DNA from: Bdellovibrionales bacterium
GTDB taxonomy: Bacteria; Bdellovibrionota; UBA1018
Assembly: GCA_016786465.1 (NCBI GenBank)
Contig: JAEUWC010000002.1
Span: 62,001 to 126,000 of the forward strand
DNA length: 64,000 nucleotides
Direction: 5' to 3'
Within the stretch, counting starts at the first letter, position 1. Every line of letters starts with the position of its first letter. The notes below the pieces were generated by a model. The model did no database searches. It had not been told where the DNA came from and saw only the letters and a list, made by a program, of their open reading frames with translations. Shown one piece after another: positions 1 to 64,000 of the stretch. A program made the translations under genes and the position numbers.

Positions 1-289
1 CGGTTTCGTTTTGCCAGGGACCGCCGTGGTCTCGCGCCAAAATGACTTTGCGTCCAGGGTCGCGTTCCCGAACGTAGCTTGCGAATTCATCCGTCGACCA
101 GCGGTTGACGTAACCGCCGCCCAGTGCGCGATCTTCGATTTGTCTTCGGCTGGCAATCAGGATCAGGGGAACATCAAATTCCTGCGCAAGATCGACGGTG
201 ACGTCGACGCAGTTCTTGCTCATCGGGCCAATTCCCAATTGGGTTTTCTGGGATTCGGCCATCCGTTTTTTGATCTGTTCCAGGGTCAT
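1..289 (-). CDS. GatZ/KbaZ-like aldolase-family protein, N-terminal part (cut by window edge)
   Basis: Reading leftward from the ATG at 289-287, an open frame runs off the window edge with no stop, giving about 96 residues. It contains a segment reading IGPMSKNCVDV, then IASRRQIE, GGGYVNRW and LARDHGGPWQNE. The last resembles the GGDHLGP region of GatZ/KbaZ, the non-catalytic subunit of class II tagatose-bisphosphate aldolase, and GatZ-like proteins occur in surface-polysaccharide clusters. It lies 47 bases after the stop of the membrane protein upstream on the same strand, so the two are probably co-transcribed. A role in sugar-phosphate metabolism for glycan synthesis is inferred; most of the protein is missing from the window. 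Confidence 0.6.
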   Translation of the reverse strand, partial: MTLEQIKKRMAESQKTQLGIGPMSKNCVDVTVDLAQEFDVPLILIASRRQIEDRALGGGYVNRWSTDEFASYVRERDPGRKVILARDHGGPWQNET

Positions 290-336
290 AGGGGATGCAA
301 ATGAAACGATGCATCCCCTTTCAGTTGGGGGCAACC

Positions 337-1815
337 CTATTTCTTTTGACCCAAGGCGCCATCTTTCGGAATCAATGGGGATAAATCCCAGTAAACATGA
401 GGGCCCGCGATCGGAACTGGGTATTCCGTGGTGGCGGCGATGTTCAAGTCTTCGACGCCGGTCATCCCTTTTTTGAATTTTCCACAGTAATCCGGGGTAA
501 TCTTCGGAGCCGCTTCGCCCAAAGGATCGGCGAAGACCAAGGCATTGGCCTTTCGGCGATTCAGTAAAACGACCGAAGCGTGGGGAAGGTCCCAGGCGGC
601 AAGCCCGTATTTTAAGAAGTCACGCTGGTAGGCTTCTCGGGTCAGGACGGTACAGCCGGGATTCTTTTCTAGGTAATTTTTTAAGAACTGAACGCCCCGA
701 TTCCAGTGCAGTGAAACTTGAAAGTCGTTGATCACGGCAACCCCAAGTGCGACCGAAGCAACCCAGTCCAAAGTTTTTTGTGCAAAAGCGGCGTTGAATT
801 CCGCAGTTCTTCTGGCCAAAGGAATCGCAAGTCCGGCGATCAGCGCGGTCATCGGCAGCGCGGTCGTTCGCGCATCAAAGGCTTGTCCCAAAATGTTTTC
901 TTCAAGCCACCACTGGGCGATCAAAGCGCGGTAAAGCATCCAGATCGTGGCCCCGCCCGTGACTGAAAGAAGTAACCCGTTGGTCCAGCGGTTTCCTCCT
1001 TTTTTCAGAAAAGCCATTCCGATCGAAGGAATCAGGGCAGCACCCAGGATGAATCCGTACACACGAAGTCCCTGGGGGGTGCTTTTGATCGAGCGTAAAA
1101 AGTTTCCCTGGTAGCCATGGGTTGGCCCGATTGCACGATAAACGAGCCAAAAAATTCCCAAGGAAAATAGGGCCAAAAGAAACCATTCCGTCATCCTTGA
1201 CGATTTTGTCGACGCCTTTAGGTCCCGAATCCGAAGCGCGGTGACTAGGACCAAAACCGCAAATCCAAAAACTGCGGGTTCGTAAGAAAGCGCAAGCGCC
1301 AGGGTCAAAATCAATATCGGCAAAGTGTTCGCCCAGTCTTTCAGTCCGTCGATCGGCTTGCGCAAGACCACCAATAGAAAAAGGGGCCAGAACACGGATA
1401 TCGCATCAGGGGCTTCGCCGGTTGCAAATGCCAAAGTCGGTAGGGTGGAAAGCGCTAAAGCCAAAACCGGGAATGCCAAAAGATCCATCCGTTTCTTGGC
1501 CGTAAGAATTTTCCAACAGGCGCCCAGGCTGACCATGGGATGTAGCGAATAAGCAAAGCTCATCATCCCGCTAACAATCGGAGTAATGTCTTCGAAGCGA
1601 TTCTCAAAAGCCCTGAGAAAAAGCACCGCCGGCCACTGAAGCAAGGTGTCGAGCCAACGGACATAGGTAATGTCCCAAAACGGCTTTCGAAGGTGGAAAA
1701 TGAAAAAATACCAGAACGACCCATCGTTCATCATGGGGCGGTGAATCCAAGCTGCGAAAACCAGCTGAAGGGTGCAAAGAATCAATCCGACTAGGATCAG
1801 TGAACGAGCTTTCAT
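337..1815 (-). CDS. Polytopic membrane protein, possibly GT-C-type glycosyltransferase
   Basis: The 492-residue protein begins with a hydrophobic segment (about residues 5-22) and shows roughly nine or ten further hydrophobic stretches separated by short polar loops. The last about 100 residues are soluble. After the first membrane segment comes a loop with MMNDGSFWYFF, a layout seen in polytopic GT-C enzymes that carry an acidic motif in the first outer loop. No signature that I can name is complete. Context supports a role in building or flipping a surface glycan: a GatZ-like gene follows and SGNH and radical SAM genes diverge from it. The start is 39 bases from the likely start of the divergent SGNH gene. 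Confidence 0.5.
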   Translation of the reverse strand: MKARSLILVGLILCTLQLVFAAWIHRPMMNDGSFWYFFIFHLRKPFWDITYVRWLDTLLQWPAVLFLRAFENRFEDITPIVSGMMSFAYSLHPMVSLGACWKILTAKKRMDLLAFPVLALALSTLPTLAFATGEAPDAISVFWPLFLLVVLRKPIDGLKDWANTLPILILTLALALSYEPAVFGFAVLVLVTALRIRDLKASTKSSRMTEWFLLALFSLGIFWLVYRAIGPTHGYQGNFLRSIKSTPQGLRVYGFILGAALIPSIGMAFLKKGGNRWTNGLLLSVTGGATIWMLYRALIAQWWLEENILGQAFDARTTALPMTALIAGLAIPLARRTAEFNAAFAQKTLDWVASVALGVAVINDFQVSLHWNRGVQFLKNYLEKNPGCTVLTREAYQRDFLKYGLAAWDLPHASVVLLNRRKANALVFADPLGEAAPKITPDYCGKFKKGMTGVEDLNIAATTEYPVPIAGPHVYWDLSPLIPKDGALGQKK

Positions 1816-1854
1816 CTTGAATCTGTGTCAAAGTTTAACTTGGAAAAGATGAAG

Positions 1855-2982
1855 ATGACGAGAAGGAAAAGCCAAGGCAGGTTCACCGTTTTTCTTGCAG
1901 TGGTTCTTGCACTGGTCCTGGGCGAAGTTTTTTTTCGGGTCCTGGGAATTTCTTCGGACAACCAGAACCGTGAATTTCATCCCTTCATCGAATTTGGCAA
2001 CGCCCGATACGCGGAAGTTTCCGTCAGTCCAGAAGGCCCAGAAAGTTTGGGCTATGAAAAAAGCCTGATGGGGTATTTCCACCTGCCCACGAAACCCATC
2101 GAAAGTGTTTCGGATCAGGCGCGCTTCATTTTCCAAGACCGGGTTAAAGAAGCGTTTGATTCGCAGTCCAAGGACCTTCGCATTTTTGTCATGGGAGGGT
2201 CCGTGGCTCATGGCGACCATGCGTCTAGCCCGGAAACACGCTGGTTCATGCAGCTTCAATCGGAACTTCGGAAAGATTTTTCAGACCCAAAGATTCATCT
2301 GATTCCGGCCGCATTGCCTGGGTTCAACAGCACCCAGGAACGGGTGGAACTGGAACTTTTTGTTTTGCCGCTGAAACCCAGTGCGATCGTGATCATCGAT
2401 GGAATTAATGATGTCTATGCTGCGACGGTTCGAAGCCGCCCGGGGGACCCGTTTAATCAGGGTGCCACCTACGCACGCTTGTATTCTCCGTTCGTCAGTT
2501 GGGTCCGTTGGGCGTCGGATTACAGCGCATTGATTCGTTGGGGGATGCAAAAAAGCATCGAGCGCGTCATTTGGGCTCAGAATCAGAAAGTTTGGAACCA
2601 ACCCCAGCTTTTTGAAAATCAGATTTCCAGTATCGTTTCCATCTATGTCGAAAACGTTCGAGCCATGAAGCGGCGCTGCGATCAGGAAAAGATTCCTTGT
2701 TTTCATTTCTTGCAGCCGGCTCGCGCGATTTCAGAACGAAACGTCAATTCCAAGTATTTTGAAGGGATGGACTGGAAGATTTATCAGCGGATTTTAGCCG
2801 CCTGGAAGAAGGGTGATTTAGGATTAGGGGCAGAAGGGGCCCAGTTTGACATGACCCATCTTTTGGATTCCCGAATGGATCTTTTCACTGACGGAATGCA
2901 CATGCGCGACGAAGGTCAGGCGCTTATGGCTCGGCACGTTAAGCGCGCGTTAATCGAAAGAAAACCGAGCATTTTTCGGTAG
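1855..2982 (+). CDS. Membrane-anchored SGNH/GDSL-type hydrolase or acyltransferase
   Basis: A basic N-terminus (MTRRKSQGR) precedes one membrane segment, then a periplasmic SGNH-like domain. Visible blocks are FVMGGSVAHG (block I, nucleophile Ser), IIDGINDVY (block III GxND) and DGMHMRDEG near the C-terminus (Asp-x-x-His). These are the catalytic features of SGNH esterases and of AlgX/DltD-like O-acyltransferases. I chose the ATG at 1855 because GGAAAAG lies 7 bases upstream; a GTG at 1825 would add ten residues but has no ribosome site. It heads a rightward operon of radical SAM and further SGNH genes, so acylation or deacylation of a surface glycan is the likely job. Confidence 0.75.
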   Translation: MTRRKSQGRFTVFLAVVLALVLGEVFFRVLGISSDNQNREFHPFIEFGNARYAEVSVSPEGPESLGYEKSLMGYFHLPTKPIESVSDQARFIFQDRVKEAFDSQSKDLRIFVMGGSVAHGDHASSPETRWFMQLQSELRKDFSDPKIHLIPAALPGFNSTQERVELELFVLPLKPSAIVIIDGINDVYAATVRSRPGDPFNQGATYARLYSPFVSWVRWASDYSALIRWGMQKSIERVIWAQNQKVWNQPQLFENQISSIVSIYVENVRAMKRRCDQEKIPCFHFLQPARAISERNVNSKYFEGMDWKIYQRILAAWKKGDLGLGAEGAQFDMTHLLDSRMDLFTDGMHMRDEGQALMARHVKRALIERKPSIFR

Positions 2983-3005
2983 CCGACCCTAGAATCAAAG
3001 CACCT

Positions 3006-4634
3006 ATGGTGAGCCTGCCGGATTGCCTGGTGCATCTCCGTGTGGAGAACGCCCGGATCTACATCGCCTTCAAAGATCGGAATCCCTATTTGAACACCCG
3101 AATCTGGGAAAGGGACGAATGGTACATCGTCTTTGCGGGCATCGAAGCGGTCGCGAACGATCGTGTTTTAAACACACCCGGTGCATTTGACGAAGCTTGG
3201 ATTCACCTTCGCGAAAGGGCCGCCGAAAGAAAAGAATTGCGAGCGGCCTACTTCATCAACCACGAAACGATCGGACACTTTGAAGCCTTCATCCAGGAAA
3301 TGGTACAGCACCGGGTTTCTAATTTTTACCTGGCCTATTCAACCGATGCCGATGTGAAGCCCAGCGTGCCCTTGATTGATCGACTTCGAAAGCGATTCCC
3401 GGAAATCCGTTTCATGATGGATCGAGACCTGGAAGTCGCCGTCGGCATGGCGTTGGATCAGCCGCTGACCATGCCCCGTCGCGCAGTGATTGAAATCTTC
3501 AACGATTGCAATCTGGCCTGCGACTTTTGCTGGACCCATTCTCCGTACCGAAACTACAAGAACCCCGAAGGTTATTTCAGTCGCAAGCTGACCAAAGAAA
3601 CGATCGCGCGCTATGTGGAAGAACTGGCAGGTTTTGACGTCGAAACCGTCGAACTTTGCGCGGTCGGCGATCCGCTTTTTCACCCTGACGTCTGGGAAAT
3701 CATTGACCACATCAAATCCAAAGGGCTTCGGCTTCGAATCAGCACCAACGGAACTTTGATCACAAAGGCCAAGGCCGAACGTTTCATCGAAATCGGCGTC
3801 GAACAGCTTTTCATGAATATTTCGGCAGGGGATCGCGACACCTACCACCGAATCCACAATGTATCGCCGACAATCTATGACAATTTGGAAAGAAATCTGA
3901 AATATTTGTCGGACCTTCGTGAAAAGACTGAAAAGAAGTATCCCTATATGCAGATCATCAATGTGATCACACGGGAAAACGTCGACGGGTTAGAAAAGAT
4001 GATCGATTTTTCGGCGCTGATCCGCGCTGACTTCACGGAATTCAGAAAAGTCTGGATTGCGCAGGATTTTTTAAAGTCCGTCAATTTTTCAAAAGAAAAA
4101 TTGGTTTCGGTTTTGGCTGAAAAAGATCGTCTATTAAAAAAAATGAAGGACTTGGGCTTGGCGGGAAACCTGGAAACTTTTTATCAGGACGTCCAAACGG
4201 ATCTGGAAGACCGAAATGCGGGGGCCGTTGAACTGGTCGATTTCAAAGCCAAACCCAAACCTGACAAGACCGAATACGGCGAACAACAGGGTGACTATCA
4301 CGAAGACCCCTGGAACCCGCCCGCCCAAGGACTGGACCCGGAAATCGGGGCGATCGTTCCTTGTTCGATTTCTCAGCACTTTACCTTGATTGATGTGAAT
4401 TCTGACCTTCGCTACTGCTGCATGGGGGATAAAATCCATTCTCCGTACGGAACGATCAAGGAACAGTGGTTGGATGCGCGATATCAAAGCTTTAGGAAGT
4501 TTTGGAAAAAGCGTTACGCCGATGGCGGGAATATCTGTCGCGGCTGCCCCCACGTTGGAGAAAATCGACACTATCAAGAAGTTTTGGAACGATTGGGTTT
4601 AGTGGAAATGGTGCGGGAAGGGGTAGGGCGATGA
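3006..4634 (+). CDS. Radical SAM protein with C-terminal SPASM-like domain
   Basis: The 542-residue protein has an about 155-residue N-terminal extension, then the radical SAM motif CNLACDFC (CxxxCxxC), a GDP-type segment (CAVGDPLFHPD) and ISTNGTLIT, typical of the AdoMet-binding TIM barrel. The last about 100 residues hold further cysteines (PCSIS, RYCCMGD, NICRGCPH) in the arrangement of a SPASM auxiliary Fe-S region. Members of this group modify peptides, or sugars in glycan loci. The gene lies 23 bases after the SGNH gene and its stop overlaps the next start (ATGA). The substrate cannot be read from sequence. Confidence 0.88.
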   Translation: MVSLPDCLVHLRVENARIYIAFKDRNPYLNTRIWERDEWYIVFAGIEAVANDRVLNTPGAFDEAWIHLRERAAERKELRAAYFINHETIGHFEAFIQEMVQHRVSNFYLAYSTDADVKPSVPLIDRLRKRFPEIRFMMDRDLEVAVGMALDQPLTMPRRAVIEIFNDCNLACDFCWTHSPYRNYKNPEGYFSRKLTKETIARYVEELAGFDVETVELCAVGDPLFHPDVWEIIDHIKSKGLRLRISTNGTLITKAKAERFIEIGVEQLFMNISAGDRDTYHRIHNVSPTIYDNLERNLKYLSDLREKTEKKYPYMQIINVITRENVDGLEKMIDFSALIRADFTEFRKVWIAQDFLKSVNFSKEKLVSVLAEKDRLLKKMKDLGLAGNLETFYQDVQTDLEDRNAGAVELVDFKAKPKPDKTEYGEQQGDYHEDPWNPPAQGLDPEIGAIVPCSISQHFTLIDVNSDLRYCCMGDKIHSPYGTIKEQWLDARYQSFRKFWKKRYADGGNICRGCPHVGENRHYQEVLERLGLVEMVREGVGR

Positions 4635-6067
4635 AAAGTTATCTGGTTCACGAAGGCGACAATTTAGATGCCTTAAAGTCGGCCCTTTCACAGACCATGC
4701 CCGATGAACTTTTTTTGCTGCGCTTTCATCCGGGGCTTTCTGACGAAGGACGAAAAGTCGCGATCGAACTTTTGGGAAAGACCACACGCCAGGGTTGCGT
4801 GGTGTTGGATGTGATGGACCGGGGGACCCCGGTGATTCACCATCCCTTGATTTCACTGATTCAACAGGCGGGGATTCCCAATCTTTGCGTGGCTATGGAC
4901 CTAAACCCGGGTCCGGCGCAGATGGGGCCTTTCGAAGCGCTTCATCACAAGCATCCGCGCGATCGAAGCCAGACTGGGGTCGACTTTGAAGGCATCCGTG
5001 GCTATTTCAAAGATCGATTTCAAGTTTTTCCCCTGGTGAAATTTCAGGAAGAAAGTCAGCTGGATGTTTTGTACCCCACGCTGATGGTTTTTGCGGATGC
5101 CGGAATTCGATGGGTTCAGTTAGAACCGTTGTTTCCGAATTATGACGTTGCCGTCAAGATCAAGAACACCTTCAAAATGCTTCGCATGCTTCAGCGTACG
5201 AAGCTTCAGATTCAGTTTTCGTATTTTCTGGAAAATCGCCGTGTTTGGAACAGTAAGACCGATAATCTTTTTTCCGGGCCAATCAAGCTGGACATGGACG
5301 TTTCCAATACCTGCACGCACAACTGCACTTTCTGTACGTACTATTCGGACGCGGGCATGGAAGAAAACAAGAAGGCCCACGGCGGAAAATTAAGTCCGGA
5401 TCGCGTAAAGCTTTTGGCCGCCAAGTTGGACACGGACCGAGGAATGAAGTTTTTGAAGGCGCTTCCCGACAGCGTCGAATTCATTCAGTTTGGTGGGATC
5501 GGGGATCCTTATACCCATCCGCAAATCGACGATTTCATTCAAGTGGCGCGCAATCGCGGTTTCACATCCAGCATCTTGACGAACTTCAGTTACATGGATC
5601 ACGCGCGCCTGGACCGCTTGCATCGATTGGCCGGCCCGTCAGGTTGGGAACTGCATTACGTGGTCAATCTGGCGGCTTCGACCGGTGAAACCTATGTCAA
5701 GGTTCGACCCAACCAAACGCCTGCGACATTTGAAAAAGTGATTCGGCACATTCAGTACGCAAATCGCCTTCACGAAGCAGACCCTACGCGCCGAATCGGA
5801 TTCACGCTTTTGTTGGTTCTGAATAAGTACAATTTTCGCGACATGGTTCATTTTGTCAGCCTGGCGGGTGAATTGGGTGTGAACCAGGCTTGGATCAAAC
5901 CCATGGAAATTCATTCGGACATCCACAAAGAGCAGCTTCCGGTCGGATCGGAATTGGAAGAATACAAAGGATTGGTCATGAAATCGATTCTTCTGGCGGA
6001 TCGCCTGGGCTTGAAACTTCATAACCGGCATCTGCTTCAGGCGATGCTGAACAAGGAGACCACATGA
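4631..6067 (+). CDS. Radical SAM protein lacking its own SPASM region
   Basis: From the ATG at 4631, which overlaps the preceding stop, the protein has 478 residues. An about 220-residue N-terminal domain resembles the upstream radical SAM protein in layout. The core carries CTHNCTFC (CxxxCxxC), then FGGIGDPYTHP and SILTNFSYM. It ends soon after the barrel, with no cysteine-rich tail. The missing part appears to be supplied by the next gene, whose start overlaps this stop. Longer reading frames extend upstream to 4502 but run inside the previous gene. It is probably half of a two-subunit radical SAM/SPASM enzyme. Confidence 0.85.
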   Translation: MKSYLVHEGDNLDALKSALSQTMPDELFLLRFHPGLSDEGRKVAIELLGKTTRQGCVVLDVMDRGTPVIHHPLISLIQQAGIPNLCVAMDLNPGPAQMGPFEALHHKHPRDRSQTGVDFEGIRGYFKDRFQVFPLVKFQEESQLDVLYPTLMVFADAGIRWVQLEPLFPNYDVAVKIKNTFKMLRMLQRTKLQIQFSYFLENRRVWNSKTDNLFSGPIKLDMDVSNTCTHNCTFCTYYSDAGMEENKKAHGGKLSPDRVKLLAAKLDTDRGMKFLKALPDSVEFIQFGGIGDPYTHPQIDDFIQVARNRGFTSSILTNFSYMDHARLDRLHRLAGPSGWELHYVVNLAASTGETYVKVRPNQTPATFEKVIRHIQYANRLHEADPTRRIGFTLLLVLNKYNFRDMVHFVSLAGELGVNQAWIKPMEIHSDIHKEQLPVGSELEEYKGLVMKSILLADRLGLKLHNRHLLQAMLNKETT

Positions 6068-6465
6068 AAAAGATCGGGGTTTTGACCGGTGACTTTGCGA
6101 TCGATCTTTACCAATCCATCCCTTGCAAGGTGGGAAACAAGTACCTTCGCGTTCAGGTCGACGGTGGGGTGAACCCCTGTTGTGTGATGGGAACGACGAT
6201 GGGGAACATCGCCGAAAAGGATTACCACGAAGTTTGGTTTTCGGATTCCTACAGCGTCTTTCGTGAAAGAATGGAAAACATCCATCACGAAAAGTTTCAT
6301 TTGACGGACCCGGAATGGGCCTTTTGTCAGCAGTGCCCGCATTCAGAAGTGAACTTGGAAACCTATTACGAATCGGAAGTTGAAAAGGATCCCAAGAAAG
6401 TTTCTTCCGAAGACATGCGTGCCGCTGTTTTTCAAAAGATCGCTGAAAAGAAGGGGAACGGTTAG
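6064..6465 (+). CDS. Stand-alone SPASM-like Fe-S domain protein
   Basis: This 133-residue protein has cysteines in IPCKVG, NPCCVMGTTMGN and FCQQCPHSEVN, matching the C-terminal cysteine block of the radical SAM protein encoded at 3006-4634 (RYCCMGD, CRGCPH). It has no radical SAM motif. Its start overlaps the stop of the preceding radical SAM gene (ATGA). AAGGAG at 6053-6058 sits five bases before the ATG, so it has a proper initiation site and is unlikely to be a frameshift artefact. The likely role is to carry the auxiliary iron-sulfur cluster, or a substrate-binding lid, for its upstream partner. Confidence 0.75.
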   Translation: MKKIGVLTGDFAIDLYQSIPCKVGNKYLRVQVDGGVNPCCVMGTTMGNIAEKDYHEVWFSDSYSVFRERMENIHHEKFHLTDPEWAFCQQCPHSEVNLETYYESEVEKDPKKVSSEDMRAAVFQKIAEKKGNG

Positions 6466-6471
6466 GGCCCG

Positions 6472-7848
6472 ATGTTCGGCGATATCAATAAGTTAGAAGA
6501 AATGAAGGCCAAGCTGAATTCGGTATCGCCGTCGTTTTGCATGGCGAAATGGAAGCACGTGACGATTCATTTGATGAACGGCCACACGCATTCCTGTTAC
6601 CTGCCCAGGACCCACGCGATTCCGCTTGAAGAATTGAAGAATAATCCGTCTGCGCTTCACAACACTTCGTACAAGAAAGAACAGCGCAGAAAGATGCTGA
6701 ATGGCGAGCGCCCCGAGGAATGCAAGATTTGCTGGGAAATCGAAGATCTTCCGGGGAATCAAACCAGTGATCGGCATTGGCGGGGAATTGACAGCTGGAC
6801 TTTGCCGTTTTTTGACGAAATTCGAAAGACGCCCTGGGACGCGAACGTCTATCCGTCCTATGTCGAAGTCAGTTTCAGCAGCGCCTGCAATTTCAAATGC
6901 AGCTACTGTTCTCCGCACGTCAGTTCGAAATGGGCCGAAGAAATCAAGCAGCACGGTCCTTACCAGCTTAGCGAATATCAGCACCAAAACACCCAGTGGC
7001 TTCAGGACAATGGCTTTATGCCCCTGGAAGACGAAGACAATCCCTATGTCGAAGCATTTTGGAAATGGTGGCCGGATCTGGTCAAACAGATGATGTTTTT
7101 CAGGATCACGGGGGGAGAACCGCTTTTATCGAAAAACACCTTCAAGGTTCTGGATTGGTTGAAGGAAAACCCGCAGGCGAATCTGGATCTTTCCATCAAT
7201 TCCAATATGGGCGTTCCGGAACGTCATATGGATCGTTTCATCACTTCCATCAAGGACATCGTTGAAAACGGAAAAGTGAAGAATTTCATGCTTCACACCA
7301 GCGTGGACACGTTTGGAGAACATGCCGAATACATCCGCAACGGTCTGAACTTTAAGTACTTCGATAAGAACATTAATCGCTTTTTGACTGAAAATCCCAG
7401 GGCATCCGTCGCGTTCATGTGCACGTTCAATAACCTGAGCATTTCGCGGTTTAGGGAATTTTTGGATTGGGTGGTGGATCTACGTACGCGTTACGGATCG
7501 GCTCAACGCTCGGTCCTTCTGGATATTCCGCATCTGATGGGACCGTTTCATCAGTCGGTAAAGATCTTGACCCCAGATTATCTGGATCGCATGCGGGAAC
7601 TTCACACGTACATGCAGTCCAACATCAGCGATGAAAACGGATTTCGCCAAGCCGAAGTAGAAAAGTTTGGCAGAATCATCGGCTGGATGGAATCGCCCAG
7701 CGAAGAAGGTTGGCTGAAGAAGTCACGCCGTGATTTTTACCTGTATTTCAAAGAACATGATCGAAGGCGCGGTACGGACTTTTTGAAAACGTTCCCGCAG
7801 ATGAAGGATTTCTGGGAACACTGCAAATCGCTGGTACATGAAAAGTAA
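6472..7848 (+). CDS. Twitch-type radical SAM protein
   Basis: The 458-residue protein has an N-terminal cysteine-bearing part (SFCMAKW, HSCYLPR, ECKICWEIED) ahead of the radical SAM motif CNFKCSYC at about residues 140-147. This order, with an auxiliary-cluster-like region in front of the barrel, fits twitch-domain radical SAM proteins. Further barrel features include RITGGEPLL (GGE motif) and DLSINSNMG. It follows the SPASM-like gene by six bases and overlaps the next SGNH gene by 11 bases, so it belongs to the same operon. The substrate is unknown; a glycan or peptide in the envelope is plausible. Confidence 0.85.
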   Translation: MFGDINKLEEMKAKLNSVSPSFCMAKWKHVTIHLMNGHTHSCYLPRTHAIPLEELKNNPSALHNTSYKKEQRRKMLNGERPEECKICWEIEDLPGNQTSDRHWRGIDSWTLPFFDEIRKTPWDANVYPSYVEVSFSSACNFKCSYCSPHVSSKWAEEIKQHGPYQLSEYQHQNTQWLQDNGFMPLEDEDNPYVEAFWKWWPDLVKQMMFFRITGGEPLLSKNTFKVLDWLKENPQANLDLSINSNMGVPERHMDRFITSIKDIVENGKVKNFMLHTSVDTFGEHAEYIRNGLNFKYFDKNINRFLTENPRASVAFMCTFNNLSISRFREFLDWVVDLRTRYGSAQRSVLLDIPHLMGPFHQSVKILTPDYLDRMRELHTYMQSNISDENGFRQAEVEKFGRIIGWMESPSEEGWLKKSRRDFYLYFKEHDRRRGTDFLKTFPQMKDFWEHCKSLVHEK

Positions 7849-9019
7849 AAGTAAGAAGGTTCAGAAATACAGTTTAGGGACCCGAATCCTAACCGCGTTC
7901 CTAGCGGTCGTGCTGACGCTTGCACTTTTGGAAGCCTATTGCCGTGTTTTTTCACCCGCCCCGATCAAGAACAAATTCAGATTTTCGTTTTCCAAGAAAG
8001 AAGCCCTGGTTTCGAAGTCGTCCTTGAATTTGGATCTCAAGCTTCCAGCCGAAATTCCTGACCACTTGAATATTCCAGTCGGGGTCCCGGTGAAAAGCCA
8101 TCTGCTCGGTGCGACGGTGGATCCGATCCAAAATTTAAGAACCGGGTTTCCTGTTGAACGCATCGAGCAAATGACACGGGTTCTTGAAGACGGAAGGATT
8201 CTTTTTGATGTCAAAATGAAGAAGGGTAAGGACGGCTTTCGAATCACACCTTCGTCCGGGATGGGTGAACCGCAATACTATGCGCTTTTTTTTGGCTGTT
8301 CTTTTGCGTTTGGAGAAGGGGTTCAGGACCATCAGACTTTGCCTTACTACTTTCAGCAGTTGGGTGAAGGCAAACTGGGTACGCCGGTTCGTTCTAAGAA
8401 CTATGCACATTCTGCGTGGGGAACGGCACAGTTTTGGAAAGTGGTTCATGAAGTTCCACCCCCTGCGGCGATTTTGGAAGCGCCCCAAAGAATCGCATTT
8501 TACGTCATGATTGATCACCACTTTGAAAGGCTTCGGGGCGCCTATTCGATCGCCCGCGATTATCCGGATTGGGTTGGAAATACACCTTACATCGCAGAAG
8601 ACTGGACGGGTCAGATCGTCGATCGCGGCTATTTTAGGGATTCTTTCAAGTTGGCGCTTTTTCGTTTCCTGTCGGGGTCTAAGCTTTTTTACACGATGAA
8701 TTTGGGTCCCGCAGCCTGGGAAGTCACGGATTCAGAATTGGAATTTTTTTCAAAGGTCGTGGCGTCCGCACAGCAAAAACTAAAGGCCGACTGGAAAGTC
8801 GATGAATTTTACACAGTGGTTCTTCCGCAGAATGACAAAGGCCACGCTGCGGTTCCCTATTTGAATCGTCTGGGTGTGAAGACCTTGGATCTGTCCAAGT
8901 TTGATCTTCAAGCGAGAATGAAGGTTCCTGCGTACCTTCCGGATCGACATCCTTCCGCAGAAGGGCAGCGCTATTTAGCGGGAATATTGTTGGATGCGGT
9001 TCGAAGGGATTTGAAATGA
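7838..9019 (+). CDS. Membrane-anchored SGNH-like protein
   Basis: A lysine-rich N-terminus and one membrane helix (about residues 15-33) lead into a periplasmic domain with FFGCSFAFGEGV (block I type, Ser present) and DRHPSAEGQ near the C-terminus (Asp-x-His). Where classical SGNH enzymes carry GxND, this protein has YVMIDHHFER, which is shared in spirit with its paralogue at 12147-13355 (YIDDHMRR). The two are clearly related by length and motif order. The gene overlaps the radical SAM gene upstream and the SGNH-TPR gene downstream. Hydrolase or acyltransferase activity on surface glycans is likely; oxyanion-hole chemistry may differ from the canonical type. Confidence 0.7.
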   Translation: MKSKSKKVQKYSLGTRILTAFLAVVLTLALLEAYCRVFSPAPIKNKFRFSFSKKEALVSKSSLNLDLKLPAEIPDHLNIPVGVPVKSHLLGATVDPIQNLRTGFPVERIEQMTRVLEDGRILFDVKMKKGKDGFRITPSSGMGEPQYYALFFGCSFAFGEGVQDHQTLPYYFQQLGEGKLGTPVRSKNYAHSAWGTAQFWKVVHEVPPPAAILEAPQRIAFYVMIDHHFERLRGAYSIARDYPDWVGNTPYIAEDWTGQIVDRGYFRDSFKLALFRFLSGSKLFYTMNLGPAAWEVTDSELEFFSKVVASAQQKLKADWKVDEFYTVVLPQNDKGHAAVPYLNRLGVKTLDLSKFDLQARMKVPAYLPDRHPSAEGQRYLAGILLDAVRRDLK

Positions 9020-10410
9020 AAAAGGGATCCAGTCGCAAAAAAAAGAAAAAGCTTTGGAAGAAAAGAGCCATTTTGGTTTTTCTTTCGTTGGTGGCGACGG
9101 AATTGGTTCTTCGGGCCGCAGGTTCGCTTTACAATTACGTTCAGCATCAAGGAGCCCCGAAAGCCGATTTTTCTGAAACGGAGGTCCGCGTGCTTTGCTT
9201 GGGCGAATCCACGACGGCTTGGGGCCTTTCAGACAGTTATCCCAGTCAGCTTCAGGACCTGCTTCAAAAGAAAGACCCTTCCAAAAAGTACCTGGTCTAT
9301 AACGAAGGTTTGACGGGTGCGACCACAGGTCAGATTTTGGAAAAGCTTCCAGGTTGGATTGCAAAGTATCGCCCCCACTATGTGGTGACGATGATGGGAA
9401 TCAACGATCCCGTTTTCTTGTCGGGTCGCAAGGAAAGCATCCTTCTGCGCGTTCGCCTGTTCAAATTCATTCATATCGCCTGGGTGAATCTGACCCGAAA
9501 AGTAAAGTCCCAAGGGCAGGCTAAGGTCCTTGCAAAGGCTTGGAAGAATGAAAAACTGATTTCAGAAGCGTCTAAGATTTATTACGACAAGCAGCTTTAT
9601 TCACGTTTTGGGGCGGATCAATCGGCACATGCGGGGCGCGCGACCCATCTTTTCAAACAGGCGTCCTGGCTTGAACCCAAAGATCCAAGACCCCATAAGT
9701 TTTTGGGAAACATCTATCTTCGCTATCCGAAGAACTACGCGTGGGCCGAAAAAGAATTCAACCAAGCCCTGGAATTGGGGATGGTCGACGTCGATATTTA
9801 TGACGGGCTTGGCGAAGTTTATCGAAATCAGTACCGTCTGGAAGAAGGGGTCAAGCGGCTAAAAGAAGGCGTAAAGCGAATTGGGGGTGAAAATTGTCAC
9901 CTTCGCCATTTTCTGATTCAAGACGCAACCCATGCCAAGATGTTCGATGTGGCCCGCGAAGCCTTGGAAGAAGCGGTTGAACTTTGTCCTTACAATAACG
10001 AAGTCGCCGTCGATGCCGAAAGATTTGCCCAAATGACGGGGACGAAGCCGCTTTTAGAACCCCTGACCACCGGTGCTTATTCTTTGGGTAAGGCCCAGGA
10101 AGAAATGCACAATCCCATGACCATTTACAATTACCGCGAAATCGTTCGGCTAATAGAACTATCCGGTGCCATTCCGGTGGTCATGCAATACCCCACGCTT
10201 CAAAACAAAAGGCTGGTCGAAATCCTAAAGAATTTTCCAAAAGCCCGTCTGGTTTCAAATGTGACCAACTTCAATCGTGCCCTTTCGATGGCGTCGTCGC
10301 AGGAATACTTTTCGGATTACTTTGGCGGGACTTTCGGCCACTTCACGGCCAAGGGAGCGCGCCTGGTCGCCGAAGCCGCGGCCGACGCGATCAACGCAGG
10401 TTCAAAATAG
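9016..10410 (+). CDS. Membrane-anchored SGNH hydrolase with inserted TPR repeats
   Basis: After a very basic N-terminus and one membrane helix, the SGNH blocks read VLCLGESTTAWG (block I), YNEGLTGATTG (block II) and MMGINDPVF (block III). The final GHFTAKGARL carries the His of the last block. Between residues about 190 and 320 the sequence turns helical with TPR-like segments (WAEKEFNQALELG, RLEEGVKRLKEGV). Insertion of TPRs between the SGNH blocks suggests a docking surface for partners. The start overlaps the previous stop (ATGA). This is the last gene of the rightward operon and its end overlaps the convergent GNAT-M1 gene by nine bases. Confidence 0.8.
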   Translation: MKKGSSRKKKKKLWKKRAILVFLSLVATELVLRAAGSLYNYVQHQGAPKADFSETEVRVLCLGESTTAWGLSDSYPSQLQDLLQKKDPSKKYLVYNEGLTGATTGQILEKLPGWIAKYRPHYVVTMMGINDPVFLSGRKESILLRVRLFKFIHIAWVNLTRKVKSQGQAKVLAKAWKNEKLISEASKIYYDKQLYSRFGADQSAHAGRATHLFKQASWLEPKDPRPHKFLGNIYLRYPKNYAWAEKEFNQALELGMVDVDIYDGLGEVYRNQYRLEEGVKRLKEGVKRIGGENCHLRHFLIQDATHAKMFDVAREALEEAVELCPYNNEVAVDAERFAQMTGTKPLLEPLTTGAYSLGKAQEEMHNPMTIYNYREIVRLIELSGAIPVVMQYPTLQNKRLVEILKNFPKARLVSNVTNFNRALSMASSQEYFSDYFGGTFGHFTAKGARLVAEAAADAINAGSK

Positions 10411-12144
10411 CAAGGACCCTTCAATCCTGGACTCCAAGAAAGTTTTGAGACTTGGATCGACTTTCAAAAAAGCCCGAGCCAGGTCCCGTCCTTGGACGGA
10501 TCCCATCCAATTTTCCTGGGCATAGTCCTGAATGGCCCGCCAAAACAAGGCGTCTCCCAAGCGCAGGCGTAGGTCTTCTAGAAAAAGGGCAGCCTTGCTG
10601 TAGGTCAGCGACTGGGTTAGGTCGAAATTTTCAGCGGACCGAGGATCACCTAGGCGGAAATCCTGGTTGGACTTCACGGCGGTCTTATGGCGACTTTTTA
10701 AAAGTTCCATTTCGCGGTCGAACTCGGTTTCTCCCCAGGTTTTATTCTTATAGCAAGCGACCAAGAAGGTCGCGAAACCTTCGTTCAGCCAAAGGTCGTT
10801 CCAGGTTCGGCAGGTGATCGAATTCCCGAACCATTGGTGTGCTAGTTCATGAATGATGATCCAGTCGTGCTTTGGGTCTTCAAGAATGGGATCCAAGGCC
10901 TTCTTGCTGATGATCGAAAATCCGTTCTTTTCCTGACAGATGTCATCAGGGACCAAAACTTGGGTGTAGGTTTTCTTGGGATAGGAAATTCCCGTCTTGC
11001 TTTCTAAAAACTTGAGCATGCTAGGGGTTTCTTTGAATCGATTCAAAAGCCCATTGGAAGTTTCCTGCACCCCGTAAAACAAGTACCTTTTCCCTTCATC
11101 CTTGATTTCCGACGATTGAAACTTTCCGATGGCAAATCCAAAAAGATAGGCTGAAAAAGGCAGTTCGTCGCTGCTACAGACCAAAGACATATCCGAAGGT
11201 ACTTTTACGTTCAGTTGAAACGATGCTTTTTGTGAAGGATCCATATGGCAAGGCATCCAGCGGTTCGTTTCATGGCCTGTAAAGGCATAAGACGAATGGA
11301 TGGTCAGACCGGAACTTGACCGCACTTGATAGCGAAAAGTCACCGACTTTGCGGATGCTGGAACCTGCATCCAGAAATTTTCGCCCCAAAGCTGGAAGTC
11401 GCATTTCTGATTTTCGCAAAGGACTTCGTGAATTTCGTAGCCAGGCAGCTTCAACGTCAGACGGGAAGGCTGATCCAAGGGTTGAAAGAACAAAGTGCAG
11501 ATCCCCTGCGCAGTCTTCTTCTGAAAGTCGATGACCAGGTCCGTTTGATAACGGATCGCCTTTTGGCTTCGAGCAGGGCGAAGCAGGGAAGGGTTTGACA
11601 TTGAAAAATGACAAAGTCCTTGGGCTTCACTTTCCAATTCAAAGCCCAGGTCCAGAATCAGGGAACGTGCAGCGCTGTTGTTAGTATGACACTTCAGAAA
11701 TACACGCTTGGCCTGAAGTTTTTCGAATGCGTATTTCGCAAGGGCATGGGTGGATTCAGATGCGTAGTTTCTTCGAGCCCGTGAAGTCCGCGTCCAAAAT
11801 CCGATTTCAAATTCACGTGCCTTCCAGTCGTACCAGGAATAGCCGACGGCACCGACCAGTTCAGCGGTCGAACGATCAAAGACATGAAAGCGCAGGTCAT
11901 GCCGCAGCCTAAATTTTTCGGCAGCCTGTACTGATTCCTCTTCACAGATTTCTTCTGAAAATTTCCGCCCCCGGACCCATGGACTAAATGGTTCCAGTTC
12001 GCCGATCGATTCCTGAATCGCATGGAAAACCGCCTTTCCGTCACCTTTCTGGGGTGGGCGGATCACCAGACGTTCGGTCTGGATAGGCAGGGGAAAAGGA
12101 AAGTCAGCTGGATTGGTCACGCAAGTTTGACTATAGTTAACCAT
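10402..12144 (-). CDS. GNAT acetyltransferase fused to M1-family metallopeptidase
   Basis: The first about 165 residues form a RimJ/RimL-like GNAT domain (LVIRPPQKGDG, VGAVGYSWYDW, ARRNYASES, LILDLGFELE). The remaining about 410 form an M1 (gluzincin) domain with HELAH at residues 432-436 and the third zinc ligand Glu 19 residues after it, then TYSKAALFLEDL, which may carry the catalytic Tyr. The GAMEN exopeptidase motif, expected about 27 residues before HELAH, is replaced by EKNGF. No signal peptide is visible, so the protein should be cytoplasmic. I took the ATG at 12144; an upstream ATG at 12168 would overlap the divergent gene. Acetylation and peptide trimming in one chain is inferred. 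Confidence 0.8.
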   Translation of the reverse strand: MVNYSQTCVTNPADFPFPLPIQTERLVIRPPQKGDGKAVFHAIQESIGELEPFSPWVRGRKFSEEICEEESVQAAEKFRLRHDLRFHVFDRSTAELVGAVGYSWYDWKAREFEIGFWTRTSRARRNYASESTHALAKYAFEKLQAKRVFLKCHTNNSAARSLILDLGFELESEAQGLCHFSMSNPSLLRPARSQKAIRYQTDLVIDFQKKTAQGICTLFFQPLDQPSRLTLKLPGYEIHEVLCENQKCDFQLWGENFWMQVPASAKSVTFRYQVRSSSGLTIHSSYAFTGHETNRWMPCHMDPSQKASFQLNVKVPSDMSLVCSSDELPFSAYLFGFAIGKFQSSEIKDEGKRYLFYGVQETSNGLLNRFKETPSMLKFLESKTGISYPKKTYTQVLVPDDICQEKNGFSIISKKALDPILEDPKHDWIIIHELAHQWFGNSITCRTWNDLWLNEGFATFLVACYKNKTWGETEFDREMELLKSRHKTAVKSNQDFRLGDPRSAENFDLTQSLTYSKAALFLEDLRLRLGDALFWRAIQDYAQENWMGSVQGRDLARAFLKVDPSLKTFLESRIEGSLLF

Positions 12145-12146
12145 CA

Positions 12147-13355
12147 GTGGTCTCAATTCGAAAATCAAAACGCAGACGGCAGTCTTCGCCGCTTTTTCCT
12201 TTTTTTTCAGTCCTTACGGGCATTTTTCTTGCCCTGGTCTTTTTTGGAATCTTGGAAGCGGCGGCTCGCATCTTCGTGATTTCAGGGCACGATCCTTGGT
12301 TTCTTTTAAAAGTAAAAATTCCAGAAATGAAGGGGTGGCAAGATCCGCTGAATCTTCCTGTCCGCCTTCCATCCAAACTTCCTTTGGCAAAGCGAGGCAC
12401 GCACCCAGTACCTACCGCGGGTGCTGTTGTTGGACCGTCTTACGTCATTTCAAGCACGAAGTTTGGGACGCTTGCGATTCCGAATTCAAAGACCAGGTCC
12501 AAAAAAGTCGTTTTTCATAGCGACCAAGTGATTTACGACGCCGTGTATTCGATGGACATCAATCGAAACCGATGGGTACCCCCAGCGCAGGGTCAAGATC
12601 AACTGAACGCAGCGCAGCTGCTGTTTTTGGGGTGTTCAATCGTATTTGGCGAGGGAGTCGGCGATTCTGAAACCTTGCCTGCACGGGCTCAAGCTTATGC
12701 ACCGGGATTTCGCGCAGTGAATTTTGCTTTGCCCGGGTGGGGGCCTGCCAACATCGCCTTGGCCACGGGTTCGGACGAATACGGTTACCGGGCACCGCAA
12801 GATTCACGGAATCGGAAAAAGAATCAGGCGGTCTACGTTTACATCGATGACCATATGCGAAGGTTGGTCGCGCCGCTATCGATGTATCGCGGGGGTAGTC
12901 GCTGGATGTACGTGATTCCCTATTATGACGTGGATTCCCGCGGTCGATTGATCGAACCCACGCCCGGCGTCATGATTCCCCAAGGGCAGCCGGTTCGACA
13001 CTTTCTTTTGACCTGGCTTTCGAAAAGCGAATTTTTGCGGTGGATGAACTTTGAATGGCCGACGCGTTATGGCGATCACGAATTTGAAAGAATGGCCGCC
13101 GTTCTAGCCAAAATCCAAGAAAACATTCGAGCCCGGGGGTTTGAGAATCTCACCGTCGCTTTCTATCCTGGGTCAAACTCTCAGTACTTGGTGCCCTATT
13201 TGAATTCCAGGGGCATTCGTACCTTAGACTATTCTAAAGTGGATCTAGCGGATTTTGTTTCGGGTCCCGTCACGCTTAGGGATGGGCACCCCAGTCCTGG
13301 AACCCACGATTTCCTGGCGAAACAAATCGTGAATGATCTAGACTTGACCCATTGA
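12147..13355 (+). CDS. Membrane-anchored SGNH-like protein, paralogue of the one at 7838
   Basis: The N-terminus (SIRKSKRRR) and one membrane helix resemble the other SGNH anchors in the window. Block I is FLGCSIVFGEGV and the final block is DGHPSPGTHD. In place of GxND it has VYIDDHMRR, matching the paralogue encoded at 7838-9019. The start is a GTG two bases from the divergent GNAT-M1 start, so its promoter must lie inside that gene. It opens the rightward operon that ends in the PqqD-like and small-peptide genes, and its stop overlaps the next ATG (TGATG). It could be the outward-facing enzyme of that system, or a surface-glycan enzyme. Confidence 0.7.
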   Translation: MVSIRKSKRRRQSSPLFPFFSVLTGIFLALVFFGILEAAARIFVISGHDPWFLLKVKIPEMKGWQDPLNLPVRLPSKLPLAKRGTHPVPTAGAVVGPSYVISSTKFGTLAIPNSKTRSKKVVFHSDQVIYDAVYSMDINRNRWVPPAQGQDQLNAAQLLFLGCSIVFGEGVGDSETLPARAQAYAPGFRAVNFALPGWGPANIALATGSDEYGYRAPQDSRNRKKNQAVYVYIDDHMRRLVAPLSMYRGGSRWMYVIPYYDVDSRGRLIEPTPGVMIPQGQPVRHFLLTWLSKSEFLRWMNFEWPTRYGDHEFERMAAVLAKIQENIRARGFENLTVAFYPGSNSQYLVPYLNSRGIRTLDYSKVDLADFVSGPVTLRDGHPSPGTHDFLAKQIVNDLDLTH

Positions 13356-13744
13356 TGGTACAAATGGACGAAACCCAGTTTTCCTACGAGCAGTTTCTTG
13401 AACTGAAAAAGAAGCTGAACCAAGCGGGATCCAGGACAATTCAAGTGATCAGCCCTTCGATGGAACCTTGGATCCGTGTGGGAGAAGAATTACTGGTTCT
13501 TCCTTTGGAAGATCACCCCCGGGCTTTTGACATCATCGTATTTTGGCAAGACCACCGCCTGGTAGCCCACTGCGTGTGGAAATTTAGAACGCAACCCCAA
13601 AGCCAGGCCGAAACCTTTTCATTAAACTACCTGGCCTTTGACCCTCCGGTTTCCGAGGATCGCATTTTGGGAAAAGTGGAAGGAAAAAAGATTCGGTTTT
13701 TGGACCGCTTGCGCATCAGTTTGAAGCTGAGGATTTTCCGGTGA
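13355..13744 (+). CDS. Soluble S24/S26-like serine peptidase
   Basis: About 129 residues. The segment VISPSMEPWIRVGEELLV matches the nucleophile region of S24/S26 (LexA/signal peptidase I) proteins, followed by FDIIVFWQ and VAHCVWKF, where a His stands at the position of the usual general-base Lys. A Ser-His arrangement is known in ER-type signal peptidases. A later FDPPVSEDRILGKVEG fits the fold. No membrane segment is present, so it is probably not a Sec signal peptidase. Small soluble S24/S26-like proteins of this sort are seen beside PqqD-like genes in peptide-modification clusters, and one lies four genes downstream here. The start is the ATG at 13355; a TTG at 13352 is possible. Confidence 0.65.
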   Translation: MVQMDETQFSYEQFLELKKKLNQAGSRTIQVISPSMEPWIRVGEELLVLPLEDHPRAFDIIVFWQDHRLVAHCVWKFRTQPQSQAETFSLNYLAFDPPVSEDRILGKVEGKKIRFLDRLRISLKLRIFR

Positions 13745-14955
13745 AACGCGTTGCGGTTTTGTTCTTCTCGGAAGCTCATTACTGGAAAAGTTGCCAAGGG
13801 CTGATTTCAGATCTTGCCGCCTGTTACGATCGCGCTTTTTCTGGCGCAGTGGATTTCTTCGGAATCAGTCACGACCCGTCCACTTGGGAAGCAACGGCCC
13901 AAAAGATTGCTGCCGGAAATTATTCCGTCATCAGCTTCATTGATTTTCGTTTCTACCTTCCGTTTTGGACGGAAACTTTGAAAAAGTACCTAAAGTCCCA
14001 GGTGACGTGGGGCTGGCACACGGACGGTAGCTTCGGAAACCGAATGCCGGAATGGATTTCTTTATCTAAAGTTTTGAAATCGGAATCGGTTGTCGTTTTT
14101 GCAAGTTCGACTGCGCATCAAGGGTTTGTCGAAGGAATTCTTGACGGCGAAAATCTGGTTCGAAGATTTCCCTTCCCATTTGTAGCATCAAGGCAAATAG
14201 GCGAAGAATCAGATGGCCGTAAATGGAGACAAAAGTGGGGAATCCGCGACGACCAGAAAGTCTATTTGTACACCGGTCGAGTTTCTTACCAAAAGAACGT
14301 GCATCACCTGGTCAATCTGTTTTCTGAATGGAAGAGCAAAGACGCCGTTTTGGTGATCTACGGGAAGTCGGATAACGGCGGATGTCGCCAAAATCCGCAA
14401 GGAGTCTACCTGCACTATGCGTCGGAAATTTTTTTTGAATCCCTGAATCAAGCCGAGGCTTCAGGTGTGCGGGTGATTTACCCGGGATTTGCCGAAGAAG
14501 CCGAATTGAACCACGCTTATTTGGGTTCGGACGTTTTTGTCAGTTTAAGTACGTCGATTGGCGAGGATTTCGGTCGCAGCGTCGCCGAGGCTCTGTCCTT
14601 GGGATTAAGCTGCGTCTTGACGGCTTGGGGTGGTTACAAAGACTTTGGCGACATTCCCGGAGTTCGAACGATTCCCATCCAGCTGAAGGATGAAGGGCTG
14701 GATATCGATACCAGGAATTTTTTTCAGCAAATGGAAGTCGCTCCGGAAAAAAAAGAAAAAGTCGCGGAAGCCTTTTTGCGGAAATGGTCGTTAGACGCGC
14801 AAGCTGAATTGCTCAGAAAGCTTTACGACAAACCCGGGTTCTTCGAAGGGATTTCATCGAAAGGGAAAAATTACTTCAAGGCTCTTTTCACCAGCGAATC
14901 AGAAAGGGAGTACTTTGATTTACTCGAACCGTACTTACACTCTTACTGGAAATAG
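13741..14955 (+). CDS. GT4-family glycosyltransferase
   Basis: The 404-residue protein has a GT-B layout. The donor-binding half begins near YLYTGRVSYQKNV and contains VSLSTSIGEDFGRSVAEAL, the GT4 E-x7-E-type motif, followed by VLTAWGGYKDFG. The GTG start overlaps the previous stop (GTGA). It is a clear paralogue of the GT4 encoded at 21088-22416: compare YSGRISLQKNV, GSLSLHQDEDYGMSPAEAL and VLTDWAGYGGFG. Both paralogues are followed directly by an overlapping gene of unknown function. A sugar acceptor on the nearby small peptide or on a surface glycan are both possible. Confidence 0.82.
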   Translation: MKRVAVLFFSEAHYWKSCQGLISDLAACYDRAFSGAVDFFGISHDPSTWEATAQKIAAGNYSVISFIDFRFYLPFWTETLKKYLKSQVTWGWHTDGSFGNRMPEWISLSKVLKSESVVVFASSTAHQGFVEGILDGENLVRRFPFPFVASRQIGEESDGRKWRQKWGIRDDQKVYLYTGRVSYQKNVHHLVNLFSEWKSKDAVLVIYGKSDNGGCRQNPQGVYLHYASEIFFESLNQAEASGVRVIYPGFAEEAELNHAYLGSDVFVSLSTSIGEDFGRSVAEALSLGLSCVLTAWGGYKDFGDIPGVRTIPIQLKDEGLDIDTRNFFQQMEVAPEKKEKVAEAFLRKWSLDAQAELLRKLYDKPGFFEGISSKGKNYFKALFTSESEREYFDLLEPYLHSYWK

Positions 14956-15598
14956 GATTCCTGTTGAAGACTGGGTCGTGCGCTTGGAAGAACGTAACGA
15001 CGTTCGGCCCGACTACCATTTTCTTAATTATTTTTCTGCTCAGGCTTGGCCGCAGCTTTTCTTCGAACAGATTCCCAAGCGGTTCTTGCAAAAGGACCCT
15101 GGCTTTCCAATTCTGCTTCGAATGCCGACTGAAAAGAATGTTCCGCCTTGGGTCTATTTCCCCGCGATCCAAGAAAAGGTCACGCGGCCCCGCTATTATC
15201 ATTTGGAAGGCACCGAAGGCGCATTGGGGGATCGGATCCTTTTCATTGCCCATGATGATTCGGGCTTGAAAAAGGATTGGGCTCAGCTTTGCCAAAAATA
15301 TCCGGCAAAGCAGCACCGCTGGATCACCTATCACCCTGAAAACACGCTACCCGAATGGCCCCAGGATCAGCGTTTGGACATCGACACATTTTTACTTGAA
15401 GACAGTTTCATCTACCACCCGACGGGTTTGGTTGACCTAAGCTTTGGCGCGGCCGATACCTATTCCCCGATTCACATTTTTTGTTTGTCCAACGGAGCCC
15501 GTCTTAAGATCGATTCGAAGACCCCAATTCTAAAGATAGAAACCGAAGTAAAGCTTGTAAAATCAAGGCCTTATGGCAGATGGCAGCTCTTTATTTGA
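14915..15598 (+). CDS. Unknown protein following a GT4 gene
   Basis: I do not recognise this 227-residue, apparently soluble protein. It starts at a TTG (14915) with AAGGGAG at 14904-14910, and overlaps the glycosyltransferase end by 41 bases, which argues for coupled translation. It is rich in Trp, Tyr and Pro, with segments such as GDRILFIAHDDSG, RWITYHPENTLPEW and LLEDSFIYHPTGLVDL. It has no signal peptide and no cysteine-pair motif. The counterpart of this gene in the leftward operon is the unknown gene at 20145-21107, also placed just after a GT4 paralogue; weak similarity around HxxxxL segments is possible but not firm. A partner or acceptor-recognition role is a guess. Confidence 0.6.
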   Translation: MIYSNRTYTLTGNRIPVEDWVVRLEERNDVRPDYHFLNYFSAQAWPQLFFEQIPKRFLQKDPGFPILLRMPTEKNVPPWVYFPAIQEKVTRPRYYHLEGTEGALGDRILFIAHDDSGLKKDWAQLCQKYPAKQHRWITYHPENTLPEWPQDQRLDIDTFLLEDSFIYHPTGLVDLSFGAADTYSPIHIFCLSNGARLKIDSKTPILKIETEVKLVKSRPYGRWQLFI

Positions 15599-15642
15599 AT
15601 AGAACTGCCACAGACCTTACAATAAAGGTAAGGGATACAGAC

Positions 15643-15924
15643 ATGACTCAGGCTGCAAAACCTCAGCTGAAGAAATCAGTAGTGATCAAGCGCGTCGATG
15701 ACGACTGCGTGGTTGCGGTGAATCTTCTTTCTGAAGACGCGGACGATTTCATTCGATTTGAAGGACCTGCTAGCCAATTTTTGCAAGGCATGGTCGATGG
15801 TCACAGTGTGAAGCAGATTGTCAGCGCGGTGGTGAATCGTTACGCCGGCGCAAAAAGTAAAGTCGTTGAAAATGATTACATCAGTTTTATTAAGGAAATG
15901 AGAAAGCTCGATTTACTCAAATGA
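15643..15924 (+). CDS. PqqD-family peptide-binding protein (RRE-like)
   Basis: About 93 residues with the PqqD pattern: VAVNLLSEDADDFIRFEGPA, then FLQGMVDGHSVKQIVSAVV, a charged spacer, and a C-terminal helix ending FIKEMRKLDLL. PqqD-like proteins adopt the winged-helix fold that binds leader peptides in RiPP pathways. I chose the ATG at 15643, preceded by AAGGTAAGGG; the longer frame from 15580 overlaps the previous gene and adds unrelated residues. Its stop overlaps the start of a 61-codon gene (ATGA), so carrier and candidate peptide are translationally coupled. Some PqqD-like proteins also work outside RiPP clusters, so the pathway is not certain. Confidence 0.82.
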   Translation: MTQAAKPQLKKSVVIKRVDDDCVVAVNLLSEDADDFIRFEGPASQFLQGMVDGHSVKQIVSAVVNRYAGAKSKVVENDYISFIKEMRKLDLLK

Positions 15925-16106
15925 AAAAGAAGAAAAAGAAGCCTTACCGATTTAAGAAGCCGCAGAAGATCAGCTTGAATCAGCTGGTGGGAGAATTCGT
16001 CCCCGACTTTAGCAATCTGGATGACGTGGCCAAGCAAAAGACGCTTTTGGTTTACGGAAGTGGTTCCGGATTGCCGTACAATTACGGCGGAATTCCAGAA
16101 ACCTAA
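15921..16106 (+). CDS. Small basic peptide, candidate precursor of a modified peptide
   Basis: The 61-residue product starts with six lysines after the Met, continues through an amphipathic middle (ISLNQLVGEFVPDF, then SNLDDVAKQKTLL) and ends in a low-complexity tail, YGSGSGLPYNYGGIPET. The tail holds two G-[LI]-P motifs, two Gly-Gly or Gly-Ser-Gly runs and three Tyr. It has no cysteine and no signal peptide. Its ATG overlaps the PqqD-like stop, and its stop overlaps by four bases the stop of a convergent glycosyltransferase gene. A leader plus core layout bound by the PqqD-like protein is my inference; it could instead be a small structural or regulatory protein. Confidence 0.65.
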   Translation: MKKKKKKPYRFKKPQKISLNQLVGEFVPDFSNLDDVAKQKTLLVYGSGSGLPYNYGGIPET

Positions 16107-17248
16107 AGTTTCCTGAGTCGATCAAAAACCTGTCTCAATTTCTTGTTTCGAGCATCGTGTCCCATCCGGGAACGATGCTTTGCTTTTTCGGATATTTGCT
16201 TCAATTTTTTCTCGGGCATCGCCAAGATTTTCTGAATCTTTTCTTTCAGATCCGCTGCCGAGAAATCCAGTAAGAACCCGTTCACTTGGTTTTGAATTTG
16301 TTCTTCATGTCCAGAACGGTTCCGGTGGGCGATACAGATTTTTCCCAACGCCAATGCTTCTTGCAAAGCCAGTCCCCAGGGTTCGTAGATCGACGGAAAA
16401 AGGACTGCGCGACTTTGAATCAATTCTTGCGCAAGCTTTTCGGAATCACTTTCCCAGGGGCGTGCCTCAATTCCGTTTTTCAGAAGGGAAGCAGCCAGTT
16501 TTTTCGTCAGAAGTTCCGGGTTGATTCCGCGAAGGACGATCTTCAGCGGCCTCCAGTTTCGCCCCAAAATCTGGTGCCAGCCTTTGATCAGGTGAAGGCG
16601 CGAATAGGTGTAAAGAAAATCGGCTGTCGTCGGATCCGCTTTGCCGGTGGGCTTTGCAAGCGGTGTCACCACGGTGCTTACCGGGACATGAAAGACTTTT
16701 TTCTTGCCGACCACGTCCGCGTAAATCGTCTTGAGATCTTTTGTCGTTGTTTTGGAATTTGCGATAAAGCATTCAGCCCGGGCCATGAACCGAGCTTCTG
16801 ATCGAAGCGATGACAGTTCAAAGGCGTGGTAGTACTGCACGACTGGATCCGGATAAATCGCGTTCCACGCGTCCATGCCTTTTTCTTGATTGAAGGCCTG
16901 ATAAAAGCGCCGGGTCAGGATGTGAGTATCGTAGCAGATCCGCGATTTCAGATTCTGGAAATAACCCAAAGTCATTGCGTCACCCACGATCCACTCGGGT
17001 TCAGACTTTTCAAAAATGGCATCGACACGTCGTCGGATCTTTTCGACGTTCTTCGGAGTATAGGGAGCATCGGATTCGTCCCAAGGAATCCAGAAAAAGC
17101 GGTTTGATTTTGCTTCTTTCGGACGCTTGGGTGAAAAAATGATGATCTTCAGCGGATAGGACCGAGGTAGCGTGCGTTCGAAATCGATCATGGATTCGAC
17201 CACTCGGCGCATTCCTCCGTTATTCAAAGCGACCGAATAAAGAATCAC
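16103..17248 (-). CDS. GT4-family glycosyltransferase
   Basis: A 381-residue GT-B protein. The N-terminal half has YSVALNNGGMRRVVESM (acceptor-side glycine loop) and an ANSKTTTKDL segment. The C-terminal half has LYTYSRLHLIKGW and VLFPSIYEPWGLALQEALALG, the GT4 E-x7-E motif. It is not a close paralogue of the two other GT4 proteins in this region. It is the last gene of a six-gene leftward operon, its start overlapping the SelO-like stop by four bases. Its stop overlaps that of the small-peptide gene, so the two operons meet tail to tail here. Confidence 0.82.
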   Translation of the reverse strand: MILYSVALNNGGMRRVVESMIDFERTLPRSYPLKIIIFSPKRPKEAKSNRFFWIPWDESDAPYTPKNVEKIRRRVDAIFEKSEPEWIVGDAMTLGYFQNLKSRICYDTHILTRRFYQAFNQEKGMDAWNAIYPDPVVQYYHAFELSSLRSEARFMARAECFIANSKTTTKDLKTIYADVVGKKKVFHVPVSTVVTPLAKPTGKADPTTADFLYTYSRLHLIKGWHQILGRNWRPLKIVLRGINPELLTKKLAASLLKNGIEARPWESDSEKLAQELIQSRAVLFPSIYEPWGLALQEALALGKICIAHRNRSGHEEQIQNQVNGFLLDFSAADLKEKIQKILAMPEKKLKQISEKAKHRSRMGHDARNKKLRQVFDRLRKL

Positions 17249-18699
17249 GTCGAATAACCCAAAATCAGATCCTTTGCCGTTTCAGCCAATTCATGGGCAC
17301 GAGCAAGGCTGGCTTTCTTTTCAGGGCGAAAAGCGACTTCCCACTTTTTGAACTTCCGATCATGGGCGACCCGAAAGTCTTCAGGCTGGCTGCTAAAAGT
17401 GATGACGTATTTCTGAAGGCTGGCGTCGAAGAAAGAATCCGTCAGGTGCAGGTCACCAAAAGCCGTTTGAAAAAATACGCGGTCAATTTCCAGTTGACCG
17501 GGCCCGGATAATCCCATGACTCGCGCGTTCAAGGTTTCGTGGCGACGCACCAATTCTTTCCAGGGTTCGGGATTCAAGGACTTCAAATGCGTTTCGATCA
17601 ACGGCAGGAAAATGGCGTTGGTCTGAAATTTTTCAGATGGAAAAACACCTTCGTACACTTTCGCGGTCATTCGAACCGCCATTTGAAGGTGATGAATCCA
17701 AGACGTCAGAAAGGAAGGTGTCGTCAAGCCGGGGCGGTTCAAGAAATCGCGAAGCAGAATACCCGGATTGGGCTTTAATTTCTTAAGCAGTGCCGAATCT
17801 TCCTTGGACCCCAGAATCGAAATCCACTGAGGATAGATTTGGGCCTTTGGAAGGATGTCCATGGATTCTGTGTCGATCCATCGACCGTCTACCGTCAGAT
17901 TGTCAAACGTCAAAGATCGATGCAGGACCCCCTGAGAAAACGCATGAACATAGTGTTCAGCAATTTTTTTCAGGATTTCACCAGGCGTCGCACCTGGATA
18001 AATTTTCGAAAGGTGGGTGCGGACTTCCTGCGCATCCCCTTCGGTGCAAAAGTTAGGGTGAACCTGCGCCAGGCGAAAGGTGTGAGCGTCCCGAAGGACC
18101 AAGCTTTCGGGAATGATCTTCTCGCTAGGTTCCGCATAATGAAGAAGCGCTAAAGTTTCGATCGGGGGAAGCAAGGTGCGTTGCTTGGCAAAGCCACCCT
18201 GAAGATAACCCATCAGGGCATCTTTGACGAAGTGCCCACCCCAGGCGTGAAAGACTTCTTCCTGCGTGCAAAGCAGGTTTCGTCCCATTCCCTTGACCTG
18301 AAGATCGTAAAGTAGTCCGTGACGAGAAGACCCGTAAAAGTTCGCGGGTGGCGAAAAGAATCGCTCGGTCAAAAGGCGCAGTTTGGCTTTCGACCGCCAG
18401 CTTTTGTAGCTTTTCAAAGTCATGAAAGAATCGCCGTAGATTCCGGTCGACGCGATCCCTAGTTCCTTGAAGGTTTCAGTGTCGCTAAGCCTTTTGGGGC
18501 GGAATTTCTTTCTGAATTCCTGAATCGCAAGTCGGACGTTGGGGCTTCCATCGATTTTAGGGTGTGCCTTCCTTAGGGCCTTTAGAAAAGACGCGTTTTC
18601 TGAAAGCCGGTTCATCGATTCCTTAGGAACGATCCAAGGCAGTACCTTCTTGGGTGCGGCGTGGATGGCTTCGTACTTTTTGTAGTCCAAGTTCCACAT
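17245..18699 (-). CDS. SelO-like protein (pseudokinase-fold AMPylase family), divergent
   Basis: The 484-residue protein shows a series of short matches, in order, to SelO/YdiU: LQVKGMGRN against the LKGAG motif holding the nucleotide-binding Lys, IETLALLHYAE against the region after IPTTRAL, SLVLRDAHTFRLAQVH against MRVAPSHLRFGH, and GVLHRSLTFDNL...WIDTE against GVMNTDN...LDYG. The Lys, Asn and Asp that matter in SelO are therefore matched. SelO proteins transfer AMP to Ser/Thr/Tyr of proteins. Overall similarity is low and the first about 130 residues are different. It starts directly after the oxygenase gene stop and overlaps the GT4 downstream. A protein or peptide substrate encoded nearby is possible. 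Confidence 0.45.
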   Translation of the reverse strand: MWNLDYKKYEAIHAAPKKVLPWIVPKESMNRLSENASFLKALRKAHPKIDGSPNVRLAIQEFRKKFRPKRLSDTETFKELGIASTGIYGDSFMTLKSYKSWRSKAKLRLLTERFFSPPANFYGSSRHGLLYDLQVKGMGRNLLCTQEEVFHAWGGHFVKDALMGYLQGGFAKQRTLLPPIETLALLHYAEPSEKIIPESLVLRDAHTFRLAQVHPNFCTEGDAQEVRTHLSKIYPGATPGEILKKIAEHYVHAFSQGVLHRSLTFDNLTVDGRWIDTESMDILPKAQIYPQWISILGSKEDSALLKKLKPNPGILLRDFLNRPGLTTPSFLTSWIHHLQMAVRMTAKVYEGVFPSEKFQTNAIFLPLIETHLKSLNPEPWKELVRRHETLNARVMGLSGPGQLEIDRVFFQTAFGDLHLTDSFFDASLQKYVITFSSQPEDFRVAHDRKFKKWEVAFRPEKKASLARAHELAETAKDLILGYST

Positions 18700-19200
18700 C
18701 TACTTTTTCCCCTGAAAGTGAAAAAGTGCAATGTCGCAGCAGTTTCCTTTTTTACGCAGCTTTCGATGATGACGTTGCCGCGTTCCTGAATAAAAGACGG
18801 CTTCACCGGGTTTCAGTCGATAGGTCCAGTAGGTCCCAGATCCAGGCTTTTTTTCGATGTAAAGGGGCCAGACCTTCTTTTGTTGAATACAAAGGGCAAT
18901 TGAATATTCGCAAAGCTTCTGGTCTGTGTGGGGTAAAAGTTCGCCTTGGTCGGAATACATTGAAAGAAAGGAATAGGTGGGCCTGACGTTTTCTCCGAAA
19001 ACCTGATGGGCCAATTGCTTGAACTTTGCCGTGTGAAGAATCTTTTTCAAAAATGGGGGATCGTGAATCCCCCAGCGCCCAAGGGCAGGTTCGTGCATGG
19101 GGATATTGAAATTTTCAATGATCCTTCGAACCTTTCGGGTCGCCATCAAAAGGCTTTTGAACTGGCTTCGGGTCAATGGCCGGATCACCTTGGGTCTCAC
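18700..19200 (-). CDS. 2OG-Fe(II) oxygenase, P4H-like
   Basis: A 166-residue protein with the double-stranded beta-helix pattern of prolyl-4-hydroxylase-like oxygenases: SFLSMYSDQGELLPHTD supplies the HxD iron ligands, and LKPGEAVFYSGTRQRHHRKL supplies the distal His and a basic residue for 2-oxoglutarate. The spacing of about 50 residues between the iron ligands fits. The family hydroxylates amino-acid side chains, including proline in peptides, or small molecules. It is encoded between two unknown or enzyme genes in the leftward operon, with a four-base overlap upstream. The small peptide encoded nearby carries two Gly-x-Pro motifs, which makes proline hydroxylation a testable idea. Confidence 0.68.
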   Translation of the reverse strand: MRPKVIRPLTRSQFKSLLMATRKVRRIIENFNIPMHEPALGRWGIHDPPFLKKILHTAKFKQLAHQVFGENVRPTYSFLSMYSDQGELLPHTDQKLCEYSIALCIQQKKVWPLYIEKKPGSGTYWTYRLKPGEAVFYSGTRQRHHRKLRKKGNCCDIALFHFQGKK

Positions 19201-20135
19201 TTCAAGGATACCTCGAAGTGTTTCAGCACCTGTTCTAAGGGTCGAATCAAAGCCCGGGTATCCAAGAAATTCTTGGGTGGGCTGAAGGAAATCGGCGCAT
19301 CACTGCGTCCCGGAACGTCTTGAAGGAAATTGTATTGCCATTTTGGATTGGTTTCCAAAACGAAGCGTGGATTCAGTTGAACGACCGAGCGGGCTAGCTT
19401 CTTCAAAGGGGCTTTGGGAAGATTTGGAAAACTTTGAAGGACGATTTCTTCGGCAAGTGGGCGGGTCATTCCCTGAAGGATGTAGTAGGTTCCGACCAGC
19501 ATCACTTCTAGGCGTTGCCGTTCCGAGATCGGAAAGTCTTTTCCGTAAGGTTTTGCTGAATGATACAAGATCAAAAGCTGCTTCAGGATTCCGCTAAAGT
19601 TCCCGCCGACCTGATCGGAAAGAAGCTGATCCAGACAAACGACCACGCTTTCGCACCAGTTCACGTACTTTCGCATCGACGCCGGTGTTCGGTCTTTGGG
19701 CGGTGCTACCAGGCTCCACAGAATTTTGTGATTTTGTTCGTGATAAAGAACTAACCCAAATTGTCGGACGCATTCCCAGGCCCGATCTTCGTTTGCACGC
19801 TTCTTCCACTTCTGGCTAGCAATCCAAACCAGTTCGTCTTCGATCGGGGAATACGTGATTTGTTTTCGAATCACTTCGTCCGTGTTCAGGCTGCGCAGGC
19901 AGGAAACGACAGCCTTGTTGAAACTTCCCCCTAATTTCAAAAACAGCTTCCGGCTTTTTAGAAAAAGCGGGAATTCAGCCAGCATTTCAAGATCCATAGG
20001 TGCCTGCTGAGCCCAGACCTTTTTCAGCTGTGGGTGTTTCTTTAAAAGGGTCGGGCGAGCCTTCTGCGCCGCAATCAGCATGGATCGAGCCGGTACGGGA
20101 TTTAGTTTTTTGTCATGAAGTGACTGAATCGGCAC
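19197..20135 (-). CDS. Unknown protein in leftward peptide/glycan operon
   Basis: I do not recognise this 312-residue protein. It appears soluble and mostly helical, with no signal peptide. A central segment reads LVLYHEQNHKILW; the HEQNH has the form HExxH, but there is no obvious third ligand and I would not call it a protease on that basis. The N-terminal third is Lys/Leu-rich, and the C-terminal part contains NPRFVLETNPKWQYN. It overlaps the 2OG oxygenase start by four bases and follows the next unknown gene by nine bases, so it belongs to the same operon. Confidence 0.6.
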   Translation of the reverse strand: MPIQSLHDKKLNPVPARSMLIAAQKARPTLLKKHPQLKKVWAQQAPMDLEMLAEFPLFLKSRKLFLKLGGSFNKAVVSCLRSLNTDEVIRKQITYSPIEDELVWIASQKWKKRANEDRAWECVRQFGLVLYHEQNHKILWSLVAPPKDRTPASMRKYVNWCESVVVCLDQLLSDQVGGNFSGILKQLLILYHSAKPYGKDFPISERQRLEVMLVGTYYILQGMTRPLAEEIVLQSFPNLPKAPLKKLARSVVQLNPRFVLETNPKWQYNFLQDVPGRSDAPISFSPPKNFLDTRALIRPLEQVLKHFEVSLK

Positions 20136-20144
20136 TTTTTCCCC

Positions 20145-21107
20145 TTAACTGGATCGAAATGCGTTGTACTGGCGCGGCCACTCGAATCCCGGTCCACCCC
20201 CAATGGTGTACTTCTCCGCGACTTCATTCTGAAAGGGCATGGCCCAACGGGGGAAGGATTTCTTCTGGACCCCTTTTGGAAAGCCGTCGAAAAGTTCAAT
20301 CCTGTGGTTCAACGAAAGCGAAAGGATTTGATCTGCGGCAGCGCCGTTTTTCGTCCCCTTTTTGGTCCCGTTCTGGGGTGACCAAAGTGAAGCCCCCTTC
20401 GAAAGAGCCGAGTGGACCAAATAGCTATCGCAAAGGTAGTGGTAGCTATTGATGTCTGCGACACAGAATTGAGAATAGTCGTTCGTCTTTTCGAAATCAT
20501 CCCAGTGAATCGGTTGAATCTTCAGGCCAAAGTTCCTGGCCAATTCGAAACAAAATTCGGGGATGTATTCGTGGTGAAATTCGTTGCTGAAAGCGTCTTC
20601 GCGCATCGGGATAAAGCTTCGGACGGCTTCGGGATTCGGAAAATCTTTCTTGATGGCTTCTAAAATAGGCTTCAGTTCATGCCCGTCGCAATAGCTTCGG
20701 ATTCCGACGCCGGTCAAAAGCAGCTGTGTCTTTGGGTTTGGCGCTTTCGCCGATGCTAGGCGGTAAAATCCTACGGATTTTTTCCATGCTTCCGGAACCC
20801 ATTCCAAAACGGCTTCGTGAAGATAGATCTTGGACTTTAGTTTCACGGGTGCCGGAAACTTGGTAAAAAACCAATTCAGTGGAATGACGCCGTCACGCGC
20901 AATCCAAAAATCACGTTGGTTCAAAAGTTCCATGCTTCCGCAAACCGACATTGACGCGAAAGGCACGCTGGTTTCGTATCGAACGCCGACAGGCCATAAA
21001 TAGCCATTCAAAGCATGGTCATTCAGTTCAGGTTTCGTGTATCGCGGCATTGCCGCGACTTCGAACCAGTCCGGAAAAGTCAGATCATCACTGGAAAGAT
21101 TTTTCAT
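20145..21107 (-). CDS. Unknown protein following a GT4 gene
   Basis: A 320-residue soluble protein that I do not recognise. I chose the ATG at 21107, with GGGAA upstream; a longer frame begins inside the glycosyltransferase gene. Segments include LLLTGVGIRSYCDGHELKPILEAI broken by a charged loop, FHHEYIPEFCFELARNFGLK, IHWDDFEKTNDYSQF and SYHYLCDSYLVHSALSKGA. The pattern of alternating strands and helices with many aromatic residues would fit a nucleotide-sugar or glycan enzyme, but no motif proves this. It overlaps the GT4 upstream by 20 bases, mirroring the GT4-unknown pair in the rightward operon. Confidence 0.6.
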   Translation of the reverse strand: MKNLSSDDLTFPDWFEVAAMPRYTKPELNDHALNGYLWPVGVRYETSVPFASMSVCGSMELLNQRDFWIARDGVIPLNWFFTKFPAPVKLKSKIYLHEAVLEWVPEAWKKSVGFYRLASAKAPNPKTQLLLTGVGIRSYCDGHELKPILEAIKKDFPNPEAVRSFIPMREDAFSNEFHHEYIPEFCFELARNFGLKIQPIHWDDFEKTNDYSQFCVADINSYHYLCDSYLVHSALSKGASLWSPQNGTKKGTKNGAAADQILSLSLNHRIELFDGFPKGVQKKSFPRWAMPFQNEVAEKYTIGGGPGFEWPRQYNAFRSS

Positions 21108-22416
21108 AATAGTTCCCATAGATGTTCGAATAAAAGGAATTGGCCTTTGGGCCAGCGGGAAAAGGACTTCCCGAATCAAAGCTTTGTTTCAGGCAATCAA
21201 ACTTCCAATCAAAGCCCATGAACTTGGGTTCGTCAGTCAAAAGGGTTTTCGCCAGTCCCTTTGAAACGGTTTCGATTCCCAGAAATTCGACCGCAAGCCG
21301 GGCGCGATCCAATCTTCGTTTTTCGTCAAAGCCTTCGTTCAATCTTTCCAAAAGCGCTTTTTCAAACAGACCTTTTTGAATCCATTGGCCGGTCTTATTC
21401 AAGATGACGGGGCTTAAGCTGCAGGCAGAAAGCTTTCCAAATCCGCCGTATCCTGCCCAATCGGTAAGGACCGTGGTGGCCCCCGTGCAAAGAGCTTCTG
21501 CAGGGCTCATCCCATAGTCTTCGTCCTGATGAAGGCTTAAGCTTCCTAAGACATCGGATGCCGAATAAAGCTGACGCAGGTCTTTCTTTCCTAGATTTCC
21601 AAGCACGATGACCCGTGCGCGAATCGACTTGGGGAGCTTCGCAAGCGCCGCTTCAAACATTTCGAAGTAACTTTGATGCAAAGCCTGAATTCCAAAATAA
21701 GGGCTGGCCAGAGGATCAAAATTTCCGGCGATTAGAAACCATGCCGGCTTTTTTGACTTCGTCTGCGTTTCGGCAAATGTGTTTAAAAGCGCAATCACGT
21801 TTTTCTGAAGCGAAATCCGCCCGGAATAGCAAAGGACTGGCGCGTCCGTTGGGATTCCGTGTTTCTTACGGAATTCGGCGCGATCCTTTGGGTCAAAGAA
21901 ATATTCGTTTGGGTCGACTGGAAACGGAGAAACAGTCGGAACTTCTGACCCCGGTGCCAAAAGCCCGGAAATAAATCGAGCCTGTTTGGGCGATGCGCAG
22001 ATGAAGCGAAGTTTTTGTTTACTGATGTAGGGAAGAGAAAGCTTCCATTCATGCAAGTGAATGGGGAAGTCGCCATATACGTGGATGTTCAAACCGGGAA
22101 GCGGATCTTTTCCGTATTTCCATCGCAGAGCCGCGAGCATCAGGTACGGCGCGGGTTGATAATCCATAAAGATGACCTTCGAAGGCGCGAACGCATGCAA
22201 CTGTTCGGCGACATCCAAAATGGGCGTTCCACTGAAACGCTGCGTTTCGCGGATCATGGTCAAATTGTAGGGAAAGAAACGGACCGCGTCTTTGAACTGG
22301 CGCTGATACGCCTTGGCCAGATTTCCAGAAATGATCTTGCAGCTTTCCCAGACGGACTGGTTCGTCGCCGCGAATATCGCGATTCGATTGGCTTTTTTTC
22401 CTGGCGCAGCTTTCAT
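21088..22416 (-). CDS. GT4-family glycosyltransferase, paralogue of the one at 13741
   Basis: The first gene of the leftward operon encodes about 442 residues with GT-B architecture. The N-terminus NRIAIFAATNQSVWESCK matches VAVLFFSEAHYWKSCQ of the paralogue. The donor domain has YSGRISLQKNV and LHQDEDYGMSPAEALCTG, with the paired acidic residues of GT4 enzymes. I used the ATG at 22416 (MKAAPGKKAN) rather than the start at 22446, because the shorter form begins with a basic stretch directly before the first beta strand. Retaining transfer of a sugar from an NDP donor is the family reaction; the acceptor is unknown. Confidence 0.82.
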   Translation of the reverse strand: MKAAPGKKANRIAIFAATNQSVWESCKIISGNLAKAYQRQFKDAVRFFPYNLTMIRETQRFSGTPILDVAEQLHAFAPSKVIFMDYQPAPYLMLAALRWKYGKDPLPGLNIHVYGDFPIHLHEWKLSLPYISKQKLRFICASPKQARFISGLLAPGSEVPTVSPFPVDPNEYFFDPKDRAEFRKKHGIPTDAPVLCYSGRISLQKNVIALLNTFAETQTKSKKPAWFLIAGNFDPLASPYFGIQALHQSYFEMFEAALAKLPKSIRARVIVLGNLGKKDLRQLYSASDVLGSLSLHQDEDYGMSPAEALCTGATTVLTDWAGYGGFGKLSACSLSPVILNKTGQWIQKGLFEKALLERLNEGFDEKRRLDRARLAVEFLGIETVSKGLAKTLLTDEPKFMGFDWKFDCLKQSFDSGSPFPAGPKANSFYSNIYGNYYEKSFQ

Positions 22417-22535
22417 AGGCGTCGCCAACAAGCATGTCGTGGCCAACTGAATTTGGTCAAACAGAAACGAGAATGGCGCACTACGTTATCTTAGGGTTCC
22501 TTGAGATCCTCGGTTCGTTGACATAGTCAGATCAG

Positions 22536-23879
22536 GTGCAAGCCGAGCTTACGGAAGTCTTTCTTGATTCGAAGACCTATTTCCAGAACGTAGACGGAGT
22601 TCAAGTCGATGGGGCATTCGCACATCAAGCGGCAATGGATACCCTTGAGGCTTTGCCGCCCGGATGCGATCGCCGACAAAAGCAATGCCTTTTGATTCCC
22701 GACGAAAACGGGCGCCCGATGGCGGTAGTCGATCTGATTCAGCATTACCCCCGACGTGGGATTGCTTTTCTGGGACTTCTTTTGATTCGAGAGTCCGCCC
22801 AAAAGAAGGGCAGAGGCCGAGCCCTGAGTGCTTGGGTAGAAGCTTTCGCGAAAGAAAAACTGGGGTGCCACACGATTCGACTTTCAGTCGTCGATTCCAA
22901 TCCGGTCCAGGGATTCTGGGAAAAGCTAGGTTATCAGGCGACTGGCGAAGCCAAACCCCACGAAGGGGAAAAAATCAAAAGCCAGAAGCGCCTGATGGAA
23001 AAAAGGATCCCATGGCCTGCGCTAGATGAAACACTTCAGTATCTGAACAGTGATTTAGCGCAAAAGGATCTACTGACGGATCCTTACTGGCCCAAGTGGG
23101 ATGGACCTTGGTGGAGGATGCTTCTTCTTCACGAAATGGGATTTTCAGAACTGATTCCGAAGCCCGTTGTTCGGACGATGGTCGAGCGATTGAACAATCA
23201 CTATTTAAGGATCTTTCCGATTCACTCGGGGGATTTGCCGGCAGGAACTGACCCGGTTCTGGGGACCCTTTGTCATTGCGCGGTTGGAAACATTTTTCAG
23301 GTCCTTCATTCCTGCGGCGTCGATGTGGATTCAGAAATTCCATGGCTTCGTCCTTGGTTTTTCAAGTACCAGATGCCGGACGGGGGATTGAACTGCGACA
23401 ACGACGCCTATTTGAAGCCTGACCTACCTAGTTCAATGGTTGGAACGATCGCGTGCCTAGAAGCCGTTCTGAAGTGCACGCCTAGGGCTTACACGGAAGA
23501 AGAAATTTTGTTCCTGGATCGGGGCGCGAAGTTCTTGATCGATCGCAAAATTTCTTTGGGTTCTTCTAGCCCCAACAACGCCGAAGAAAAGGAAGACGAA
23601 CAAGACTGGAAGAAAATCGGTTTTCCAAGGTTCTATTTTTACGACATCCTGCGCGGCTTTCGGTTCTTGGAAGACTGGTCAAAAAAAATGGGGCGACCCT
23701 TACCGACCGAAGCTTTTTTGGAAGACGCAGGTCGAATGGATCGTCGATTGCGCCGCCGGTCCTACGAAGGCAACCGAACCCGGGTTCATGAAAACGGTGA
23801 ATGGGTCCGAAAAGACGCTCGACTTTTTCCGCTATTGGAAGAAGTCAGCGCCGTCGGGATTTCTTCGCCTTACCTTTGA
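22536..23879 (+). CDS. GNAT acetyltransferase fused to terpenoid-cyclase-like toroid domain
   Basis: The first about 155 residues form a GNAT domain (GIAFLGLLLIRESAQKKGRGRAL as the acetyl-CoA loop region, broken here by a beta strand; VVDSNPVQGFWEKLGYQ as the C-terminal part). The following about 290 residues resemble the alpha-alpha toroid of prenyltransferases and squalene/terpenoid cyclases: LCHCAVGNIFQVLHSCG, KYQMPDGGLNCDNDAYL, SSMVGTIACLEAVL. No DXDD cyclase motif is visible, so this part may be a binding scaffold. The GTG start at 22536 has a poor ribosome site. The 3' end overlaps a convergent membrane-protein gene by 35 bases. Confidence 0.68.
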   Translation: MQAELTEVFLDSKTYFQNVDGVQVDGAFAHQAAMDTLEALPPGCDRRQKQCLLIPDENGRPMAVVDLIQHYPRRGIAFLGLLLIRESAQKKGRGRALSAWVEAFAKEKLGCHTIRLSVVDSNPVQGFWEKLGYQATGEAKPHEGEKIKSQKRLMEKRIPWPALDETLQYLNSDLAQKDLLTDPYWPKWDGPWWRMLLLHEMGFSELIPKPVVRTMVERLNNHYLRIFPIHSGDLPAGTDPVLGTLCHCAVGNIFQVLHSCGVDVDSEIPWLRPWFFKYQMPDGGLNCDNDAYLKPDLPSSMVGTIACLEAVLKCTPRAYTEEEILFLDRGAKFLIDRKISLGSSSPNNAEEKEDEQDWKKIGFPRFYFYDILRGFRFLEDWSKKMGRPLPTEAFLEDAGRMDRRLRRRSYEGNRTRVHENGEWVRKDARLFPLLEEVSAVGISSPYL

Positions 23880-25293
23880 ACTGGTCTTGCACGGTCAGAG
23901 CAATTTTCACCGCCGTTAGAATCAAGGCAAGATCCAGCGCAAACCTGGACGATTCGACGTGCCGGTTCATGTCTTGAACGCCATTTCCGACATACGAAAT
24001 TTCTGCCATCGTCAGGGCAAACACCATCAAGAAGAAAAGTGAAAGATCCAGTTCCCGGTGTTCACGCCTTGCCATAAGCAGTAAAAGAAATCCCCAGCCG
24101 AAAAAGGCAGTCCACCCAAAATCCAAGAATCCTTCCCGTAAAGCACTTGGCCACGGACCTTTAGGGGCATAAAAAACTTCCTTCGACTGGGATCCTTCAG
24201 GGTAGTTTCCGAAGTATCGCGCTTTTTGGCGCATCGATCCGAAGACGTAATCCAACGACCACTTTCGAATCACTGGTTCAGTCATCTGCACAGCGACATA
24301 GCGAAAAAGCGAGAACATGATTTTCGGAGGCTCAAAAAGCTCGTTATGTTCTTCGCGGGTCAGGGTGTAATAAAACTTCATTTGGTACTTCGAAAGCTTT
24401 GGATCCAAGTCAAATCGCTTCAGCACCCTTTCAGTTGTTTCAGCATCGGTGTGGCTAAGCAACCCCATGAAAAGGCCGTGGTAGCGGTGATGCGAATCTG
24501 AAATTTTGCGATCGGGAATCGGGTAGATCTGGTCCTGAAGCAATGCAAGAACCGAGATCAGAATCCAAGGCGTCCATTTTTTCCAAAGCAGTTTTCGCTC
24601 GATGAAAAGATCGTGTGCAACCAAGCAGATCGTAAAGAAAAGTGCACTGGCCATGAATTGGGGTTTGATCAGGCTTAAAGCCATAAGAAAAAAGCCCGTC
24701 CATGGCCATTTCCAGCGCCCTTCGACGACCACGATCCCCAAAGTGGCACCGAAAAGACAAAGGAACGCCATCGGTTCTGAATACAAAGAATTGTAAAACA
24801 CGATGTGTTCGGGATCTGAAAAACCCAAAAGTAGCAGCGAAGCAGCGGCTGCTTTCCAGGGTCGAAAACCCAACCGCAGACTAACCAGAACGGCAAAGAC
24901 TGCGGTCAGATAGTACAGTATGCCGGTGTAAGACAGATCGAAAGTCGGTTGGGTCGGATGGATCAGTCGGTGGGCCAAAGTCGAAACTTTGACAAAAAGA
25001 CTGACCACCCAGGTGTGGGCGCCTCGGGGTGTATGGGGACTTTCGCCCCATTCGACAAAGCGCTTGTATCTACGGGTTGCTTCGAAATAGGGCCGAGATT
25101 CCCAAGCTGGCGAGATGGTCTTGATTCCAACGGTTCCATAAACCCGAAGGAAGTCTCCGTTGTCGGCGGTGCCCAAGGGTTCTTTCCCGCCAACGATCGA
25201 AAAGCCGTAAATGGTCGTCGCCAAAAAGACCAGTAGGCTCGTGGCCAGGATGATTCGCTTCACTTTGGAAATTTTCTTTCCAGGCGAATCCAT
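23845..25293 (-). CDS. Polytopic membrane protein, GT-C/WsfD-like
   Basis: The 482-residue protein has a first membrane helix at about residues 14-32, followed by GTADNGDFLRV in the first outer loop, and about nine more hydrophobic helices. An acidic NGDF(x)RV motif at that position occurs in GT-C-type proteins of the WsfD kind, which transfer sugars from lipid-linked donors in cell-surface glycan synthesis. The C-terminus is basic (KGKAKKSRRR). It overlaps the stop of a DPM1-like GT2 gene by 34 bases. A GT2 making a polyprenyl-phosphate sugar next to a GT-C that uses it is a common pairing. Confidence 0.6.
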   Translation of the reverse strand: MDSPGKKISKVKRIILATSLLVFLATTIYGFSIVGGKEPLGTADNGDFLRVYGTVGIKTISPAWESRPYFEATRRYKRFVEWGESPHTPRGAHTWVVSLFVKVSTLAHRLIHPTQPTFDLSYTGILYYLTAVFAVLVSLRLGFRPWKAAAASLLLLGFSDPEHIVFYNSLYSEPMAFLCLFGATLGIVVVEGRWKWPWTGFFLMALSLIKPQFMASALFFTICLVAHDLFIERKLLWKKWTPWILISVLALLQDQIYPIPDRKISDSHHRYHGLFMGLLSHTDAETTERVLKRFDLDPKLSKYQMKFYYTLTREEHNELFEPPKIMFSLFRYVAVQMTEPVIRKWSLDYVFGSMRQKARYFGNYPEGSQSKEVFYAPKGPWPSALREGFLDFGWTAFFGWGFLLLLMARREHRELDLSLFFLMVFALTMAEISYVGNGVQDMNRHVESSRFALDLALILTAVKIALTVQDQFKGKAKKSRRR

Positions 25294-25943
25294 TCCAGCG
25301 GAAGCTGGAAAATTCGTTCCATGCCAAACTTCGATTTTCCGTGACGGCGCTTTCGATCGCGAATTTCCAGTTCAGCCGCACGCGCACCCCGGCGAATCAA
25401 AATGACTGACAAAAACCGGTGCATTCCCTGGCATAAATTCAGGTTGTGGCAAAATTCCTTTCGCACCACCTTTAATCCGCATCCATGGTCATTCAGCGTC
25501 GATCCCGTTACGAATTGAATGAATGCATTTCCTAGTCTGGACAATCCGATTCGGTACCAGGTTTCCGAACGCGTACTTCTTAACCCTGAAACCAAGTCGT
25601 AACCTTCGTCGAGCTTCTTCAGTAAAGGATGAATGTCCCGAGGATCATTCTGCAGGTCTGCATCCAAGGTGCAAATTACACTGCCTTGAGCTTCCTGAAA
25701 TCCAACCGACCAGGCGGCTGACTTCCCAAGATTCTTGGCAAGTCGGGTTGCATGGATATGAGGAATTTTCTTTTGGGCTTCCAGGATTCTTTCCCACGAC
25801 GCGTCGGTACTTCCGTCGTCGACAAAACGGATTTCGTGGCTCAGCGGTTGCAGCTCTCGGCTTAATTCAGAAGCGAGATCAACAATGTTTTCTGCCTCGT
25901 TATAGACGGGCACGATCACTGAGATCATGGATTCTTTAAGCAT
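25260..25943 (-). CDS. GT2 glycosyltransferase, DPM1/polyprenyl-phosphate sugar synthase-like
   Basis: A 227-residue single-domain GT2: SVIVPVYNEAENI (nucleotide-binding strand), RFVDDGSTDASW, TLDADLQNDP (the DxD metal site with the QDP-type motif of dolichol-phosphate mannosyltransferases) and GCGLKVVRKE. It lacks C-terminal membrane helices, as in DPM1-type enzymes. The family makes a lipid-linked sugar from a nucleotide sugar at the cytoplasmic face. The adjacent GT-C-like protein would be a natural user of that donor. An internal ATG at 25928 gives the more typical N-terminus (MISVIVP) and may be the real start. Confidence 0.85.
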   Translation of the reverse strand: MLKESMISVIVPVYNEAENIVDLASELSRELQPLSHEIRFVDDGSTDASWERILEAQKKIPHIHATRLAKNLGKSAAWSVGFQEAQGSVICTLDADLQNDPRDIHPLLKKLDEGYDLVSGLRSTRSETWYRIGLSRLGNAFIQFVTGSTLNDHGCGLKVVRKEFCHNLNLCQGMHRFLSVILIRRGARAAELEIRDRKRRHGKSKFGMERIFQLPLEWIRLERKFPK

Positions 25944-25981
25944 GTCGCCCGAATCCCGATCTGGTCAAACTTTTTTCGTTC

Positions 25982-28183
25982 CTATTTACCCGAGTGAGCG
26001 GAATCCAATACGCTGGTCAGGAAGTTTTCGTCCGGGTGTCCGTTGTAGCCCGTTTTAAATGAAGTAGGCAGGTAGCGAAGCAAGTAAAAGCCAAAAACGC
26101 CCGATTGTTCCTGCTGCATCAAGTGATGCGCTTCATGGGTTAAAGTAGTCAAGCGATCGAATCCCGGATCGCTCATTGCGACGTTTCCAGGCAATGTGAT
26201 GGAAGCGTAGATCCAATCCTGAAGTCGTCCGCCGACGCGATAGTTGGCGTCCATAATCAACCTGCGATTGATGTCATAGGCGCCGCCCCGACCGACTTCG
26301 TTTTGAAACTGGTTTTCTAGTTCAATCATTTCATCGACGTCAGGGTCGGCAAAATCTTTGAACGGGTTGTAACGCGTGCCAATCAACCAAATCACGAATC
26401 TTGCCGAAAGAAATCCGTAGGCAGCGCCGCCGACAGCACCTTTGCCGATTGAAGTGCCGTCGATTGCTGCGACGGTCGCGCCTTGAAGCGCGCTTTGAAC
26501 GGATCTTTGCAAAGTTTCTAGTTTTCGATTCAAAGCCAGCGCCTTTTCGTCAAACCCTTTGGCCATCGGGCGCGAAATCTTTTCAGGAATCACGTAGAAC
26601 GAAAGAAAGCTGTAAAACATTCCAACGGCGGCACCTGTTCGAATGTCCTGCCCGGTGAAAATGCTTTGAATCGCGCCCTGGCCTGCGCCCAGAGCCAAGA
26701 CCTTCATAAAGCGTCCGGCAGAAAATCCCGTGCCCAATAGGAACGCATTCAAGACGTCGCTTGGGACTTCTTTAAAGAATTCTTTCCATTCGCGGTCATA
26801 GCGTTGAGTGACAATGGCGTCTCGGGAAACTTTCTGAGCAGTCAGCGCTAAAGCGTAGTTTCCGTCGCTGACCAAGAATGTTGCTGTTCCGATTAGAATC
26901 GAAAGATAGGTTTCAGTTTGAATCAAGTGGCGACCTAGGCGGGCGAAGAATCTTCCTACGTTTCCGTGGGTGTCGACACTTAGGAATTTTTCACGACCTT
27001 TTTTATCAAAGATCAGACCGCGGGCGTGTTGGATCCATGGAAGTTCGTCGGGGCTTCTTCCGGGGTAAATCTTTAAAAGTATTTCGTGGTCCATCAGCGC
27101 TTCTGCGCGGCTGGGAAGCTGATCCGGGTTTTTGTGGAAAAGCACCAGTTTTGTAACCTGGGTCTTGTTGTAATCGCGGATCTTTTTCAAAACTTCAGCG
27201 CGGTTCTTCTTGATGAAGCGCCGAACGCCAAGAACGTAGTTGTCGTCCGGGGACTGAATCAGTTGGTTTAAAGTGTATTGCTTCAGTGCGGCTTCTACTG
27301 CTGCATGGTTCTTTTCGATGAAGCTAGGGGTCAATAGAACAAATCCCTGATCGTAAGGGATTCCCTTGACCTGTGAAGCTACGAAAAGAAGGATTTCATG
27401 CTTCCGGGGAAGGGCGTTGATGATGTCAAAGATCTTCATGGCCGGGTTCGAAACCGTTTCTGAAGAAGTTTTGATGTGACCTTGGTTCGCGCCCAGGTAG
27501 AATTCCGTGGCCGGATCGTAAAGCTGATAAAGTTCGACCAACTTTCGGTAATAAGCGCTTCGGATTCTTTTCAGTTCTTTGCGCTTGATTTCCTTCAGTT
27601 TAGCGACCGTCAGCGTTGAAGTGATGAAAGGGGCGTGCGCTGTCTTTTCGAAAACCGCCCGTATCCCGTTGGCTTCTGGATCCAGTGCGTATTCGTTGTA
27701 ACGAGCGATGCGAACCAGTAGGGCGTTGTCTTTGACTTTGTCCAGGTCGATGAAGGAATAGTTGGGGCGAACAGCAGCTGCATCAGGACTGTAAAATTGC
27801 AGACGCAGCCTTTTGTCCAGCCGTTCTTGCAAATCGGGGCGACGCTGAATCTGTAAGTTCAGTTCGTCATACCATCTTAGAAATGGATTCAACTTTGAAG
27901 ATTCGTAGGCGATTCGAAGCCTTTGTTGAAGTTCAGCATCCCCTTCCAAAAGAAGGGTGGTTTGATCGACTAGATCTAGAAGTGTCAGGTCCAGACGATA
28001 CTGGTTGGCAAGAAGATAGACTTCAGGGGCTGTTCCCGGTTTTCGGGATTCTGAAAGGATGGCCTTCAGGACAGGTTCCGAACCCACTTTCAGTTCAAAG
28101 CCGCCAGCCCAGGCCTGGGTTAGACCTGAAAATACGAACCATGCGAAAGCGGTAACTGCGGTTAGTCGACTTTTGAAGTTCAA
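25982..28183 (-). CDS. Large exported protein with C-terminal HExxH motif
   Basis: A 733-residue protein with a signal peptide ending near AWA (residue about 26), starting at a TTG. The first about 420 residues are helical and charged. A middle part (about 430-620) alternates Gly/Ala-rich hydrophobic stretches (AVGMFYSFLSFYV, GKGAVGGAAYGFLSARF) that could associate with membranes. HEAHH lies at residues 683-687, near the C-terminus, following a Leu-Thr-rich strand, so a zinc metallopeptidase-like site is possible. No family name can be given. It is the last gene of a four-gene leftward operon of exported proteins, ten bases after the previous one. Confidence 0.7.
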   Translation of the reverse strand: MNFKSRLTAVTAFAWFVFSGLTQAWAGGFELKVGSEPVLKAILSESRKPGTAPEVYLLANQYRLDLTLLDLVDQTTLLLEGDAELQQRLRIAYESSKLNPFLRWYDELNLQIQRRPDLQERLDKRLRLQFYSPDAAAVRPNYSFIDLDKVKDNALLVRIARYNEYALDPEANGIRAVFEKTAHAPFITSTLTVAKLKEIKRKELKRIRSAYYRKLVELYQLYDPATEFYLGANQGHIKTSSETVSNPAMKIFDIINALPRKHEILLFVASQVKGIPYDQGFVLLTPSFIEKNHAAVEAALKQYTLNQLIQSPDDNYVLGVRRFIKKNRAEVLKKIRDYNKTQVTKLVLFHKNPDQLPSRAEALMDHEILLKIYPGRSPDELPWIQHARGLIFDKKGREKFLSVDTHGNVGRFFARLGRHLIQTETYLSILIGTATFLVSDGNYALALTAQKVSRDAIVTQRYDREWKEFFKEVPSDVLNAFLLGTGFSAGRFMKVLALGAGQGAIQSIFTGQDIRTGAAVGMFYSFLSFYVIPEKISRPMAKGFDEKALALNRKLETLQRSVQSALQGATVAAIDGTSIGKGAVGGAAYGFLSARFVIWLIGTRYNPFKDFADPDVDEMIELENQFQNEVGRGGAYDINRRLIMDANYRVGGRLQDWIYASITLPGNVAMSDPGFDRLTTLTHEAHHLMQQEQSGVFGFYLLRYLPTSFKTGYNGHPDENFLTSVLDSAHSGK

Positions 28184-28193
28184 AGTGGGTTCC

Positions 28194-29681
28194 TTATTTA
28201 CGACGGTTCGCGGCTATCTTTCTTAATTCAGCCAAGTCTTTGGCTTTTGCGATACGATTGGCTTTTTCTTCGATCAAAGCCTGCTTCAAGTCGGTCAAAA
28301 GTCGATCCGTCGTGCGGTAATAAGGTTGGTCCAGTGCCAGATCTGTTTCACCGACGCAGGCTGCGTTATTGCCCAGGAATTCTCCTAAAGACGCGCTTTC
28401 TGTTTCAGTCAAAACATCGCTGCCCTTAATCTGAATGAAAAAATCCAAGACGTATTTCAGCTGGGCTTGGGTCAGATGTCCCAAAGTTTTGTGAGCGTAT
28501 TCTGAACCCGCCACACGGTCCTTCAAATAAGGAATCACTGAATCCAGGCGGCGCATGCGTTCTTCGATGAAATCTTTTTCGCCCGCTTCACCTGGCTTTA
28601 CTTTTCCTTCCAAGAACATCGTCAGATGGTTTTTGAAGACCTGTTCGGGATATTCGTCCGCCGTGCTGGTCAAGGCTTGGCGGATGCTATCGCTTGCCGC
28701 TTGAACATCGCCTTTGTAATAGTCGACGACTTTGGCGTGCGGGACCTTGCGATCCCAGAATTCTTTTTTGAACTTCTGCCACGGGCTTTCCGCACCGGGA
28801 TCCAAAAGCCCGCTTTTCAGTTGCACCAGGCGCTTGGCGAACACCCGGCGCTGGGCTTCAAAGTACTGATGCAGAATCTTCTGGGTCATTAGATAGACGT
28901 CGTCCTGGCCTGTGCGGAAGGTCAGAAGCATGTTCAATTGAAGGGATAGCTTCTTCGAACCTGGAACCAGGTCCGAGTGAACCGAGCGATCCAAGAAATG
29001 GGTGAAATGGATTTCGTCTACTTTTCCGTTCCGTACTTCGATGTTGTGGACGTCGCCTAAGTAGTCCAAAGGGCTATTGCCTTTAGAATCTTTCGGTCCC
29101 GCGGCCAAGTATTTTTCAACCTGGGTGCGCACCGTGATTTCGTCTTTTGTTGTTTTCGCGATCTGATCCGGATTTAGTTCTTTCTTTTGGTGGGAAACGA
29201 CATACGCGAAGAATTCCTTAACGATCGCCGAGATCCCAGTTAGAACCACGGTCTTTCCGTTTTTCACTTCTTTTGCTTTGACGCTTTCCGAATTTAACGC
29301 GCGCATCAGATGAAGCTGCCGAATCATTGCTTGATACTGGCGGTACTGATCTAAGGTCATCGATGGATCGACAGGATCAGGATTTCCATATCTTAGTTTT
29401 TCGTAAAGTTCAGTCGCGCCCGGCTGTAGAATCGATTTCAGGTACGCCGAATAGTTCAAGCGGCGCTTGTGGTCGGAAAGAAGTTTCCAATCAATTTTCG
29501 GAGCCGCTTGGTCGTTTGACCCCAAAAGGGCTCGAAGTTCGTTCATTCGGGACTGAGCGATCTTCGGTGAAGAAGTAGATTTCGCGCAAGCACGATACTG
29601 CTCAATCGACGCTGCCTGCGCCGAGCCGATGGTTTGAAGGGCAAGGCTCAGAACCAAGATCTTACTGAGTTGGTTTTTCAT
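28194..29681 (-). CDS. Exported protein of unknown function
   Basis: The 495-residue protein has a clear signal peptide (MKNQLSKILVLSLALQ, cleaved near AQA). The mature part is helical and rich in Lys, Leu and Gln. It has few cysteines: one near the mature N-terminus (YRACAK) and one near the C-terminus (NAACVGE). I see no known domain. Its start overlaps the stop of the next gene upstream in the operon by 20 bases. Its size and composition resemble the other members of this four-gene set, which suggests a shared periplasmic or outer-surface complex. Confidence 0.65.
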   Translation of the reverse strand: MKNQLSKILVLSLALQTIGSAQAASIEQYRACAKSTSSPKIAQSRMNELRALLGSNDQAAPKIDWKLLSDHKRRLNYSAYLKSILQPGATELYEKLRYGNPDPVDPSMTLDQYRQYQAMIRQLHLMRALNSESVKAKEVKNGKTVVLTGISAIVKEFFAYVVSHQKKELNPDQIAKTTKDEITVRTQVEKYLAAGPKDSKGNSPLDYLGDVHNIEVRNGKVDEIHFTHFLDRSVHSDLVPGSKKLSLQLNMLLTFRTGQDDVYLMTQKILHQYFEAQRRVFAKRLVQLKSGLLDPGAESPWQKFKKEFWDRKVPHAKVVDYYKGDVQAASDSIRQALTSTADEYPEQVFKNHLTMFLEGKVKPGEAGEKDFIEERMRRLDSVIPYLKDRVAGSEYAHKTLGHLTQAQLKYVLDFFIQIKGSDVLTETESASLGEFLGNNAACVGETDLALDQPYYRTTDRLLTDLKQALIEEKANRIAKAKDLAELRKIAANRRK

Positions 29682-31326
29682 CTTCTACATCTCCGAAAAG
29701 GAAGACCCACAGGTTGTCAGGTGCGTTCTTGACCCAGCTGCGGCGCCAGTACTTGCCGTTTCGCCCGTCAAAGTTTTCTGGGGACTTGAACTGAATTTCG
29801 ATGGGTTTCGAATAGTATTCGCTTTCGCGGTACTTGGTGATCCAGCTTGCCCAACCACAACGCCAGCTTTGATCCGGCTTGTCGTCGCACGACTGCTGGT
29901 AGAAATCGACGCCAGGTTGGTACATCGAAATCTTCAACTTGTAGTGGCGGTTTGGCTTTAAGTAATTGTTTTTTCCGTCGACGGTTTCGTACAAACCACC
30001 AACTTTGCCAATGTCGATTTCCCAGAAATCCGACTGCTTGGTCGTTTCATCTTCCGCCAAGAAATTTAGGGTAGGGGCCTTTGCGTCAACTTCCGTGACG
30101 TACATTTCCGACCAGAAGGAATCCCACCAGGCTTTGCGTTGCCGGATCAGCTCGACTTTGACCTTGGTGTTTTTCCAGAAGCCTTGGTTCTTCGCTTCGT
30201 TCGCAGCTATTGCGTTCTTGGCGTCTTCCTTGTCGATGTTCATTCCCTCTTGAGCCTTCAGTGCTTCGCGATCTGCGTTCTTTCGGGATTGTTCCGAAAG
30301 AAGATCCATGGTCGCACCGGATGTGTCGTCCAGTTTCAGCAGACGCGGAACTGCAATCGATACCGCCTGATCCTTAACCGGATCCACGCCGCCGCCCCAT
30401 TCCAGTGGGTCGACCGCGTTGCCTTTGTAGTCTTTAGGTAAACGGAACGCGTTCGGGCTTGCTTTGCCTACGTCGCGACCTACGGTGTGAATCGCTAGGT
30501 CAAAGTGATAGTTCGTGTTCTGGCGGCAGGCTGCACCGACCGCTGATCCGGTAAAAACGGGTTTGTACTTGTTCCAAGCGTCTCCGATCACCACGCTTGG
30601 ATGGATCGTGGTTGATCCCGAGCCGTTGCTGTAAACCTGGACGACTTCCATTTCTCCGGGAAGAAGGTCGTACTTGTTGGGTAAAACGTCGTAGTAGCCT
30701 GGGGTCGAGGGGTTCCATTCGCTTTCGGATGGGCGAACGTAGTTCGCCGCGAAAGTCATGGTTTCATTGCTGCAAAACAGAGATTCGGAATGAGTAATAT
30801 CGGCCCAACAGGTGTTCGGAACTGAAACGCAGACTTCTTCAGTCACTTGCTTGGATCCGTTTGCGTTGCCTTTGTCGTCGTATGTTGTCACTGTGCGGGT
30901 TTCATTGTGACATTCTTGGTGGGTTCCGCACTTGAACGAATCGGTGACCAGATCGCAGGTTTCATACTGCCAAGTCTCGATCGTCTGATACGGGATTTGT
31001 CCGGTCCACTGAATCAAGGGAAGAGTTTCGCGCTTTAGCCTATAGGCTTCCATCTGACCGTCTTTGTGGCCCAGGGCCGCTCTCCATTTATCAAAGGGAA
31101 GGTCGGTCTGAGGGTGACGGATGTAGCTGTCGACGTTTCCCGTGCATTCCAGCTGCTGACTTTTCTTGTTTCGAACCTGACTTTTGGGCAGTGTCCGTCC
31201 AGCGCAAAGGCTGGTGACGTCATTTTCAGATCGGGTCGTGCAGTTATTGACGTATGCGTGGGCCGATCCGATTTGGCCGACCCACGCTAGGGTCCAAACA
31301 GCAAGAGCAGCTTGCTTAGATTTCAT
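29662..31326 (-). CDS. Exported Cys- and Trp-rich protein of unknown function
   Basis: I used the ATG at 31326, preceded by GGGAAG; a longer frame reaches 31371 but overlaps the previous gene. The signal peptide (MKSKQAALAVWTLAWVG) is cleaved near AHA. The mature about 530 residues begin with a cysteine-rich third (YVNNCTT, SLCAG, LECTG, YETCDL, FKCGTHQECHNE, EEVCVS, NTCWAD, LFCSNE), then a mixed, Trp-rich part with beta-type composition (KAPTLNFLAEDE, NRHYKLKISMYQPGV). Many disulfides in the first third are likely. No family is recognised. It is the second gene of the operon and overlaps both neighbours. Confidence 0.65.
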   Translation of the reverse strand: MKSKQAALAVWTLAWVGQIGSAHAYVNNCTTRSENDVTSLCAGRTLPKSQVRNKKSQQLECTGNVDSYIRHPQTDLPFDKWRAALGHKDGQMEAYRLKRETLPLIQWTGQIPYQTIETWQYETCDLVTDSFKCGTHQECHNETRTVTTYDDKGNANGSKQVTEEVCVSVPNTCWADITHSESLFCSNETMTFAANYVRPSESEWNPSTPGYYDVLPNKYDLLPGEMEVVQVYSNGSGSTTIHPSVVIGDAWNKYKPVFTGSAVGAACRQNTNYHFDLAIHTVGRDVGKASPNAFRLPKDYKGNAVDPLEWGGGVDPVKDQAVSIAVPRLLKLDDTSGATMDLLSEQSRKNADREALKAQEGMNIDKEDAKNAIAANEAKNQGFWKNTKVKVELIRQRKAWWDSFWSEMYVTEVDAKAPTLNFLAEDETTKQSDFWEIDIGKVGGLYETVDGKNNYLKPNRHYKLKISMYQPGVDFYQQSCDDKPDQSWRCGWASWITKYRESEYYSKPIEIQFKSPENFDGRNGKYWRRSWVKNAPDNLWVFLFGDVEDEKPTQ

Positions 31327-32983
31327 CGTATCTTCCCGCCTTGATTTGGAAGTAAGGGTTCGCTGCTTCAAGAAGTTCTAGGGCGGCCTCGATTTCAGCC
31401 GAAATCGAGTAGGCGTCCATAGACTTGTCAAGGGCGGCCTTTGCGATGTTATTCGCTCCAACCAAGGTTTTCGGGTCGACGTTCTTTTGTTCTGGCGTCT
31501 TCAGGGTTCCCGGTTTTGGGAAGTAAAAGTCGCGCGCTTTCGTCCAGTCAGCGCCATTGCGATAACGGCGGTTGTAACTTTCGCGAATTCCTTCGTGCCC
31601 AGCCGAACTGACCAACATCAGTTCTTCTTGGGTGTCAGCAAGCATCAAGGTCAACAACACGTGGTTGATTGAAACTTCACGGGTCTTGCCTTTCAAGAAG
31701 GTCCAAATGGACATCACTTTCGAAAACGTATTCACGTCTTTGGACAGAAGCTTCGAAAAGTCGTATCCAGTCTTTTTGCTTGGATCCACCTTTCCTTTGT
31801 CGTCGATACCGTTGAAGTCGTTCATGGTGTTCAGGGCCAGGAACATCGCATCTTGCTGGCGGGTCAATTCACTTGGGTCTGTCGCAAAGCCATTGTCGAA
31901 AACGATGCTGCTATTGTTCAGTTTGTCCCAGTGAAGGGCTTTCTTTTGATAGACGACCCGGAATCCGCCTAGGTTCATTCCATAGATCATGCGAAGGGTC
32001 GATCGGACGTAGAACATTTCTTCGATCAATTTTATCGAGTTTTCAAATCCGGACGTATTCAACTCGATCCGGTACGAACCTTTTTTACCAAAGACATCGA
32101 TCTCGGTTTGCATCTGCTTGAGGATCGAAAGGTTCAGGGTCTTGTGGATTTCTCTGATCGGCAAAAGAGCATCGGCCGCCGCGTTGGTGGCGTCGTCCTT
32201 CATCTTAGCGAAATCTTCTTTGCTGTAAGCGCGCTTGCTCAACAGTTCGGTGGTGTTTGCAAAGCCGGTCTGGAAATAGACTGGAAGTTTTTCTTCAGCC
32301 AGCTTGATCCCGAACTTTAGCTTTTCCGTTTCTGCCAAAAGGGCGTCAAGTTGCTTATTGTAGTGGGCTTTCAGGGGCGCCAAGCTGACGCCTTCGAAGT
32401 TCTTGCGAAGCTTAGCTACGTCGGCGTCTTTCATTCCGACGTCGGTGTTTGCGGTGGTCAACATCGAAGGAATCGCATCGATCGTTGCAATGTTGTTGCG
32501 AACCATCGCTGCGCGGCGATCCAATTCAAACTTCAGTTGCATGAAATCAGTCAGAGTCAGCTTGCCGTCTTTTTTCGTGGGGTTGTAACCCGACTTCACG
32601 CTGTGTTCGGTCAAGCCGATCAAGGTTTTCTTGCCGGTTGCGTCCGTTGCTCCGTAAACCACCTGCAACATTCCGGTGAAGGACAGGTTCAGCTGCTGAA
32701 CCATTTCTGCCAAGGCAGTCATGTCTTCGCCGCGTACTTTTTCGTTCTGCGCGATCAAGGCGTCGATGATTCGAGTCTTGTCCAATGATTGGTAATTGTA
32801 AGTTCCGGCGCCGATGGCGACTGGGAAGCTTCCGTAAGCCATAGGCGGGATGGCCAGAACCGGAGTCGTGACCTTTGTGGTTGCGGTGGCTTTTTTCGCC
32901 GCGCCAGTTTGGGTTTGCGCAAGTGCGCTTGCGCTGTGGGTGATGGCCATAATGGCGATGACGGCTTTAACGGATGAGTTCAC
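31316..32983 (-). CDS. Exported helical protein of unknown function
   Basis: The first gene of the four-gene operon starts at a GTG (32983), with AAGGAG seven bases upstream. A signal peptide (VKAVIAIMAITHSASALAQ) precedes a Thr/Ala/Lys-rich linker (about residues 24-45). The rest is about 500 mostly helical residues without cysteine-pair motifs. Segments such as ALAEMVQQLNLSFTGMLQVVYG and AEIEAALELLEAANPYFQI suggest long helices. Nothing identifies an enzyme. Its upstream region is the largest intergenic gap in the window, so the operon promoter should be there. Confidence 0.65.
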   Translation of the reverse strand: MNSSVKAVIAIMAITHSASALAQTQTGAAKKATATTKVTTPVLAIPPMAYGSFPVAIGAGTYNYQSLDKTRIIDALIAQNEKVRGEDMTALAEMVQQLNLSFTGMLQVVYGATDATGKKTLIGLTEHSVKSGYNPTKKDGKLTLTDFMQLKFELDRRAAMVRNNIATIDAIPSMLTTANTDVGMKDADVAKLRKNFEGVSLAPLKAHYNKQLDALLAETEKLKFGIKLAEEKLPVYFQTGFANTTELLSKRAYSKEDFAKMKDDATNAAADALLPIREIHKTLNLSILKQMQTEIDVFGKKGSYRIELNTSGFENSIKLIEEMFYVRSTLRMIYGMNLGGFRVVYQKKALHWDKLNNSSIVFDNGFATDPSELTRQQDAMFLALNTMNDFNGIDDKGKVDPSKKTGYDFSKLLSKDVNTFSKVMSIWTFLKGKTREVSINHVLLTLMLADTQEELMLVSSAGHEGIRESYNRRYRNGADWTKARDFYFPKPGTLKTPEQKNVDPKTLVGANNIAKAALDKSMDAYSISAEIEAALELLEAANPYFQIKAGRYDEI

Positions 32984-33360
32984 GATAGGACTCCTTGGGT
33001 TCAGAACAGTTTCAGACTAAAGAGCAACCTGCATGCCACGGGGGTGGAGGGGTGATTTCGGTGGGATTGCATGGGCTTGAGAATTTGGCTTGGGCGCAAG
33101 CGTCCACAGTGCTCGTCTGACGGGTTTTCAGCTGTCGAGAATCTTTACGGGTCGAATGGGGTTCTTGGGCGCGCACGGGGTGCGATCATTCTTCAGTCAA
33201 AACAGCCACTTATCCACAGTAATAGTCAACGACACCAATTTATTTTCTCTTGTAATTTCAAGGCTAAAGGCTTGCTGTTTGGCTAGTATTAAGGTACATT
33301 TAGATTGTTGACACTTTCTTATAATTTCTAGAAAGGCTGCTTAACTTGGGTAGGGATGGG
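32984..33360. promoter_or_regulatory. Divergent intergenic region between two exported-protein units
   Basis: This 377-base gap separates the leftward four-gene operon from the rightward Ig-repeat gene. It contains TATAAT at 33320-33325, placed well as a -10 for the rightward gene about 35 bases before its ATG, but without a good -35 at the right distance. A TTGACA at 33308-33313 is only six bases from that TATAAT and cannot pair with it. A single exact DnaA-box sequence (TTATCCACA) lies at 33210-33218. The left part carries the strong AAGGAG ribosome site of the leftward operon. I see no gene here. Confidence 0.45.
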
Positions 33361-36300
33361 ATGGGGCTAAAACTGGGGATCGGCGCAGTTACGCGACTTT
33401 TCGTCGTTGCGGAGATGACTTTGTCTGCCTGTACCAGCCAGGGCCCATCGGTCCCTGTCGGTGGAAACCCAGCGAATCCGGTAGCCCCTCCAGCGACAGT
33501 CACTCCAACACTTTCCTATTCTTCGCCTTCTGCAATTTACACCCTTGGGTTTGCGATCACTGCGAACACCGCGACTTACACCGGTGCCACGCCGACGTAT
33601 TCAATTCTTCCAGCGCTTCCAAGCGGCTTAAGTTTGGATACCAACACCGGACAAATCACTGGAACTCCGACCAGCTTGTCTGGGTCGACCGCCTACACAG
33701 TCACTGCAACCAGCGTCGATGGAACCGCGACTGCAAGTTTGAATTTGACCGTAAACGATGTTGTCCCAACAGTTACTTTTCCGGTCGTTTCGCCGACCCA
33801 GATTTCATTCACCCATGGGTCATCCGCTGGACTTCCCATCACCCCTGCGGTTTCTGGCGGAGCCATCACGAATTGTACGGTGACCCCCGCGTTGCCAAGT
33901 GGGCTTTCACTTTCGGCATCAACCTGCGCGATCAGCGGAACGCCTACCGCAATCACTGCGGCGGCAACCTATACCGTTACGCCTTCCAATAGCGGCGGCG
34001 CAGGGGCTTCAACTTTGCTTCTGATTGCCGTCAATGATGTCGCACCCGGGACGATCGTCTATTCGACTCCGGCGCCGACCTATGTCGTGGGTTCTGGGAT
34101 TACAAATAATACCCCGAACGTGACGGGTGGCGGATCCATTCTGTCCTGGTCGATTAGCCCAAGCCTTTCTGCAGCGACGGGACTGACGTTTAGTACTTCC
34201 ACGGGTGTCATCAGCGGAACGCCGACTTCAGTCAGTTCGCCTGGCGTTTCGTACACGATTACGGCTTCAAATAGCGGCGGCACGTCTTCGGTCAATATGA
34301 CGGTGACGGTAAACGATGTCCCGCCCACAATTTCTTACGCCGGTCCTTATAGCTATCAAGCCGGCACGGTGGTTTCACCGGTCATTGCACCGACCTTGGG
34401 TGGCGGAACGCCCACGAACTGTGTGGCGTCACCTGCGCTTCCTTCGGGCTTCACGCTGAATCCCACAACTTGCGTGATCGCTGGAACACCCACTGGTGTG
34501 GCGGCTGCGCAAGATTACACGATTACGGCTTCCAACAGCGGTGGTAGCGGGAATAATTTGGTGAATCTTGCAGTGACGTCCGCACCGCCAGGAAACATTG
34601 TCTTGAATGGTATTGCCAGTTTCACGACCGCTAACTGTTCGATGTACACGCTGACGGTTCGCGACGCCTATGGAAACCCTTCCAACGTATCGGCCGACAC
34701 GACTTTCAATCTTTCCGGAGCAGGTACAGGTGGCGCCTTCTATAGCGATTCGATGTGCACGTCGACGACCACTTCGGCAACCGTGACCAATGGTACTTCA
34801 AGTATAGTGTTCTATTATCAAAAGTCGGCAGTGGGGTCGGCGACTTTGACGGCGACCCTTTCAAGTCCCGTCAGCCCGGCGTTGGGATCGGCTACGCGAA
34901 ACGTAAACGTTTCGCTCAGCACTCCGGCAAAGTATGGCGTCGTGGTTTCTCCGACCGGCACGACCGTTTCTTGTAACTTAGTCACCATTAACGTTTTGGA
35001 TTCCAACAACAATTCGGTCAACGCAACCAGCGCTTTAACCGTGAACCTGTCCGCTACGGGCGGGGCGACTACCTATTATAGTGACGCTGCTTGTACCGCG
35101 ACCGTGACGACTCGGCCAATTGCAATCGGGGCGAATTCGGCAACCGCATACCTTCGCAAAACATCAGTGGGAGCTTCAACGCTAACGGCAGCTTCTAGCG
35201 GAATGGCCAGCGGGACGGCTTCGATCGCGATTTCAGTTGGGCCAGCAGCACGCGTGGTTTTCAATACGCCTCCTGCGGTTCCTTATGCATCAGGGACTTG
35301 CCAAACTTACGCACTTCAGGCGCGAGATTCATTGGGCAATAACGCTTCAGCTGTTACTGCGGACACGACTGTCAGCCTGTCGGGTGTCGCTGATGGAAGC
35401 TTCTATTCAACGGCGGGTTGCCCCGGGGGATCCGAAATCACATCGACAACCATTACTAATGGGACTTCTGCGCGCACGGTTTATTTCAAGAAACCGACAG
35501 CGACCGCGAGCAACCCAGGCGCAAACATCACACTTACGGCATCTGTAGTCGGCTGGACGCCGAATGCAACGACTTCAGTTAGCACTTCAAGTGCGACCCA
35601 GATCAATCTGGCCACCGCGAATGGTGCAGCCGGAATTGCGGTTTCGACTGCAACGAACGTTGCAGCAGCAAGCCGCTGCCTAACCACTACGGTTCGTGTT
35701 CAAGACGAATTGAACGTCTTGGTTCCGGCGGCGAATGTGGTTTCACCGATTACTGCAAATCTTTCGGGCGGCGGGGCAGGGGCGCAATTCTGGAGCAACG
35801 CAGCCTGCACGACGCCAACTTCAACCGTCACGATCAATGCGGGATCGAACACGGGCAATTTTTACTACAGCAGCACTTCGACGACCGGTGGGGCTGTTCC
35901 GATCAGCTGGGACAACGGGGGCTTGGGTGGATCAGGTGGTTCACGAAACGTCACCGTGACCAGCGGCGTGCCTTCACGCCTGACTTGGACTGCAGGTCCT
36001 TCAAGCTATGCCGCGAACACCTGCCAGACCTATACATTTAATGTTCGCGATTCGAACACGGTGACCAGTATCGGAGCCAACGTCAGTTCGAACACGATCT
36101 TCAGTCTTTCCGACGGATCTGATGGGACATTCTATTCAGGTGCTGGCTGCGTCGGTTCGATTTCAACAGTCCAAGTCAACAGTGGTGCTCAAGCGGCAAC
36201 CTTCTATTACCGCAAGCTGACGGCAACGCCTCCGGCTGCGACGATTTCGGTGGCTTTGAATTCGCCGGTATCGCCGGCTATCACAACGCTTAATCAAGCA

Positions 36301-36975
36301 CTGACCGTCACGCTTGCTCCAAACAATATTGCAATTTCTGCGACGCCGTCTTCTAGCCTGGTTGCAACTCAATCGTGTAGCGCCGTTACCGTACAAAGCC
36401 GTAACGGTGTCACGCCGGCAAACGTCACGTCGAACACCACCGTGACGTTGTCTGCCAATAATGGCGGAACCTATTATTACGATGCGGGTTGCACGGCTGT
36501 GGCTTCACCCAATACGATTACGATCGCAAGTGGATCGAATTCGGCAAGCGGGCTTTACATTAAGACTGCAAACACGGGCAATGTGACCTTAAGTGGCACG
36601 GCTTCAATCACCGTCAACAATCTGGTTTTGACCTATGCGGCACCACCGCCCACGCAGCTGGCAATATCAGGCCCGATCCTTTTGAACGCAGGTTCGTCTT
36701 GCGGTTTCTACACGGTCACGACCCAAGACGGTGGGGGCATTCCTAGAAACGTTTCTTCGAATACGACAATCACCGCGACCAGTACCGGTGCGGTCGGTCT
36801 GACCTTCTATTCGAACGCGTCCTGCACGACGCCGCTTCCGGCAGATGAAGTCACTGTTTCAAGCGGTTCAAGCACGGCTAGCTTTTATGCGACCGGTGCG
36901 GTCGTTGGAAGCGCGCAGGTCACGGTCACTGGGGGATCATTGACTGCAGCGAATCAGAATGTGACAGTGCAGTAG
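33361..36975 (+). CDS. Very large repeat lipoprotein: 4 putative-Ig plus 7 Cys-pair beta domains
   Basis: From the ATG at 33361 (TTG at 33346 possible) the product has 1204 residues. A lipobox LSAC puts Cys at residue 24, though the signal peptide is unusual, with Arg and Glu inside it. Four putative-Ig (He_PIG-like) domains of about 90 residues follow, each with [AL]LPSG[LF][ST]L-type and ISGTPT motifs or close variants. Then come seven domains of about 105-120 residues, each with one Cys early (TCQTY, SCNLV and similar) and one after FY[SD]xxxC. The mature protein is almost free of Lys and rich in Ser/Thr/Gly/Ala. It is probably a surface stalk or adhesin; no head domain is visible. Confidence 0.8.
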   Translation: MGLKLGIGAVTRLFVVAEMTLSACTSQGPSVPVGGNPANPVAPPATVTPTLSYSSPSAIYTLGFAITANTATYTGATPTYSILPALPSGLSLDTNTGQITGTPTSLSGSTAYTVTATSVDGTATASLNLTVNDVVPTVTFPVVSPTQISFTHGSSAGLPITPAVSGGAITNCTVTPALPSGLSLSASTCAISGTPTAITAAATYTVTPSNSGGAGASTLLLIAVNDVAPGTIVYSTPAPTYVVGSGITNNTPNVTGGGSILSWSISPSLSAATGLTFSTSTGVISGTPTSVSSPGVSYTITASNSGGTSSVNMTVTVNDVPPTISYAGPYSYQAGTVVSPVIAPTLGGGTPTNCVASPALPSGFTLNPTTCVIAGTPTGVAAAQDYTITASNSGGSGNNLVNLAVTSAPPGNIVLNGIASFTTANCSMYTLTVRDAYGNPSNVSADTTFNLSGAGTGGAFYSDSMCTSTTTSATVTNGTSSIVFYYQKSAVGSATLTATLSSPVSPALGSATRNVNVSLSTPAKYGVVVSPTGTTVSCNLVTINVLDSNNNSVNATSALTVNLSATGGATTYYSDAACTATVTTRPIAIGANSATAYLRKTSVGASTLTAASSGMASGTASIAISVGPAARVVFNTPPAVPYASGTCQTYALQARDSLGNNASAVTADTTVSLSGVADGSFYSTAGCPGGSEITSTTITNGTSARTVYFKKPTATASNPGANITLTASVVGWTPNATTSVSTSSATQINLATANGAAGIAVSTATNVAAASRCLTTTVRVQDELNVLVPAANVVSPITANLSGGGAGAQFWSNAACTTPTSTVTINAGSNTGNFYYSSTSTTGGAVPISWDNGGLGGSGGSRNVTVTSGVPSRLTWTAGPSSYAANTCQTYTFNVRDSNTVTSIGANVSSNTIFSLSDGSDGTFYSGAGCVGSISTVQVNSGAQAATFYYRKLTATPPAATISVALNSPVSPAITTLNQALTVTLAPNNIAISATPSSSLVATQSCSAVTVQSRNGVTPANVTSNTTVTLSANNGGTYYYDAGCTAVASPNTITIASGSNSASGLYIKTANTGNVTLSGTASITVNNLVLTYAAPPPTQLAISGPILLNAGSSCGFYTVTTQDGGGIPRNVSSNTTITATSTGAVGLTFYSNASCTTPLPADEVTVSSGSSTASFYATGAVVGSAQVTVTGGSLTAANQNVTVQ
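33500..34578 (+). repeat. Four tandem putative-Ig (He_PIG-like) coding repeats
   Basis: Four units of about 270 bases encode domains with the sequence pattern LPSGLSLxxxTxxIxGTPT and end in a VND or VTS linker. Units 2 and 4 each hold a Cys pair (NC...TC) that units 1 and 3 lack, so the block looks like two copies of a two-domain unit. The boundaries are approximate. Confidence 0.7.
34579..36972 (+). repeat. Seven tandem Cys-pair beta-domain coding repeats
   Basis: Seven units of about 310-360 bases. Each encoded domain has an early Cys before a strand such as YTLTVRD or TYALQARD, then VTADTT or VSSNTT, an LSG segment, FY[SD]xxxC, and a final strand pair with FYY or YF[KR]K. The spacing between the two cysteines is similar in all seven. 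This suggests an invasin-like beta-sandwich with one disulfide per domain. Confidence 0.7.
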
Positions 36976-39348
36976 TTATTTGTTCGCGCCTCGGCTTCCC
37001 GGATAGACGGGCCTTAGCTGATTCTTCGTTTCCGGGCTTGATTGAACCACTTTCGGGTTTTCTCCAATAGCAGCCTTGTATTTGAGTTCCGCCTTTTTTA
37101 CGGCACCCCGAAATTCCAAGGCGATCGTTTCTAGTTTTTTCATATCGACGTTGTACCGGCTAAGTTCGTTTCGCAATTTTTCAGAAAGCCGAGCCAGTTC
37201 TTGTCCTAGCAATTGTTGATGTTCTGCACGCTGCTTGAGGATGCCATGAAGTGTGGTCTGAAGTTCGGCGGCAGCCTGGTGGATCGACCAGACGTCGCTG
37301 CCGTCAGCTTTCTCGTTGGCTAAAAGTGTCTGGTATTCTTTAACTTTTGAAACCAAAAGGGGAGAAACCAAGGCAACGTGCAGGTCGGCCGCGTCATTGT
37401 TTGAGTCATTCCATTTGGTTCTTTTGGTGATTTGCAGGTATTCCCGTCCTTGGCGTGTAGTTACGATCTTTAGATTCAGACTTTCCAAAAGATTTTTGAG
37501 TTCGGTTAACGACATTTCTTCTGGGATGAAGGTTCTATACACGTACCAACTTCGAATACGCCGGTTCACCTGTGTACCCAAAGCAGCAAGCAAGCGGGCT
37601 TTCCATCTTAAATTTTCAAACGCCTTTGCTTCGGCCGCCTTGTTTCTTTCGTTCACAGCTTTTCGGAACTGAGTCATTAAAATGGCGGCATCCAAAGTGT
37701 GCGTGCTGAGCTCTTCTAAATGCATGTACGTCGTATACGCAGCATCATTCTCACTATGAATCTTGGTGCTGCTATTGATCCAGTCATACAGAATGGACTC
37801 GCCGTCGAGACCTTCATTTAAAAGTCGGTCGTAATAGACGTGTCGGATTTCATGCAATAAAGTCGAATCGGCCGCAATTCTTTGAATGCTTTCGGTCGAC
37901 GTATACATTCGCTGGTTCGTTCGGTCATGCAAGCCTAGGAATTTCTTAGTCTCCAATTCAATTGGATCCCACACCATTTTCGTTTGATATCGGTACATCA
38001 GACGTTCTGCGATTTTGTTCAATCGGCATCCGAATGCGTCGGGCGAAATGATAACCATCGAAGGGATTTCGGGGTGAATTTCCGCCTTGCATCCGTGCGA
38101 TCGAAGAAATGCCAGCGAAAGCTTTCCGCCTACTTTCCAGTTGGTCATTTCAAGTAGGGTTTCCTGGATCATTTTCCAAATCAGGTTCTCGTCAAGTGGG
38201 TAAGAAGTCAGCATCTTCTGATTGAGGTGAATAGAAATCTGATTGTTGCTGCGGTTGAAAAGTGTGTAAGGCTTTGCGGAAGACGTTCCGTAAGCAGGGT
38301 CGAAGTAAAAATGAACGGGTATACCCATTTGGTTCAATTCGGCCAAAAAGCGGCTTAGGTACCCGTTGAATCCCGGCTTGTCGTTCTGCTTGGGATTGAT
38401 TTTGTAGACTGGGTTTTTCGCAAACTTCAAATCCATGCTTTGGGTGAATTCAATGCCGTTTTCTTTGAAAAAACCTTCAATCACCGGTCCGAATTGCGAA
38501 AAGTCGTTTCTAGCCTTTGCCTTTTCGTATTCACGGGTGAAACCTAAGCGTCCGGTAGAAGGCGCAACCTCGGGGTAAAAGTCTTTAAGGTCTTGCATGG
38601 TTTCAGGGGAAATCGTTCCGTTCACAAGTTCTTCGTAAGAAAGAACGATGACTTTTTTTTCTGGATCCAATTTTGCCCCTTGTCCTTCACGGGTTTGGAG
38701 GTCCATGCAGACGTCGTAATTGAATATTTTTCTGATTCGGGAAGCGAAGCGGTTCAGCGAAGAACTGCCTTCGACATCCAAGCAAGCCAAGCCGTCTTCG
38801 GTCTTTTGGGTTTTGATTCCCATGACGTCGATGTAGGTGCTTAGGTCATTTCGATACAGAAGAAATTCTTTGATCGACGAAATCAAAGATTGGCGGGACG
38901 GCTCGCCCGGTTCTGCCAGGCTTCGTATGGGAAGCAGCGCCAAGTTTCCAGTTTCCGTAACACCGCCTCCGGTGAATGCTGAAAACGCGATTTGGATTTT
39001 CGACCCTGAAAGAATCTTTCTTGCCACTTGATTTAGGTCTGCATCCCCCGCGCTGTCGAGCACCAGAACTGGGAACTTCATGTTATTGACGGTGACTTCT
39101 TGGGTGAAAGTTTGAATTCCCTTCAAGTCGGCGATCTTCTTGGCTAGGTTCTGAAGGGCAAGGGGTTCTTCCAAACGATCCAATTTTTGGCGGGCTTCTT
39201 CTAGGGTTTGAATTTTTTTGATGGTTGATTCTTGACCGTATCCCATCAGCCGTTTCAGCCGCATTGAACAGTCCCAAGCAAAGTCTGCGTAGGTGAACCT
39301 AGAAGCAAGGAAAGCAAGAATGATGACTAGACGGATCGCCACAGTCAC
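36976..39348 (-). CDS. Large exported protein with HExxH zinc-peptidase-like site
   Basis: A 790-residue protein with a signal peptide (VAIRLVIILAFLASRFTYA). HEIRH stands at residues 499-503 in STLLHEIRHVYYDRLL, and about 40 residues later comes MHLEELSTHTLDA, which could supply the third zinc ligand, as in gluzincins. The last about 200 residues contain long helices. The N-terminal half has mixed strands (FPVLVLDSAGDADL, KVIVLSYEELV). No named family fits with certainty. Its stop is directly adjacent to the stop of the convergent Ig-repeat gene. It resembles the HEAHH protein at 25982-28183 in being a large exported protein with a late HExxH site. Confidence 0.7.
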   Translation of the reverse strand: MTVAIRLVIILAFLASRFTYADFAWDCSMRLKRLMGYGQESTIKKIQTLEEARQKLDRLEEPLALQNLAKKIADLKGIQTFTQEVTVNNMKFPVLVLDSAGDADLNQVARKILSGSKIQIAFSAFTGGGVTETGNLALLPIRSLAEPGEPSRQSLISSIKEFLLYRNDLSTYIDVMGIKTQKTEDGLACLDVEGSSSLNRFASRIRKIFNYDVCMDLQTREGQGAKLDPEKKVIVLSYEELVNGTISPETMQDLKDFYPEVAPSTGRLGFTREYEKAKARNDFSQFGPVIEGFFKENGIEFTQSMDLKFAKNPVYKINPKQNDKPGFNGYLSRFLAELNQMGIPVHFYFDPAYGTSSAKPYTLFNRSNNQISIHLNQKMLTSYPLDENLIWKMIQETLLEMTNWKVGGKLSLAFLRSHGCKAEIHPEIPSMVIISPDAFGCRLNKIAERLMYRYQTKMVWDPIELETKKFLGLHDRTNQRMYTSTESIQRIAADSTLLHEIRHVYYDRLLNEGLDGESILYDWINSSTKIHSENDAAYTTYMHLEELSTHTLDAAILMTQFRKAVNERNKAAEAKAFENLRWKARLLAALGTQVNRRIRSWYVYRTFIPEEMSLTELKNLLESLNLKIVTTRQGREYLQITKRTKWNDSNNDAADLHVALVSPLLVSKVKEYQTLLANEKADGSDVWSIHQAAAELQTTLHGILKQRAEHQQLLGQELARLSEKLRNELSRYNVDMKKLETIALEFRGAVKKAELKYKAAIGENPKVVQSSPETKNQLRPVYPGSRGANK

Positions 39349-39396
39349 TTTTCGGAAGATCGGGTTGCCAAGTTAACCCCTGGAAAATTGAGTCGA

Positions 39397-39948
39397 ATGA
39401 ATCCCTTTTTTGATGTCTTTACGCATATTGTCAATCATGGTGGTAAGCCATTGGGCGAAACAGATCGCCTTCGGAAAGGTCTGATTTGGGCCTATTCCTG
39501 GGCTGTGCCATCGCCTGAAGCAATCGCACTTATAAAAAGCTCAGTGCCCAGGGATTCGGTGATCGTCGAAATCGGTGCTGGCACAGGTTACTGGGCTTGG
39601 TTGCTCAACCAAGCTGGATTCAACGTTCAGCCCTATGACCAAGAACCCCAACAGCCGCCGCAGTGGATGCCGATTTTCAAGGGGGGCCCCGAAGTTTTGG
39701 CGCGGTCGCCGGATGCGACCCTTTTTCTTTGCTGGCCACCTTTGGAAGGCACGATGGCGGAAGACGCGATCAACCACCACCAGGGCAAGTTTCTGGTTTA
39801 TGTGGGCGAGGGTCCTGGGGGACGAACAGGAAGCGATCGCTTTCACGCACTTTTGGATTCAAAGTACGAAAAGATTCAAAAGCTCGAACTGCCGCGATGG
39901 CCCGGTTTCAAGGATTCGCTTTTTATTTACCAGGCACGGGCTTTTTAA
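39397..39948 (+). CDS. Class I SAM-dependent methyltransferase-like protein
   Basis: About 183 residues. VIVEIGAGTGYWAWLLNQAG is the glycine-rich AdoMet-binding motif I, and VQPYDQEPQ puts an acidic residue at the end of the second strand. LFLCWPPLEG is in the motif IV position (usually D/N-PP-Y/W). The rest of the fold is short, so the substrate-binding part is minimal. I chose the ATG at 39397; a TTG at 39388 has a closer GGAAA. The gene lies alone between two large leftward genes and overlaps the end of the downstream one by 26 bases. The substrate is unknown. Confidence 0.7.
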   Translation: MNPFFDVFTHIVNHGGKPLGETDRLRKGLIWAYSWAVPSPEAIALIKSSVPRDSVIVEIGAGTGYWAWLLNQAGFNVQPYDQEPQQPPQWMPIFKGGPEVLARSPDATLFLCWPPLEGTMAEDAINHHQGKFLVYVGEGPGGRTGSDRFHALLDSKYEKIQKLELPRWPGFKDSLFIYQARAF

Positions 39949-42900
39949 GGATGTCTTCGCGAATCCAGCTTCGATTGGTTTCGCCGTATCGCATCGATGC
40001 GCGCTTAAACAAACTTTCGCGCCGATCAATCAGTTGAAAGTAATCGATGGCTTTGCCATTGGCGTCTTGGGCTTGGCCCGGATGTCCGCCCTTGCCGTGA
40101 ACTGAAGCAATGGCCCGGTCAACACCCGACGCTCCTTTACCTTTGGATCCCGTCGTGCCGCTGGCGTCCGTATCAGAACCTGATTCGGATCCCGGAAAAT
40201 TCAAGGCTTCGAAAGTCTGACCTTGGCCCACTTGTGGGCCGCCGGATTGGCCAAAACTTCCCGACGAACGTCCCGAACCGCTTGAAGAACTGGAAGTCGC
40301 GGCAGAAACAGATTTGTAATTTCCACCTGATACAACCGACGCGAGCCTTGTTTCATCCGCGCGGTCATGATCCTGAGATGGGTCAGGGGTACCGTTCGCG
40401 GCATTCCAAAGCTGAGCTTCGTTCATCGGGCTAGGGGCACCCATCACGGGATCCATAAAACCGACGCTTCCTTCCATGTCCATAGCCATGTCATTCAAAG
40501 CGTTTGGGTCTTGGTAAGCCAAAGGATCAACGTCCACCCATTGCATCGGGACTAGTCGCGTCGATCCCACCGAAGCCCCCCCGTTTCTTAGGCCATTAAA
40601 TTCCGTGATCGCACGTTCGGCCATGCCTGAAAATTCTCCGCCCGATTCATCAGGAAAAATCAGGCCATGCTTAACCCGGTCCGGAGGACCAGCACGGTTG
40701 GCAATGGCGGTCATATCCTTGTGCTTCATGGCTTCAGAATCGCCTTTCAAAAAGGTCATCTGAATTTCTGGATTCGTGTCGTCCATGATCTGGCCAGGAA
40801 CGCCCAAGGAATCTTCAGGTGCGTTACATTCGCAAGAAGATTGCGCGATCTTGACGTTTTCATCCTTGGCGCGACGGTCGGCCCGGCTGCTTCGCCCCTT
40901 TTTGCCTGTGAAGGTTTGTTCGGTTTGGCAGCGATACAAGGCTTCTGTGTACGCCAATCCGGTTTTGCTTCGAAGATCTTCGTTCCGCTGCATTTGCGAA
41001 TTCAGCACATCGGTTAAGGACGAACCGTACTGAGTGCCAATGGTCTGCATCTGCGTCTGCGCGTTCTGCATTTCGATGTTGTAATTTTGGGTCGCGTCGA
41101 TCATCGGCTTGCACGCTTCGATGCAAGTGCCCGCCAATTCACTTCTTCGATTCATGACTGCAAAAGGCGACTTCAGCACGGGTTCTTTCACCTGTTCGTT
41201 TGCGTTGCCTTCTTCTAAAAGTTCGTCCCAGGTTTTCACGTCTTCGGCTTTGTAGCCCGAGCAGGTCAAGTTCGGGACGTCATCGACTTTACAACTGGAT
41301 GCGATCAAAGAAACAGCGACGAAAACCCCGGCAGCTGCAGCCCTTTTTTCGCGTCTGCGGCCGCGTTTTTTTGCAAATGCCCCGAAGCCAGAAAGGCTAA
41401 GCCCCAACCAGGCCAGGGATTCTTCGTTTGGCGCTTGCTTGGGTTTTTGCGGAACGTTCCAGGCCGTATTCCCAGCAGCACGGGTCATGCGTTCGCGGAT
41501 CTTCAACGCGACGGTTTGCCAAGTGCAGTAAGTGTACTGGGCCATCATCTTCATTTCGATTTCCGTCTGCATGGATGCCAGAACGCAGGCTTGATGCTGT
41601 GGGCCCTTTAGGCCTTTTTTGGGGGTCAAGGAAGTTAGCGATGCGATGTATTTCAGTTCGGGGTCTTCGGCATCCAGTTCGTCACCACATTCGATGGCCT
41701 TGCTGCCTTTGGGCTGCCTGGCTTTCAAATCATCCAGGCCTTCTTTGATCTTTTTTCGGAAGGCCAGAATCTTGGCTTCCGTTTCGGCGCAGGAATCGAT
41801 GACGCCGTACGAAGCGGTTTTGCGAACGCGTCCTTTTTCTAGAATGTTTTTCTTTATCCCCGCCATCAACTGCATCATCAGATCAACTTCGGTTCCGCGC
41901 ACGGTCGGCGCGCCCGAATAATTTTCATCGGTCTGAATTCCTTTGCAGTGGTGATTCACGACTTCGATTCCGCCCGGAACCGTACGGATGGTTTCATCCA
42001 CGGGATTGCCATCTTTTCCCTTAAACCATCCCATGGTTTTGTTCATGAAGTTTGCGGTCCCTTGGGTGGGACCCGATCCGGTTTGCTGTTCCGGAGCACA
42101 CAAGCTCCAAGCTGGGGTTTGTCCAAAGTACAAAACTTTGGTTTTAGTCGTGTTCAAAAGATCCGGCAAGAAACCCTGATATAGGCCGTAAATATGGACA
42201 CCTTGGTGAACCACGGGGCTAACGCCCGGGGCGGGGGCAGGCGGGGGAAAGTCGATTTCCAATTGCTTGCTTCCCGCAATGAAAATTCGAACCATTCTTT
42301 CGAAAGTTTCTGCCAACCAGATTCGAATCGCCTGCGATTCGTTCTTGGCGTCGATTCGCTTTCCGCTGGCATCGCGAAGGAATCGAGCAGCGATGAAACC
42401 CTGGTCGGCATCGGGGTAAGGAATGATCTGGCTAGGCTGTGGATCGGGATCCAAGTTCATTCCCGCCAGCGCAGACTTCACCTTCGTGATTTGCTTTTCC
42501 AAAGTCGCAATCGACTTGTCTAAGGCGTCCATTTCGTCGTTTCCGTCCTGGCAGTTTCCGGGGGATGGAAAACGGGTCGGAAGTTCTTCCTTGTATCGGT
42601 CCATGTAATTTCCAAAGACCTGATTCCAAGGCAGTTCCTGATTGGGCTGCGTGGCGCGCGCCAATTCGATGTTTGCAGCCGCCTTTTTGCGAGTCTCGAT
42701 GGAGTCATACACATAATAGACGTTTGCAGGCTGGGTCTTGTCCGGAAGGGGTGATGGTCCAGAAGCGGGGCTCGTGATGGACCCTCGGAAGTAACGGGGG
42801 TCGCCAACAACCGTGTCGAAGACAGGCCATGAAACGTAATCGGTTCCATTCCAACGGTAGGTGGGTTTGTTGGCGTCGGCCCCGACTCGGCATCCGGTTG

Positions 42901-43075
42901 CTGTGGGGTTTGGGCAGCACCCCGCCGTTGGCGCAGTTGAAGGCACTGAAACAGCGTAAGTGGGCATGGAAGGGCTGGCCCAAGGAACTGGGCTTTGCGC
43001 CTGTAGGACAGGCATGCTTAAGGACGCGACCAGGGTCGCTCCAAAAGACCCCAAAAATGCTTTGGTCCTAGCCAA
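39923..43075 (-). CDS. 1050-residue exported protein with internal membrane hairpin and lipobox-like Cys
   Basis: It starts at a TTG with a G-rich run upstream and a signal peptide ending near LQAQ. The first about 545 residues are hydrophilic, with scattered cysteines (AGCCPNPTATGC near the N-terminus). Around residues 549-594 two hydrophobic segments flank KKRGRRREKR, giving an out-in-out hairpin. The second ends in SLIASSC with Cys at residue 595, which looks like a lipobox. The remaining about 455 residues are Cys-bearing and then Ser/Gly-rich near 950-990. This resembles two exported proteins joined in one frame, the second a lipoprotein. No enzymatic motif is visible. Confidence 0.65.
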   Translation of the reverse strand: MARTKAFLGSFGATLVASLSMPVLQAQSPVPWASPSMPTYAVSVPSTAPTAGCCPNPTATGCRVGADANKPTYRWNGTDYVSWPVFDTVVGDPRYFRGSITSPASGPSPLPDKTQPANVYYVYDSIETRKKAAANIELARATQPNQELPWNQVFGNYMDRYKEELPTRFPSPGNCQDGNDEMDALDKSIATLEKQITKVKSALAGMNLDPDPQPSQIIPYPDADQGFIAARFLRDASGKRIDAKNESQAIRIWLAETFERMVRIFIAGSKQLEIDFPPPAPAPGVSPVVHQGVHIYGLYQGFLPDLLNTTKTKVLYFGQTPAWSLCAPEQQTGSGPTQGTANFMNKTMGWFKGKDGNPVDETIRTVPGGIEVVNHHCKGIQTDENYSGAPTVRGTEVDLMMQLMAGIKKNILEKGRVRKTASYGVIDSCAETEAKILAFRKKIKEGLDDLKARQPKGSKAIECGDELDAEDPELKYIASLTSLTPKKGLKGPQHQACVLASMQTEIEMKMMAQYTYCTWQTVALKIRERMTRAAGNTAWNVPQKPKQAPNEESLAWLGLSLSGFGAFAKKRGRRREKRAAAAGVFVAVSLIASSCKVDDVPNLTCSGYKAEDVKTWDELLEEGNANEQVKEPVLKSPFAVMNRRSELAGTCIEACKPMIDATQNYNIEMQNAQTQMQTIGTQYGSSLTDVLNSQMQRNEDLRSKTGLAYTEALYRCQTEQTFTGKKGRSSRADRRAKDENVKIAQSSCECNAPEDSLGVPGQIMDDTNPEIQMTFLKGDSEAMKHKDMTAIANRAGPPDRVKHGLIFPDESGGEFSGMAERAITEFNGLRNGGASVGSTRLVPMQWVDVDPLAYQDPNALNDMAMDMEGSVGFMDPVMGAPSPMNEAQLWNAANGTPDPSQDHDRADETRLASVVSGGNYKSVSAATSSSSSGSGRSSGSFGQSGGPQVGQGQTFEALNFPGSESGSDTDASGTTGSKGKGASGVDRAIASVHGKGGHPGQAQDANGKAIDYFQLIDRRESLFKRASMRYGETNRSWIREDILKKPVPGK

Positions 43076-43173
43076 GGAAAAATCCCCCCCCTAACCTTAT
43101 AGTGTACTGATACAATCGATCATGGACAAGATTGAAGTCGGGGCCCAAATGGGTGGAATTTCGTTATAAATAT

Positions 43174-43812
43174 ATGAAATTATTGATTTTTATCTATCTT
43201 ATTTCGGGGGCCCTTAGGGACCACGTTTGGGCGGCGGAATCGCCCAAAAATATGATGGAAAGGCAGGGAAATGAACGACGCCTTTTGATCGAATCCCAGA
43301 ATAGCCGGATTGATGAAAAGAAGGCCCAGTTTCAAAAAGCTTTCGAAAATTACCTGGATCGCAAGGTGAAGACCTACCCTGAAAAGGAAGCCAAAGACCT
43401 TCGCGCGGCCCAGGCCCAAGCAAGGGCTGAAGAAAGTCGCGCGCAACGCCGATTTGACCAGGAACAAACCCGGCTAAACCCCGAACAGCTTACCGACATC
43501 ATTCAAACCTTTCATCGGGAAAGAAATCCTGAAGGCTTTTCCAAGCGCCGTGCTTTCAATCCCGCAAAAGACGTGAACCCTAGTCGCAATGAAATTTCAC
43601 AAGACGATTCCGCCCAAGGCGGTAAGCAATCCGGGCCCGCGGGGGGCCCCGCAGCGACTGGGCATTACAGCGCGGAACTTTCCGAAGGCAAAGCCCCCGG
43701 GCAGGGTGTTGACCCGAATCAGGGCTTAGATCCCAACCACTTTGAAAAAGAGCTGAAATTCCCTGAAAAAAAGTACGATCTTTGGAAGGGGATCAAGCGT
43801 CAAAAGCAGTAA
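43174..43812 (+). CDS. Small exported coiled-coil protein
   Basis: From the ATG at 43174, a signal peptide (MKLLIFIYLISGAL, cleaved near WAA) leads into about 190 residues. The first half is a strongly charged helix with heptad character (RIDEKKAQFQKAFENYL, AAQAQARAEESRAQRRF). The second half is Pro/Gly/Asn-rich and probably disordered, with DPNQGLDPNHF near the end. A TTG at 43132 would add 14 residues in front of the hydrophobic segment. TATAAA at 43165-43170 sits nine bases before the ATG. The gene diverges from the 1050-residue exported protein, and a shared role at the envelope is only suggested by position. Confidence 0.6.
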   Translation: MKLLIFIYLISGALRDHVWAAESPKNMMERQGNERRLLIESQNSRIDEKKAQFQKAFENYLDRKVKTYPEKEAKDLRAAQAQARAEESRAQRRFDQEQTRLNPEQLTDIIQTFHRERNPEGFSKRRAFNPAKDVNPSRNEISQDDSAQGGKQSGPAGGPAATGHYSAELSEGKAPGQGVDPNQGLDPNHFEKELKFPEKKYDLWKGIKRQKQ

Positions 43813-43813
43813 T

Positions 43814-44653
43814 CTAGATCCTTAAATTATCAATCAACCGCGTCTGGCCCAGGTAAGCCGCGACAAAAATTCGCGCAGGCTTTGAAACCCCGTCTGCCAA
43901 TTCCAGTTTTTCTTCATCCCGTGCTTCAAAGTACTGAAGCCGAAATGCAGGGTTGCCATCGATCGCGCGGCGGCCTTCATTCAAAGCTATCTTAAAGGGC
44001 GCACCCTCGCGGTGGTCCTTTAAGATTTTTTCGCGGGTCGCGACCATCGTCTGATGAAGAAAAGGTGCAAGCGCCCGGTGCTCGGGGCTTAAATAGCGAT
44101 TCCTGGAACTTAGGGCCAGACCGTCTTTTTCTCGAAAGGTCGGCACCCGGATGATTTCCACGCCCTGGTTCAGTTCCAAGGACATCTTTTCAATCAGCCG
44201 AAGCTGCTGAAAGTCTTTTTCCCCAAAGCACGCCGTATCCGGGCGAATCAGGTTAAAAAGCTTGGTGACAATCGTTGCGACCCCGCGAAAGTGTCCTGGG
44301 CGAAACATCCCGCAAAGTGGCTTGGTCAAAGGATCTTCATCCACAAACACAGTTGCGCCAGCTGGGGTCATTTCATCGACGTTAGGTGCAAACAATACGT
44401 CCACCCCCAGATCTCGAAGTTTCTGTACGTCTTCTTCAAAAGGTCTTGGGTAGCGCGAAAGGTCTTCGCTGGGTCCAAACTGCAGTGGATTCACGAAGAT
44501 GCTGCAGTAAACCCGTTCGGCGCGCTTTTTGGCTTCTTGAACCAACGCCAAGTGGCCTTCGTGCAGAGCGCCCATCGTGGGAACAAATCCCACGCTTCCT
44601 GTCGCGGCTTTTCGGACTTTTCGGATTTCTTCAAGGCTTGAAACGATCTTCAC
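43814..44653 (-). CDS. panC: Pantothenate synthetase
   Basis: PanC condenses pantoate with beta-alanine using ATP to make pantothenate. The 279-residue length is normal. Visible motifs are FVPTMGALHEGHLALV (the HIGH-type ATP site PTMGALHxGH), SIFVNPLQFGPSEDLSRYPR and TACFGEKDFQQLRLI (FGxKDxQQ), then LALSSRNRYLS (SSRN). Its start overlaps the coaBC stop by four bases. It is the last gene of the leftward HD-panB-coaX-coaBC-panC operon, which joins vitamin B5 synthesis to the first CoA steps. Confidence 0.96.
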   Translation of the reverse strand: MKIVSSLEEIRKVRKAATGSVGFVPTMGALHEGHLALVQEAKKRAERVYCSIFVNPLQFGPSEDLSRYPRPFEEDVQKLRDLGVDVLFAPNVDEMTPAGATVFVDEDPLTKPLCGMFRPGHFRGVATIVTKLFNLIRPDTACFGEKDFQQLRLIEKMSLELNQGVEIIRVPTFREKDGLALSSRNRYLSPEHRALAPFLHQTMVATREKILKDHREGAPFKIALNEGRRAIDGNPAFRLQYFEARDEEKLELADGVSKPARIFVAAYLGQTRLIDNLRI

Positions 44654-45978
44654 TGAAACCGTCCTTGGTCGCGTAGGTCCTTTTCCAATTCAGAAAGGAT
44701 TCTTCCCGCCAGATCTTGTTTGGAAGTTTCTGGAAATTCTTTTTTTCTTCCGTCTTCATAAAAAAGAACTCCTGCGTTTCGGTCTTTTCCAAACCCAGTG
44801 GACCTTTTCTGATCCGTCGCGGAAATCCAATTTCCAAAAACGTAATTCAGTTTCTTTTTCTTCAGTTTTCCCCGGGCATTGGTTTCTAGATCATCCGTTT
44901 CAGCGGCAAATCCCATAAACCAAGGCGAATTTTTTAAGCGGGTCGATCGCCCGACCAGTCCCGCCAAGACATCCACCGAAGGAACCAATTCCAACTTCAG
45001 TGCTTTTGAAGCCCGCTTTTGTTTCCTAAAACTGGGTTTTTTGACTTGATAGTCCAAGACCGCCGCAGACGCGATGACTGCGGTTGCAGAAGGCAGAATT
45101 TCCAATGATGCTTTCAGCATTTCGTCAGCCGTCTGAACCGGGATCAGATTCAAGCGGGACCGAAGGTCATCTGAAACATCCGGCATCGTTCCACCCTTGT
45201 CCTGACCCAAAACCAACGAAACGCGCGCACCCCGTTTCAGTGCTTCTTCGGCCAGGCGAACCCCCATGGTTCCGGTTGACGGATTGGTCATGTAACGAAC
45301 GGCATCGATCCTGGAAATCGTCGGGCCGGCCGTGATCAAAACATTCTGATTCTTCCAGCTTTGCGGCTGTACATCCGATTCCAGAAGATCAGTCTGAGGT
45401 TGCGTACGCTTCACGGCGCGCGCTGCGGGAAGTTCAGCTTCGATGGCCGATACCAAGGTGTCGACGTGGGCCAGTTTTCCAGATCCTTCTTCGCCGCAGG
45501 CTAGAAGACCTTCGGCAGGTTCGATGAAACGGATCCCGCGCGACTTTAAGCGGGCGACGTTTTCCTGGGTCGGCGCGGCCGCCCACATGACAGCGTTCAT
45601 TGCTGGCGCCACCAAAAATCGGGCTTCGCTAGCCAAGGCGACGGTCGTAACCAAGTCGTCTGCCAAGCCGTGCGACAGGCGTGCGATCAAATGTGCGGTC
45701 GCGGGAATGAAAGCAATGACGTCAGGCCATCGGGCCAGCCGAATGTGTTCAGTACCTGAAACTGTTTCTTCACCCGGACGGCCCCAAAGTTCAGTGGTCA
45801 CCGATTTTCGACTTAGGGTTTCAAGCACCAAGGGCGTGACAAATTCGCGCGCCGAACGGGTCATCAGACATTTGACTTCGTAGCCTTTTTTGGTCAGCGC
45901 CGAAACCACGTCAGCCGCCTTATAGGCCGCGATGCTTCCGGAAATGCAGACCAGAATTCTAGGCGTTCCATTCGGCAT
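44650..45978 (-). CDS. coaBC: Bifunctional phosphopantothenoylcysteine decarboxylase / phosphopantothenate-cysteine ligase
   Basis: The 442-residue protein starts with the flavoprotein CoaC domain: ILVCISGSIAAYKAADV (FMN site), TAHLIARLSHGLADD with the active His, and PAMNAVMW. The CoaB ligase domain follows from about residue 215: VLITAGPTISRIDAVRYMTNPS, TGTMGVRLAEEA and WFMGFAAET. CoaBC couples cysteine to phosphopantothenate and decarboxylates the product. The CoaC substrate flap reads LACGEEGSGKLA, with Cys retained. It overlaps coaX by 20 bases and panC by four. The last residues (LEKDLRDQGRFQ) are not conserved. Confidence 0.95.
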   Translation of the reverse strand: MPNGTPRILVCISGSIAAYKAADVVSALTKKGYEVKCLMTRSAREFVTPLVLETLSRKSVTTELWGRPGEETVSGTEHIRLARWPDVIAFIPATAHLIARLSHGLADDLVTTVALASEARFLVAPAMNAVMWAAAPTQENVARLKSRGIRFIEPAEGLLACGEEGSGKLAHVDTLVSAIEAELPAARAVKRTQPQTDLLESDVQPQSWKNQNVLITAGPTISRIDAVRYMTNPSTGTMGVRLAEEALKRGARVSLVLGQDKGGTMPDVSDDLRSRLNLIPVQTADEMLKASLEILPSATAVIASAAVLDYQVKKPSFRKQKRASKALKLELVPSVDVLAGLVGRSTRLKNSPWFMGFAAETDDLETNARGKLKKKKLNYVFGNWISATDQKRSTGFGKDRNAGVLFYEDGRKKEFPETSKQDLAGRILSELEKDLRDQGRFQ

Positions 45979-46747
45979 AACGTTTCAATCCAATCAAAGT
46001 CAGGTCGGGAATGATCTTGAATCTTGGGGTCAGCTTCAAAAGATTCATGATCCCACCCGTTGCAATCCACGTCGCGTTTTTAAAACCAGGACCCGCGTCT
46101 GAAATCAGCCGGTCCGACAAGCCTTCGATCAGCGATTCATAACCGCCCAAGACCCCGCTTTGCAGCTGGGTTTCGGTCGTATTTCCGATCCAGGTCGAAG
46201 GTCGGCGCAGTTCGACCGAATATAGTTTTGCGGCACGCGATTGTAGCGCACGCCAGCTGGTTTCAAGTCCTGGAACAATGGATCCGCCGATGTAGTTTTT
46301 TTCACCGTCGACTAAACAAAACGTCGTGGCCGTTCCTGCATCCACGATCAGAAGCGGGGTCTGATGCAGGGCCAAGGCACCCGCAACGTTTGCCAAGCGA
46401 TCAGCGCCCAGTTGTTCGGGGTGGGGAAGTTTCAAACGAAATTCCGCTTTTTTTTGCGCATCGACAAAGATCAGTTTGGATCCAAAGACTTCAGAAAGCG
46501 TTCGATCCAACATCGGCACAACGGAAGAAACGACGACGCTTTGTATTGTCTTCCATTCACGGCCCAGGTCGATACCCGGGCCTGACAAAAAAAGTTGATT
46601 CAGCACACTTCGGTATTCGTCGGACGTTGCGGCGCTGTCGGTTCGGTAACGGACCTGATCTTTAAATTCGGTCTTTGGATTCCATTTTTCCGATGAAATC
46701 CATCCCGCCACAGTGTGCGTGTTTCCGATGTCGATCAAAAGATTCAC
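45959..46747 (-). CDS. coaX: Type III pantothenate kinase
   Basis: CoaX phosphorylates pantothenate using ATP and a monovalent cation. The 262-residue protein begins LLIDIGNTHTVAGW (ASKHA phosphate-1 motif DxGNT) and has LPHPEQLGADRLANVAGA (GADR motif) and LIVDAGTATTFCLV (phosphate-2 motif DAGTATT), then GGSIVPGLETSW. All are diagnostic of type III enzymes rather than CoaA or PanK II. It overlaps panB by four bases. Type III kinases are not feedback-inhibited by CoA, so control of the pathway probably lies elsewhere. Confidence 0.95.
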   Translation of the reverse strand: MNLLIDIGNTHTVAGWISSEKWNPKTEFKDQVRYRTDSAATSDEYRSVLNQLFLSGPGIDLGREWKTIQSVVVSSVVPMLDRTLSEVFGSKLIFVDAQKKAEFRLKLPHPEQLGADRLANVAGALALHQTPLLIVDAGTATTFCLVDGEKNYIGGSIVPGLETSWRALQSRAAKLYSVELRRPSTWIGNTTETQLQSGVLGGYESLIEGLSDRLISDAGPGFKNATWIATGGIMNLLKLTPRFKIIPDLTLIGLKRYAEWNA

Positions 46748-47541
46748 GATTCCCCCCGGCGCACGCTTTGAACATAGGCTTGAACAGCCTGGCGGATCGT
46801 GGACGCAACATCGGCACGGGGCTTTGCGAACTTGGGAATCGGACGAACGGATAGCCCGATCAGGTCGTTAATCACCAAAACTTGCCCTGAACAATCGTTG
46901 CCCGATCCAATTCCGATGGTCGGAATTTTCAGTGTTTCTGTAATTTCTGCCGCTATTTCCGGAATCACCAATTCCAAGACCAATGAAAATGCGCCCGCGT
47001 TCTGTAAATCCTTGGCCGATTGGATTAGGGCCTTGGCTTCGTCAGAAGTCTTTCCTTTTTTTCCGTATCCGCCCAATGCGTTCACCGATTGCGGTTCAAG
47101 GCCGATGTGACCCATCACGGGGATTCCTGCCTGAACTAGTTTTTCAACCGTTTTTGCTACCCGGGTTCCGCCTTCTAGTTTGACGGCCTGACATCCCGAT
47201 TCTTGAAGGGCTTTCGCCGAAGAATTCAAGGCCCGGGTTGAAGTGGTCGTGGTTCCAAACGGAAGATCCATCACCACCAAGGCTTTGTGGGTGCCGCGCA
47301 CGACCGCGCGCGTGTGGTGGATCATGTCGGAAAGCGTGACCGGAACGGTCGTGTCGTAGCCCAAAAGCGTATTGCCCACGCTATCGCCCACCAAAATCAA
47401 ATCCGTTCCCGAAGTTTCGACCAGTGATGCGGTGATCGCGTCGTACGCGGTCAGCATGGCGATCTTTTCGCCACGATCGCGCATCGCCTGAATCGTCTTG
47501 ACCGTGTTACGGAGCGTAGGAAGGGGGCCCTGAACCGACAT
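46744..47541 (-). CDS. panB: 3-methyl-2-oxobutanoate hydroxymethyltransferase
   Basis: PanB transfers a hydroxymethyl group from methylene-tetrahydrofolate to 2-oxoisovalerate to make ketopantoate. The 265-residue protein shows MLTAYDAITASLVE, DLILVGDSVGNTLLGYDTT (metal-binding Asp), VMDLPFG, VKLEGG, PVMGHIGLEPQSVNALGGYG and IGIGSGNDCSGQVLV (catalytic GxGxxxDGQ-type, here with a Cys-Ser insertion order seen as CSGQ). It begins one base after the HD gene stop. panD and panE are not in this window. Confidence 0.95.
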   Translation of the reverse strand: MSVQGPLPTLRNTVKTIQAMRDRGEKIAMLTAYDAITASLVETSGTDLILVGDSVGNTLLGYDTTVPVTLSDMIHHTRAVVRGTHKALVVMDLPFGTTTTSTRALNSSAKALQESGCQAVKLEGGTRVAKTVEKLVQAGIPVMGHIGLEPQSVNALGGYGKKGKTSDEAKALIQSAKDLQNAGAFSLVLELVIPEIAAEITETLKIPTIGIGSGNDCSGQVLVINDLIGLSVRPIPKFAKPRADVASTIRQAVQAYVQSVRRGES

Positions 47542-47542
47542 T

Positions 47543-48913
47543 TTATACCCCAGGGCTTCGGCCCAAGTTTTTGCAGACTTCGTAATCTTCGGGTGAAACG
47601 TAAATCCGGCTGATGACCCGCTTTTCAGAATAGCGCGTGAATAGGTCCGTGCACTGTTCTAAGCGAAGCGTCTTTGATGGCTGATAAAGATTATCCAGGT
47701 GCACAAAGATGGGGTGCCCGGGTTTTCGGAAGTACTTGGAAAGTTCGCCGGTGGATTGAGTCACGATCGAATCGACCTTTCTTTTTTCAAGGTCTGCTTT
47801 CAGGCGGGCGATCATCGCTTGATTGGTTTCAGGTTCTGAATTTTCAGCCATTCCGGAATGCAATTCGACTAGCATTCGGTAAGGACGTTTTTCAGAAATG
47901 CGGCGGGCCCAAGGGTTCGAGCTTTTCGCCAGGTGCGCGTAAAGATCCGCATCGTGAATTTTCACATACGCTTCGATGTCACTGGGCAGCTGGTAGTCTT
48001 TCGAATCAACACTTGCAAAGTAGCGCGCCAGCATTTCGTCAAAAACGACGCTTTTGTGGTGAAAGTAAACCATCAAAAACATGTGGAATCGCGAAATCAG
48101 AAAGTCTTCGAAAGAATAAAGCGCCTTGCGTTCCAGTCCCAAAAACACGCGACCGTTTTCTCGATGCGCGGAAAGGTTGGCGACCAACCAATCAAAATCG
48201 AACTGCCCGTAGGTGACGCCCGCGTACCAGCTGTCACGCCGAAGGTAGTCCATCCGATCAGCGTCCAGTTCACTTGAAATCAGCTGTTGAAGAACGGGAC
48301 GGAAATCCCATTTTCCATCGATCGAAGAATCTTCGAAAAAGTCATCGTCCACTTTTAGGTTGGGATCGATCAAAGACGCCACGTGCAGGGGTTTGAATCC
48401 AAATTCCAAGCCCGCTTTTTCAAGAATCTGGGTCAGGCCCGAATCCAAGATCAGCTTCAGCGTGTAGTCTTCGTGGGTGGCCTTGGACTTGTCAGTGGAT
48501 GCACCTGGAAAAAGTTTTTCGGGCAATTTCAAATCCAGCCGTGGTGGCATCGCGATTTCAGAAGTGTGCGAAAGCGGACCATGACCGCAGTCATGAAGGA
48601 GGGCCGCTAGCCGAAGCACTGCGCGAAAGCGCCGGTGGGCCTTGGGGGCCTGGCCAAAAAGATCCAGGCGTCTTGGACCTGATTTTTTTCGAAGGCCCTT
48701 GGGGCCCCCAAACAAGGTGTCGAAGGCTTTGGTCGCGGTTTCCATCGCGCCCAATGAATGAATGTATCGATTGTGTGTGGCTGAAGGGAAAGAATACTCT
48801 CCAAATCCCAGCTGCTGGATATGACGCAGGCGTTGGAAATACCGGCTGTCGATGACCGGCAGTTCATGCGGTTCGATTGCGATCGAACCGTGGATGACGT
48901 CGCGTATTTCCAT
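47543..48913 (-). CDS. HD-superfamily phosphohydrolase, dGTPase-like
   Basis: The 456-residue protein begins EIRDVIHGSIAIEPHELPVID, the N-terminal signature of the YdhJ/dGTPase-like HD family, followed by FQRLRHIQQLG, THNRYIHSLGAMETA and ALLHDCGHGPLSHTSE (HD metal site). ELDADRMDYLRRDSWYAG near the middle carries the last metal-ligand Asp. Related proteins hydrolyse nucleotide triphosphates or other phosphate esters, and the substrate here is unknown. It heads the pan/coa operon with only one base between its stop and panB, an unexpected partner for CoA synthesis. Confidence 0.88.
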   Translation of the reverse strand: MEIRDVIHGSIAIEPHELPVIDSRYFQRLRHIQQLGFGEYSFPSATHNRYIHSLGAMETATKAFDTLFGGPKGLRKKSGPRRLDLFGQAPKAHRRFRAVLRLAALLHDCGHGPLSHTSEIAMPPRLDLKLPEKLFPGASTDKSKATHEDYTLKLILDSGLTQILEKAGLEFGFKPLHVASLIDPNLKVDDDFFEDSSIDGKWDFRPVLQQLISSELDADRMDYLRRDSWYAGVTYGQFDFDWLVANLSAHRENGRVFLGLERKALYSFEDFLISRFHMFLMVYFHHKSVVFDEMLARYFASVDSKDYQLPSDIEAYVKIHDADLYAHLAKSSNPWARRISEKRPYRMLVELHSGMAENSEPETNQAMIARLKADLEKRKVDSIVTQSTGELSKYFRKPGHPIFVHLDNLYQPSKTLRLEQCTDLFTRYSEKRVISRIYVSPEDYEVCKNLGRSPGV

Positions 48914-48939
48914 AGGAACGGATTAGTGGTCTTGTACTC

Positions 48940-48994
48940 AAAAGAAAAGAGGAAAACCTCCTGGGTAGGTCATCGGACCTAGGAAGTTTTCCTC
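48940..48994 (-). terminator. Rho-independent terminator of the histone-like gene
   Basis: An 18-pair stem has arms 48949-48966 and 48977-48994, one mismatch and one wobble pair, with a ten-base loop. Reading leftward it is followed by TTTTCTTTT (48940-48948). It lies 44 bases after the stop of the H1-like gene on the same strand and separates that gene from the HD-pan-coa operon. Confidence 0.85.
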
Positions 48995-49037
48995 GATTGT
49001 ATTTAAAGACTTATTGCGGTGCGTTGATCGCGCCGGC

Positions 49038-49397
49038 TTATTCTTCAGATTCGTCGTCGCCGAAGTCGTTGTTCGGGCGATTGAACGATGAACCGAAAGT
49101 GGACGACATTGCGCCACCAGCTAGACCGCCAGCGAATCCGCTCAGCGCCGATCCCATGGTCGAAGGAGCAGCAGGCGGAGGCGTTGCTGGCTTCGGAGGA
49201 GTCATTGCCGGAGCGGCTTTTTTCGGAGCAGCTTTTTTAGCGGCTTTCTTCTTCGCAGGCTTCGCTTTTTTTGCAGCTTTTTTCGCAGGTTTCTTGCCGG
49301 CTTTTTTTGTTTTCTTCGCAGCTTTTTTCGCTGGCTTCTTTTTAGCGGCTTTTTTTGCGGGCTTCTTTTTTGCTTTCTTCTTTGCACTCTTGGCCAT
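49038..49397 (-). CDS. Histone H1-like Lys/Ala-rich protein with Gly-rich acidic tail
   Basis: The 119-residue protein is built of AAKK/KPAKKA repeats over its first about 65 residues, like bacterial H1-like proteins that bind DNA nonspecifically. A Pro/Ala linker (PPKPATPPPAAP) follows, then a hydrophobic Gly/Ala/Ser segment (SALSGFAGGLAGGAMSS) and an acidic end (DDESEE). The ribosome site GGAGACAGG precedes the ATG. It has its own terminator and stands alone between the Tad-like gene and the pan operon. The Gly-rich acidic tail is unusual for this type and may control self-association or DNA binding. Confidence 0.85.
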   Translation of the reverse strand: MAKSAKKKAKKKPAKKAAKKKPAKKAAKKTKKAGKKPAKKAAKKAKPAKKKAAKKAAPKKAAPAMTPPKPATPPPAAPSTMGSALSGFAGGLAGGAMSSTFGSSFNRPNNDFGDDESEE

Positions 49398-49483
49398 GAC
49401 CTGTCTCCGTTGATCAGTAGGTTTGTAATGGTGAACTTAAAAGATAAGGCCACAGCCTTTTCGTCTTTGCAAGATCCAGAAGG

Positions 49484-51544
49484 TCAATGCTGTAATTTTC
49501 GGACTTCGGGATCGCCACCCAAGTTCGTGTTCGTCGGAGTCGCTTTTCCGTCCACCGAAGTTTGCGAAATGGAATTGAAGGAAACGTACTTCACGCTGTA
49601 TCCCACCCGTCCTTGTGCGGCGAAGTCCTTGTCTTTGACCCCGTTCCAGGACGTGCGGATTTTATCCTTGTGCTTGATCGGGTGAAGGACCAAGTCGGGC
49701 GCGGGAAGCTTGTCGGCGACCGAAAACTTGGCGCCAGGGGCAAAAGTCCCACCATTTTCTGGCATCCGCCAAACCGGCGATGAAATCCGCGCGACGTGTA
49801 GCGTTTCGCCATTCTCTCCCTGACCGGCTTTTAGATCCTGAAGGTATTCGGTCAGCTGTTTTTTGATGGTGTCTTTGAAGGTGGCCAGATCAACCGCCGC
49901 AACACCCGTTGCCGTTCCTAATTGGTTCTTCAAGTTGTCGACGACGGGTTCGAACTGTTTTGCGACTTCGCCTAGATCGGTGACGCCCGGCGGCACCACG
50001 GGCGCCCAGAACGCTGCGTAGCCGTCTGGATCGAAGAACTTTTCAAAATAGGGGATGGATTCATCTTCTAAGTCCATGGGGATGTTGTACTTGGCCGATT
50101 CCCAAGGATTCGCGGCGGCAGCCGAATGTTCCCCGTTTTGAATCGTATTCAAATCAATCGAACCCACATTGGACATCGCCGTATTGTTTCCTGCCATCGC
50201 CTGGAAGAACGCAAAAAGCGGCGCTTCCTGTAGCCAGCCCTGATCCGTGGTTTCGGTGGCTAGCATTGGGATATTCGGGATCTTTTTCGCGCAATCTGCC
50301 GAAGCCCCGCAGTGAATCGGACTAAATGCCCCCTGTTTCAAGAAGTCTTTCTGGGTCAGTCCCGGTGGACCGATGCGACTGCCGAAAGGACGTGCCGCTG
50401 AATAAGCCGTCAGTTTCAAATCGCCCCAGGGCGAAAAAATGATCTTGGCTTTTGCTTCTAATTTCACCGCGTAATAGGTCAGCACTGCCGGATCCTTTTC
50501 GACCCCAACGGTGACTTTGGTGATTTTGAACGGAAAGGGTTCGGCAATACAGTTTTGGCGGGCATTGGAATTGGACTGTGACTGCAATTGCAGCGAATAA
50601 ACGTCGAATTCATCCAGCACGATGTCGTTCAGTTTAAGTAGATTACCTTCCGTCCCTGATGATGGAAGAAGTTCGGTCAACACAATCGATTCCGTGTTGT
50701 TGTAGCTATGGCTTCCCAAAGTTCTGAATGCCGAAAGGTAGGCTTGAAGCGCACGTTCGTAATTTGGAACTTTATTGGGATCGTTCACCCAGTTTTGCGC
50801 TTCTGACTTGTGAATGACTTGCGGCGCCAGATTGACGAAGTCATTCAAAATCTTGATGCGCTGACGGGTCATCGCTAAGCGGGGCAAAAGGCCTAAGCCC
50901 GACGCGACCTGCTTGATGGCTTGATAGGTACTGGCGACGGCGGCTCCCCCTTGGGAACTTTTTAAGTCGTGATCAAAATTGAAAAGCCAAAGAAGAATGA
51001 TCTGCTGGTTCAATTTGGAAGTCGCATCGCAGCCGCCTTTGATCAGTTGCTGGATGTTTTCCATCTGGCCCATCAAAGTTCCGTTCACCAAATTCGCTTT
51101 TTCCATGATCTTCAAGGAATTGGTGATGGGATTGGGCATGTCTTGAAGCTGGCAAGCGTTGCTACCGCTGTTAAAGGCCAAGCAGACCACTGGAACTTTG
51201 TAAGGCGGAGAGTTCGAAGTTGCTCGAAATTCATAGAAACCCGAACCGCCACTGTTTCTAGGGTAGGGTTGTTCGGCCAAATTCCCTAAAACGTAGTAGC
51301 GGTAAAGGAATCGCTTCCAGTGGCGCCGCATTTCGTAATTCAAAAAGCTGATTTGGGTCAGTTGACGGGCCTGAACCGATGCCCCGGCGTAAGCGGCCAT
51401 ATCGGCGGCGTTTTGCAGATTGATTTTGGCGTGGACCAGCATGCCCACGTTGATCACGAAGGCGAAAAACAGAAGAAAAGTCGTCATCATCATCCCGATC
51501 AGGATGGTCGCCTGGCCTTTTTCGTTCAGGCTTTTGAAGCGCAT
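49484..51544 (-). CDS. Tad-type (TadE/G-like) pilus-assembly-associated exported protein
   Basis: The 686-residue protein begins with GQATILIGMMMTTFLLFFAFVI broken by a Lys/Gln run, a typical TadE/TadG N-terminus (NEKGQA...) with one membrane helix, followed by VGMLVHAKINLQNAADMAAYAGAS, the pattern of the Flp-pilus-assembly TadG-like N-terminal domain. The rest is a long periplasmic part with no known enzyme motif, including a Cys pair near GASADCAKK. TadG-like proteins are often anchored pilus-assembly or minor-pilin factors. No other tad genes are nearby, so a complete Flp system is not shown here. Confidence 0.78.
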   Translation of the reverse strand: MRFKSLNEKGQATILIGMMMTTFLLFFAFVINVGMLVHAKINLQNAADMAAYAGASVQARQLTQISFLNYEMRRHWKRFLYRYYVLGNLAEQPYPRNSGGSGFYEFRATSNSPPYKVPVVCLAFNSGSNACQLQDMPNPITNSLKIMEKANLVNGTLMGQMENIQQLIKGGCDATSKLNQQIILLWLFNFDHDLKSSQGGAAVASTYQAIKQVASGLGLLPRLAMTRQRIKILNDFVNLAPQVIHKSEAQNWVNDPNKVPNYERALQAYLSAFRTLGSHSYNNTESIVLTELLPSSGTEGNLLKLNDIVLDEFDVYSLQLQSQSNSNARQNCIAEPFPFKITKVTVGVEKDPAVLTYYAVKLEAKAKIIFSPWGDLKLTAYSAARPFGSRIGPPGLTQKDFLKQGAFSPIHCGASADCAKKIPNIPMLATETTDQGWLQEAPLFAFFQAMAGNNTAMSNVGSIDLNTIQNGEHSAAAANPWESAKYNIPMDLEDESIPYFEKFFDPDGYAAFWAPVVPPGVTDLGEVAKQFEPVVDNLKNQLGTATGVAAVDLATFKDTIKKQLTEYLQDLKAGQGENGETLHVARISSPVWRMPENGGTFAPGAKFSVADKLPAPDLVLHPIKHKDKIRTSWNGVKDKDFAAQGRVGYSVKYVSFNSISQTSVDGKATPTNTNLGGDPEVRKLQH

Positions 51545-51668
51545 AACCTGATTTTAACCCAAAAAACTTTACAGCTGTTCAAACTTTAGACAGCGACTTT
51601 GGCTCAAAACTCGTAGGTTCACGCTGAAGCCTAACGCGGCATGGCACGGGCATTGCTCTAAGGCCCGC

Positions 51669-52088
51669 GTGAAATTAATTGCGGCACTGATCATCACCTT
51701 CTCGGTCCTCGGAATTTTGGAATCTCCAAGTTTCGCTCAGAACTCGGAAAGGGTTTGCGCAGAATGCATCGCGAACGCGAATGCGTTTTTGAACACACCG
51801 ATTGATCAACCGTTTCGGTCTTGGGTCACTAGTACTGTGGATCCCGTTTCGACGGTGATTATCCACGATCCTTCGACCGGATTGATGAATTTCCCGACCA
51901 CCGGGCAGGTGCAAACCAACAGCGCCTGGTCCAGTGAACTTCCAGGAACGCTTCATGCGCCTTGGATGTCGGACAACAGTTTTCAGACTTTGACGATGCC
52001 GGTTTTCGTCACACCTTTTTACGATTCGCGAAAAGGATTCACCACGGCAGGAGGGCTATGGGACACGCAACTAGGTCCCTGGCTATGA
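51669..52088 (+). CDS. Small exported protein of unknown function
   Basis: A GTG start gives 139 residues with a signal peptide (KLIAALIITFSVLGILE, cleaved near SFA). The mature part begins with VCAECIANANAF, a CxxC-type pair, then is rich in Thr, Pro and Trp with no known domain. It diverges from the Tad-like gene across 124 bases. It appears complete; the region behind it holds a C-rich run and a hairpin rather than another long frame. Confidence 0.55.
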   Translation: MKLIAALIITFSVLGILESPSFAQNSERVCAECIANANAFLNTPIDQPFRSWVTSTVDPVSTVIIHDPSTGLMNFPTTGQVQTNSAWSSELPGTLHAPWMSDNSFQTLTMPVFVTPFYDSRKGFTTAGGLWDTQLGPWL

Positions 52089-52183
52089 ACAAGTTTTAGG
52101 TAAAAGCCCCCCCCGGCAATTATCTAAAAAACGGCTCTGGGTAAAACCAGGGACGACAAACTAATACTCCTCCTCTCTCAAAG

Positions 52184-52218
52184 TTCCCGCTGGTCCGTAG
52201 GATTCGGACTGGCGGGAA
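52184..52218 (+). promoter_or_regulatory. Stem-loop in the leader of a small exported-protein gene
   Basis: Arms TTCCCGCTGGTCCG (52184-52197) and CGGACTGGCGGGAA (52205-52218) can form a 14-pair stem with two G-U pairs and a seven-base loop. It ends 26 bases before the ATG at 52245 and includes the first base of an alternative ATG at 52218. No T-run follows, so it is not a plain terminator. It might act on mRNA stability or translation of the small gene. Confidence 0.5.
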
Positions 52219-52244
52219 TGAGACGAGATCTTGGGAAAAAGAAT

Positions 52245-52610
52245 ATGAAGAAAATGATTTTGGCACTGATGATTGGAGTTTTTCCGGCTTCTGCGTTTGC
52301 TTCGGTCACTTGTGAATTAACCGCTGAAATGAAATTTTACGAAATCGAAAGCCGCGCCTGGGGGTACCAGGTCGCACAGGATCCTACCGTCGAGACCCAA
52401 ACCCATAAATTGGAAGCCGCTACGAACGCCGATTGCGTAGCTGCTGCATGGGAATTCGTCAGCGATTACAAGAAACACCAATCTGAAAAGACGGGCCGAG
52501 ACGCTTTTTTCAAAAGTGGACACTTGGTTGCGGGTAAAACCCAGTATTCGGTCACACGCGAAATGTACGCGGATGGAAAAAACAGCCGCCTGAAAATTCG
52601 CCGCAACTAG
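52245..52610 (+). CDS. Small exported protein of unknown function
   Basis: I used the ATG at 52245, with GGGAAA upstream; the frame extends back to 52218. The 121-residue product has a signal peptide (KKMILALMIGVFPASAFA) and a mature part of about 100 residues with two cysteines (VTCELT and ADCVAA) that could pair. The last residues are basic (SRLKIRRN). No domain is recognised. It lies 12 bases from the end of a convergent gene of similar size that is also exported. Confidence 0.6.
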   Translation: MKKMILALMIGVFPASAFASVTCELTAEMKFYEIESRAWGYQVAQDPTVETQTHKLEAATNADCVAAAWEFVSDYKKHQSEKTGRDAFFKSGHLVAGKTQYSVTREMYADGKNSRLKIRRN

Positions 52611-52622
52611 CGTCAAGGTTTC

Positions 52623-53099
52623 TCACTGAAAATTACAGGTCTTCTTTTTCAGTTCGTCGTGGATGTAAAGAAAAGTGAAGATCTGACTTTCTTTGGTGTC
52701 GATGGCAATCCGCTGGATCGCAGCTTCGGAATCGCCTGAAGGATTTAGGATCTTTTGATTACAGGCCGCTTCGCTTCTTGCATAAGCGTTTTTCCAAAAA
52801 GTCCACGCCTGCACGAATTTGTTGCGGTTCCGTTTTTTAAGAATTCCGTAAGGAACGTAATCTGAAAGCTGGGTTTCAAAGGTCTTGGCATTGACCTGCG
52901 CGATTTCGTTGCAAAGTTTTTGCCCCACTTGAAGCTTGGAAGAAGTCACAGGGACATTGCCTTGGTTCAAAACTTCTGCCGTATCAAAGGCGGTGAAGGT
53001 CAAGCGGGCCAAAGCCGCGAAATCATCACATAGGCTTCCGGCTTGAGCATTTGCGGAAGTCAAAAGGCAGCTGATCCAAAGCCAAATCTGAAGTTTCAT
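52623..53099 (-). CDS. Small exported helical protein of unknown function
   Basis: The ATG at 53099 gives 158 residues with a signal peptide (KLQIWLWISCLLTSANAQA). The mature part is helical and carries four cysteines (SLCDDF, KLCNEI, AACNQK and CNFQ at the end), enough for two disulfides. A longer frame to 53135 would put a poor N-terminus in front of the signal. The function is not recognised. A perfect 16-pair stem-loop stands 33 bases before the start, in the leader. Confidence 0.6.
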   Translation of the reverse strand: MKLQIWLWISCLLTSANAQAGSLCDDFAALARLTFTAFDTAEVLNQGNVPVTSSKLQVGQKLCNEIAQVNAKTFETQLSDYVPYGILKKRNRNKFVQAWTFWKNAYARSEAACNQKILNPSGDSEAAIQRIAIDTKESQIFTFLYIHDELKKKTCNFQ

Positions 53100-53131
53100 G
53101 CAATGCGTCATATCTAAGCCTGGAACGGATG

Positions 53132-53168
53132 GCAAGGTCTTGATTTCGTTTTGAAATCAAGACCTTGC
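53132..53168. promoter_or_regulatory. Perfect 16-pair stem-loop without T-run
   Basis: The arms GCAAGGTCTTGATTTC (53132-53147) and GAAATCAAGACCTTGC (53153-53168) match without error around a five-base loop (GTTTT). No T-rich run follows on either strand, so intrinsic termination is doubtful. It lies between two leftward exported-protein genes, 33 bases before the start of one and about 100 bases after the stop of the other. It may be an RNA stability element, an attenuator, or a repeat copy shared with other places in the genome. Confidence 0.7.
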
Positions 53169-53267
53169 TGTTCCTAGATGGGCTTGAGGTGCTCAGGTCA
53201 ATATCCCCAAGATCACTTGGATCGTGGAAGAAACGACCGAAGGCCCCAAAAGTTTCGCTAAGCGAAA

Positions 53268-53651
53268 TTATTTTTCGCCGTAAATGCGAATCCAAGCCCT
53301 ACGGCCCCGAAGTCCGTCTGAATCACCGGTGACGGAAATACGTTCAATGCACCGACCGGCTCCCTGCAAATCGATCCATCGGGAACTGGACCCACGGGCG
53401 AATTTTTCGCGAACCACAAGCTGATCGCGGATTCCGTTCCCGTAGACCACAGCCAAGCCATCGATGTCGGCCGCCCTTTTTCGGACTTGCAACTGAATGT
53501 GGGTCACGCCGGTGGTGAAGTTGGGGCAAGACCCTAAATTCAAAACGTCATGATCCGGCAAAACACGCGTGTTTAGCCGGGTCTGTCCGATGAAAAAGGT
53601 TCCTGCGTTTGCGTCGGTGAAAAATAGAAGAGACAAAAATAGGTTAATCAC
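53268..53651 (-). CDS. Small exported beta-rich protein, DUF2541-like
   Basis: The 127-residue protein has a short signal peptide (MINLFLSLLFFTDANA) and a beta-rich mature part: LGSCPNFTTGVTHIQLQVRK, DGLAVVYGNG, VREKFARGSSSRWIDLQGAG and RCIERISVTG. This pattern of RWIDL-G-RCI-I resembles DUF2541 periplasmic proteins such as E. coli YaaI. Two cysteines could form one disulfide. No reaction is known for the family. A short palindrome (TTCGCTAAGCGAA, 53253-53265) follows the stop and may help end transcription. Confidence 0.55.
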   Translation of the reverse strand: MINLFLSLLFFTDANAGTFFIGQTRLNTRVLPDHDVLNLGSCPNFTTGVTHIQLQVRKRAADIDGLAVVYGNGIRDQLVVREKFARGSSSRWIDLQGAGRCIERISVTGDSDGLRGRRAWIRIYGEK

Positions 53652-53767
53652 AAAGATCTCCTTGAGGGGCGAGCAGAAATGCGCTTGCCCCTAGATAAAT
53701 CGAGACAAAGGTTAACCTGAGCGCCGCCGGAATTAACAATGCGTGTTGATTCTGTCAAGACCGAGGC

Positions 53768-55306
53768 CTAAAGCCCGGCTTGATCCAAGCGCTTTTCCGT
53801 ATCTAACTTTCGGATCTCAGTACGGATTTCACCCTGAAGTCGTCTGACTTTCCATGCCGCCAAGTGCAGCTGAACTTCGGCATTTCGTAATCCCAATTCG
53901 GCGCTGGTGGCGTCGTCGCCGGCCTGGATGACCTGGGTCGGGGAAGTGCGGCCCTGCTGGTAGCGGGTTTCTTCCAATCGAACCCGTTCCTGCATTTTTT
54001 CAAGCAAGCTTTTCTGATCGGCCAAAACTTTCTTCCACCGCGCAAGATCGCCACAGTGGTTTAACCAATCGACTTTCAATTGGTCCTTCATCATCGAAGC
54101 GGCTGCAATCGCCTGATCTCGATCGGCAACCGCGCGTGAAGCGGCCGCACGTTCAGTGTAAGCTCCGATCGGAAATTGAAGCTGAAGGCCCAAAGTCCAA
54201 GCCGGATTTTTTCCGGCAATTGCATCCGAAAAGCGGGAATCAAAACCCACCGTCGACGTGTAACCCGCCACCGCGTTTGAATTCACCGACGCTTTTAAAG
54301 AAAGATCAGGGCGAACGCGATCGACCAAGGCATCGGCCCGGCCTTCGGCCGATTCACGCCGAAGATTGGCCATTTCTACAGACGGGCTGGTCGCCGGAAC
54401 TTGGCTGGATTCGCATGCTTCTAGGGTCGGAGCAATCGTCTTTTCCAGTGCCAAAGGAACATCGGCTGGGTCAATTTTCAGCCATTCTTCCGGCATTTTT
54501 AACGAAATAATCAGGTTTCTCCAGATCACCAATAAATTTTGCCGAGCATCCAAGACTTCAGACCTTGCGGCCGTCATGGCGCCGTCGACTTGAAGAAGAT
54601 CCGGCGTTTCTGCGGTCCCGCGCTTTGCCCTGACGCTGATGATTTTCTTAAGGCGGTCGCGCCTTTCTAGGCTTCGTTCAGCAGCAGTTACCCGCGCTTG
54701 AAGTCCCCAGGCTTGATAGTAAATCGTGACCAAATCCAAAACCCATTGATCGACCGAATCCCACCATTCCAATTTCGCGGCTTCGGTCGCGGATTTTCCA
54801 GCCAAAAGTCCCGCGCGCGTTCCGCTTCCTAGAAAATCGCGCCAAAGCGATTGGGATGCTTCGACTTTGACGTTGGTGAACTTCGAACTTGCACCTGGAA
54901 ATCCGCTAAAAACGGCATCAAAATAGGAATCCGAAACTTCGACCGCAAGCTGAGTACCCGTTCGAAACCCTGATCTTGCACCCAAACTGTTTCCACCTTG
55001 AATGGTGCGTGTAGCGCCAAAGGGGGAAATGGGTTGGTTGCGGTTCACTTCACGCGAAGTCCCTAGCAAAACAACAGTGTCGATGGGCGCTTTTGATTCG
55101 TATTCCGAAGACGGAATCGACGCAGCCCGTGCCGCAACCGTCTTGAAAGAATCGGAAGCGCCGATGGCCCGCGAAAGAACCAAGGGTAGGGTGATCTTCT
55201 TTTCAGGGAAAGATTCCAAAAGCTTCTGGGCGTCTGCCGGAAGCGAAGCTGCATGGCTTTGTGCCACTGCCACGAAAATGAATGCCAAACAAAGGTGGAT
55301 GCGCAT
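53768..55306 (-). CDS. TolC-family outer-membrane efflux protein
   Basis: From the ATG at 55306 the product has 512 residues, with a signal peptide (RIHLCLAFIFVAVAQSHAA). TolC-family features are two similar halves of long helices separated by beta segments: LLAGKSATEAAKLEW and VTAAERSLERRDRLKK in the first, and AVADRDQAIAAASMMKD and RVRLEETRYQQGRTSPTQVIQA in the second. The last is the usual E-x-RY-x-G-x4-VL/Q-type motif. It would form the outer-membrane channel of an efflux or type I secretion pump, but no inner-membrane or adaptor gene is adjacent. A frame to 55423 overlaps lipA and is unlikely. Confidence 0.85.
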   Translation of the reverse strand: MRIHLCLAFIFVAVAQSHAASLPADAQKLLESFPEKKITLPLVLSRAIGASDSFKTVAARAASIPSSEYESKAPIDTVVLLGTSREVNRNQPISPFGATRTIQGGNSLGARSGFRTGTQLAVEVSDSYFDAVFSGFPGASSKFTNVKVEASQSLWRDFLGSGTRAGLLAGKSATEAAKLEWWDSVDQWVLDLVTIYYQAWGLQARVTAAERSLERRDRLKKIISVRAKRGTAETPDLLQVDGAMTAARSEVLDARQNLLVIWRNLIISLKMPEEWLKIDPADVPLALEKTIAPTLEACESSQVPATSPSVEMANLRRESAEGRADALVDRVRPDLSLKASVNSNAVAGYTSTVGFDSRFSDAIAGKNPAWTLGLQLQFPIGAYTERAAASRAVADRDQAIAAASMMKDQLKVDWLNHCGDLARWKKVLADQKSLLEKMQERVRLEETRYQQGRTSPTQVIQAGDDATSAELGLRNAEVQLHLAAWKVRRLQGEIRTEIRKLDTEKRLDQAGL

Positions 55307-55340
55307 CGTGTTAGATTCCGAATCGGGGATTTCCTGGGGC

Positions 55341-55368
55341 TTGCTTTCGCATTTTGCTGACGTATAAA
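55341..55368 (+). promoter_or_regulatory. Probable promoter of the lipA-E2-lpdA-lipB operon
   Basis: TTGCTT (55341-55346) and TATAAA (55363-55368) are 16 bases apart, matching a sigma-70-type -35/-10 pair. They lie 18 bases before the lipA ATG, giving a short leader. The divergent TolC-family start is at 55306. No operator sequence is evident. Confidence 0.5.
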
Positions 55369-55385
55369 CAAGGGCACAGGTCAAA

Positions 55386-56429
55386 ATGGCGATTTTTCGA
55401 GAACTTACGGTACTTTCAGACACACCCGCGTCAGACCGCCCGCTTTCCCCGTCGAAGGCCCGCCAGATATTGCAGTCGAAGAAACCGGAATGGCTGAAGA
55501 TTCGACCTCCGGCGGGTGCAAACTATACGGAAATCAAAAAGCTTTTAAGGGACCGAAACCTTCACACCGTTTGTGAAGAAGCCCATTGCCCGAACGTCGC
55601 CGAATGCTGGTCGGGCGGCACGGCCACATTCATGTTGGGTGGGGATACCTGCACGCGCGCTTGCCGGTTTTGCGCCATTAAGACAGCGCGTATTCCGCCG
55701 CCTTTGGATCCGGATGAACCCAAGAAGATTGCAGAAAGTGTCGCGACCCTGGGTCTGCACTATGTCGTTCTGACGTCAGTTGACCGCGATGACCTGGAAG
55801 ACGGCGGTGCGTCCCACTTTGCCGAAACGATCAAAGGGTTGAAGCGTTTAAATCCCAAGCTGATTGTCGAAGCCCTGGTGCCCGATTTTCGAGGGGACAT
55901 GAAAGCCGTTGAAACGATCGTAGAAAGTGGCCTGGACGTTTACGCTCACAATATTGAAACGGTGAAAAGGTTGCAGTACCGGGTTCGCGATCCGCGTGCG
56001 GGCTATGAACAATCGCTAAAAACTTTGCTTCACGCCAAACGTCACGCCCAAAGTATCGGGCATGAAATGTTCACCAAAAGCGCAATCATGATGGGATTGG
56101 GCGAAACGGATTCGGAAGTTCACGAAGCGTTTGACGACCTTCGCACTTATGAAGTCGACGTCTTGACCTTGGGCCAGTACCTGCGTCCGTCGCTTTCGCA
56201 TCTTCCGGTCGAACGCTATCCAACGCCCGAAGAATTCGCGGCCTATGGAAGCGTCGCTGAATCCAAAGGATTCCTTTACGTCGCGTCGGGCCCATTGGTT
56301 CGTTCCAGTTTCCGTGCCGGAGAATTTTTCATTCAAGGCGTGATCGAAAAGAAAAGATCCAAGAAGTATTCCGCAATTCATTCAAACAACGAAGTGACTG
56401 ATCAAAACAAGGAGCAAAAATGGACCTGA
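55386..56429 (+). CDS. lipA: Lipoyl synthase
   Basis: LipA inserts two sulfurs into protein-bound octanoyl chains to make lipoyl groups. The 347-residue protein has [13 protein letters not shown] (auxiliary 4Fe-4S cluster, CxxxxCxxxxxC), then [19 protein letters not shown] with the radical SAM CxxxCxxC, and [12 protein letters not shown]. These motifs are diagnostic. A C-terminal [10 protein letters not shown] supplies the usual RSSY-type serine motif. It overlaps the E2 start by ten bases, so the enzyme is encoded together with one of its own lipoylated substrates. The N-terminus (to about residue 35) is longer than in E. coli. Confidence 0.97.
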
Positions 56430-57730
56430 AACTACCCGAACTTGGAGAAGGTGTTCACGAAGGTGAATTGGTTAAGTGGAAGGTCAAAGTGGGCGACATG
56501 GTTAAAGACGACCAGGTCGTTTGCGAAATCATGACGGATAAAGCAACCGTCGAACTTCCTGCCCCGTTCAGCGGAAAAGTGACCGCATTGAACGCAAAAG
56601 AAGGTGAAGTGATTCACGTCGGACAAGTCATTCTGAATTACGACGCCGGCGGGGCTTCGACTTCGAAATCATCCAGCGCACCAGCGGCTTCGGCCGCATC
56701 GGCGCCAAGCAAGCCTGCCCCATCGGCGCCCGCGCCTTCGATGGCTGCGGCACCTGCTTCGGGCGGCGGCGCTTTTGTCGCTTCAACGGGCGCGGCGGTC
56801 ATGGATTCCGTGATGGCGGCACCGTCGACTCGTCGCTTTGCGCGCGAATCGGGCGTGGCTTTGAATCAGGTCCCGGCTAGCGGTCCAGCTGGACGCGTGA
56901 TGCGTGAAGATGTTGAACGTTTCATTTCCGGCGGCGGCAAAGGCAAAAGTGGTGTTGGTGCAACGGCAGCTGCCGCCCCGGTATTTGCCCGCCAAACCGT
57001 GCTTCCCGTGGGAACGCCCACAGGCGACGAGCACGTCGCATTCAAAGGTCTTCGTAAGAAGATCAGCGAAAAAATGCGCCTATCCAAGGACAAGGCCGCT
57101 CATTTCACTTACGTAGAAGAAGCGGATGCGACCCAGTTGGTCGCCCTTCGCGAAGCGGCGAAGGAAATCGGCGCTAAACAAGGGATCAAGGTCACCTACC
57201 TTCCGATTGTGATGAAGGCGATGGTCGCGGCACTTCGCAAGTACCCGATTTTGAATTCGTCCTTGGATGAAGAAAAAAACGAAATCATCATCAAGCATTA
57301 CTTCAACATCGGTCTTTCGATTCAAACCGACGATGGTCTAACGGCCCCCGTGGTGAAGAACGTCGAACAAAAATCGATTCTTGAACTGGCGTATGAAATC
57401 CAGGGTCTGGTCGATCGGGCTCGGCACAAGAAGCTGACCTTGGAAGATTTCCAAGGTGGAACGATCACTTTGACCAACGCAGGTTCGATCGGTGGGTTGT
57501 TCGCAACCCCAGTGATCAATTACCCAGAAGTCGCGATCTTGGGCTTTAACAAGATCTTCCGTAAACCCGTGGTCGTGAACCACGGCGGGCGTGAAGAAGT
57601 CGCGATCCGGGATTGGACGTATTTTTCGATTTCCTTGGATCACCGGATTGTGGATGGCGCCGTGGGCGCGGAATTCATGAAAGAATTCATCCGTTACATT
57701 GAAAACCCAGGATTGTTGGTGATTTCATGA
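56420..57730 (+). CDS. 2-oxoacid dehydrogenase E2 (dihydrolipoamide acyltransferase)
   Basis: The 436-residue protein has one lipoyl domain (residues about 1-76; [14 protein letters not shown] contains the lipoylated Lys), an Ala/Pro/Ser linker (about 80-125), a peripheral-subunit-binding domain ([13 protein letters not shown], about 132-170) and a catalytic domain (about 205-436) with LDHRIVDGA, the HxxxDG active site. E2 passes acyl groups from E1 to CoA. The lipoyl sequence leans toward the branched-chain or pyruvate type, but E1 genes are absent, so I do not name the complex. It lies between lipA and lpdA with overlapping ends. Confidence 0.93.
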
Positions 57731-59166
57731 TCAGCACAGAAGTCGTAGTCTTAGGTTCAGGGCCTGCCGGATACGTTTGCGCGATTCGTCTGGCGCAGCT
57801 TGGGAAGAAAGTCACCGTCGTTGATCGCGCCGAAATCGGGGGCGTTTGCTTGAATCGCGGATGCATTCCTTCAAAAGCACTGATCCACGCAGGAACCACC
57901 TTTGAAAAGGCCAACCACGCCGCCGACATCGGAATCGAAATCAAAGGTGCTTCCGTGAATCTTCCGAAGCTGATGACTTGGAAAGAATCCGTCGTAAAGA
58001 AACTGACGACCGGGGTTTCGGGGTTGCTTAAGGCGAACGGCTGCCAAGTCGTTGCCGGCGACGCGAAATTCACGTCAGCAACTTCGATGGAAGTCAAAAC
58101 CGCAGGCGGAACCGAAACCATTCAGTTCAAGCAGTGCGTGATCGCGACGGGTTCGCGCCCATCCACGCTTCCAGGTTTCACGGTTGATCAGAAAAAGATC
58201 TGGGACAGCACAGGTGCTCTTTCCCAACAGACTTTGCCTGAAAAACTTCTTTGCATTGGGGGCGGGTACATCGGTCTAGAGCTGGGAACCTTCTACGCAA
58301 AAGTCGGAACCCAGGTCACGGTCGTTGAAGCCGGTCCAGGGTTGCTGGGCGGCGTCGACCCTGAATTGACCCGTGTCGTGGCACGTAACCTGACCAAGCG
58401 CGGGGTCAATGTTCAGACTTCGACTTTCGTCAAAGGCTGCAAGGTCACGGCAAAAGGGGTGGACGTCACGGTCGCCGAAGGAAGCCCAACCGGAACTGAA
58501 AAGACCATTTCGGTGGACGCGGTTCTGGTTACCATTGGCCGCACGCCGAATTCGGACGGACTGGGCTTAGAAAAGACCGGTGTGAAGCTGGATTCCAAGG
58601 GCTTCATTTTGGTCGATGCTCAACGTCGCACGAACGTTCCAAACTTGTACGCGATTGGCGATATTGCCGGTCAGCCACTTTTGGCCCATAAAGGTTCAAA
58701 AGAAGGATTGGTCGCCGCTGAAGCCATCGCTGGCAAAAAAGTCGCTTACGAAGTTCAGGCGATGCCTGCCGTAATTTTCACCGATCCTGAAATCGCCACT
58801 GTGGGTTTGACGGAAGCCGAAGCGAAAGCGAAGGGCTATAACGCGCAGATTGGGCAGTTCCCATTTGTCGCTAACGGCCGCGCGCTTTCAGTCGCGGATT
58901 CCGACGGAATGGTGAAGATGATTGGCGACGCAAAATCGGGGCGCTTGCTAGGCGTTCACATCGTGGGTCCTGAAGCGTCCAACCTGATTTCAGAAGCCGC
59001 ATTGGCCATTGAAATGGGAGCGCGGGTTGAAGACCTGGCCTTGACCGTTCACCCGCATCCGACCCTTCCGGAAGCGATGATGGAAGCGGCAGAAGCAACC
59101 TTGGGTCATGCGATCCATATTTTCCAAAAGAAAGCGACATCGCCAGGTGCAACAGCCCGAGTCTGA
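57727..59166 (+). CDS. lpdA: Dihydrolipoyl dehydrogenase (E3)
   Basis: The 479-residue FAD enzyme reoxidises dihydrolipoamide on E2 and makes NADH. It has VVLGSGPAGYVCAIRLAQLG (FAD-binding GxGxxG), GGVCLNRGCIPSKAL (redox disulfide CxxxxC), IGGGYIGLELGTFYAKVG (NAD site), YAIGDIAGQPLLAHKG and a C-terminal HPHPTLPEAMMEA with the catalytic His-Glu pair. The ATG overlaps the E2 stop. With lipA, E2 and lipB it forms a compact lipoate-dependent enzyme unit without its E1. Confidence 0.97.
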   Translation: MISTEVVVLGSGPAGYVCAIRLAQLGKKVTVVDRAEIGGVCLNRGCIPSKALIHAGTTFEKANHAADIGIEIKGASVNLPKLMTWKESVVKKLTTGVSGLLKANGCQVVAGDAKFTSATSMEVKTAGGTETIQFKQCVIATGSRPSTLPGFTVDQKKIWDSTGALSQQTLPEKLLCIGGGYIGLELGTFYAKVGTQVTVVEAGPGLLGGVDPELTRVVARNLTKRGVNVQTSTFVKGCKVTAKGVDVTVAEGSPTGTEKTISVDAVLVTIGRTPNSDGLGLEKTGVKLDSKGFILVDAQRRTNVPNLYAIGDIAGQPLLAHKGSKEGLVAAEAIAGKKVAYEVQAMPAVIFTDPEIATVGLTEAEAKAKGYNAQIGQFPFVANGRALSVADSDGMVKMIGDAKSGRLLGVHIVGPEASNLISEAALAIEMGARVEDLALTVHPHPTLPEAMMEAAEATLGHAIHIFQKKATSPGATARV

Positions 59167-59926
59167 TTTTTCGCCCGCGCTTGTCGGGCCGACACCGATT
59201 GCAGATCCCCAGGCGTCGCCTGTGGGTCAGACGTTGCACGCGGGATCTGTGGCGCTGCTTTCGATCCCAGGGGTTTCGCGCTACCGAGAAATCTTGGATC
59301 TTCAGCACCGTTTGGTCGAAAGGCGACTTGCTGGCGAAATCGGAGACACGGTCTTGATGGTCGAACACCATCCGGTTGTCACCCGTGGTCGTGGCCTTCA
59401 GTTTACCGGTGTTGCCCGCGAACGTTCGATCCCCATGGCGCCACTGCCGGCGGGGGTCGATTTTCACGAAATCGAACGGGGCGGGGACCTGACTTACCAC
59501 GGTCCGGGGCAGCTGGTGATCTATCCGATCATTCATTTGGAAGGCCGTGATGTGGGCGCCTACATTCGCCGTCTGGAAGCAGCTGTGATTCAGACCCTTC
59601 GGGATTTTGGTTTGGAAACTTCCACCCGAACGAATGCGACGGGGGTCTGGACAGCGGACGAAAGAAAAATTGCGTCTGTAGGAATCGCAGTCCGTCGATG
59701 GGTGACCTTTCACGGAATTGGCCTGAATGTCGTGAACGATCTGTCGGCATTTCAAATGATTTCACCTTGCGGATTTTCCCCTGAAGTCATGACCAGCTTG
59801 AAAGTGCAGGGGTCAGACTGGGAAGGTTTGAATCCTACGAATTGGTCCACGCTTCGTTCTCAGATTGAAGCATCCTTTATGGATGCTTGGAACAAGACAA
59901 CCCCGGGGGGTTGGCTCGAATCATGA
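59147..59926 (+). CDS. lipB: Octanoyl-[ACP]-protein N-octanoyltransferase
   Basis: LipB moves octanoate from ACP to the E2 lysine, before LipA acts. The core shows VEHHPVVTRGRGLQ, RGGDLTYHGPGQLVIYPI, KIASVGIAVRRWVTFHGIGLNV (catalytic Lys) and ISPCGFS (catalytic Cys). I marked the GTG at 59147; an ATG at 59108 would add 13 residues and lengthen the overlap with lpdA to 59 bases, and neither has a clear ribosome site. The protein carries an about 30-residue N-terminal extension before the LipB fold. Its stop overlaps the next ATG. Confidence 0.95.
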   Translation: MQQPESDFSPALVGPTPIADPQASPVGQTLHAGSVALLSIPGVSRYREILDLQHRLVERRLAGEIGDTVLMVEHHPVVTRGRGLQFTGVARERSIPMAPLPAGVDFHEIERGGDLTYHGPGQLVIYPIIHLEGRDVGAYIRRLEAAVIQTLRDFGLETSTRTNATGVWTADERKIASVGIAVRRWVTFHGIGLNVVNDLSAFQMISPCGFSPEVMTSLKVQGSDWEGLNPTNWSTLRSQIEASFMDAWNKTTPGGWLES

Positions 59927-60699
59927 CGATTCCTTTTCTGGCATTCCTGACCTGGTCGACTTCCTTGTTGTCTGGGATTTTTGGAATGGCCGGCGGAATT
60001 GTTCTGATGGGTTTTTTGACCCAAGGTTTTTCACCCGTTCAGGCCATATTGCTTCATGGAATCATTCAGGGCTTTGCGAATTTTCACCGCAGCTATGAAT
60101 TTCGCCACGGGATTGATTGGAAGGGCGTGGGTCGCTATGCGTTCGGTGCGGCAACCGCGTACTTCATCATGCGTTGGGTTTCGTTTGTTCCTGACAAAAA
60201 ACTTTTGTACCTGATTCTGGGTTTCGTCGCGCTTGCAGGTGCTTGGGATTTTTTCCCAAAGATGCTTGGCTTTGAACGACCGTTTGGCGCTGTTCTTTGC
60301 GGCCTTTTCGTTAGCCTGTTTCAGCTTTTAGCGGGTGTTGCGGGACCGCTTCTGGATCTTTTTTTTCGGGATCGAAAGATTCCCAAGGAAAAGGTCGTGG
60401 GAACGAAATCGGCAACCCAAGTGATCAGCCATGGCTTGAAAGTCGGGTTGATGGTCGAATTTTCCTATCGAGGAATTTCGGGCGCGTCCGATATTCTGCC
60501 CTTAGACGGAAATTTCATCGGGCTAGCGATCGCGCTTTTAGCAAGCGCTCTTGGAACCTGGATGGGAAAGCAGGTCCTGATTCGAATGAAGCAGGAAGTT
60601 TTTTACGCATGGACGGGACGAATTTTGGCTGTGATCGGTGTTTTCTACATTGGCAAGGCAACCTTATTGTATCGCGAGGCAATGAATGGACTTTTTTGA
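59923..60699 (+). CDS. TauE/SafE-family membrane transporter
   Basis: From the ATG at 59923 (overlapping the lipB stop) the protein has 258 residues and about eight hydrophobic helices. FGMAGGIVLMGFLTQG near the N-terminus and LLAGVAGPLLDLFF in the middle are the two glycine-containing repeats of the TauE/SafE (DUF81) family, followed by VGTKSATQVISHGLKVG. Family members export sulfite, sulfoacetate or other small organic anions. In this operon, with sulfur-using lipoate synthesis, a sulfur-compound role is possible but only inferred from position. Confidence 0.83.
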   Translation: MTIPFLAFLTWSTSLLSGIFGMAGGIVLMGFLTQGFSPVQAILLHGIIQGFANFHRSYEFRHGIDWKGVGRYAFGAATAYFIMRWVSFVPDKKLLYLILGFVALAGAWDFFPKMLGFERPFGAVLCGLFVSLFQLLAGVAGPLLDLFFRDRKIPKEKVVGTKSATQVISHGLKVGLMVEFSYRGISGASDILPLDGNFIGLAIALLASALGTWMGKQVLIRMKQEVFYAWTGRILAVIGVFYIGKATLLYREAMNGLF

Positions 60700-61381
60700 A
60701 GCGGTGGCCAGACGTCGAAGTATTCGAAAATTTACGGACGAAGTCGTACCGGAATCGGTCATTGAAAAGGCGCTCGAAGCAGCGGTTTTGGCGCCAAATT
60801 CCAGCAATGTTCAGACTTGGGATTTTTACTGGGTTCAGACGCCGGAAAAAAAAGCAAGGCTTGTCGAAGCTTGCTTAGGCCAATCGGCCGCTCGAACCGC
60901 GAATCAGTTGGTCGTCGTTGTTGCAGACCCAAAAAAGTGGAAGCGATCCAAGCCCGCGCTGGTCGAATGGGTCAAGAAGGCGAATGCTCCAAAGCCCGTC
61001 CATCTTTATTACGAAAAGCTGATTCCGGTGACTTACACATGGGGACCGCTGAACAGTTTTGGACTATTCAAGGCCGTCGCCGCATTCTTCACAGGAATCT
61101 TTCGTCCCATTTTGCGGGGACCTTTCTTCAAGCGCGACCTTCAAGAAGTGGCGATCAAGTCAGCGGCACTAGCGGCAGAAAATTTCGTGCTGGCCGTTTC
61201 CGCGCAGGGTTATTCGACCTGCATGATGGAAGGGCATGACGAAAATCGGGTCAAAAAACTTTTAGGATTGCCCAGTTCGGCAAGGGTCACCATGGTCATT
61301 GGGATTGGTCGTGCCCACGAACGCGGGACTTGGGGACCACAGATGCGCCTTCCAAATGATCAGGTGATTCATCGGGTCTAG
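60686..61381 (+). CDS. Nitroreductase-family flavoprotein
   Basis: The 231-residue protein begins EAVARRRSIRKFTDEVVPE, the FMN-phosphate-binding RRSxRxF motif of the nitroreductase family, followed by LAPNSSNVQTWDFYWVQ. The middle has an insertion (about residues 85-150) with several hydrophobic residues. VAIKSAALAAENFVLAVSAQGYSTCMMEG and a C-terminal IGIGRAHERGTWGPQMR complete the fold. The family reduces nitro compounds or quinones with NAD(P)H. It overlaps the transporter by 14 bases and ends the operon. The substrate is unknown. Confidence 0.88.
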   Translation: MDFFEAVARRRSIRKFTDEVVPESVIEKALEAAVLAPNSSNVQTWDFYWVQTPEKKARLVEACLGQSAARTANQLVVVVADPKKWKRSKPALVEWVKKANAPKPVHLYYEKLIPVTYTWGPLNSFGLFKAVAAFFTGIFRPILRGPFFKRDLQEVAIKSAALAAENFVLAVSAQGYSTCMMEGHDENRVKKLLGLPSSARVTMVIGIGRAHERGTWGPQMRLPNDQVIHRV

Positions 61382-61385
61382 ATTT

Positions 61386-61970
61386 CTAGTAAAAGTAACT
61401 GTAGCCGACGAAACCTAAGTTCATGAATCTTTGAAAACGATTCGAAAGACTCGAAAATTTCCATTCCTGAACGGAATGGTTCAAGCCCGCCCGGATTTGG
61501 TGGGCTCCAAACTGGTAGCCGACGAAAAATTCTGAAACCAAACTGCCTCGATCGTTCTTTCCCCCTAAAAGTAAGTTCAATTTTTGGGGGGATGCGCCTT
61601 GGCGTTCCGATGCGAAAGACGCGCCAAAGAAATCAATGTTTAGGCCCAGTACCCAATTTGAAAAAAATGTCTTTTCAGCCTGAAAGGCCAAGTTCAAGGT
61701 CCAAAGGCCTGCTTCGTCTAAGCTGATTTGGGGTGAAGGATAGGTCCCTAACTTTCCGCCTTGAAACGTACCGACGCGTAAGCCTAGGTAAGTGTCGACC
61801 CCAAGAAAATTTGCGACGGGAAAGAAGTTTCGAACGGTCAAATTGGAACCCGGAGCAGACCCCAGGGCAAACGATGCACCGAGCTGTTTTTGCGATGCGA
61901 AGGAAGAAACTGAAATCAAAAAAGCGAGAACTACCGTCGGAATCGGGAAAAACATGAATCGAAGTTTCAT
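61386..61970 (-). CDS. Small outer-membrane beta-barrel-like protein
   Basis: The 194-residue protein has a signal peptide (KLRFMFFPIPTVVLAFLISVSSFA) and a mature part of alternating aromatic-rich strands (LGASFALGSAP, TYLGLRVGTFQGGK, NWVLGLNIDFFGASF, SEFFVGYQFGAHQIRAGLNHS), ending in GFVGYSYFY with a terminal aromatic residue, as outer-membrane barrels usually do. Eight strands are plausible. No named porin family is evident. It overlaps the YceI-like gene upstream by four bases and ends four bases from the nitroreductase stop. Confidence 0.65.
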   Translation of the reverse strand: MKLRFMFFPIPTVVLAFLISVSSFASQKQLGASFALGSAPGSNLTVRNFFPVANFLGVDTYLGLRVGTFQGGKLGTYPSPQISLDEAGLWTLNLAFQAEKTFFSNWVLGLNIDFFGASFASERQGASPQKLNLLLGGKNDRGSLVSEFFVGYQFGAHQIRAGLNHSVQEWKFSSLSNRFQRFMNLGFVGYSYFY

Positions 61971-62560
61971 GGCTTGACCTGAATTTCGACTTCAGCCGTG
62001 TCAGCGGTTGAAATGAATAGAAAACCTTTGACCTGAATCCCAAAGTCTTTCAGGTGAATTTGGGTGCTTAGACGAACGTAGCCGTCATGAATTTCAAACG
62101 GTATCCGAGAAACCTTTTTCGAAACGCCATGAATCGTCCACGTCCCGTCGGCAAGGTACCTGCCTGATTCTTTCGCGGGTGAAACTTGATCTAAGGAAAA
62201 TACAATTTCCGGATAAGCAATCGAATCGGGGCCTTCTTTTGGCAATTGATCGTCGCTTGTACAAACATGAGATTTTGGAAACGCGGACTTTGAATAGTCA
62301 ACGCCCATGGATTCTAAAAAATGGCACTTCAGTTTTCGATCTGAAATTTCAGCGTCTTCCAGTTTGACCTTAAATTGGCCTTTCCAGGTGAACGGATCTT
62401 GAGTCCCGGAAATTTGCTTACTGATGGTCGAGAAAGTTCCTTCGTGCGTTCCCAGGGTGTAGCCAATTTTAAATCGAACCCAGGTATTGGAAGAAGCGAA
62501 GGATATGTTCGCTAAATACATGAAAGCGATAGGGGTGATCGCAAAACGGAAATTCGACAT
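61967..62560 (-). CDS. YceI-family periplasmic protein
   Basis: The 197-residue protein has a signal peptide (ending near SFA) and the YceI pattern: FKIGYTLGTHEGTF, GQFKVKLEDAEIS, MGVDYSKSAFPKS, YPEIVFSL, DGTWTIHGVSKKVSRIPFEI and IHLKDFGI. YceI proteins are lipocalin-like and bind isoprenoid lipids or quinones. A cysteine pair (KLKCHFLE and SHVCTSD) is an addition. It is the first gene of a two-gene unit with the barrel-like protein. The spacing from the divergent carbonic anhydrase gene is 111 bases, which should hold promoters for both. Confidence 0.82.
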   Translation of the reverse strand: MSNFRFAITPIAFMYLANISFASSNTWVRFKIGYTLGTHEGTFSTISKQISGTQDPFTWKGQFKVKLEDAEISDRKLKCHFLESMGVDYSKSAFPKSHVCTSDDQLPKEGPDSIAYPEIVFSLDQVSPAKESGRYLADGTWTIHGVSKKVSRIPFEIHDGYVRLSTQIHLKDFGIQVKGFLFISTADTAEVEIQVKP

Positions 62561-62671
62561 ATCGGGAAAGTGAAGCGCATGGGTGCCCTGAAGTCAAGGC
62601 GGCGGGCCATGACCAAAGTAAAATGTGATAATCACTTGCGTAGGCGCCGATAGAAATTCTAGACTGCGCCC

Positions 62672-63298
62672 ATGATGCAAAGTTCGAATTCTGTTTTGTC
62701 TGCTGAAGCAAAGAAGGCACTGGCGCGACTTGAAGAAGGAAATCGACGTTTCGTTTCCGACCTTCGGTCCGTCGAATCGATGATCAGTCGCGCGAAGATG
62801 GCCGAACTGGCTGAAAAAGGGCAGTTTCCGTTTGCCATCGTTTTGACCTGTTCCGATTCAAGAAGTCCGGTGGAATTGATTTTTGACCAAGGTGTTGGCG
62901 AACTTTTCGTGGTTCGTGTTGCTGGCAATGTCGTGGCCCCAAGTTTGATCGCCAGCATCGAGTTCGCAGCCACGCAGTTTGGTTCATGTTTAGTCCTAGT
63001 TTTGGGACACACCAAGTGCGGTGCGATCGGTGCTGCAATTCAGAACGTGAAGAACCCCGGAGTACCGCTACCTTCCGTGAACCTAGAAGACCTGCTTCAA
63101 CGTATTCGCCCTTCCGTTCGCGATTCAAACGGCAACGTGATCGCCGATATGGGGATCGCTATTGCGAATAACGTCAGAAACAGCATTGCGACGCTTCGCA
63201 GCCAAAGTCAGATTTTGACAAAATTGGAATCAGAAGGAAAAATCGGTTTTGTCGGGGGCGTGCTTGATATTTCCAATGGAAAAGTCGATTTTATTTGA
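62672..63298 (+). CDS. Beta-class carbonic anhydrase
   Basis: The 208-residue protein interconverts CO2 and bicarbonate. The start of the domain is LEEGNRRFVSD. TCSDSRSPVELIFDQGVGELFVVRVAGN gives the first zinc-ligand Cys and the catalytic Asp/Arg pair, split here by strand residues, and LGHTKCGAIGAA gives the His and second Cys. The N-terminus begins MMQSSNSVLS with no signal peptide, so it should be cytoplasmic. It is shorter after the last metal ligand than some relatives but complete. A YoaK-like gene follows after 25 bases. Confidence 0.93.
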   Translation: MMQSSNSVLSAEAKKALARLEEGNRRFVSDLRSVESMISRAKMAELAEKGQFPFAIVLTCSDSRSPVELIFDQGVGELFVVRVAGNVVAPSLIASIEFAATQFGSCLVLVLGHTKCGAIGAAIQNVKNPGVPLPSVNLEDLLQRIRPSVRDSNGNVIADMGIAIANNVRNSIATLRSQSQILTKLESEGKIGFVGGVLDISNGKVDFI

Positions 63299-63323
63299 TC
63301 GGCATACAGGGGCAAAAATCTAA

Positions 63324-64000
63324 GTGTATCGTCTGGATCGAAAAGAATTTCTTGAGCCTGAGAAAATCGCACTTTGGACTTTGCTGGGCTTCCAGGCGGG
63401 CTTTATCAACGCCTTCGGCTTTTTCGCATCTGGACGCTACGTTTCGCACGTGACGGGTGTCGGTACTCAGATCGGTGCGGCGCTTGCCGCACATCATGAA
63501 GAATTCGCTTACGAACTTTTAGGTTTCCCACTTTTCTTTATCAGCGGCGCTGCCTTGAACGGCGTTTTGACCATCGCAAGGATCGAGAAAAAGCAAAGGC
63601 CGCACTTTGACTGGGTACTGGCTTTGATCGCGATTCTTTTGGGCGCCGTTGTATTGGGCGGCAACGAAGGATTTTTTGGCCAGTTCGGCGAGGAATTAGT
63701 AGGCGTCCGTGATTTTGCGCTTCTGTTTTTGCTGACGTTCATCTGCGGATTGCAAAACGGTTGCTTCGCCGTAATGACCAAGGGGCAGATTCGAACGACC
63801 CACCTGACGGGAATCAGCACAGATATCGGAACCGACGCTGCAAGGCTATGGTTTGGGAAACTGGACCGTCAAGAACTTAAGTTAACCCGTAAGACCAATT
63901 TTTCCAGGGTAATGACCTTTCTGGGCTTCACGATGGGGTCGATTATTTCCGCCCGATTCGGCGTGAAATTTCAGTTTGTAGCGATGCTTGTTCCGCTGGC
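63324..64000 (+). CDS. YoaK/DUF1275-family membrane protein, cut by window edge
   Basis: A GTG start at 63324, preceded in frame by TAA at 63321, opens a frame that reaches the window end. The visible about 225 residues have five or six hydrophobic helices. FQAGFINAFGFFASGRYVSHVTGVGTQ is the DUF1275 signature start, followed by FICGLQNGCFAVMTKGQIRTTHLTGISTDIG, also typical. The family is a polytopic inner-membrane protein of unknown transport or sensing role. It is probably co-transcribed with the carbonic anhydrase. The C-terminal part is missing. Confidence 0.85.
   Translation, partial: MYRLDRKEFLEPEKIALWTLLGFQAGFINAFGFFASGRYVSHVTGVGTQIGAALAAHHEEFAYELLGFPLFFISGAALNGVLTIARIEKKQRPHFDWVLALIAILLGAVVLGGNEGFFGQFGEELVGVRDFALLFLLTFICGLQNGCFAVMTKGQIRTTHLTGISTDIGTDAARLWFGKLDRQELKLTRKTNFSRVMTFLGFTMGSIISARFGVKFQFVAMLVPL

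Follow-up and report, generated by a model that had tools for sequence, protein, structure and literature searches.

Introduction

Radical SAM enzymes carry the cluster motif CX3CX2C (PMC9012708). SPASM proteins have been defined by seven cysteines that serve two auxiliary clusters, in the arrangement CX9-15GX4C-gap-CX2CX5CX3C-gap-C (PMC6231123), and the twitch enzyme BtrN has been described with one auxiliary cluster and four cysteine ligands (PMC6231123, PMC9012708). For the twitch sactisynthase SkfB, the N-terminal domain has been identified as a peptide-binding domain (PMC6231123). The role of the auxiliary clusters in SPASM/twitch enzymes has been called elusive or enigmatic (PMC9012708, PMC10470005). 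We suspect that these clusters have been hard to study because the domain that carries them cannot be removed without breaking the chain. A separate, co-translated auxiliary-cluster protein would permit such a test by omission, add-back, and exchange. A search of open-licence papers turned up none on a radical SAM core whose twitch or SPASM partner is a separate protein.

Here, we analyzed a stretch of 64,000 nucleotides ("the window") from a Bdellovibrionales bacterium. Two overlapping genes in it probably encode one radical SAM/twitch enzyme in two translationally coupled polypeptides, a reading to which we assign a probability of roughly 0.8. The features of the locus are as follows.

3006 to 4634, + strand: upstream neighbor, a single-chain radical SAM enzyme that includes a SPASM-like cysteine tail; operon mate
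4631 to 6067, + strand: radical SAM core subunit, 478 amino acids (PF04055, AlphaFold2 model, barrel match)
5312 to 5335, + strand: CX3CX2C motif of the SAM-binding cluster (CTHNCTFC, core residues 228 to 235)
6053 to 6058, + strand: Shine-Dalgarno-like AAGGAG, separated from ATG 6064 by five bases
6064 to 6067, + strand: ATGA start/stop overlap of the core and small genes
6064 to 6465, + strand: stand-alone twitch/SPASM-type subunit, 133 amino acids (PF13186, cysteine pattern)
Codons at 6124, 6178, 6181, 6325, and 6334, + strand: Cys 21, 39, 40, 88, and 91 of the small subunit
6472 to 7848, + strand: N_Twi_rSAM (NF033640), a second radical SAM enzyme with an N-terminal twitch domain (profile match)

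Results

A radical SAM core and a separate twitch-type protein

Both reading frames lie at the positions given at first pass. The core consists of a beta/alpha N-terminal domain (residues ~1 to 200) and a radical SAM barrel (~215 to 478), with nothing C-terminal beyond. The longest version of its reading frame opens at TTG 4502, but ATG 4631 is part of an ATGA that overlaps the end of the preceding gene. Membership in the radical SAM family was indicated by PF04055 (34.2 bits against a cut-off of 29.5; E 3.6e-8), by C228, C232, and C235 of the CX3CX2C motif, which were invariant in 21 aligned rows, and by the AlphaFold2 model (pLDDT 87.4, pTM 0.86), residues 215 to 478 of which match solved partial barrels with a best Z score of 19.3. 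There was no SPASM match, in agreement with the first-pass annotation, which had described this gene as ending without auxiliary-cluster cysteines.

The N-terminal 200 residues of the core were hardly touched by the listed structure matches. Assignment to W_rSAM_matur (TIGR04317) was rejected at 44.6 bits against a cut-off of 380 (the neighbor at 3006 to 4634, with 97.8 bits, is also below it), as was assignment to prokaryotic viperin NF038283 (26.2 bits against 180). The PADLOC model pVip for anti-phage viperin matched with an E value of 2.5e-7, limited to residues 223 to 331 within the radical SAM domain. Judged by these matches, the viperin likeness of the core is general radical SAM similarity only.

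The small open reading frame encodes an auxiliary-cluster domain alone: PF13186, named SPASM in Pfam, was its sole match at E values up to 0.1 (E 2.2e-11; 44.3 bits against a cut-off of 21.5). The cysteine block noticed at first pass is present, but its proposed SPASM-like type had to be revised. The CX2CX5CX3C element of the seven-cysteine pattern was missing in all 16 stand-alone subunits recovered in our survey, whereas CX9-15GX4C plus two more cysteines, the BtrN-type arrangement that suffices for one cluster, was present in every one of them, with a conserved cysteine spacing of 18-1-48-3. In the PDB, BtrN gave the top match, through its twitch region (E 8e-8); the four BtrN-type cysteines align with the small subunit in 4M7S, and the 4M7T alignment ends before the last pair. 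Its cysteines thus mark the small protein as a twitch domain of the one-cluster kind, and it would be expected to bind one [4Fe-4S] cluster. Its dN/dS ratio was 0.03 to 0.06 in four of five genome pairs, dS being saturated in the fifth, and that of the core was 0.06 to 0.20; G150/G155 was the one pair with dS below 1, and its dN/dS values were 0.04 and 0.06. By this measure, the small gene is under purifying selection.

Separate and fused forms among relatives

We surveyed 24 relatives of the core in 20 genomes of one phylum, every genome being in many contigs. A separate small gene was found for 16 cores (13 genomes, 5 genera, 3 families) and a fused twitch domain for 5 (five genomes); one core had no partner nearby (G072b), and two were cut by contig ends (G114, G174). 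At the 22 loci not cut in this way, the domain was therefore a C-terminal extension of the barrel chain, as the twitch definition has it, in only 5, and was separate in 16 and absent nearby in 1. The split is kept in 12 genomes besides that of the window, so that homologues are not all fused, and the division into core and auxiliary-cluster subunits proposed at first pass is strongly supported. The weak genomes G305, G335, and G339, plus G040, were left out of the family counts and used as an outgroup. Four more weak matches to the small-subunit profile (E ~1e-9) occurred in G136, G063, G114, and G001. A pattern scan of genome contigs for relatives outside the phylum gave 28 pattern matches and no relative, and a second scan of genome contigs gave 74 pattern matches and one relative, whose sequence is that of the G001 protein; both used only a few short patterns, which makes this a weak negative for occurrence beyond the phylum.

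The partner of the small protein

A soluble electron carrier, or mainly a partner of the downstream N-twitch enzyme rather than of the core, is an unlikely identity for the small protein. The product of 6472 to 7848 scored 366 bits with N_Twi_rSAM (cut-off, 170), and its close relatives lie in the core loci of 11 of the 20 genomes, making it a frequent operon partner; in several genomes the small gene stands between the core and N-twitch genes. For the radical SAM enzyme PapB, auxiliary clusters have been proposed to take part in electron transfer between molecules (PMC10470005), and the small protein gets a weak score from the N-terminal part of the N_Twi_rSAM model (E 4e-4 in the window, 1e-6 in G285). 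Against these points, the small gene adjoins the core in 15 of 16 split loci, 6 of which have no close N-twitch relative in the stretch examined (G150 and G155 have a distant one). Moreover, the small domain is fused to the core in five genomes and, among the open reading frames searched, never to the N-twitch enzyme, which has a twitch domain of its own.

With hhalign, the stand-alone subunit was related to the fused relatives (E 4e-50) and to other C-terminal domains (E 4e-21), and the N-twitch segments from 12 proteins of these loci showed no relation to it (probability 0.3%, E 0.22). A permutation in which the stand-alone subunit had donated the N-terminal twitch domain of the downstream enzyme is unsupported by hhalign, although the weak match to the curated model points the other way. 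Core and small-subunit distance matrices correlated across 16 pairs with r = 0.94 (0 of 5,000 permutations as high), a value that shared ancestry by itself would also produce.

For a structural view of core and small protein together, the G161 pair was modeled by reading artificially through its one stop codon (pLDDT 90.0, pTM 0.90, linker of low confidence); fused rows were present in the alignment, so docking was favored. From the window core to this tethered pair, alignments to SPASM/twitch enzymes became longer and their Z scores rose: SkfB (18.4 to 23.4; aligned, 211 to 293), SuiB (17.9 to 21.9), PqqE (14.9 to 19.3), anSME (14.8 to 19.2), and MoaA (15.0 to 18.3). Z scores also increased slightly for viperins (6q2p, 17.9 to 18.7; aligned, 207 to 250), and dropped for NifB (17.3 to 15.3) and for pyruvate formate-lyase activase (16.0 to 13.9); the two modeled proteins come from different genomes, so this is no clean comparison.

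Two products or one

The split would be merely an appearance if programmed frameshifting or stop read-through yielded mostly fused protein. Core and small gene overlap, by short stretches, in 10 of 15 same-strand pairs, one common frame offset is found in 10 of the 15, and in the G065 and G161 pairs nothing but stop codons interrupts a shared frame (in G161, a single in-frame stop). However, offsets of 0, 1, and 2 all occur among these pairs, so that a single frameshift cannot account for every one of them; a Shine-Dalgarno-like 4-mer precedes the chosen small-gene start in 14 of 15 (4-mers were counted without a control), and the small gene of G073 is encoded on the strand opposite to its core, with another gene in between. 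We consider a mostly fused product quite improbable; a minor one alongside the two separate proteins is possible.

In the window, AAGGAG stands five bases ahead of ATG 6064, confirming the first-pass reading of this start; counting both strands, only 2 of 1,580 ATGs, this one included, have the motif 3 to 8 bases upstream. As would fit an assembly or sequencing indel within a fused gene, a small change in the ~40 bases over which both frames are open, a stretch this short because TAA 6022-6024 closes the small frame upstream, would join the two genes, and a fused orthologue does exist in another genome of the same family (40% identity to the small frame over 88 residues, E 5e-28), but an indel near 6060 is very unlikely given the separate gene for 16 of 24 cores, the same arrangement in 12 other genomes, the well-spaced AAGGAG, and a core end that, read by eye in the alignment, falls 13 residues beyond the last conserved block, inside the 10 to 30 of other split cores.

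Origin of the split

At first pass, the fused neighbor at 3006 to 4634 and the split pair were taken to reflect duplication followed by fission, which our data do not support. The neighbor is 19% identical to the core in the radical SAM part only, and the tree places it outside the core's family, among other radical SAM enzymes. Side-by-side duplication, with the neighbor as sister of the core, was rejected (AU p 0.008; both rows are long branches). The match noted at first pass between the small frame and the neighbor's tail exists but is weak (20% over 93 residues, E 6e-5), and the neighbor has no match to the Pfam SPASM model at E 0.1. On this evidence, the neighbor shares an operon with the split enzyme without being its sister.

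Trees with all fused rows (p 0.00026) or all split rows (p 3.5e-6) as one clade were rejected, and at least four changes between fused and split states were needed, with G114, G174, and G072b entered as state unknown. One case is better resolved: for G070, which lies beside G066, a split-to-fused change is the simplest reading, and G070 looks like a re-fusion; as to the older state, the tree gives direction for this case only.

Discussion

We propose that the core and the small protein form a complex, in which the small protein would fold around one [4Fe-4S] cluster and dock where single-chain enzymes have their C-terminal twitch/SPASM domain. The core would cleave SAM and abstract a substrate hydrogen atom. 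The small-subunit cluster might accept the electron, a role already put forward for the BtrN cluster, or might tune the radical in some other way. Stop/start overlaps and Shine-Dalgarno-like sites would hold both products in step. In the weakest step of this proposal, the enzyme may work together with the N-twitch product of the following gene in a surface-polysaccharide cluster, with a sugar or a precursor of a glycan as substrate. Nearby genes include glycosyltransferase, ABC-transporter, and carbamoyltransferase genes, and the enzyme perhaps has a role in surface-glycan synthesis. The G150, G155, G145a, and G146a loci presumably sit among housekeeping genes, to judge from N-terminal sequences, so a glycan role might not hold for all loci.

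The G072 genome (92% complete) has three cores and two small subunits, one core being alone. Together with the opposite-strand small gene of G073, this raises the speculative and rather doubtful idea that the twitch domain is a detachable redox subunit that works in trans, is able to serve more than one radical SAM core, and has been attached and detached repeatedly in evolution. If so, the family would let auxiliary-cluster function be asked by omission and swapping. For annotation, the core alone resembles a single-cluster enzyme and the small gene resembles a fragment.

Several described systems share features with this pair. By name, the GeoRSP SPASM protein (TIGR04304) is a SPASM protein apart from its system's radical SAM/SPASM protein (TIGR04303); as an identity for the small subunit it was rejected at 18 bits against a cut-off of 300, and its 293-position model is more than twice the small subunit's length. 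The N_Twi_rSAM enzyme (NF033640) of the same operon also combines radical SAM with a one-cluster domain, but its twitch domain is N-terminal, in the same chain, and without hhalign relation to the stand-alone subunit. The sugar-modifying enzymes DesII and BlsE gave VIA-align Z scores of 19.3 and 18.6 with the core and 23.9 and 23.2 with the tethered pair, top together with SkfB and within 1; they are single chains, and the common fold tells nothing about substrate. SkfB (PDB 6EFN) was the first Foldseek match of both core and tethered pair and has the same order of N-domain, barrel, and twitch, although in one chain and at 14 to 19% identity. BtrN (2-deoxy-scyllo-inosamine dehydrogenase, PDB 4M7S/4M7T), the small subunit's best PDB match, is likewise a single chain; the window enzyme differs in having its twitch domain as a protein of its own and an additional N-terminal domain of ~200 residues on the core. 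In the known relatives with solved structures, both parts are in one chain.

A small gene overlapping a radical SAM core gene

In the window, a radical SAM core and a small putative auxiliary-cluster subunit are encoded by separate genes, joined at their ends by an ATGA overlap and embedded in a tightly packed gene run. The genome assembly comprises 3.6 Mb in 30 contigs. The run contains the following:

3006-4634, + strand: radical SAM neighbour, upstream of the pair
4631-6067, + strand: radical SAM core, 478 residues (PF04055, E 3.6e-8), without auxiliary-cluster domain
6064-6465, + strand: stand-alone small subunit, 133 residues (PF13186, a SPASM model, E 2.2e-11)
6472-7848, + strand: N-twitch radical SAM enzyme, downstream of the pair (NF033640, 366 bits versus a cut-off of 170)

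PF13186 was the sole Pfam match of the small protein at E up to 0.1. The first-pass annotation had read AAGGAG, five bases upstream of the small gene, as marking a real start, and this was borne out: on both strands of the window, AAGGAG lies 3 to 8 bases upstream of 2 of 1580 ATGs, one of them the small gene's. Across the split pairs, 14 of the 15 same-strand small-gene starts, as chosen here, follow a loosely defined Shine-Dalgarno-like 4-mer, a count uncorrected for chance 4-mers. Five cysteines with the spacing 18-1-48-3 are kept in all 16 stand-alone subunits. The dN/dS ratio of the small gene was 0.03-0.06 in four of five genome pairs, the fifth being saturated, and that of the core 0.06-0.20 in the same comparison; dS was mostly above 1, so that these ratios are rough. 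For the pair G150/G155, dS was 0.58 and 0.75 and dN/dS 0.04 and 0.06.

The split arrangement among relatives

A first search of 58 relatives' genomes, 34 of them from the same family, gave a close match in one same-family genome (G001), where the protein is fused; its 551 residues are 33% identical to the window core and, over 88 residues, 40% identical to the small protein. Profile searching of the phylum (368 genomes) gave matches in 23, three of which were weak, resembled other radical SAM enzymes and served as outgroup rows, leaving 20 other genomes with 24 examined cores. At 16 of these 24 cores (13 genomes, five genera, three families) the small domain is a separate gene, which upheld the proposed division into a core and an auxiliary-cluster subunit; homologues are thus not all fused. 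Fusion was found at five cores (G001, G063, G070, G134, and G136), and two were cut by contig ends (G114 and G174). For the remaining core (L044:5475-6860), no partner gene was present in the retrieved stretch; its genome, G072, has three cores, with two twitch genes found. This core may borrow a subunit, may itself be decaying, or may have its partner in missing sequence.

The 15 same-strand pairs comprise 10 overlapping and 5 non-overlapping ones, with a frame offset of 0 in 2, 1 in 10, and 2 in 3. In G073 (L046:5624-8886), the small gene lies on the strand opposite the core, ∼1.4 kb away, separated from it by a gene whose product is a relative of G065's FG-GAP-like protein, itself below Pfam's cut-off. 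FG-GAP-like genes, including that of G065, also adjoin the pairs of G065, G067, and G146. Given that the split recurs in relatives, that the offsets differ, and that G073 has its small gene on the opposite strand, the arrangement is explained by neither an indel nor a frameshift common to all pairs.

In both pairs of G145 and both of G146, the end of the core gene and the beginning of the small gene share eight bases (L050:3751-3758 and like places), within which lie both the small gene's start and the core gene's stop. The G161 pair (L054:1066-2850) is unlike the others, being divided by one in-frame TAG, with the first ATG coming ten codons later; this split could be recent, or an error.

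Twitch rather than SPASM domain

SPASM domains have been described as having two clusters and a seven-cysteine motif, and twitch domains as truncated, with one cluster (PMC6231123, PMC9012708). The stand-alone subunit carries CX9-15GX4C plus a CX2C, and the CX2CX5CX3C block was found in 0 of 16 stand-alone subunits. Among solved structures, it is closest to the twitch region of BtrN, a single-chain enzyme (E 8e-8). The alignment to 4M7S pairs four BtrN cysteines with C21, C39, C88, and C91 of the window's small protein, with low alignment confidence at the latter two; the alignment to 4M7T ends ahead of the C88/C91 pair. Because of this motif pattern and the BtrN likeness, the small protein is best named a twitch subunit, despite its match to Pfam's SPASM model.

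History of fusion and splitting

A tree of the 24 cores and six outgroup rows, with weak support on many deep branches and a long window row, requires a minimum of four changes between the fused and the split state. Constraining the fused rows together was rejected (AU p 0.00026), as was constraining the split rows (p 3.5e-6). Within genus g40, fused G070 is sister to split G066 (support 96/94), in a set of nine rows, of which six are split, two are fused, and one is of unknown state. At the DNA level, the linker of G070 aligns with the region where the split genes have a stop and a start, and it has lost both. Most simply, G070, listed at 9% contamination, would be a re-fusion from split to fused.

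The earlier proposal of a side-by-side duplication followed by fission was not supported. The neighbour at 3006-4634 is 19% identical to the window core, confined to the radical SAM part, and clusters with the outgroup; its placement as sister of the window core was rejected (p 0.008), a result to be read with caution since both rows are long.

Structure models and proposed mechanism

In its AlphaFold2 model (pLDDT 87.4, pTM 0.86), the window core begins with a beta/alpha domain, and the radical SAM barrel after it matches DesII, BlsE, SkfB, and viperin in a tie (Z 18.4-19.3). For docking, the G161 pair was modelled as one tethered chain, with its lone in-frame stop read through (pLDDT 90.0, pTM 0.90; linker residues 473-498 low-confidence). 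With the tethered pair, alignments to SPASM/twitch enzymes extend across the small subunit and Z rises: SkfB from 18.4 to 23.4 (aligned residues 211 to 293), SuiB from 17.9 to 21.9, PqqE from 14.9 to 19.3, and anSME from 14.8 to 19.2. For NifB, Z falls from 17.3 to 15.3, and for pyruvate formate-lyase activase from 16.0 to 13.9; viperins rise only slightly (6q2p, 17.9 to 18.7). The comparison is between models of different proteins, the pair being tethered and fused relatives being within its alignment; it fits a twitch domain at the canonical position. By analogy with BtrN-like enzymes, the core would abstract hydrogen, and the putative cluster of the small subunit would take up the electron.

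Genomic context

The window and the preceding stretch encode glycosyltransferases, a carbamoyltransferase, a sugar-nucleotide type fusion protein, and GDSL-hydrolase-like proteins. An ABC exporter pair occurs in the core's retrieved stretch in G063, G066, G070, and G072, and a glycosyltransferase in the first three but not G072, some assigned by clustering only. With profiles built from some members, close relatives of the N-twitch enzyme were found in the stretches retrieved from 11 of 20 genomes; a family with a conserved WxRNS...GxSDxDxT-like stretch was found in 10 of 20:

L005:5143-6075 and relatives (e.g., L039:10938-11909): members of this family; the copy in the window's own genome lies ∼10 kb upstream of the pair

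We take this motif to be nucleotidyltransferase-like; four members scanned gave no Pfam match. Together, the glycosyltransferases, ABC exporters, N-twitch enzyme, and this family suggest that the pair may work in a surface-glycan pathway. Counting against this, four cores (G150, G155, G145a, and G146a) seem to lie amid housekeeping genes, recognized from N-terminal sequences.

Three further proteins were noted. One protein (L005:8847-11141) combines mannose-6-phosphate isomerase-like, nucleotidyltransferase, and APH-type kinase domains. In the window, at 10402-12168 (- strand), a peptidase M1 domain is joined to a GNAT acetyltransferase, and at 22536-23879 (+ strand) a GNAT domain is followed by ∼300 residues without Pfam match at E 0.01.

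Comparison with known systems

None of the families in the curated libraries scanned corresponds to the small protein as a whole, and open-licence papers yielded no stand-alone twitch partner of a radical SAM core. Closest in concept is TIGR04304, in which a SPASM protein is named separately from a radical SAM protein; the small protein scores 18 bits against this model (cut-off 300).

Follow-up and report, generated by a model that had tools for sequence, protein, structure and literature searches.

On the minus strand of the window, the stretch of 64,000 nucleotides analysed here, a continuous open reading frame of 1050 codons plus a stop codon extends over positions 39923-43075. It opens with a TTG at 43075, preceded by a G-rich Shine-Dalgarno-like run (43084-43091), and closes with the stop codon at 39923-39925. 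On the basis of this frame, its translation, and relatives that occur in both fused and split form, we describe it as a fused gene, AB. The assembly contains no N, and the GC3 and codon position composition are alike on either side of the junction between the two parts. Divergent from AB lies gene D (43132-43812, plus strand), which encodes a small exported protein and was recognized with a three-member profile as a conserved neighbour of A and B.

The hydropathy plot of the AB protein has only three peaks, namely an N-terminal signal peptide and two internal segments, H1 and H2. The signal peptide (residues 1-26, MARTKAFLGSFGATLVASLSMPVLQA; 42998-43075, minus strand, as are all AB features below) is of the SPase I type, with a hydropathy peak at residues 4-26 and a cleavage site placed by eye. 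It is followed by the exported, Cys-containing A part (residues 27-553; 41417-42997) and by H1 (residues 554-568, LAWLGLSLSGFGAFA; 41372-41416), a weak segment with a Kyte-Doolittle mean of 1.5 over 15 residues, which we propose to be a stop-transfer segment from its hydropathy and from comparison with fused and split relatives. The basic loop KKRGRRREKR (residues 569-578; 41342-41371) comes next and, from its sequence and the same comparison, is the proposed cytoplasmic n-region of an internal signal. H2 (residues 579-594, AAAAGVFVAVSLIASS; 41294-41341) peaks at 2.2 and, by hydropathy and likeness to relatives, corresponds to the h-region of an internal lipoprotein signal peptide. Directly after it stands Cys595 (41291-41293), the proposed site of lipidation and SPase II cleavage, in a lipobox IASSC that would be cut before the Cys and has Ala rather than Leu at -3. 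The B part (residues 595-1050; 39926-41293), the proposed mature lipoprotein, ends with a C-terminal tail conserved among relatives (IDYFQLIDRRESLFKRASMRY and following; 39950-40051). A preliminary description of this DNA had correctly recognized the two hydrophobic stretches around KKRGRRREKR and the Cys595 that ends the second, but had put the basic cluster at about residues 564-575.

The lipoprotein-type signal of AB is thus internal (residues 569-594 of 1050), whereas that of split relatives is N-terminal. Under a strict rule for such signals (an n-region with at least three Lys or Arg, an uncharged h-region and a lipobox Cys), an internal site was found in the window gene, with its KKRGRRREKR, H2 and Cys595, and in its relative from genome G010. 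Among 515 other open reading frames (>=250 aa) of the window and the loci of relatives, none has one, and therefore the window junction is beyond what chance would give.

A run of seven A (41366-41372; minus strand GCAAAAAAACGC) lies exactly at the border of H1 and the loop and is phased for a -1 slip; a -1 slip there would give a tail of only 25 aa and a +1 slip one of 19 aa. A ten-A run is present inside the loop of the fused gene of G017 (L104). Two further minus-strand genes of the window may be mentioned. One, at 36976-39348, encodes an exported protein of 790 aa with an HExxH-like motif (LLHEIRHVYYD); it has no Pfam match, and only its residues from about 405 to 590 have relatives in the family. 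The other, at 49484-51544, encodes a TadE/G-like protein (PF13400) that accompanies panB-coaX-panC and A-B in G001 and G010.

Relatives of the two parts

Direct searches with the window protein against Pfam, NCBIfam, the PDB and 369 genomes of the phylum gave nothing convincing; two weak whole-protein matches, the better one to an aldolase-like open reading frame, were inspected and judged to be due to chance. Relatives in the same order, among metagenome-assembled genomes (MAGs) of Bdellovibrionota, were exposed by synteny with panC together with a profile of the C-terminal tail built from three sequences. Beside panC, G001 has two genes, one for an exported Cys-rich protein and then one for a lipoprotein, and G010 has a single open reading frame with the same kind of hairpin as the window protein. 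The tail is common to all three loci, and the order of gene D and the panC neighbourhood is the same in the window as in G001 and G010. The tail profile then brought up members from family f1 as well as from further families of the order, and some of these loci are present in public records of Bdellovibrionales/Oligoflexia MAGs.

The two halves of the window protein are placed in this family with unequal firmness. The B tail has the consensus DYFxRxxxxxxLFKxVxxRY, and the window tail matches a profile built without it at E=6.9e-9. The N-terminal part scores 6.2 bits against an enlarged A profile, a value reached by none of 1000 shuffled sequences (best 3.7) and tied by the B protein of another genome. 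Whereas six fused N-terminal parts outside the training set match the profile of split A proteins (E=1.7e-46 to 1.8e-8), that of the window does not. Its assignment as an A homologue, weakly similar in sequence, is drawn mainly from synteny, together with its position and the neighbouring gene D, relatives of which stand beside A in about ten to a dozen loci, some with weak E values.

An AlphaFold model of A from four sequences is mostly helical (mean pLDDT 59.5), and a Foldseek search with it found no match in the PDB at E<=0.001. For B, the NCBIfam entry invert_tail was hit by one member (E=0.007) and by no other, which we took as chance. Large exported proteins that otherwise differ (L173, L175, L176, L177, L178 and L182 in genomes of family f9, as well as L189 and L191) also have a tail matching S[LI]FK[IV][IV]xxRY, at the C-terminus or close to it. 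Since the motif recurs in such different proteins, a broader class of C-terminal signals or interaction motifs may exist in the phylum, with the B tail as one member.

Split and fused forms of the gene pair

In most genomes that have the family, A and B are adjacent genes with B directly downstream. This is the outcome that the preliminary description had asked for in suggesting a search for separate homologues of the two halves. Split A proteins have a signal peptide and are exported, Cys-rich and mostly about 330-590 aa long; split B proteins, of about 280-440 aa, have a Gly/Ser-rich middle and the conserved tail. Throughout most of family f1, B is a stand-alone lipoprotein with its own start, and in f5 it looks SPase I-exported. 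Six of 16 measured pairs have a 4-base overlap of the ATGA type between the A stop and the B start. In eight others B keeps the frame of A, from which a gap of 9-21 bases separates it in most cases, and pairs are often parted by a single in-frame stop.

A single AB frame is present in nine genomes, including that of the window. Each of these genes has a short hydrophobic segment, a basic stretch and the signal sequence of B, and then either a lipobox-type Cys (the window, G010, G003, G005, G036 and G044) or an SPase I-like site (G017, G030 and G042). The lipoboxes of G005 (LLPGC) and G036 (NATKGC) are poor. Homologues are therefore not uniformly continuous proteins lacking the lipobox Cys, the sequence finding that was to count against the internal-lipoprotein idea; split ones exist, and the junction of the continuous ones retains a site of signal-peptidase type.

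Split A proteins have no C-terminal segment comparable to H1 and its loop. A hydrophobic 15-mer (mean >=1.3) was found in all of the first seven fused genes and in none of 31 split A ends (p=8e-8); a second rule gave 8 of 9 against 3 of 39 (p=4e-6), with G044 missing because its segment has only 11 residues. Both p-values are descriptive, as the cut-offs were set while viewing the same data and the genomes are related. H1 with its basic loop is a property of the fused genes. The preliminary description had read the junction as the C-terminal anchor of one protein joined to the signal peptide of a lipoprotein. The second half of that reading is supported, given that B is a separate lipoprotein in relatives, but H1 does not represent the anchor of a stand-alone A: in split A proteins no such anchor is present at the C-terminus.

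The two states interleave on an rpoB tree with 25 genomes, of which seven are fused (G028, the short row of G009, G042 and G044 were left out). Seven changes of state, by fusion or fission, are needed, and at least four are forced by well-supported branches. One genus contains both the fused G030 and the split G021, each with an SPase I-like B signal.

Discussion

We consider it probable that AB is an in-frame fusion of the neighbouring genes A and B, whose precursor uses its hairpin and internal signal peptide to be cut by SPase II into an A protein tethered to the inner membrane and a free lipoprotein B. For a signal peptide to work, its basic end must lie in the cytoplasm. If B simply followed a translocating A, its signal would therefore come to lie on the wrong side, a fault that a stop-transfer segment followed by a basic loop corrects. 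In the pathway that we infer, the first signal peptide would send A across the inner membrane and H1 would halt translocation, leaving the loop in the cytoplasm. There, the loop would act as the n-region of the second signal peptide, H2, which would restart translocation. Lgt would then lipidate Cys595 and SPase II (LspA) would cut before it, so that A would stay in the inner membrane by its hairpin tail and B would be released as a lipoprotein. The genome of the window has two LspA genes (G000:C28:62207-62638 and G000:C9:18536-18964). A hairpin in fused genes, with no comparable end in split A proteins, is what processing into two products predicts. Against such processing count the Ala at -3 of the window lipobox, the poor lipoboxes of G005 and G036, the shortness and weak hydrophobicity of H1, and an N-terminal part barely recognizable as A.

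The same anatomy could serve an uncut protein, in which AB would remain a single protein of the inner membrane, its two periplasmic domains connected and anchored by a two-helix hairpin, and Cys595 would be structural or a relic of the fusion. The out-in-out arrangement fits such an anchor under the positive-inside rule, and H1 and H2 are nearly equal in length. However, a plain anchor requires neither a Cys nor an SPase I-like site, and G017, G030 and G042, whose fused genes have no Cys there, carry an SPase I-like site at the same place; moreover, B is a separate protein in split relatives. We regard an uncut hairpin as unlikely, if still a serious alternative.

Much less room is left for the idea that B is made by internal initiation within the fused frame, with the long product minor or unused. 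Split A-B pairs are translationally coupled, and possible starts exist near the junctions: TTG557 within H1 of the window gene, and GTG552 in G010 and TTG433 in G003 near the loop (open-frame numbering). However, the next start in the window gene after TTG557 is TTG590, near the end of H2, with none in between, so that B could hardly be translated alone; in G017, none occurs between H1 and H2. A window B with a normal n-region needs the polyprotein or else a start inside H1, which is unlikely, and internal initiation leaves the added segment of H1 and basic residues unexplained. We consider this route very improbable. It is scarcely credible that the window fusion arose by misassembly or by a recent stop loss in a MAG and does not represent a functional form of the gene: the genome is in 30 contigs and A7 and A6 runs lie at the loop, but the fused frame recurs in eight other genomes with an H1-basic segment that simple stop loss would not create, and codon position composition stays similar across the junction.

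Among known systems, the closest in principle to the processing of AB by signal peptidase is FbcH of Bradyrhizobium japonicum, the cytochrome b/c1 polyprotein of a respiratory complex, whose internal signal sequence is cut by SPase I. In both cases, one bacterial gene encodes two proteins, the second behind an internal signal sequence, and AB likewise joins in frame, through such a signal, proteins that are separate in relatives. However, the AB proteins are unrelated, the site in the window gene is of the lipoprotein (SPase II) type, and the cleavage of AB is a prediction. With ordinary Sec/SPII lipoproteins, of which split B is the usual N-terminal form, AB shares the basic n-region, the hydrophobic h-region and the lipobox Cys, but its signal lies internally, preceded by a hydrophobic segment and another domain that is exported. 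Among viruses, parallels exist in polyproteins with internal signal peptides, such as the bunyavirus glycoprotein precursors, which are cut into separate proteins (PMC7926653). Several exported parts in one precursor are common to these and to AB, in which cutting is predicted, whereas the viral case concerns glycoproteins and the signal peptidase of the eukaryotic endoplasmic reticulum and is not known to involve a lipobox.

H1 and the basic cluster also resemble in outline the PEP-CTERM sorting signals recognized by exosortases, and the genome has one exosortase. This reading, prompted by the sorting-signal look of H1, was rejected for want of a PEP motif; a search of the genome and a Pfam scan gave no PEP-CTERM (PF07589) match at the AB locus. 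The exosortase is fused to a second domain, giving 530 aa, and the small protein adjacent to it, the only PEP-CTERM match over the cut-off in the genome, makes this a one-substrate arrangement (G000:C3:84619-85395; L069).

A signal peptide is normally regarded as an N-terminal element, and neither Lgt nor LspA is, to our knowledge, usually counted among the enzymes that process polyproteins. In the openly licensed literature, we came across no bacterial polyprotein with an internal lipoprotein signal. The existence of split and fused relatives renders the polyprotein reading of AB directly testable. If it is true, AB shows that genetically fused exported proteins can remain separate, the fused genes show which natural sequence rules an internal lipoprotein signal follows, and lipoproteins of this kind escape genome annotation. 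For the order as a whole, we lean slightly towards the view that in its bacteria a two-gene envelope operon has repeatedly taken the form of one polyprotein gene, each time with a short stop-transfer segment and a basic loop that keep the internal lipoprotein (or SPase I) signal working. This would amount to a recurrent bacterial polyprotein strategy in which maturation is left to signal peptidases, SPase II included.
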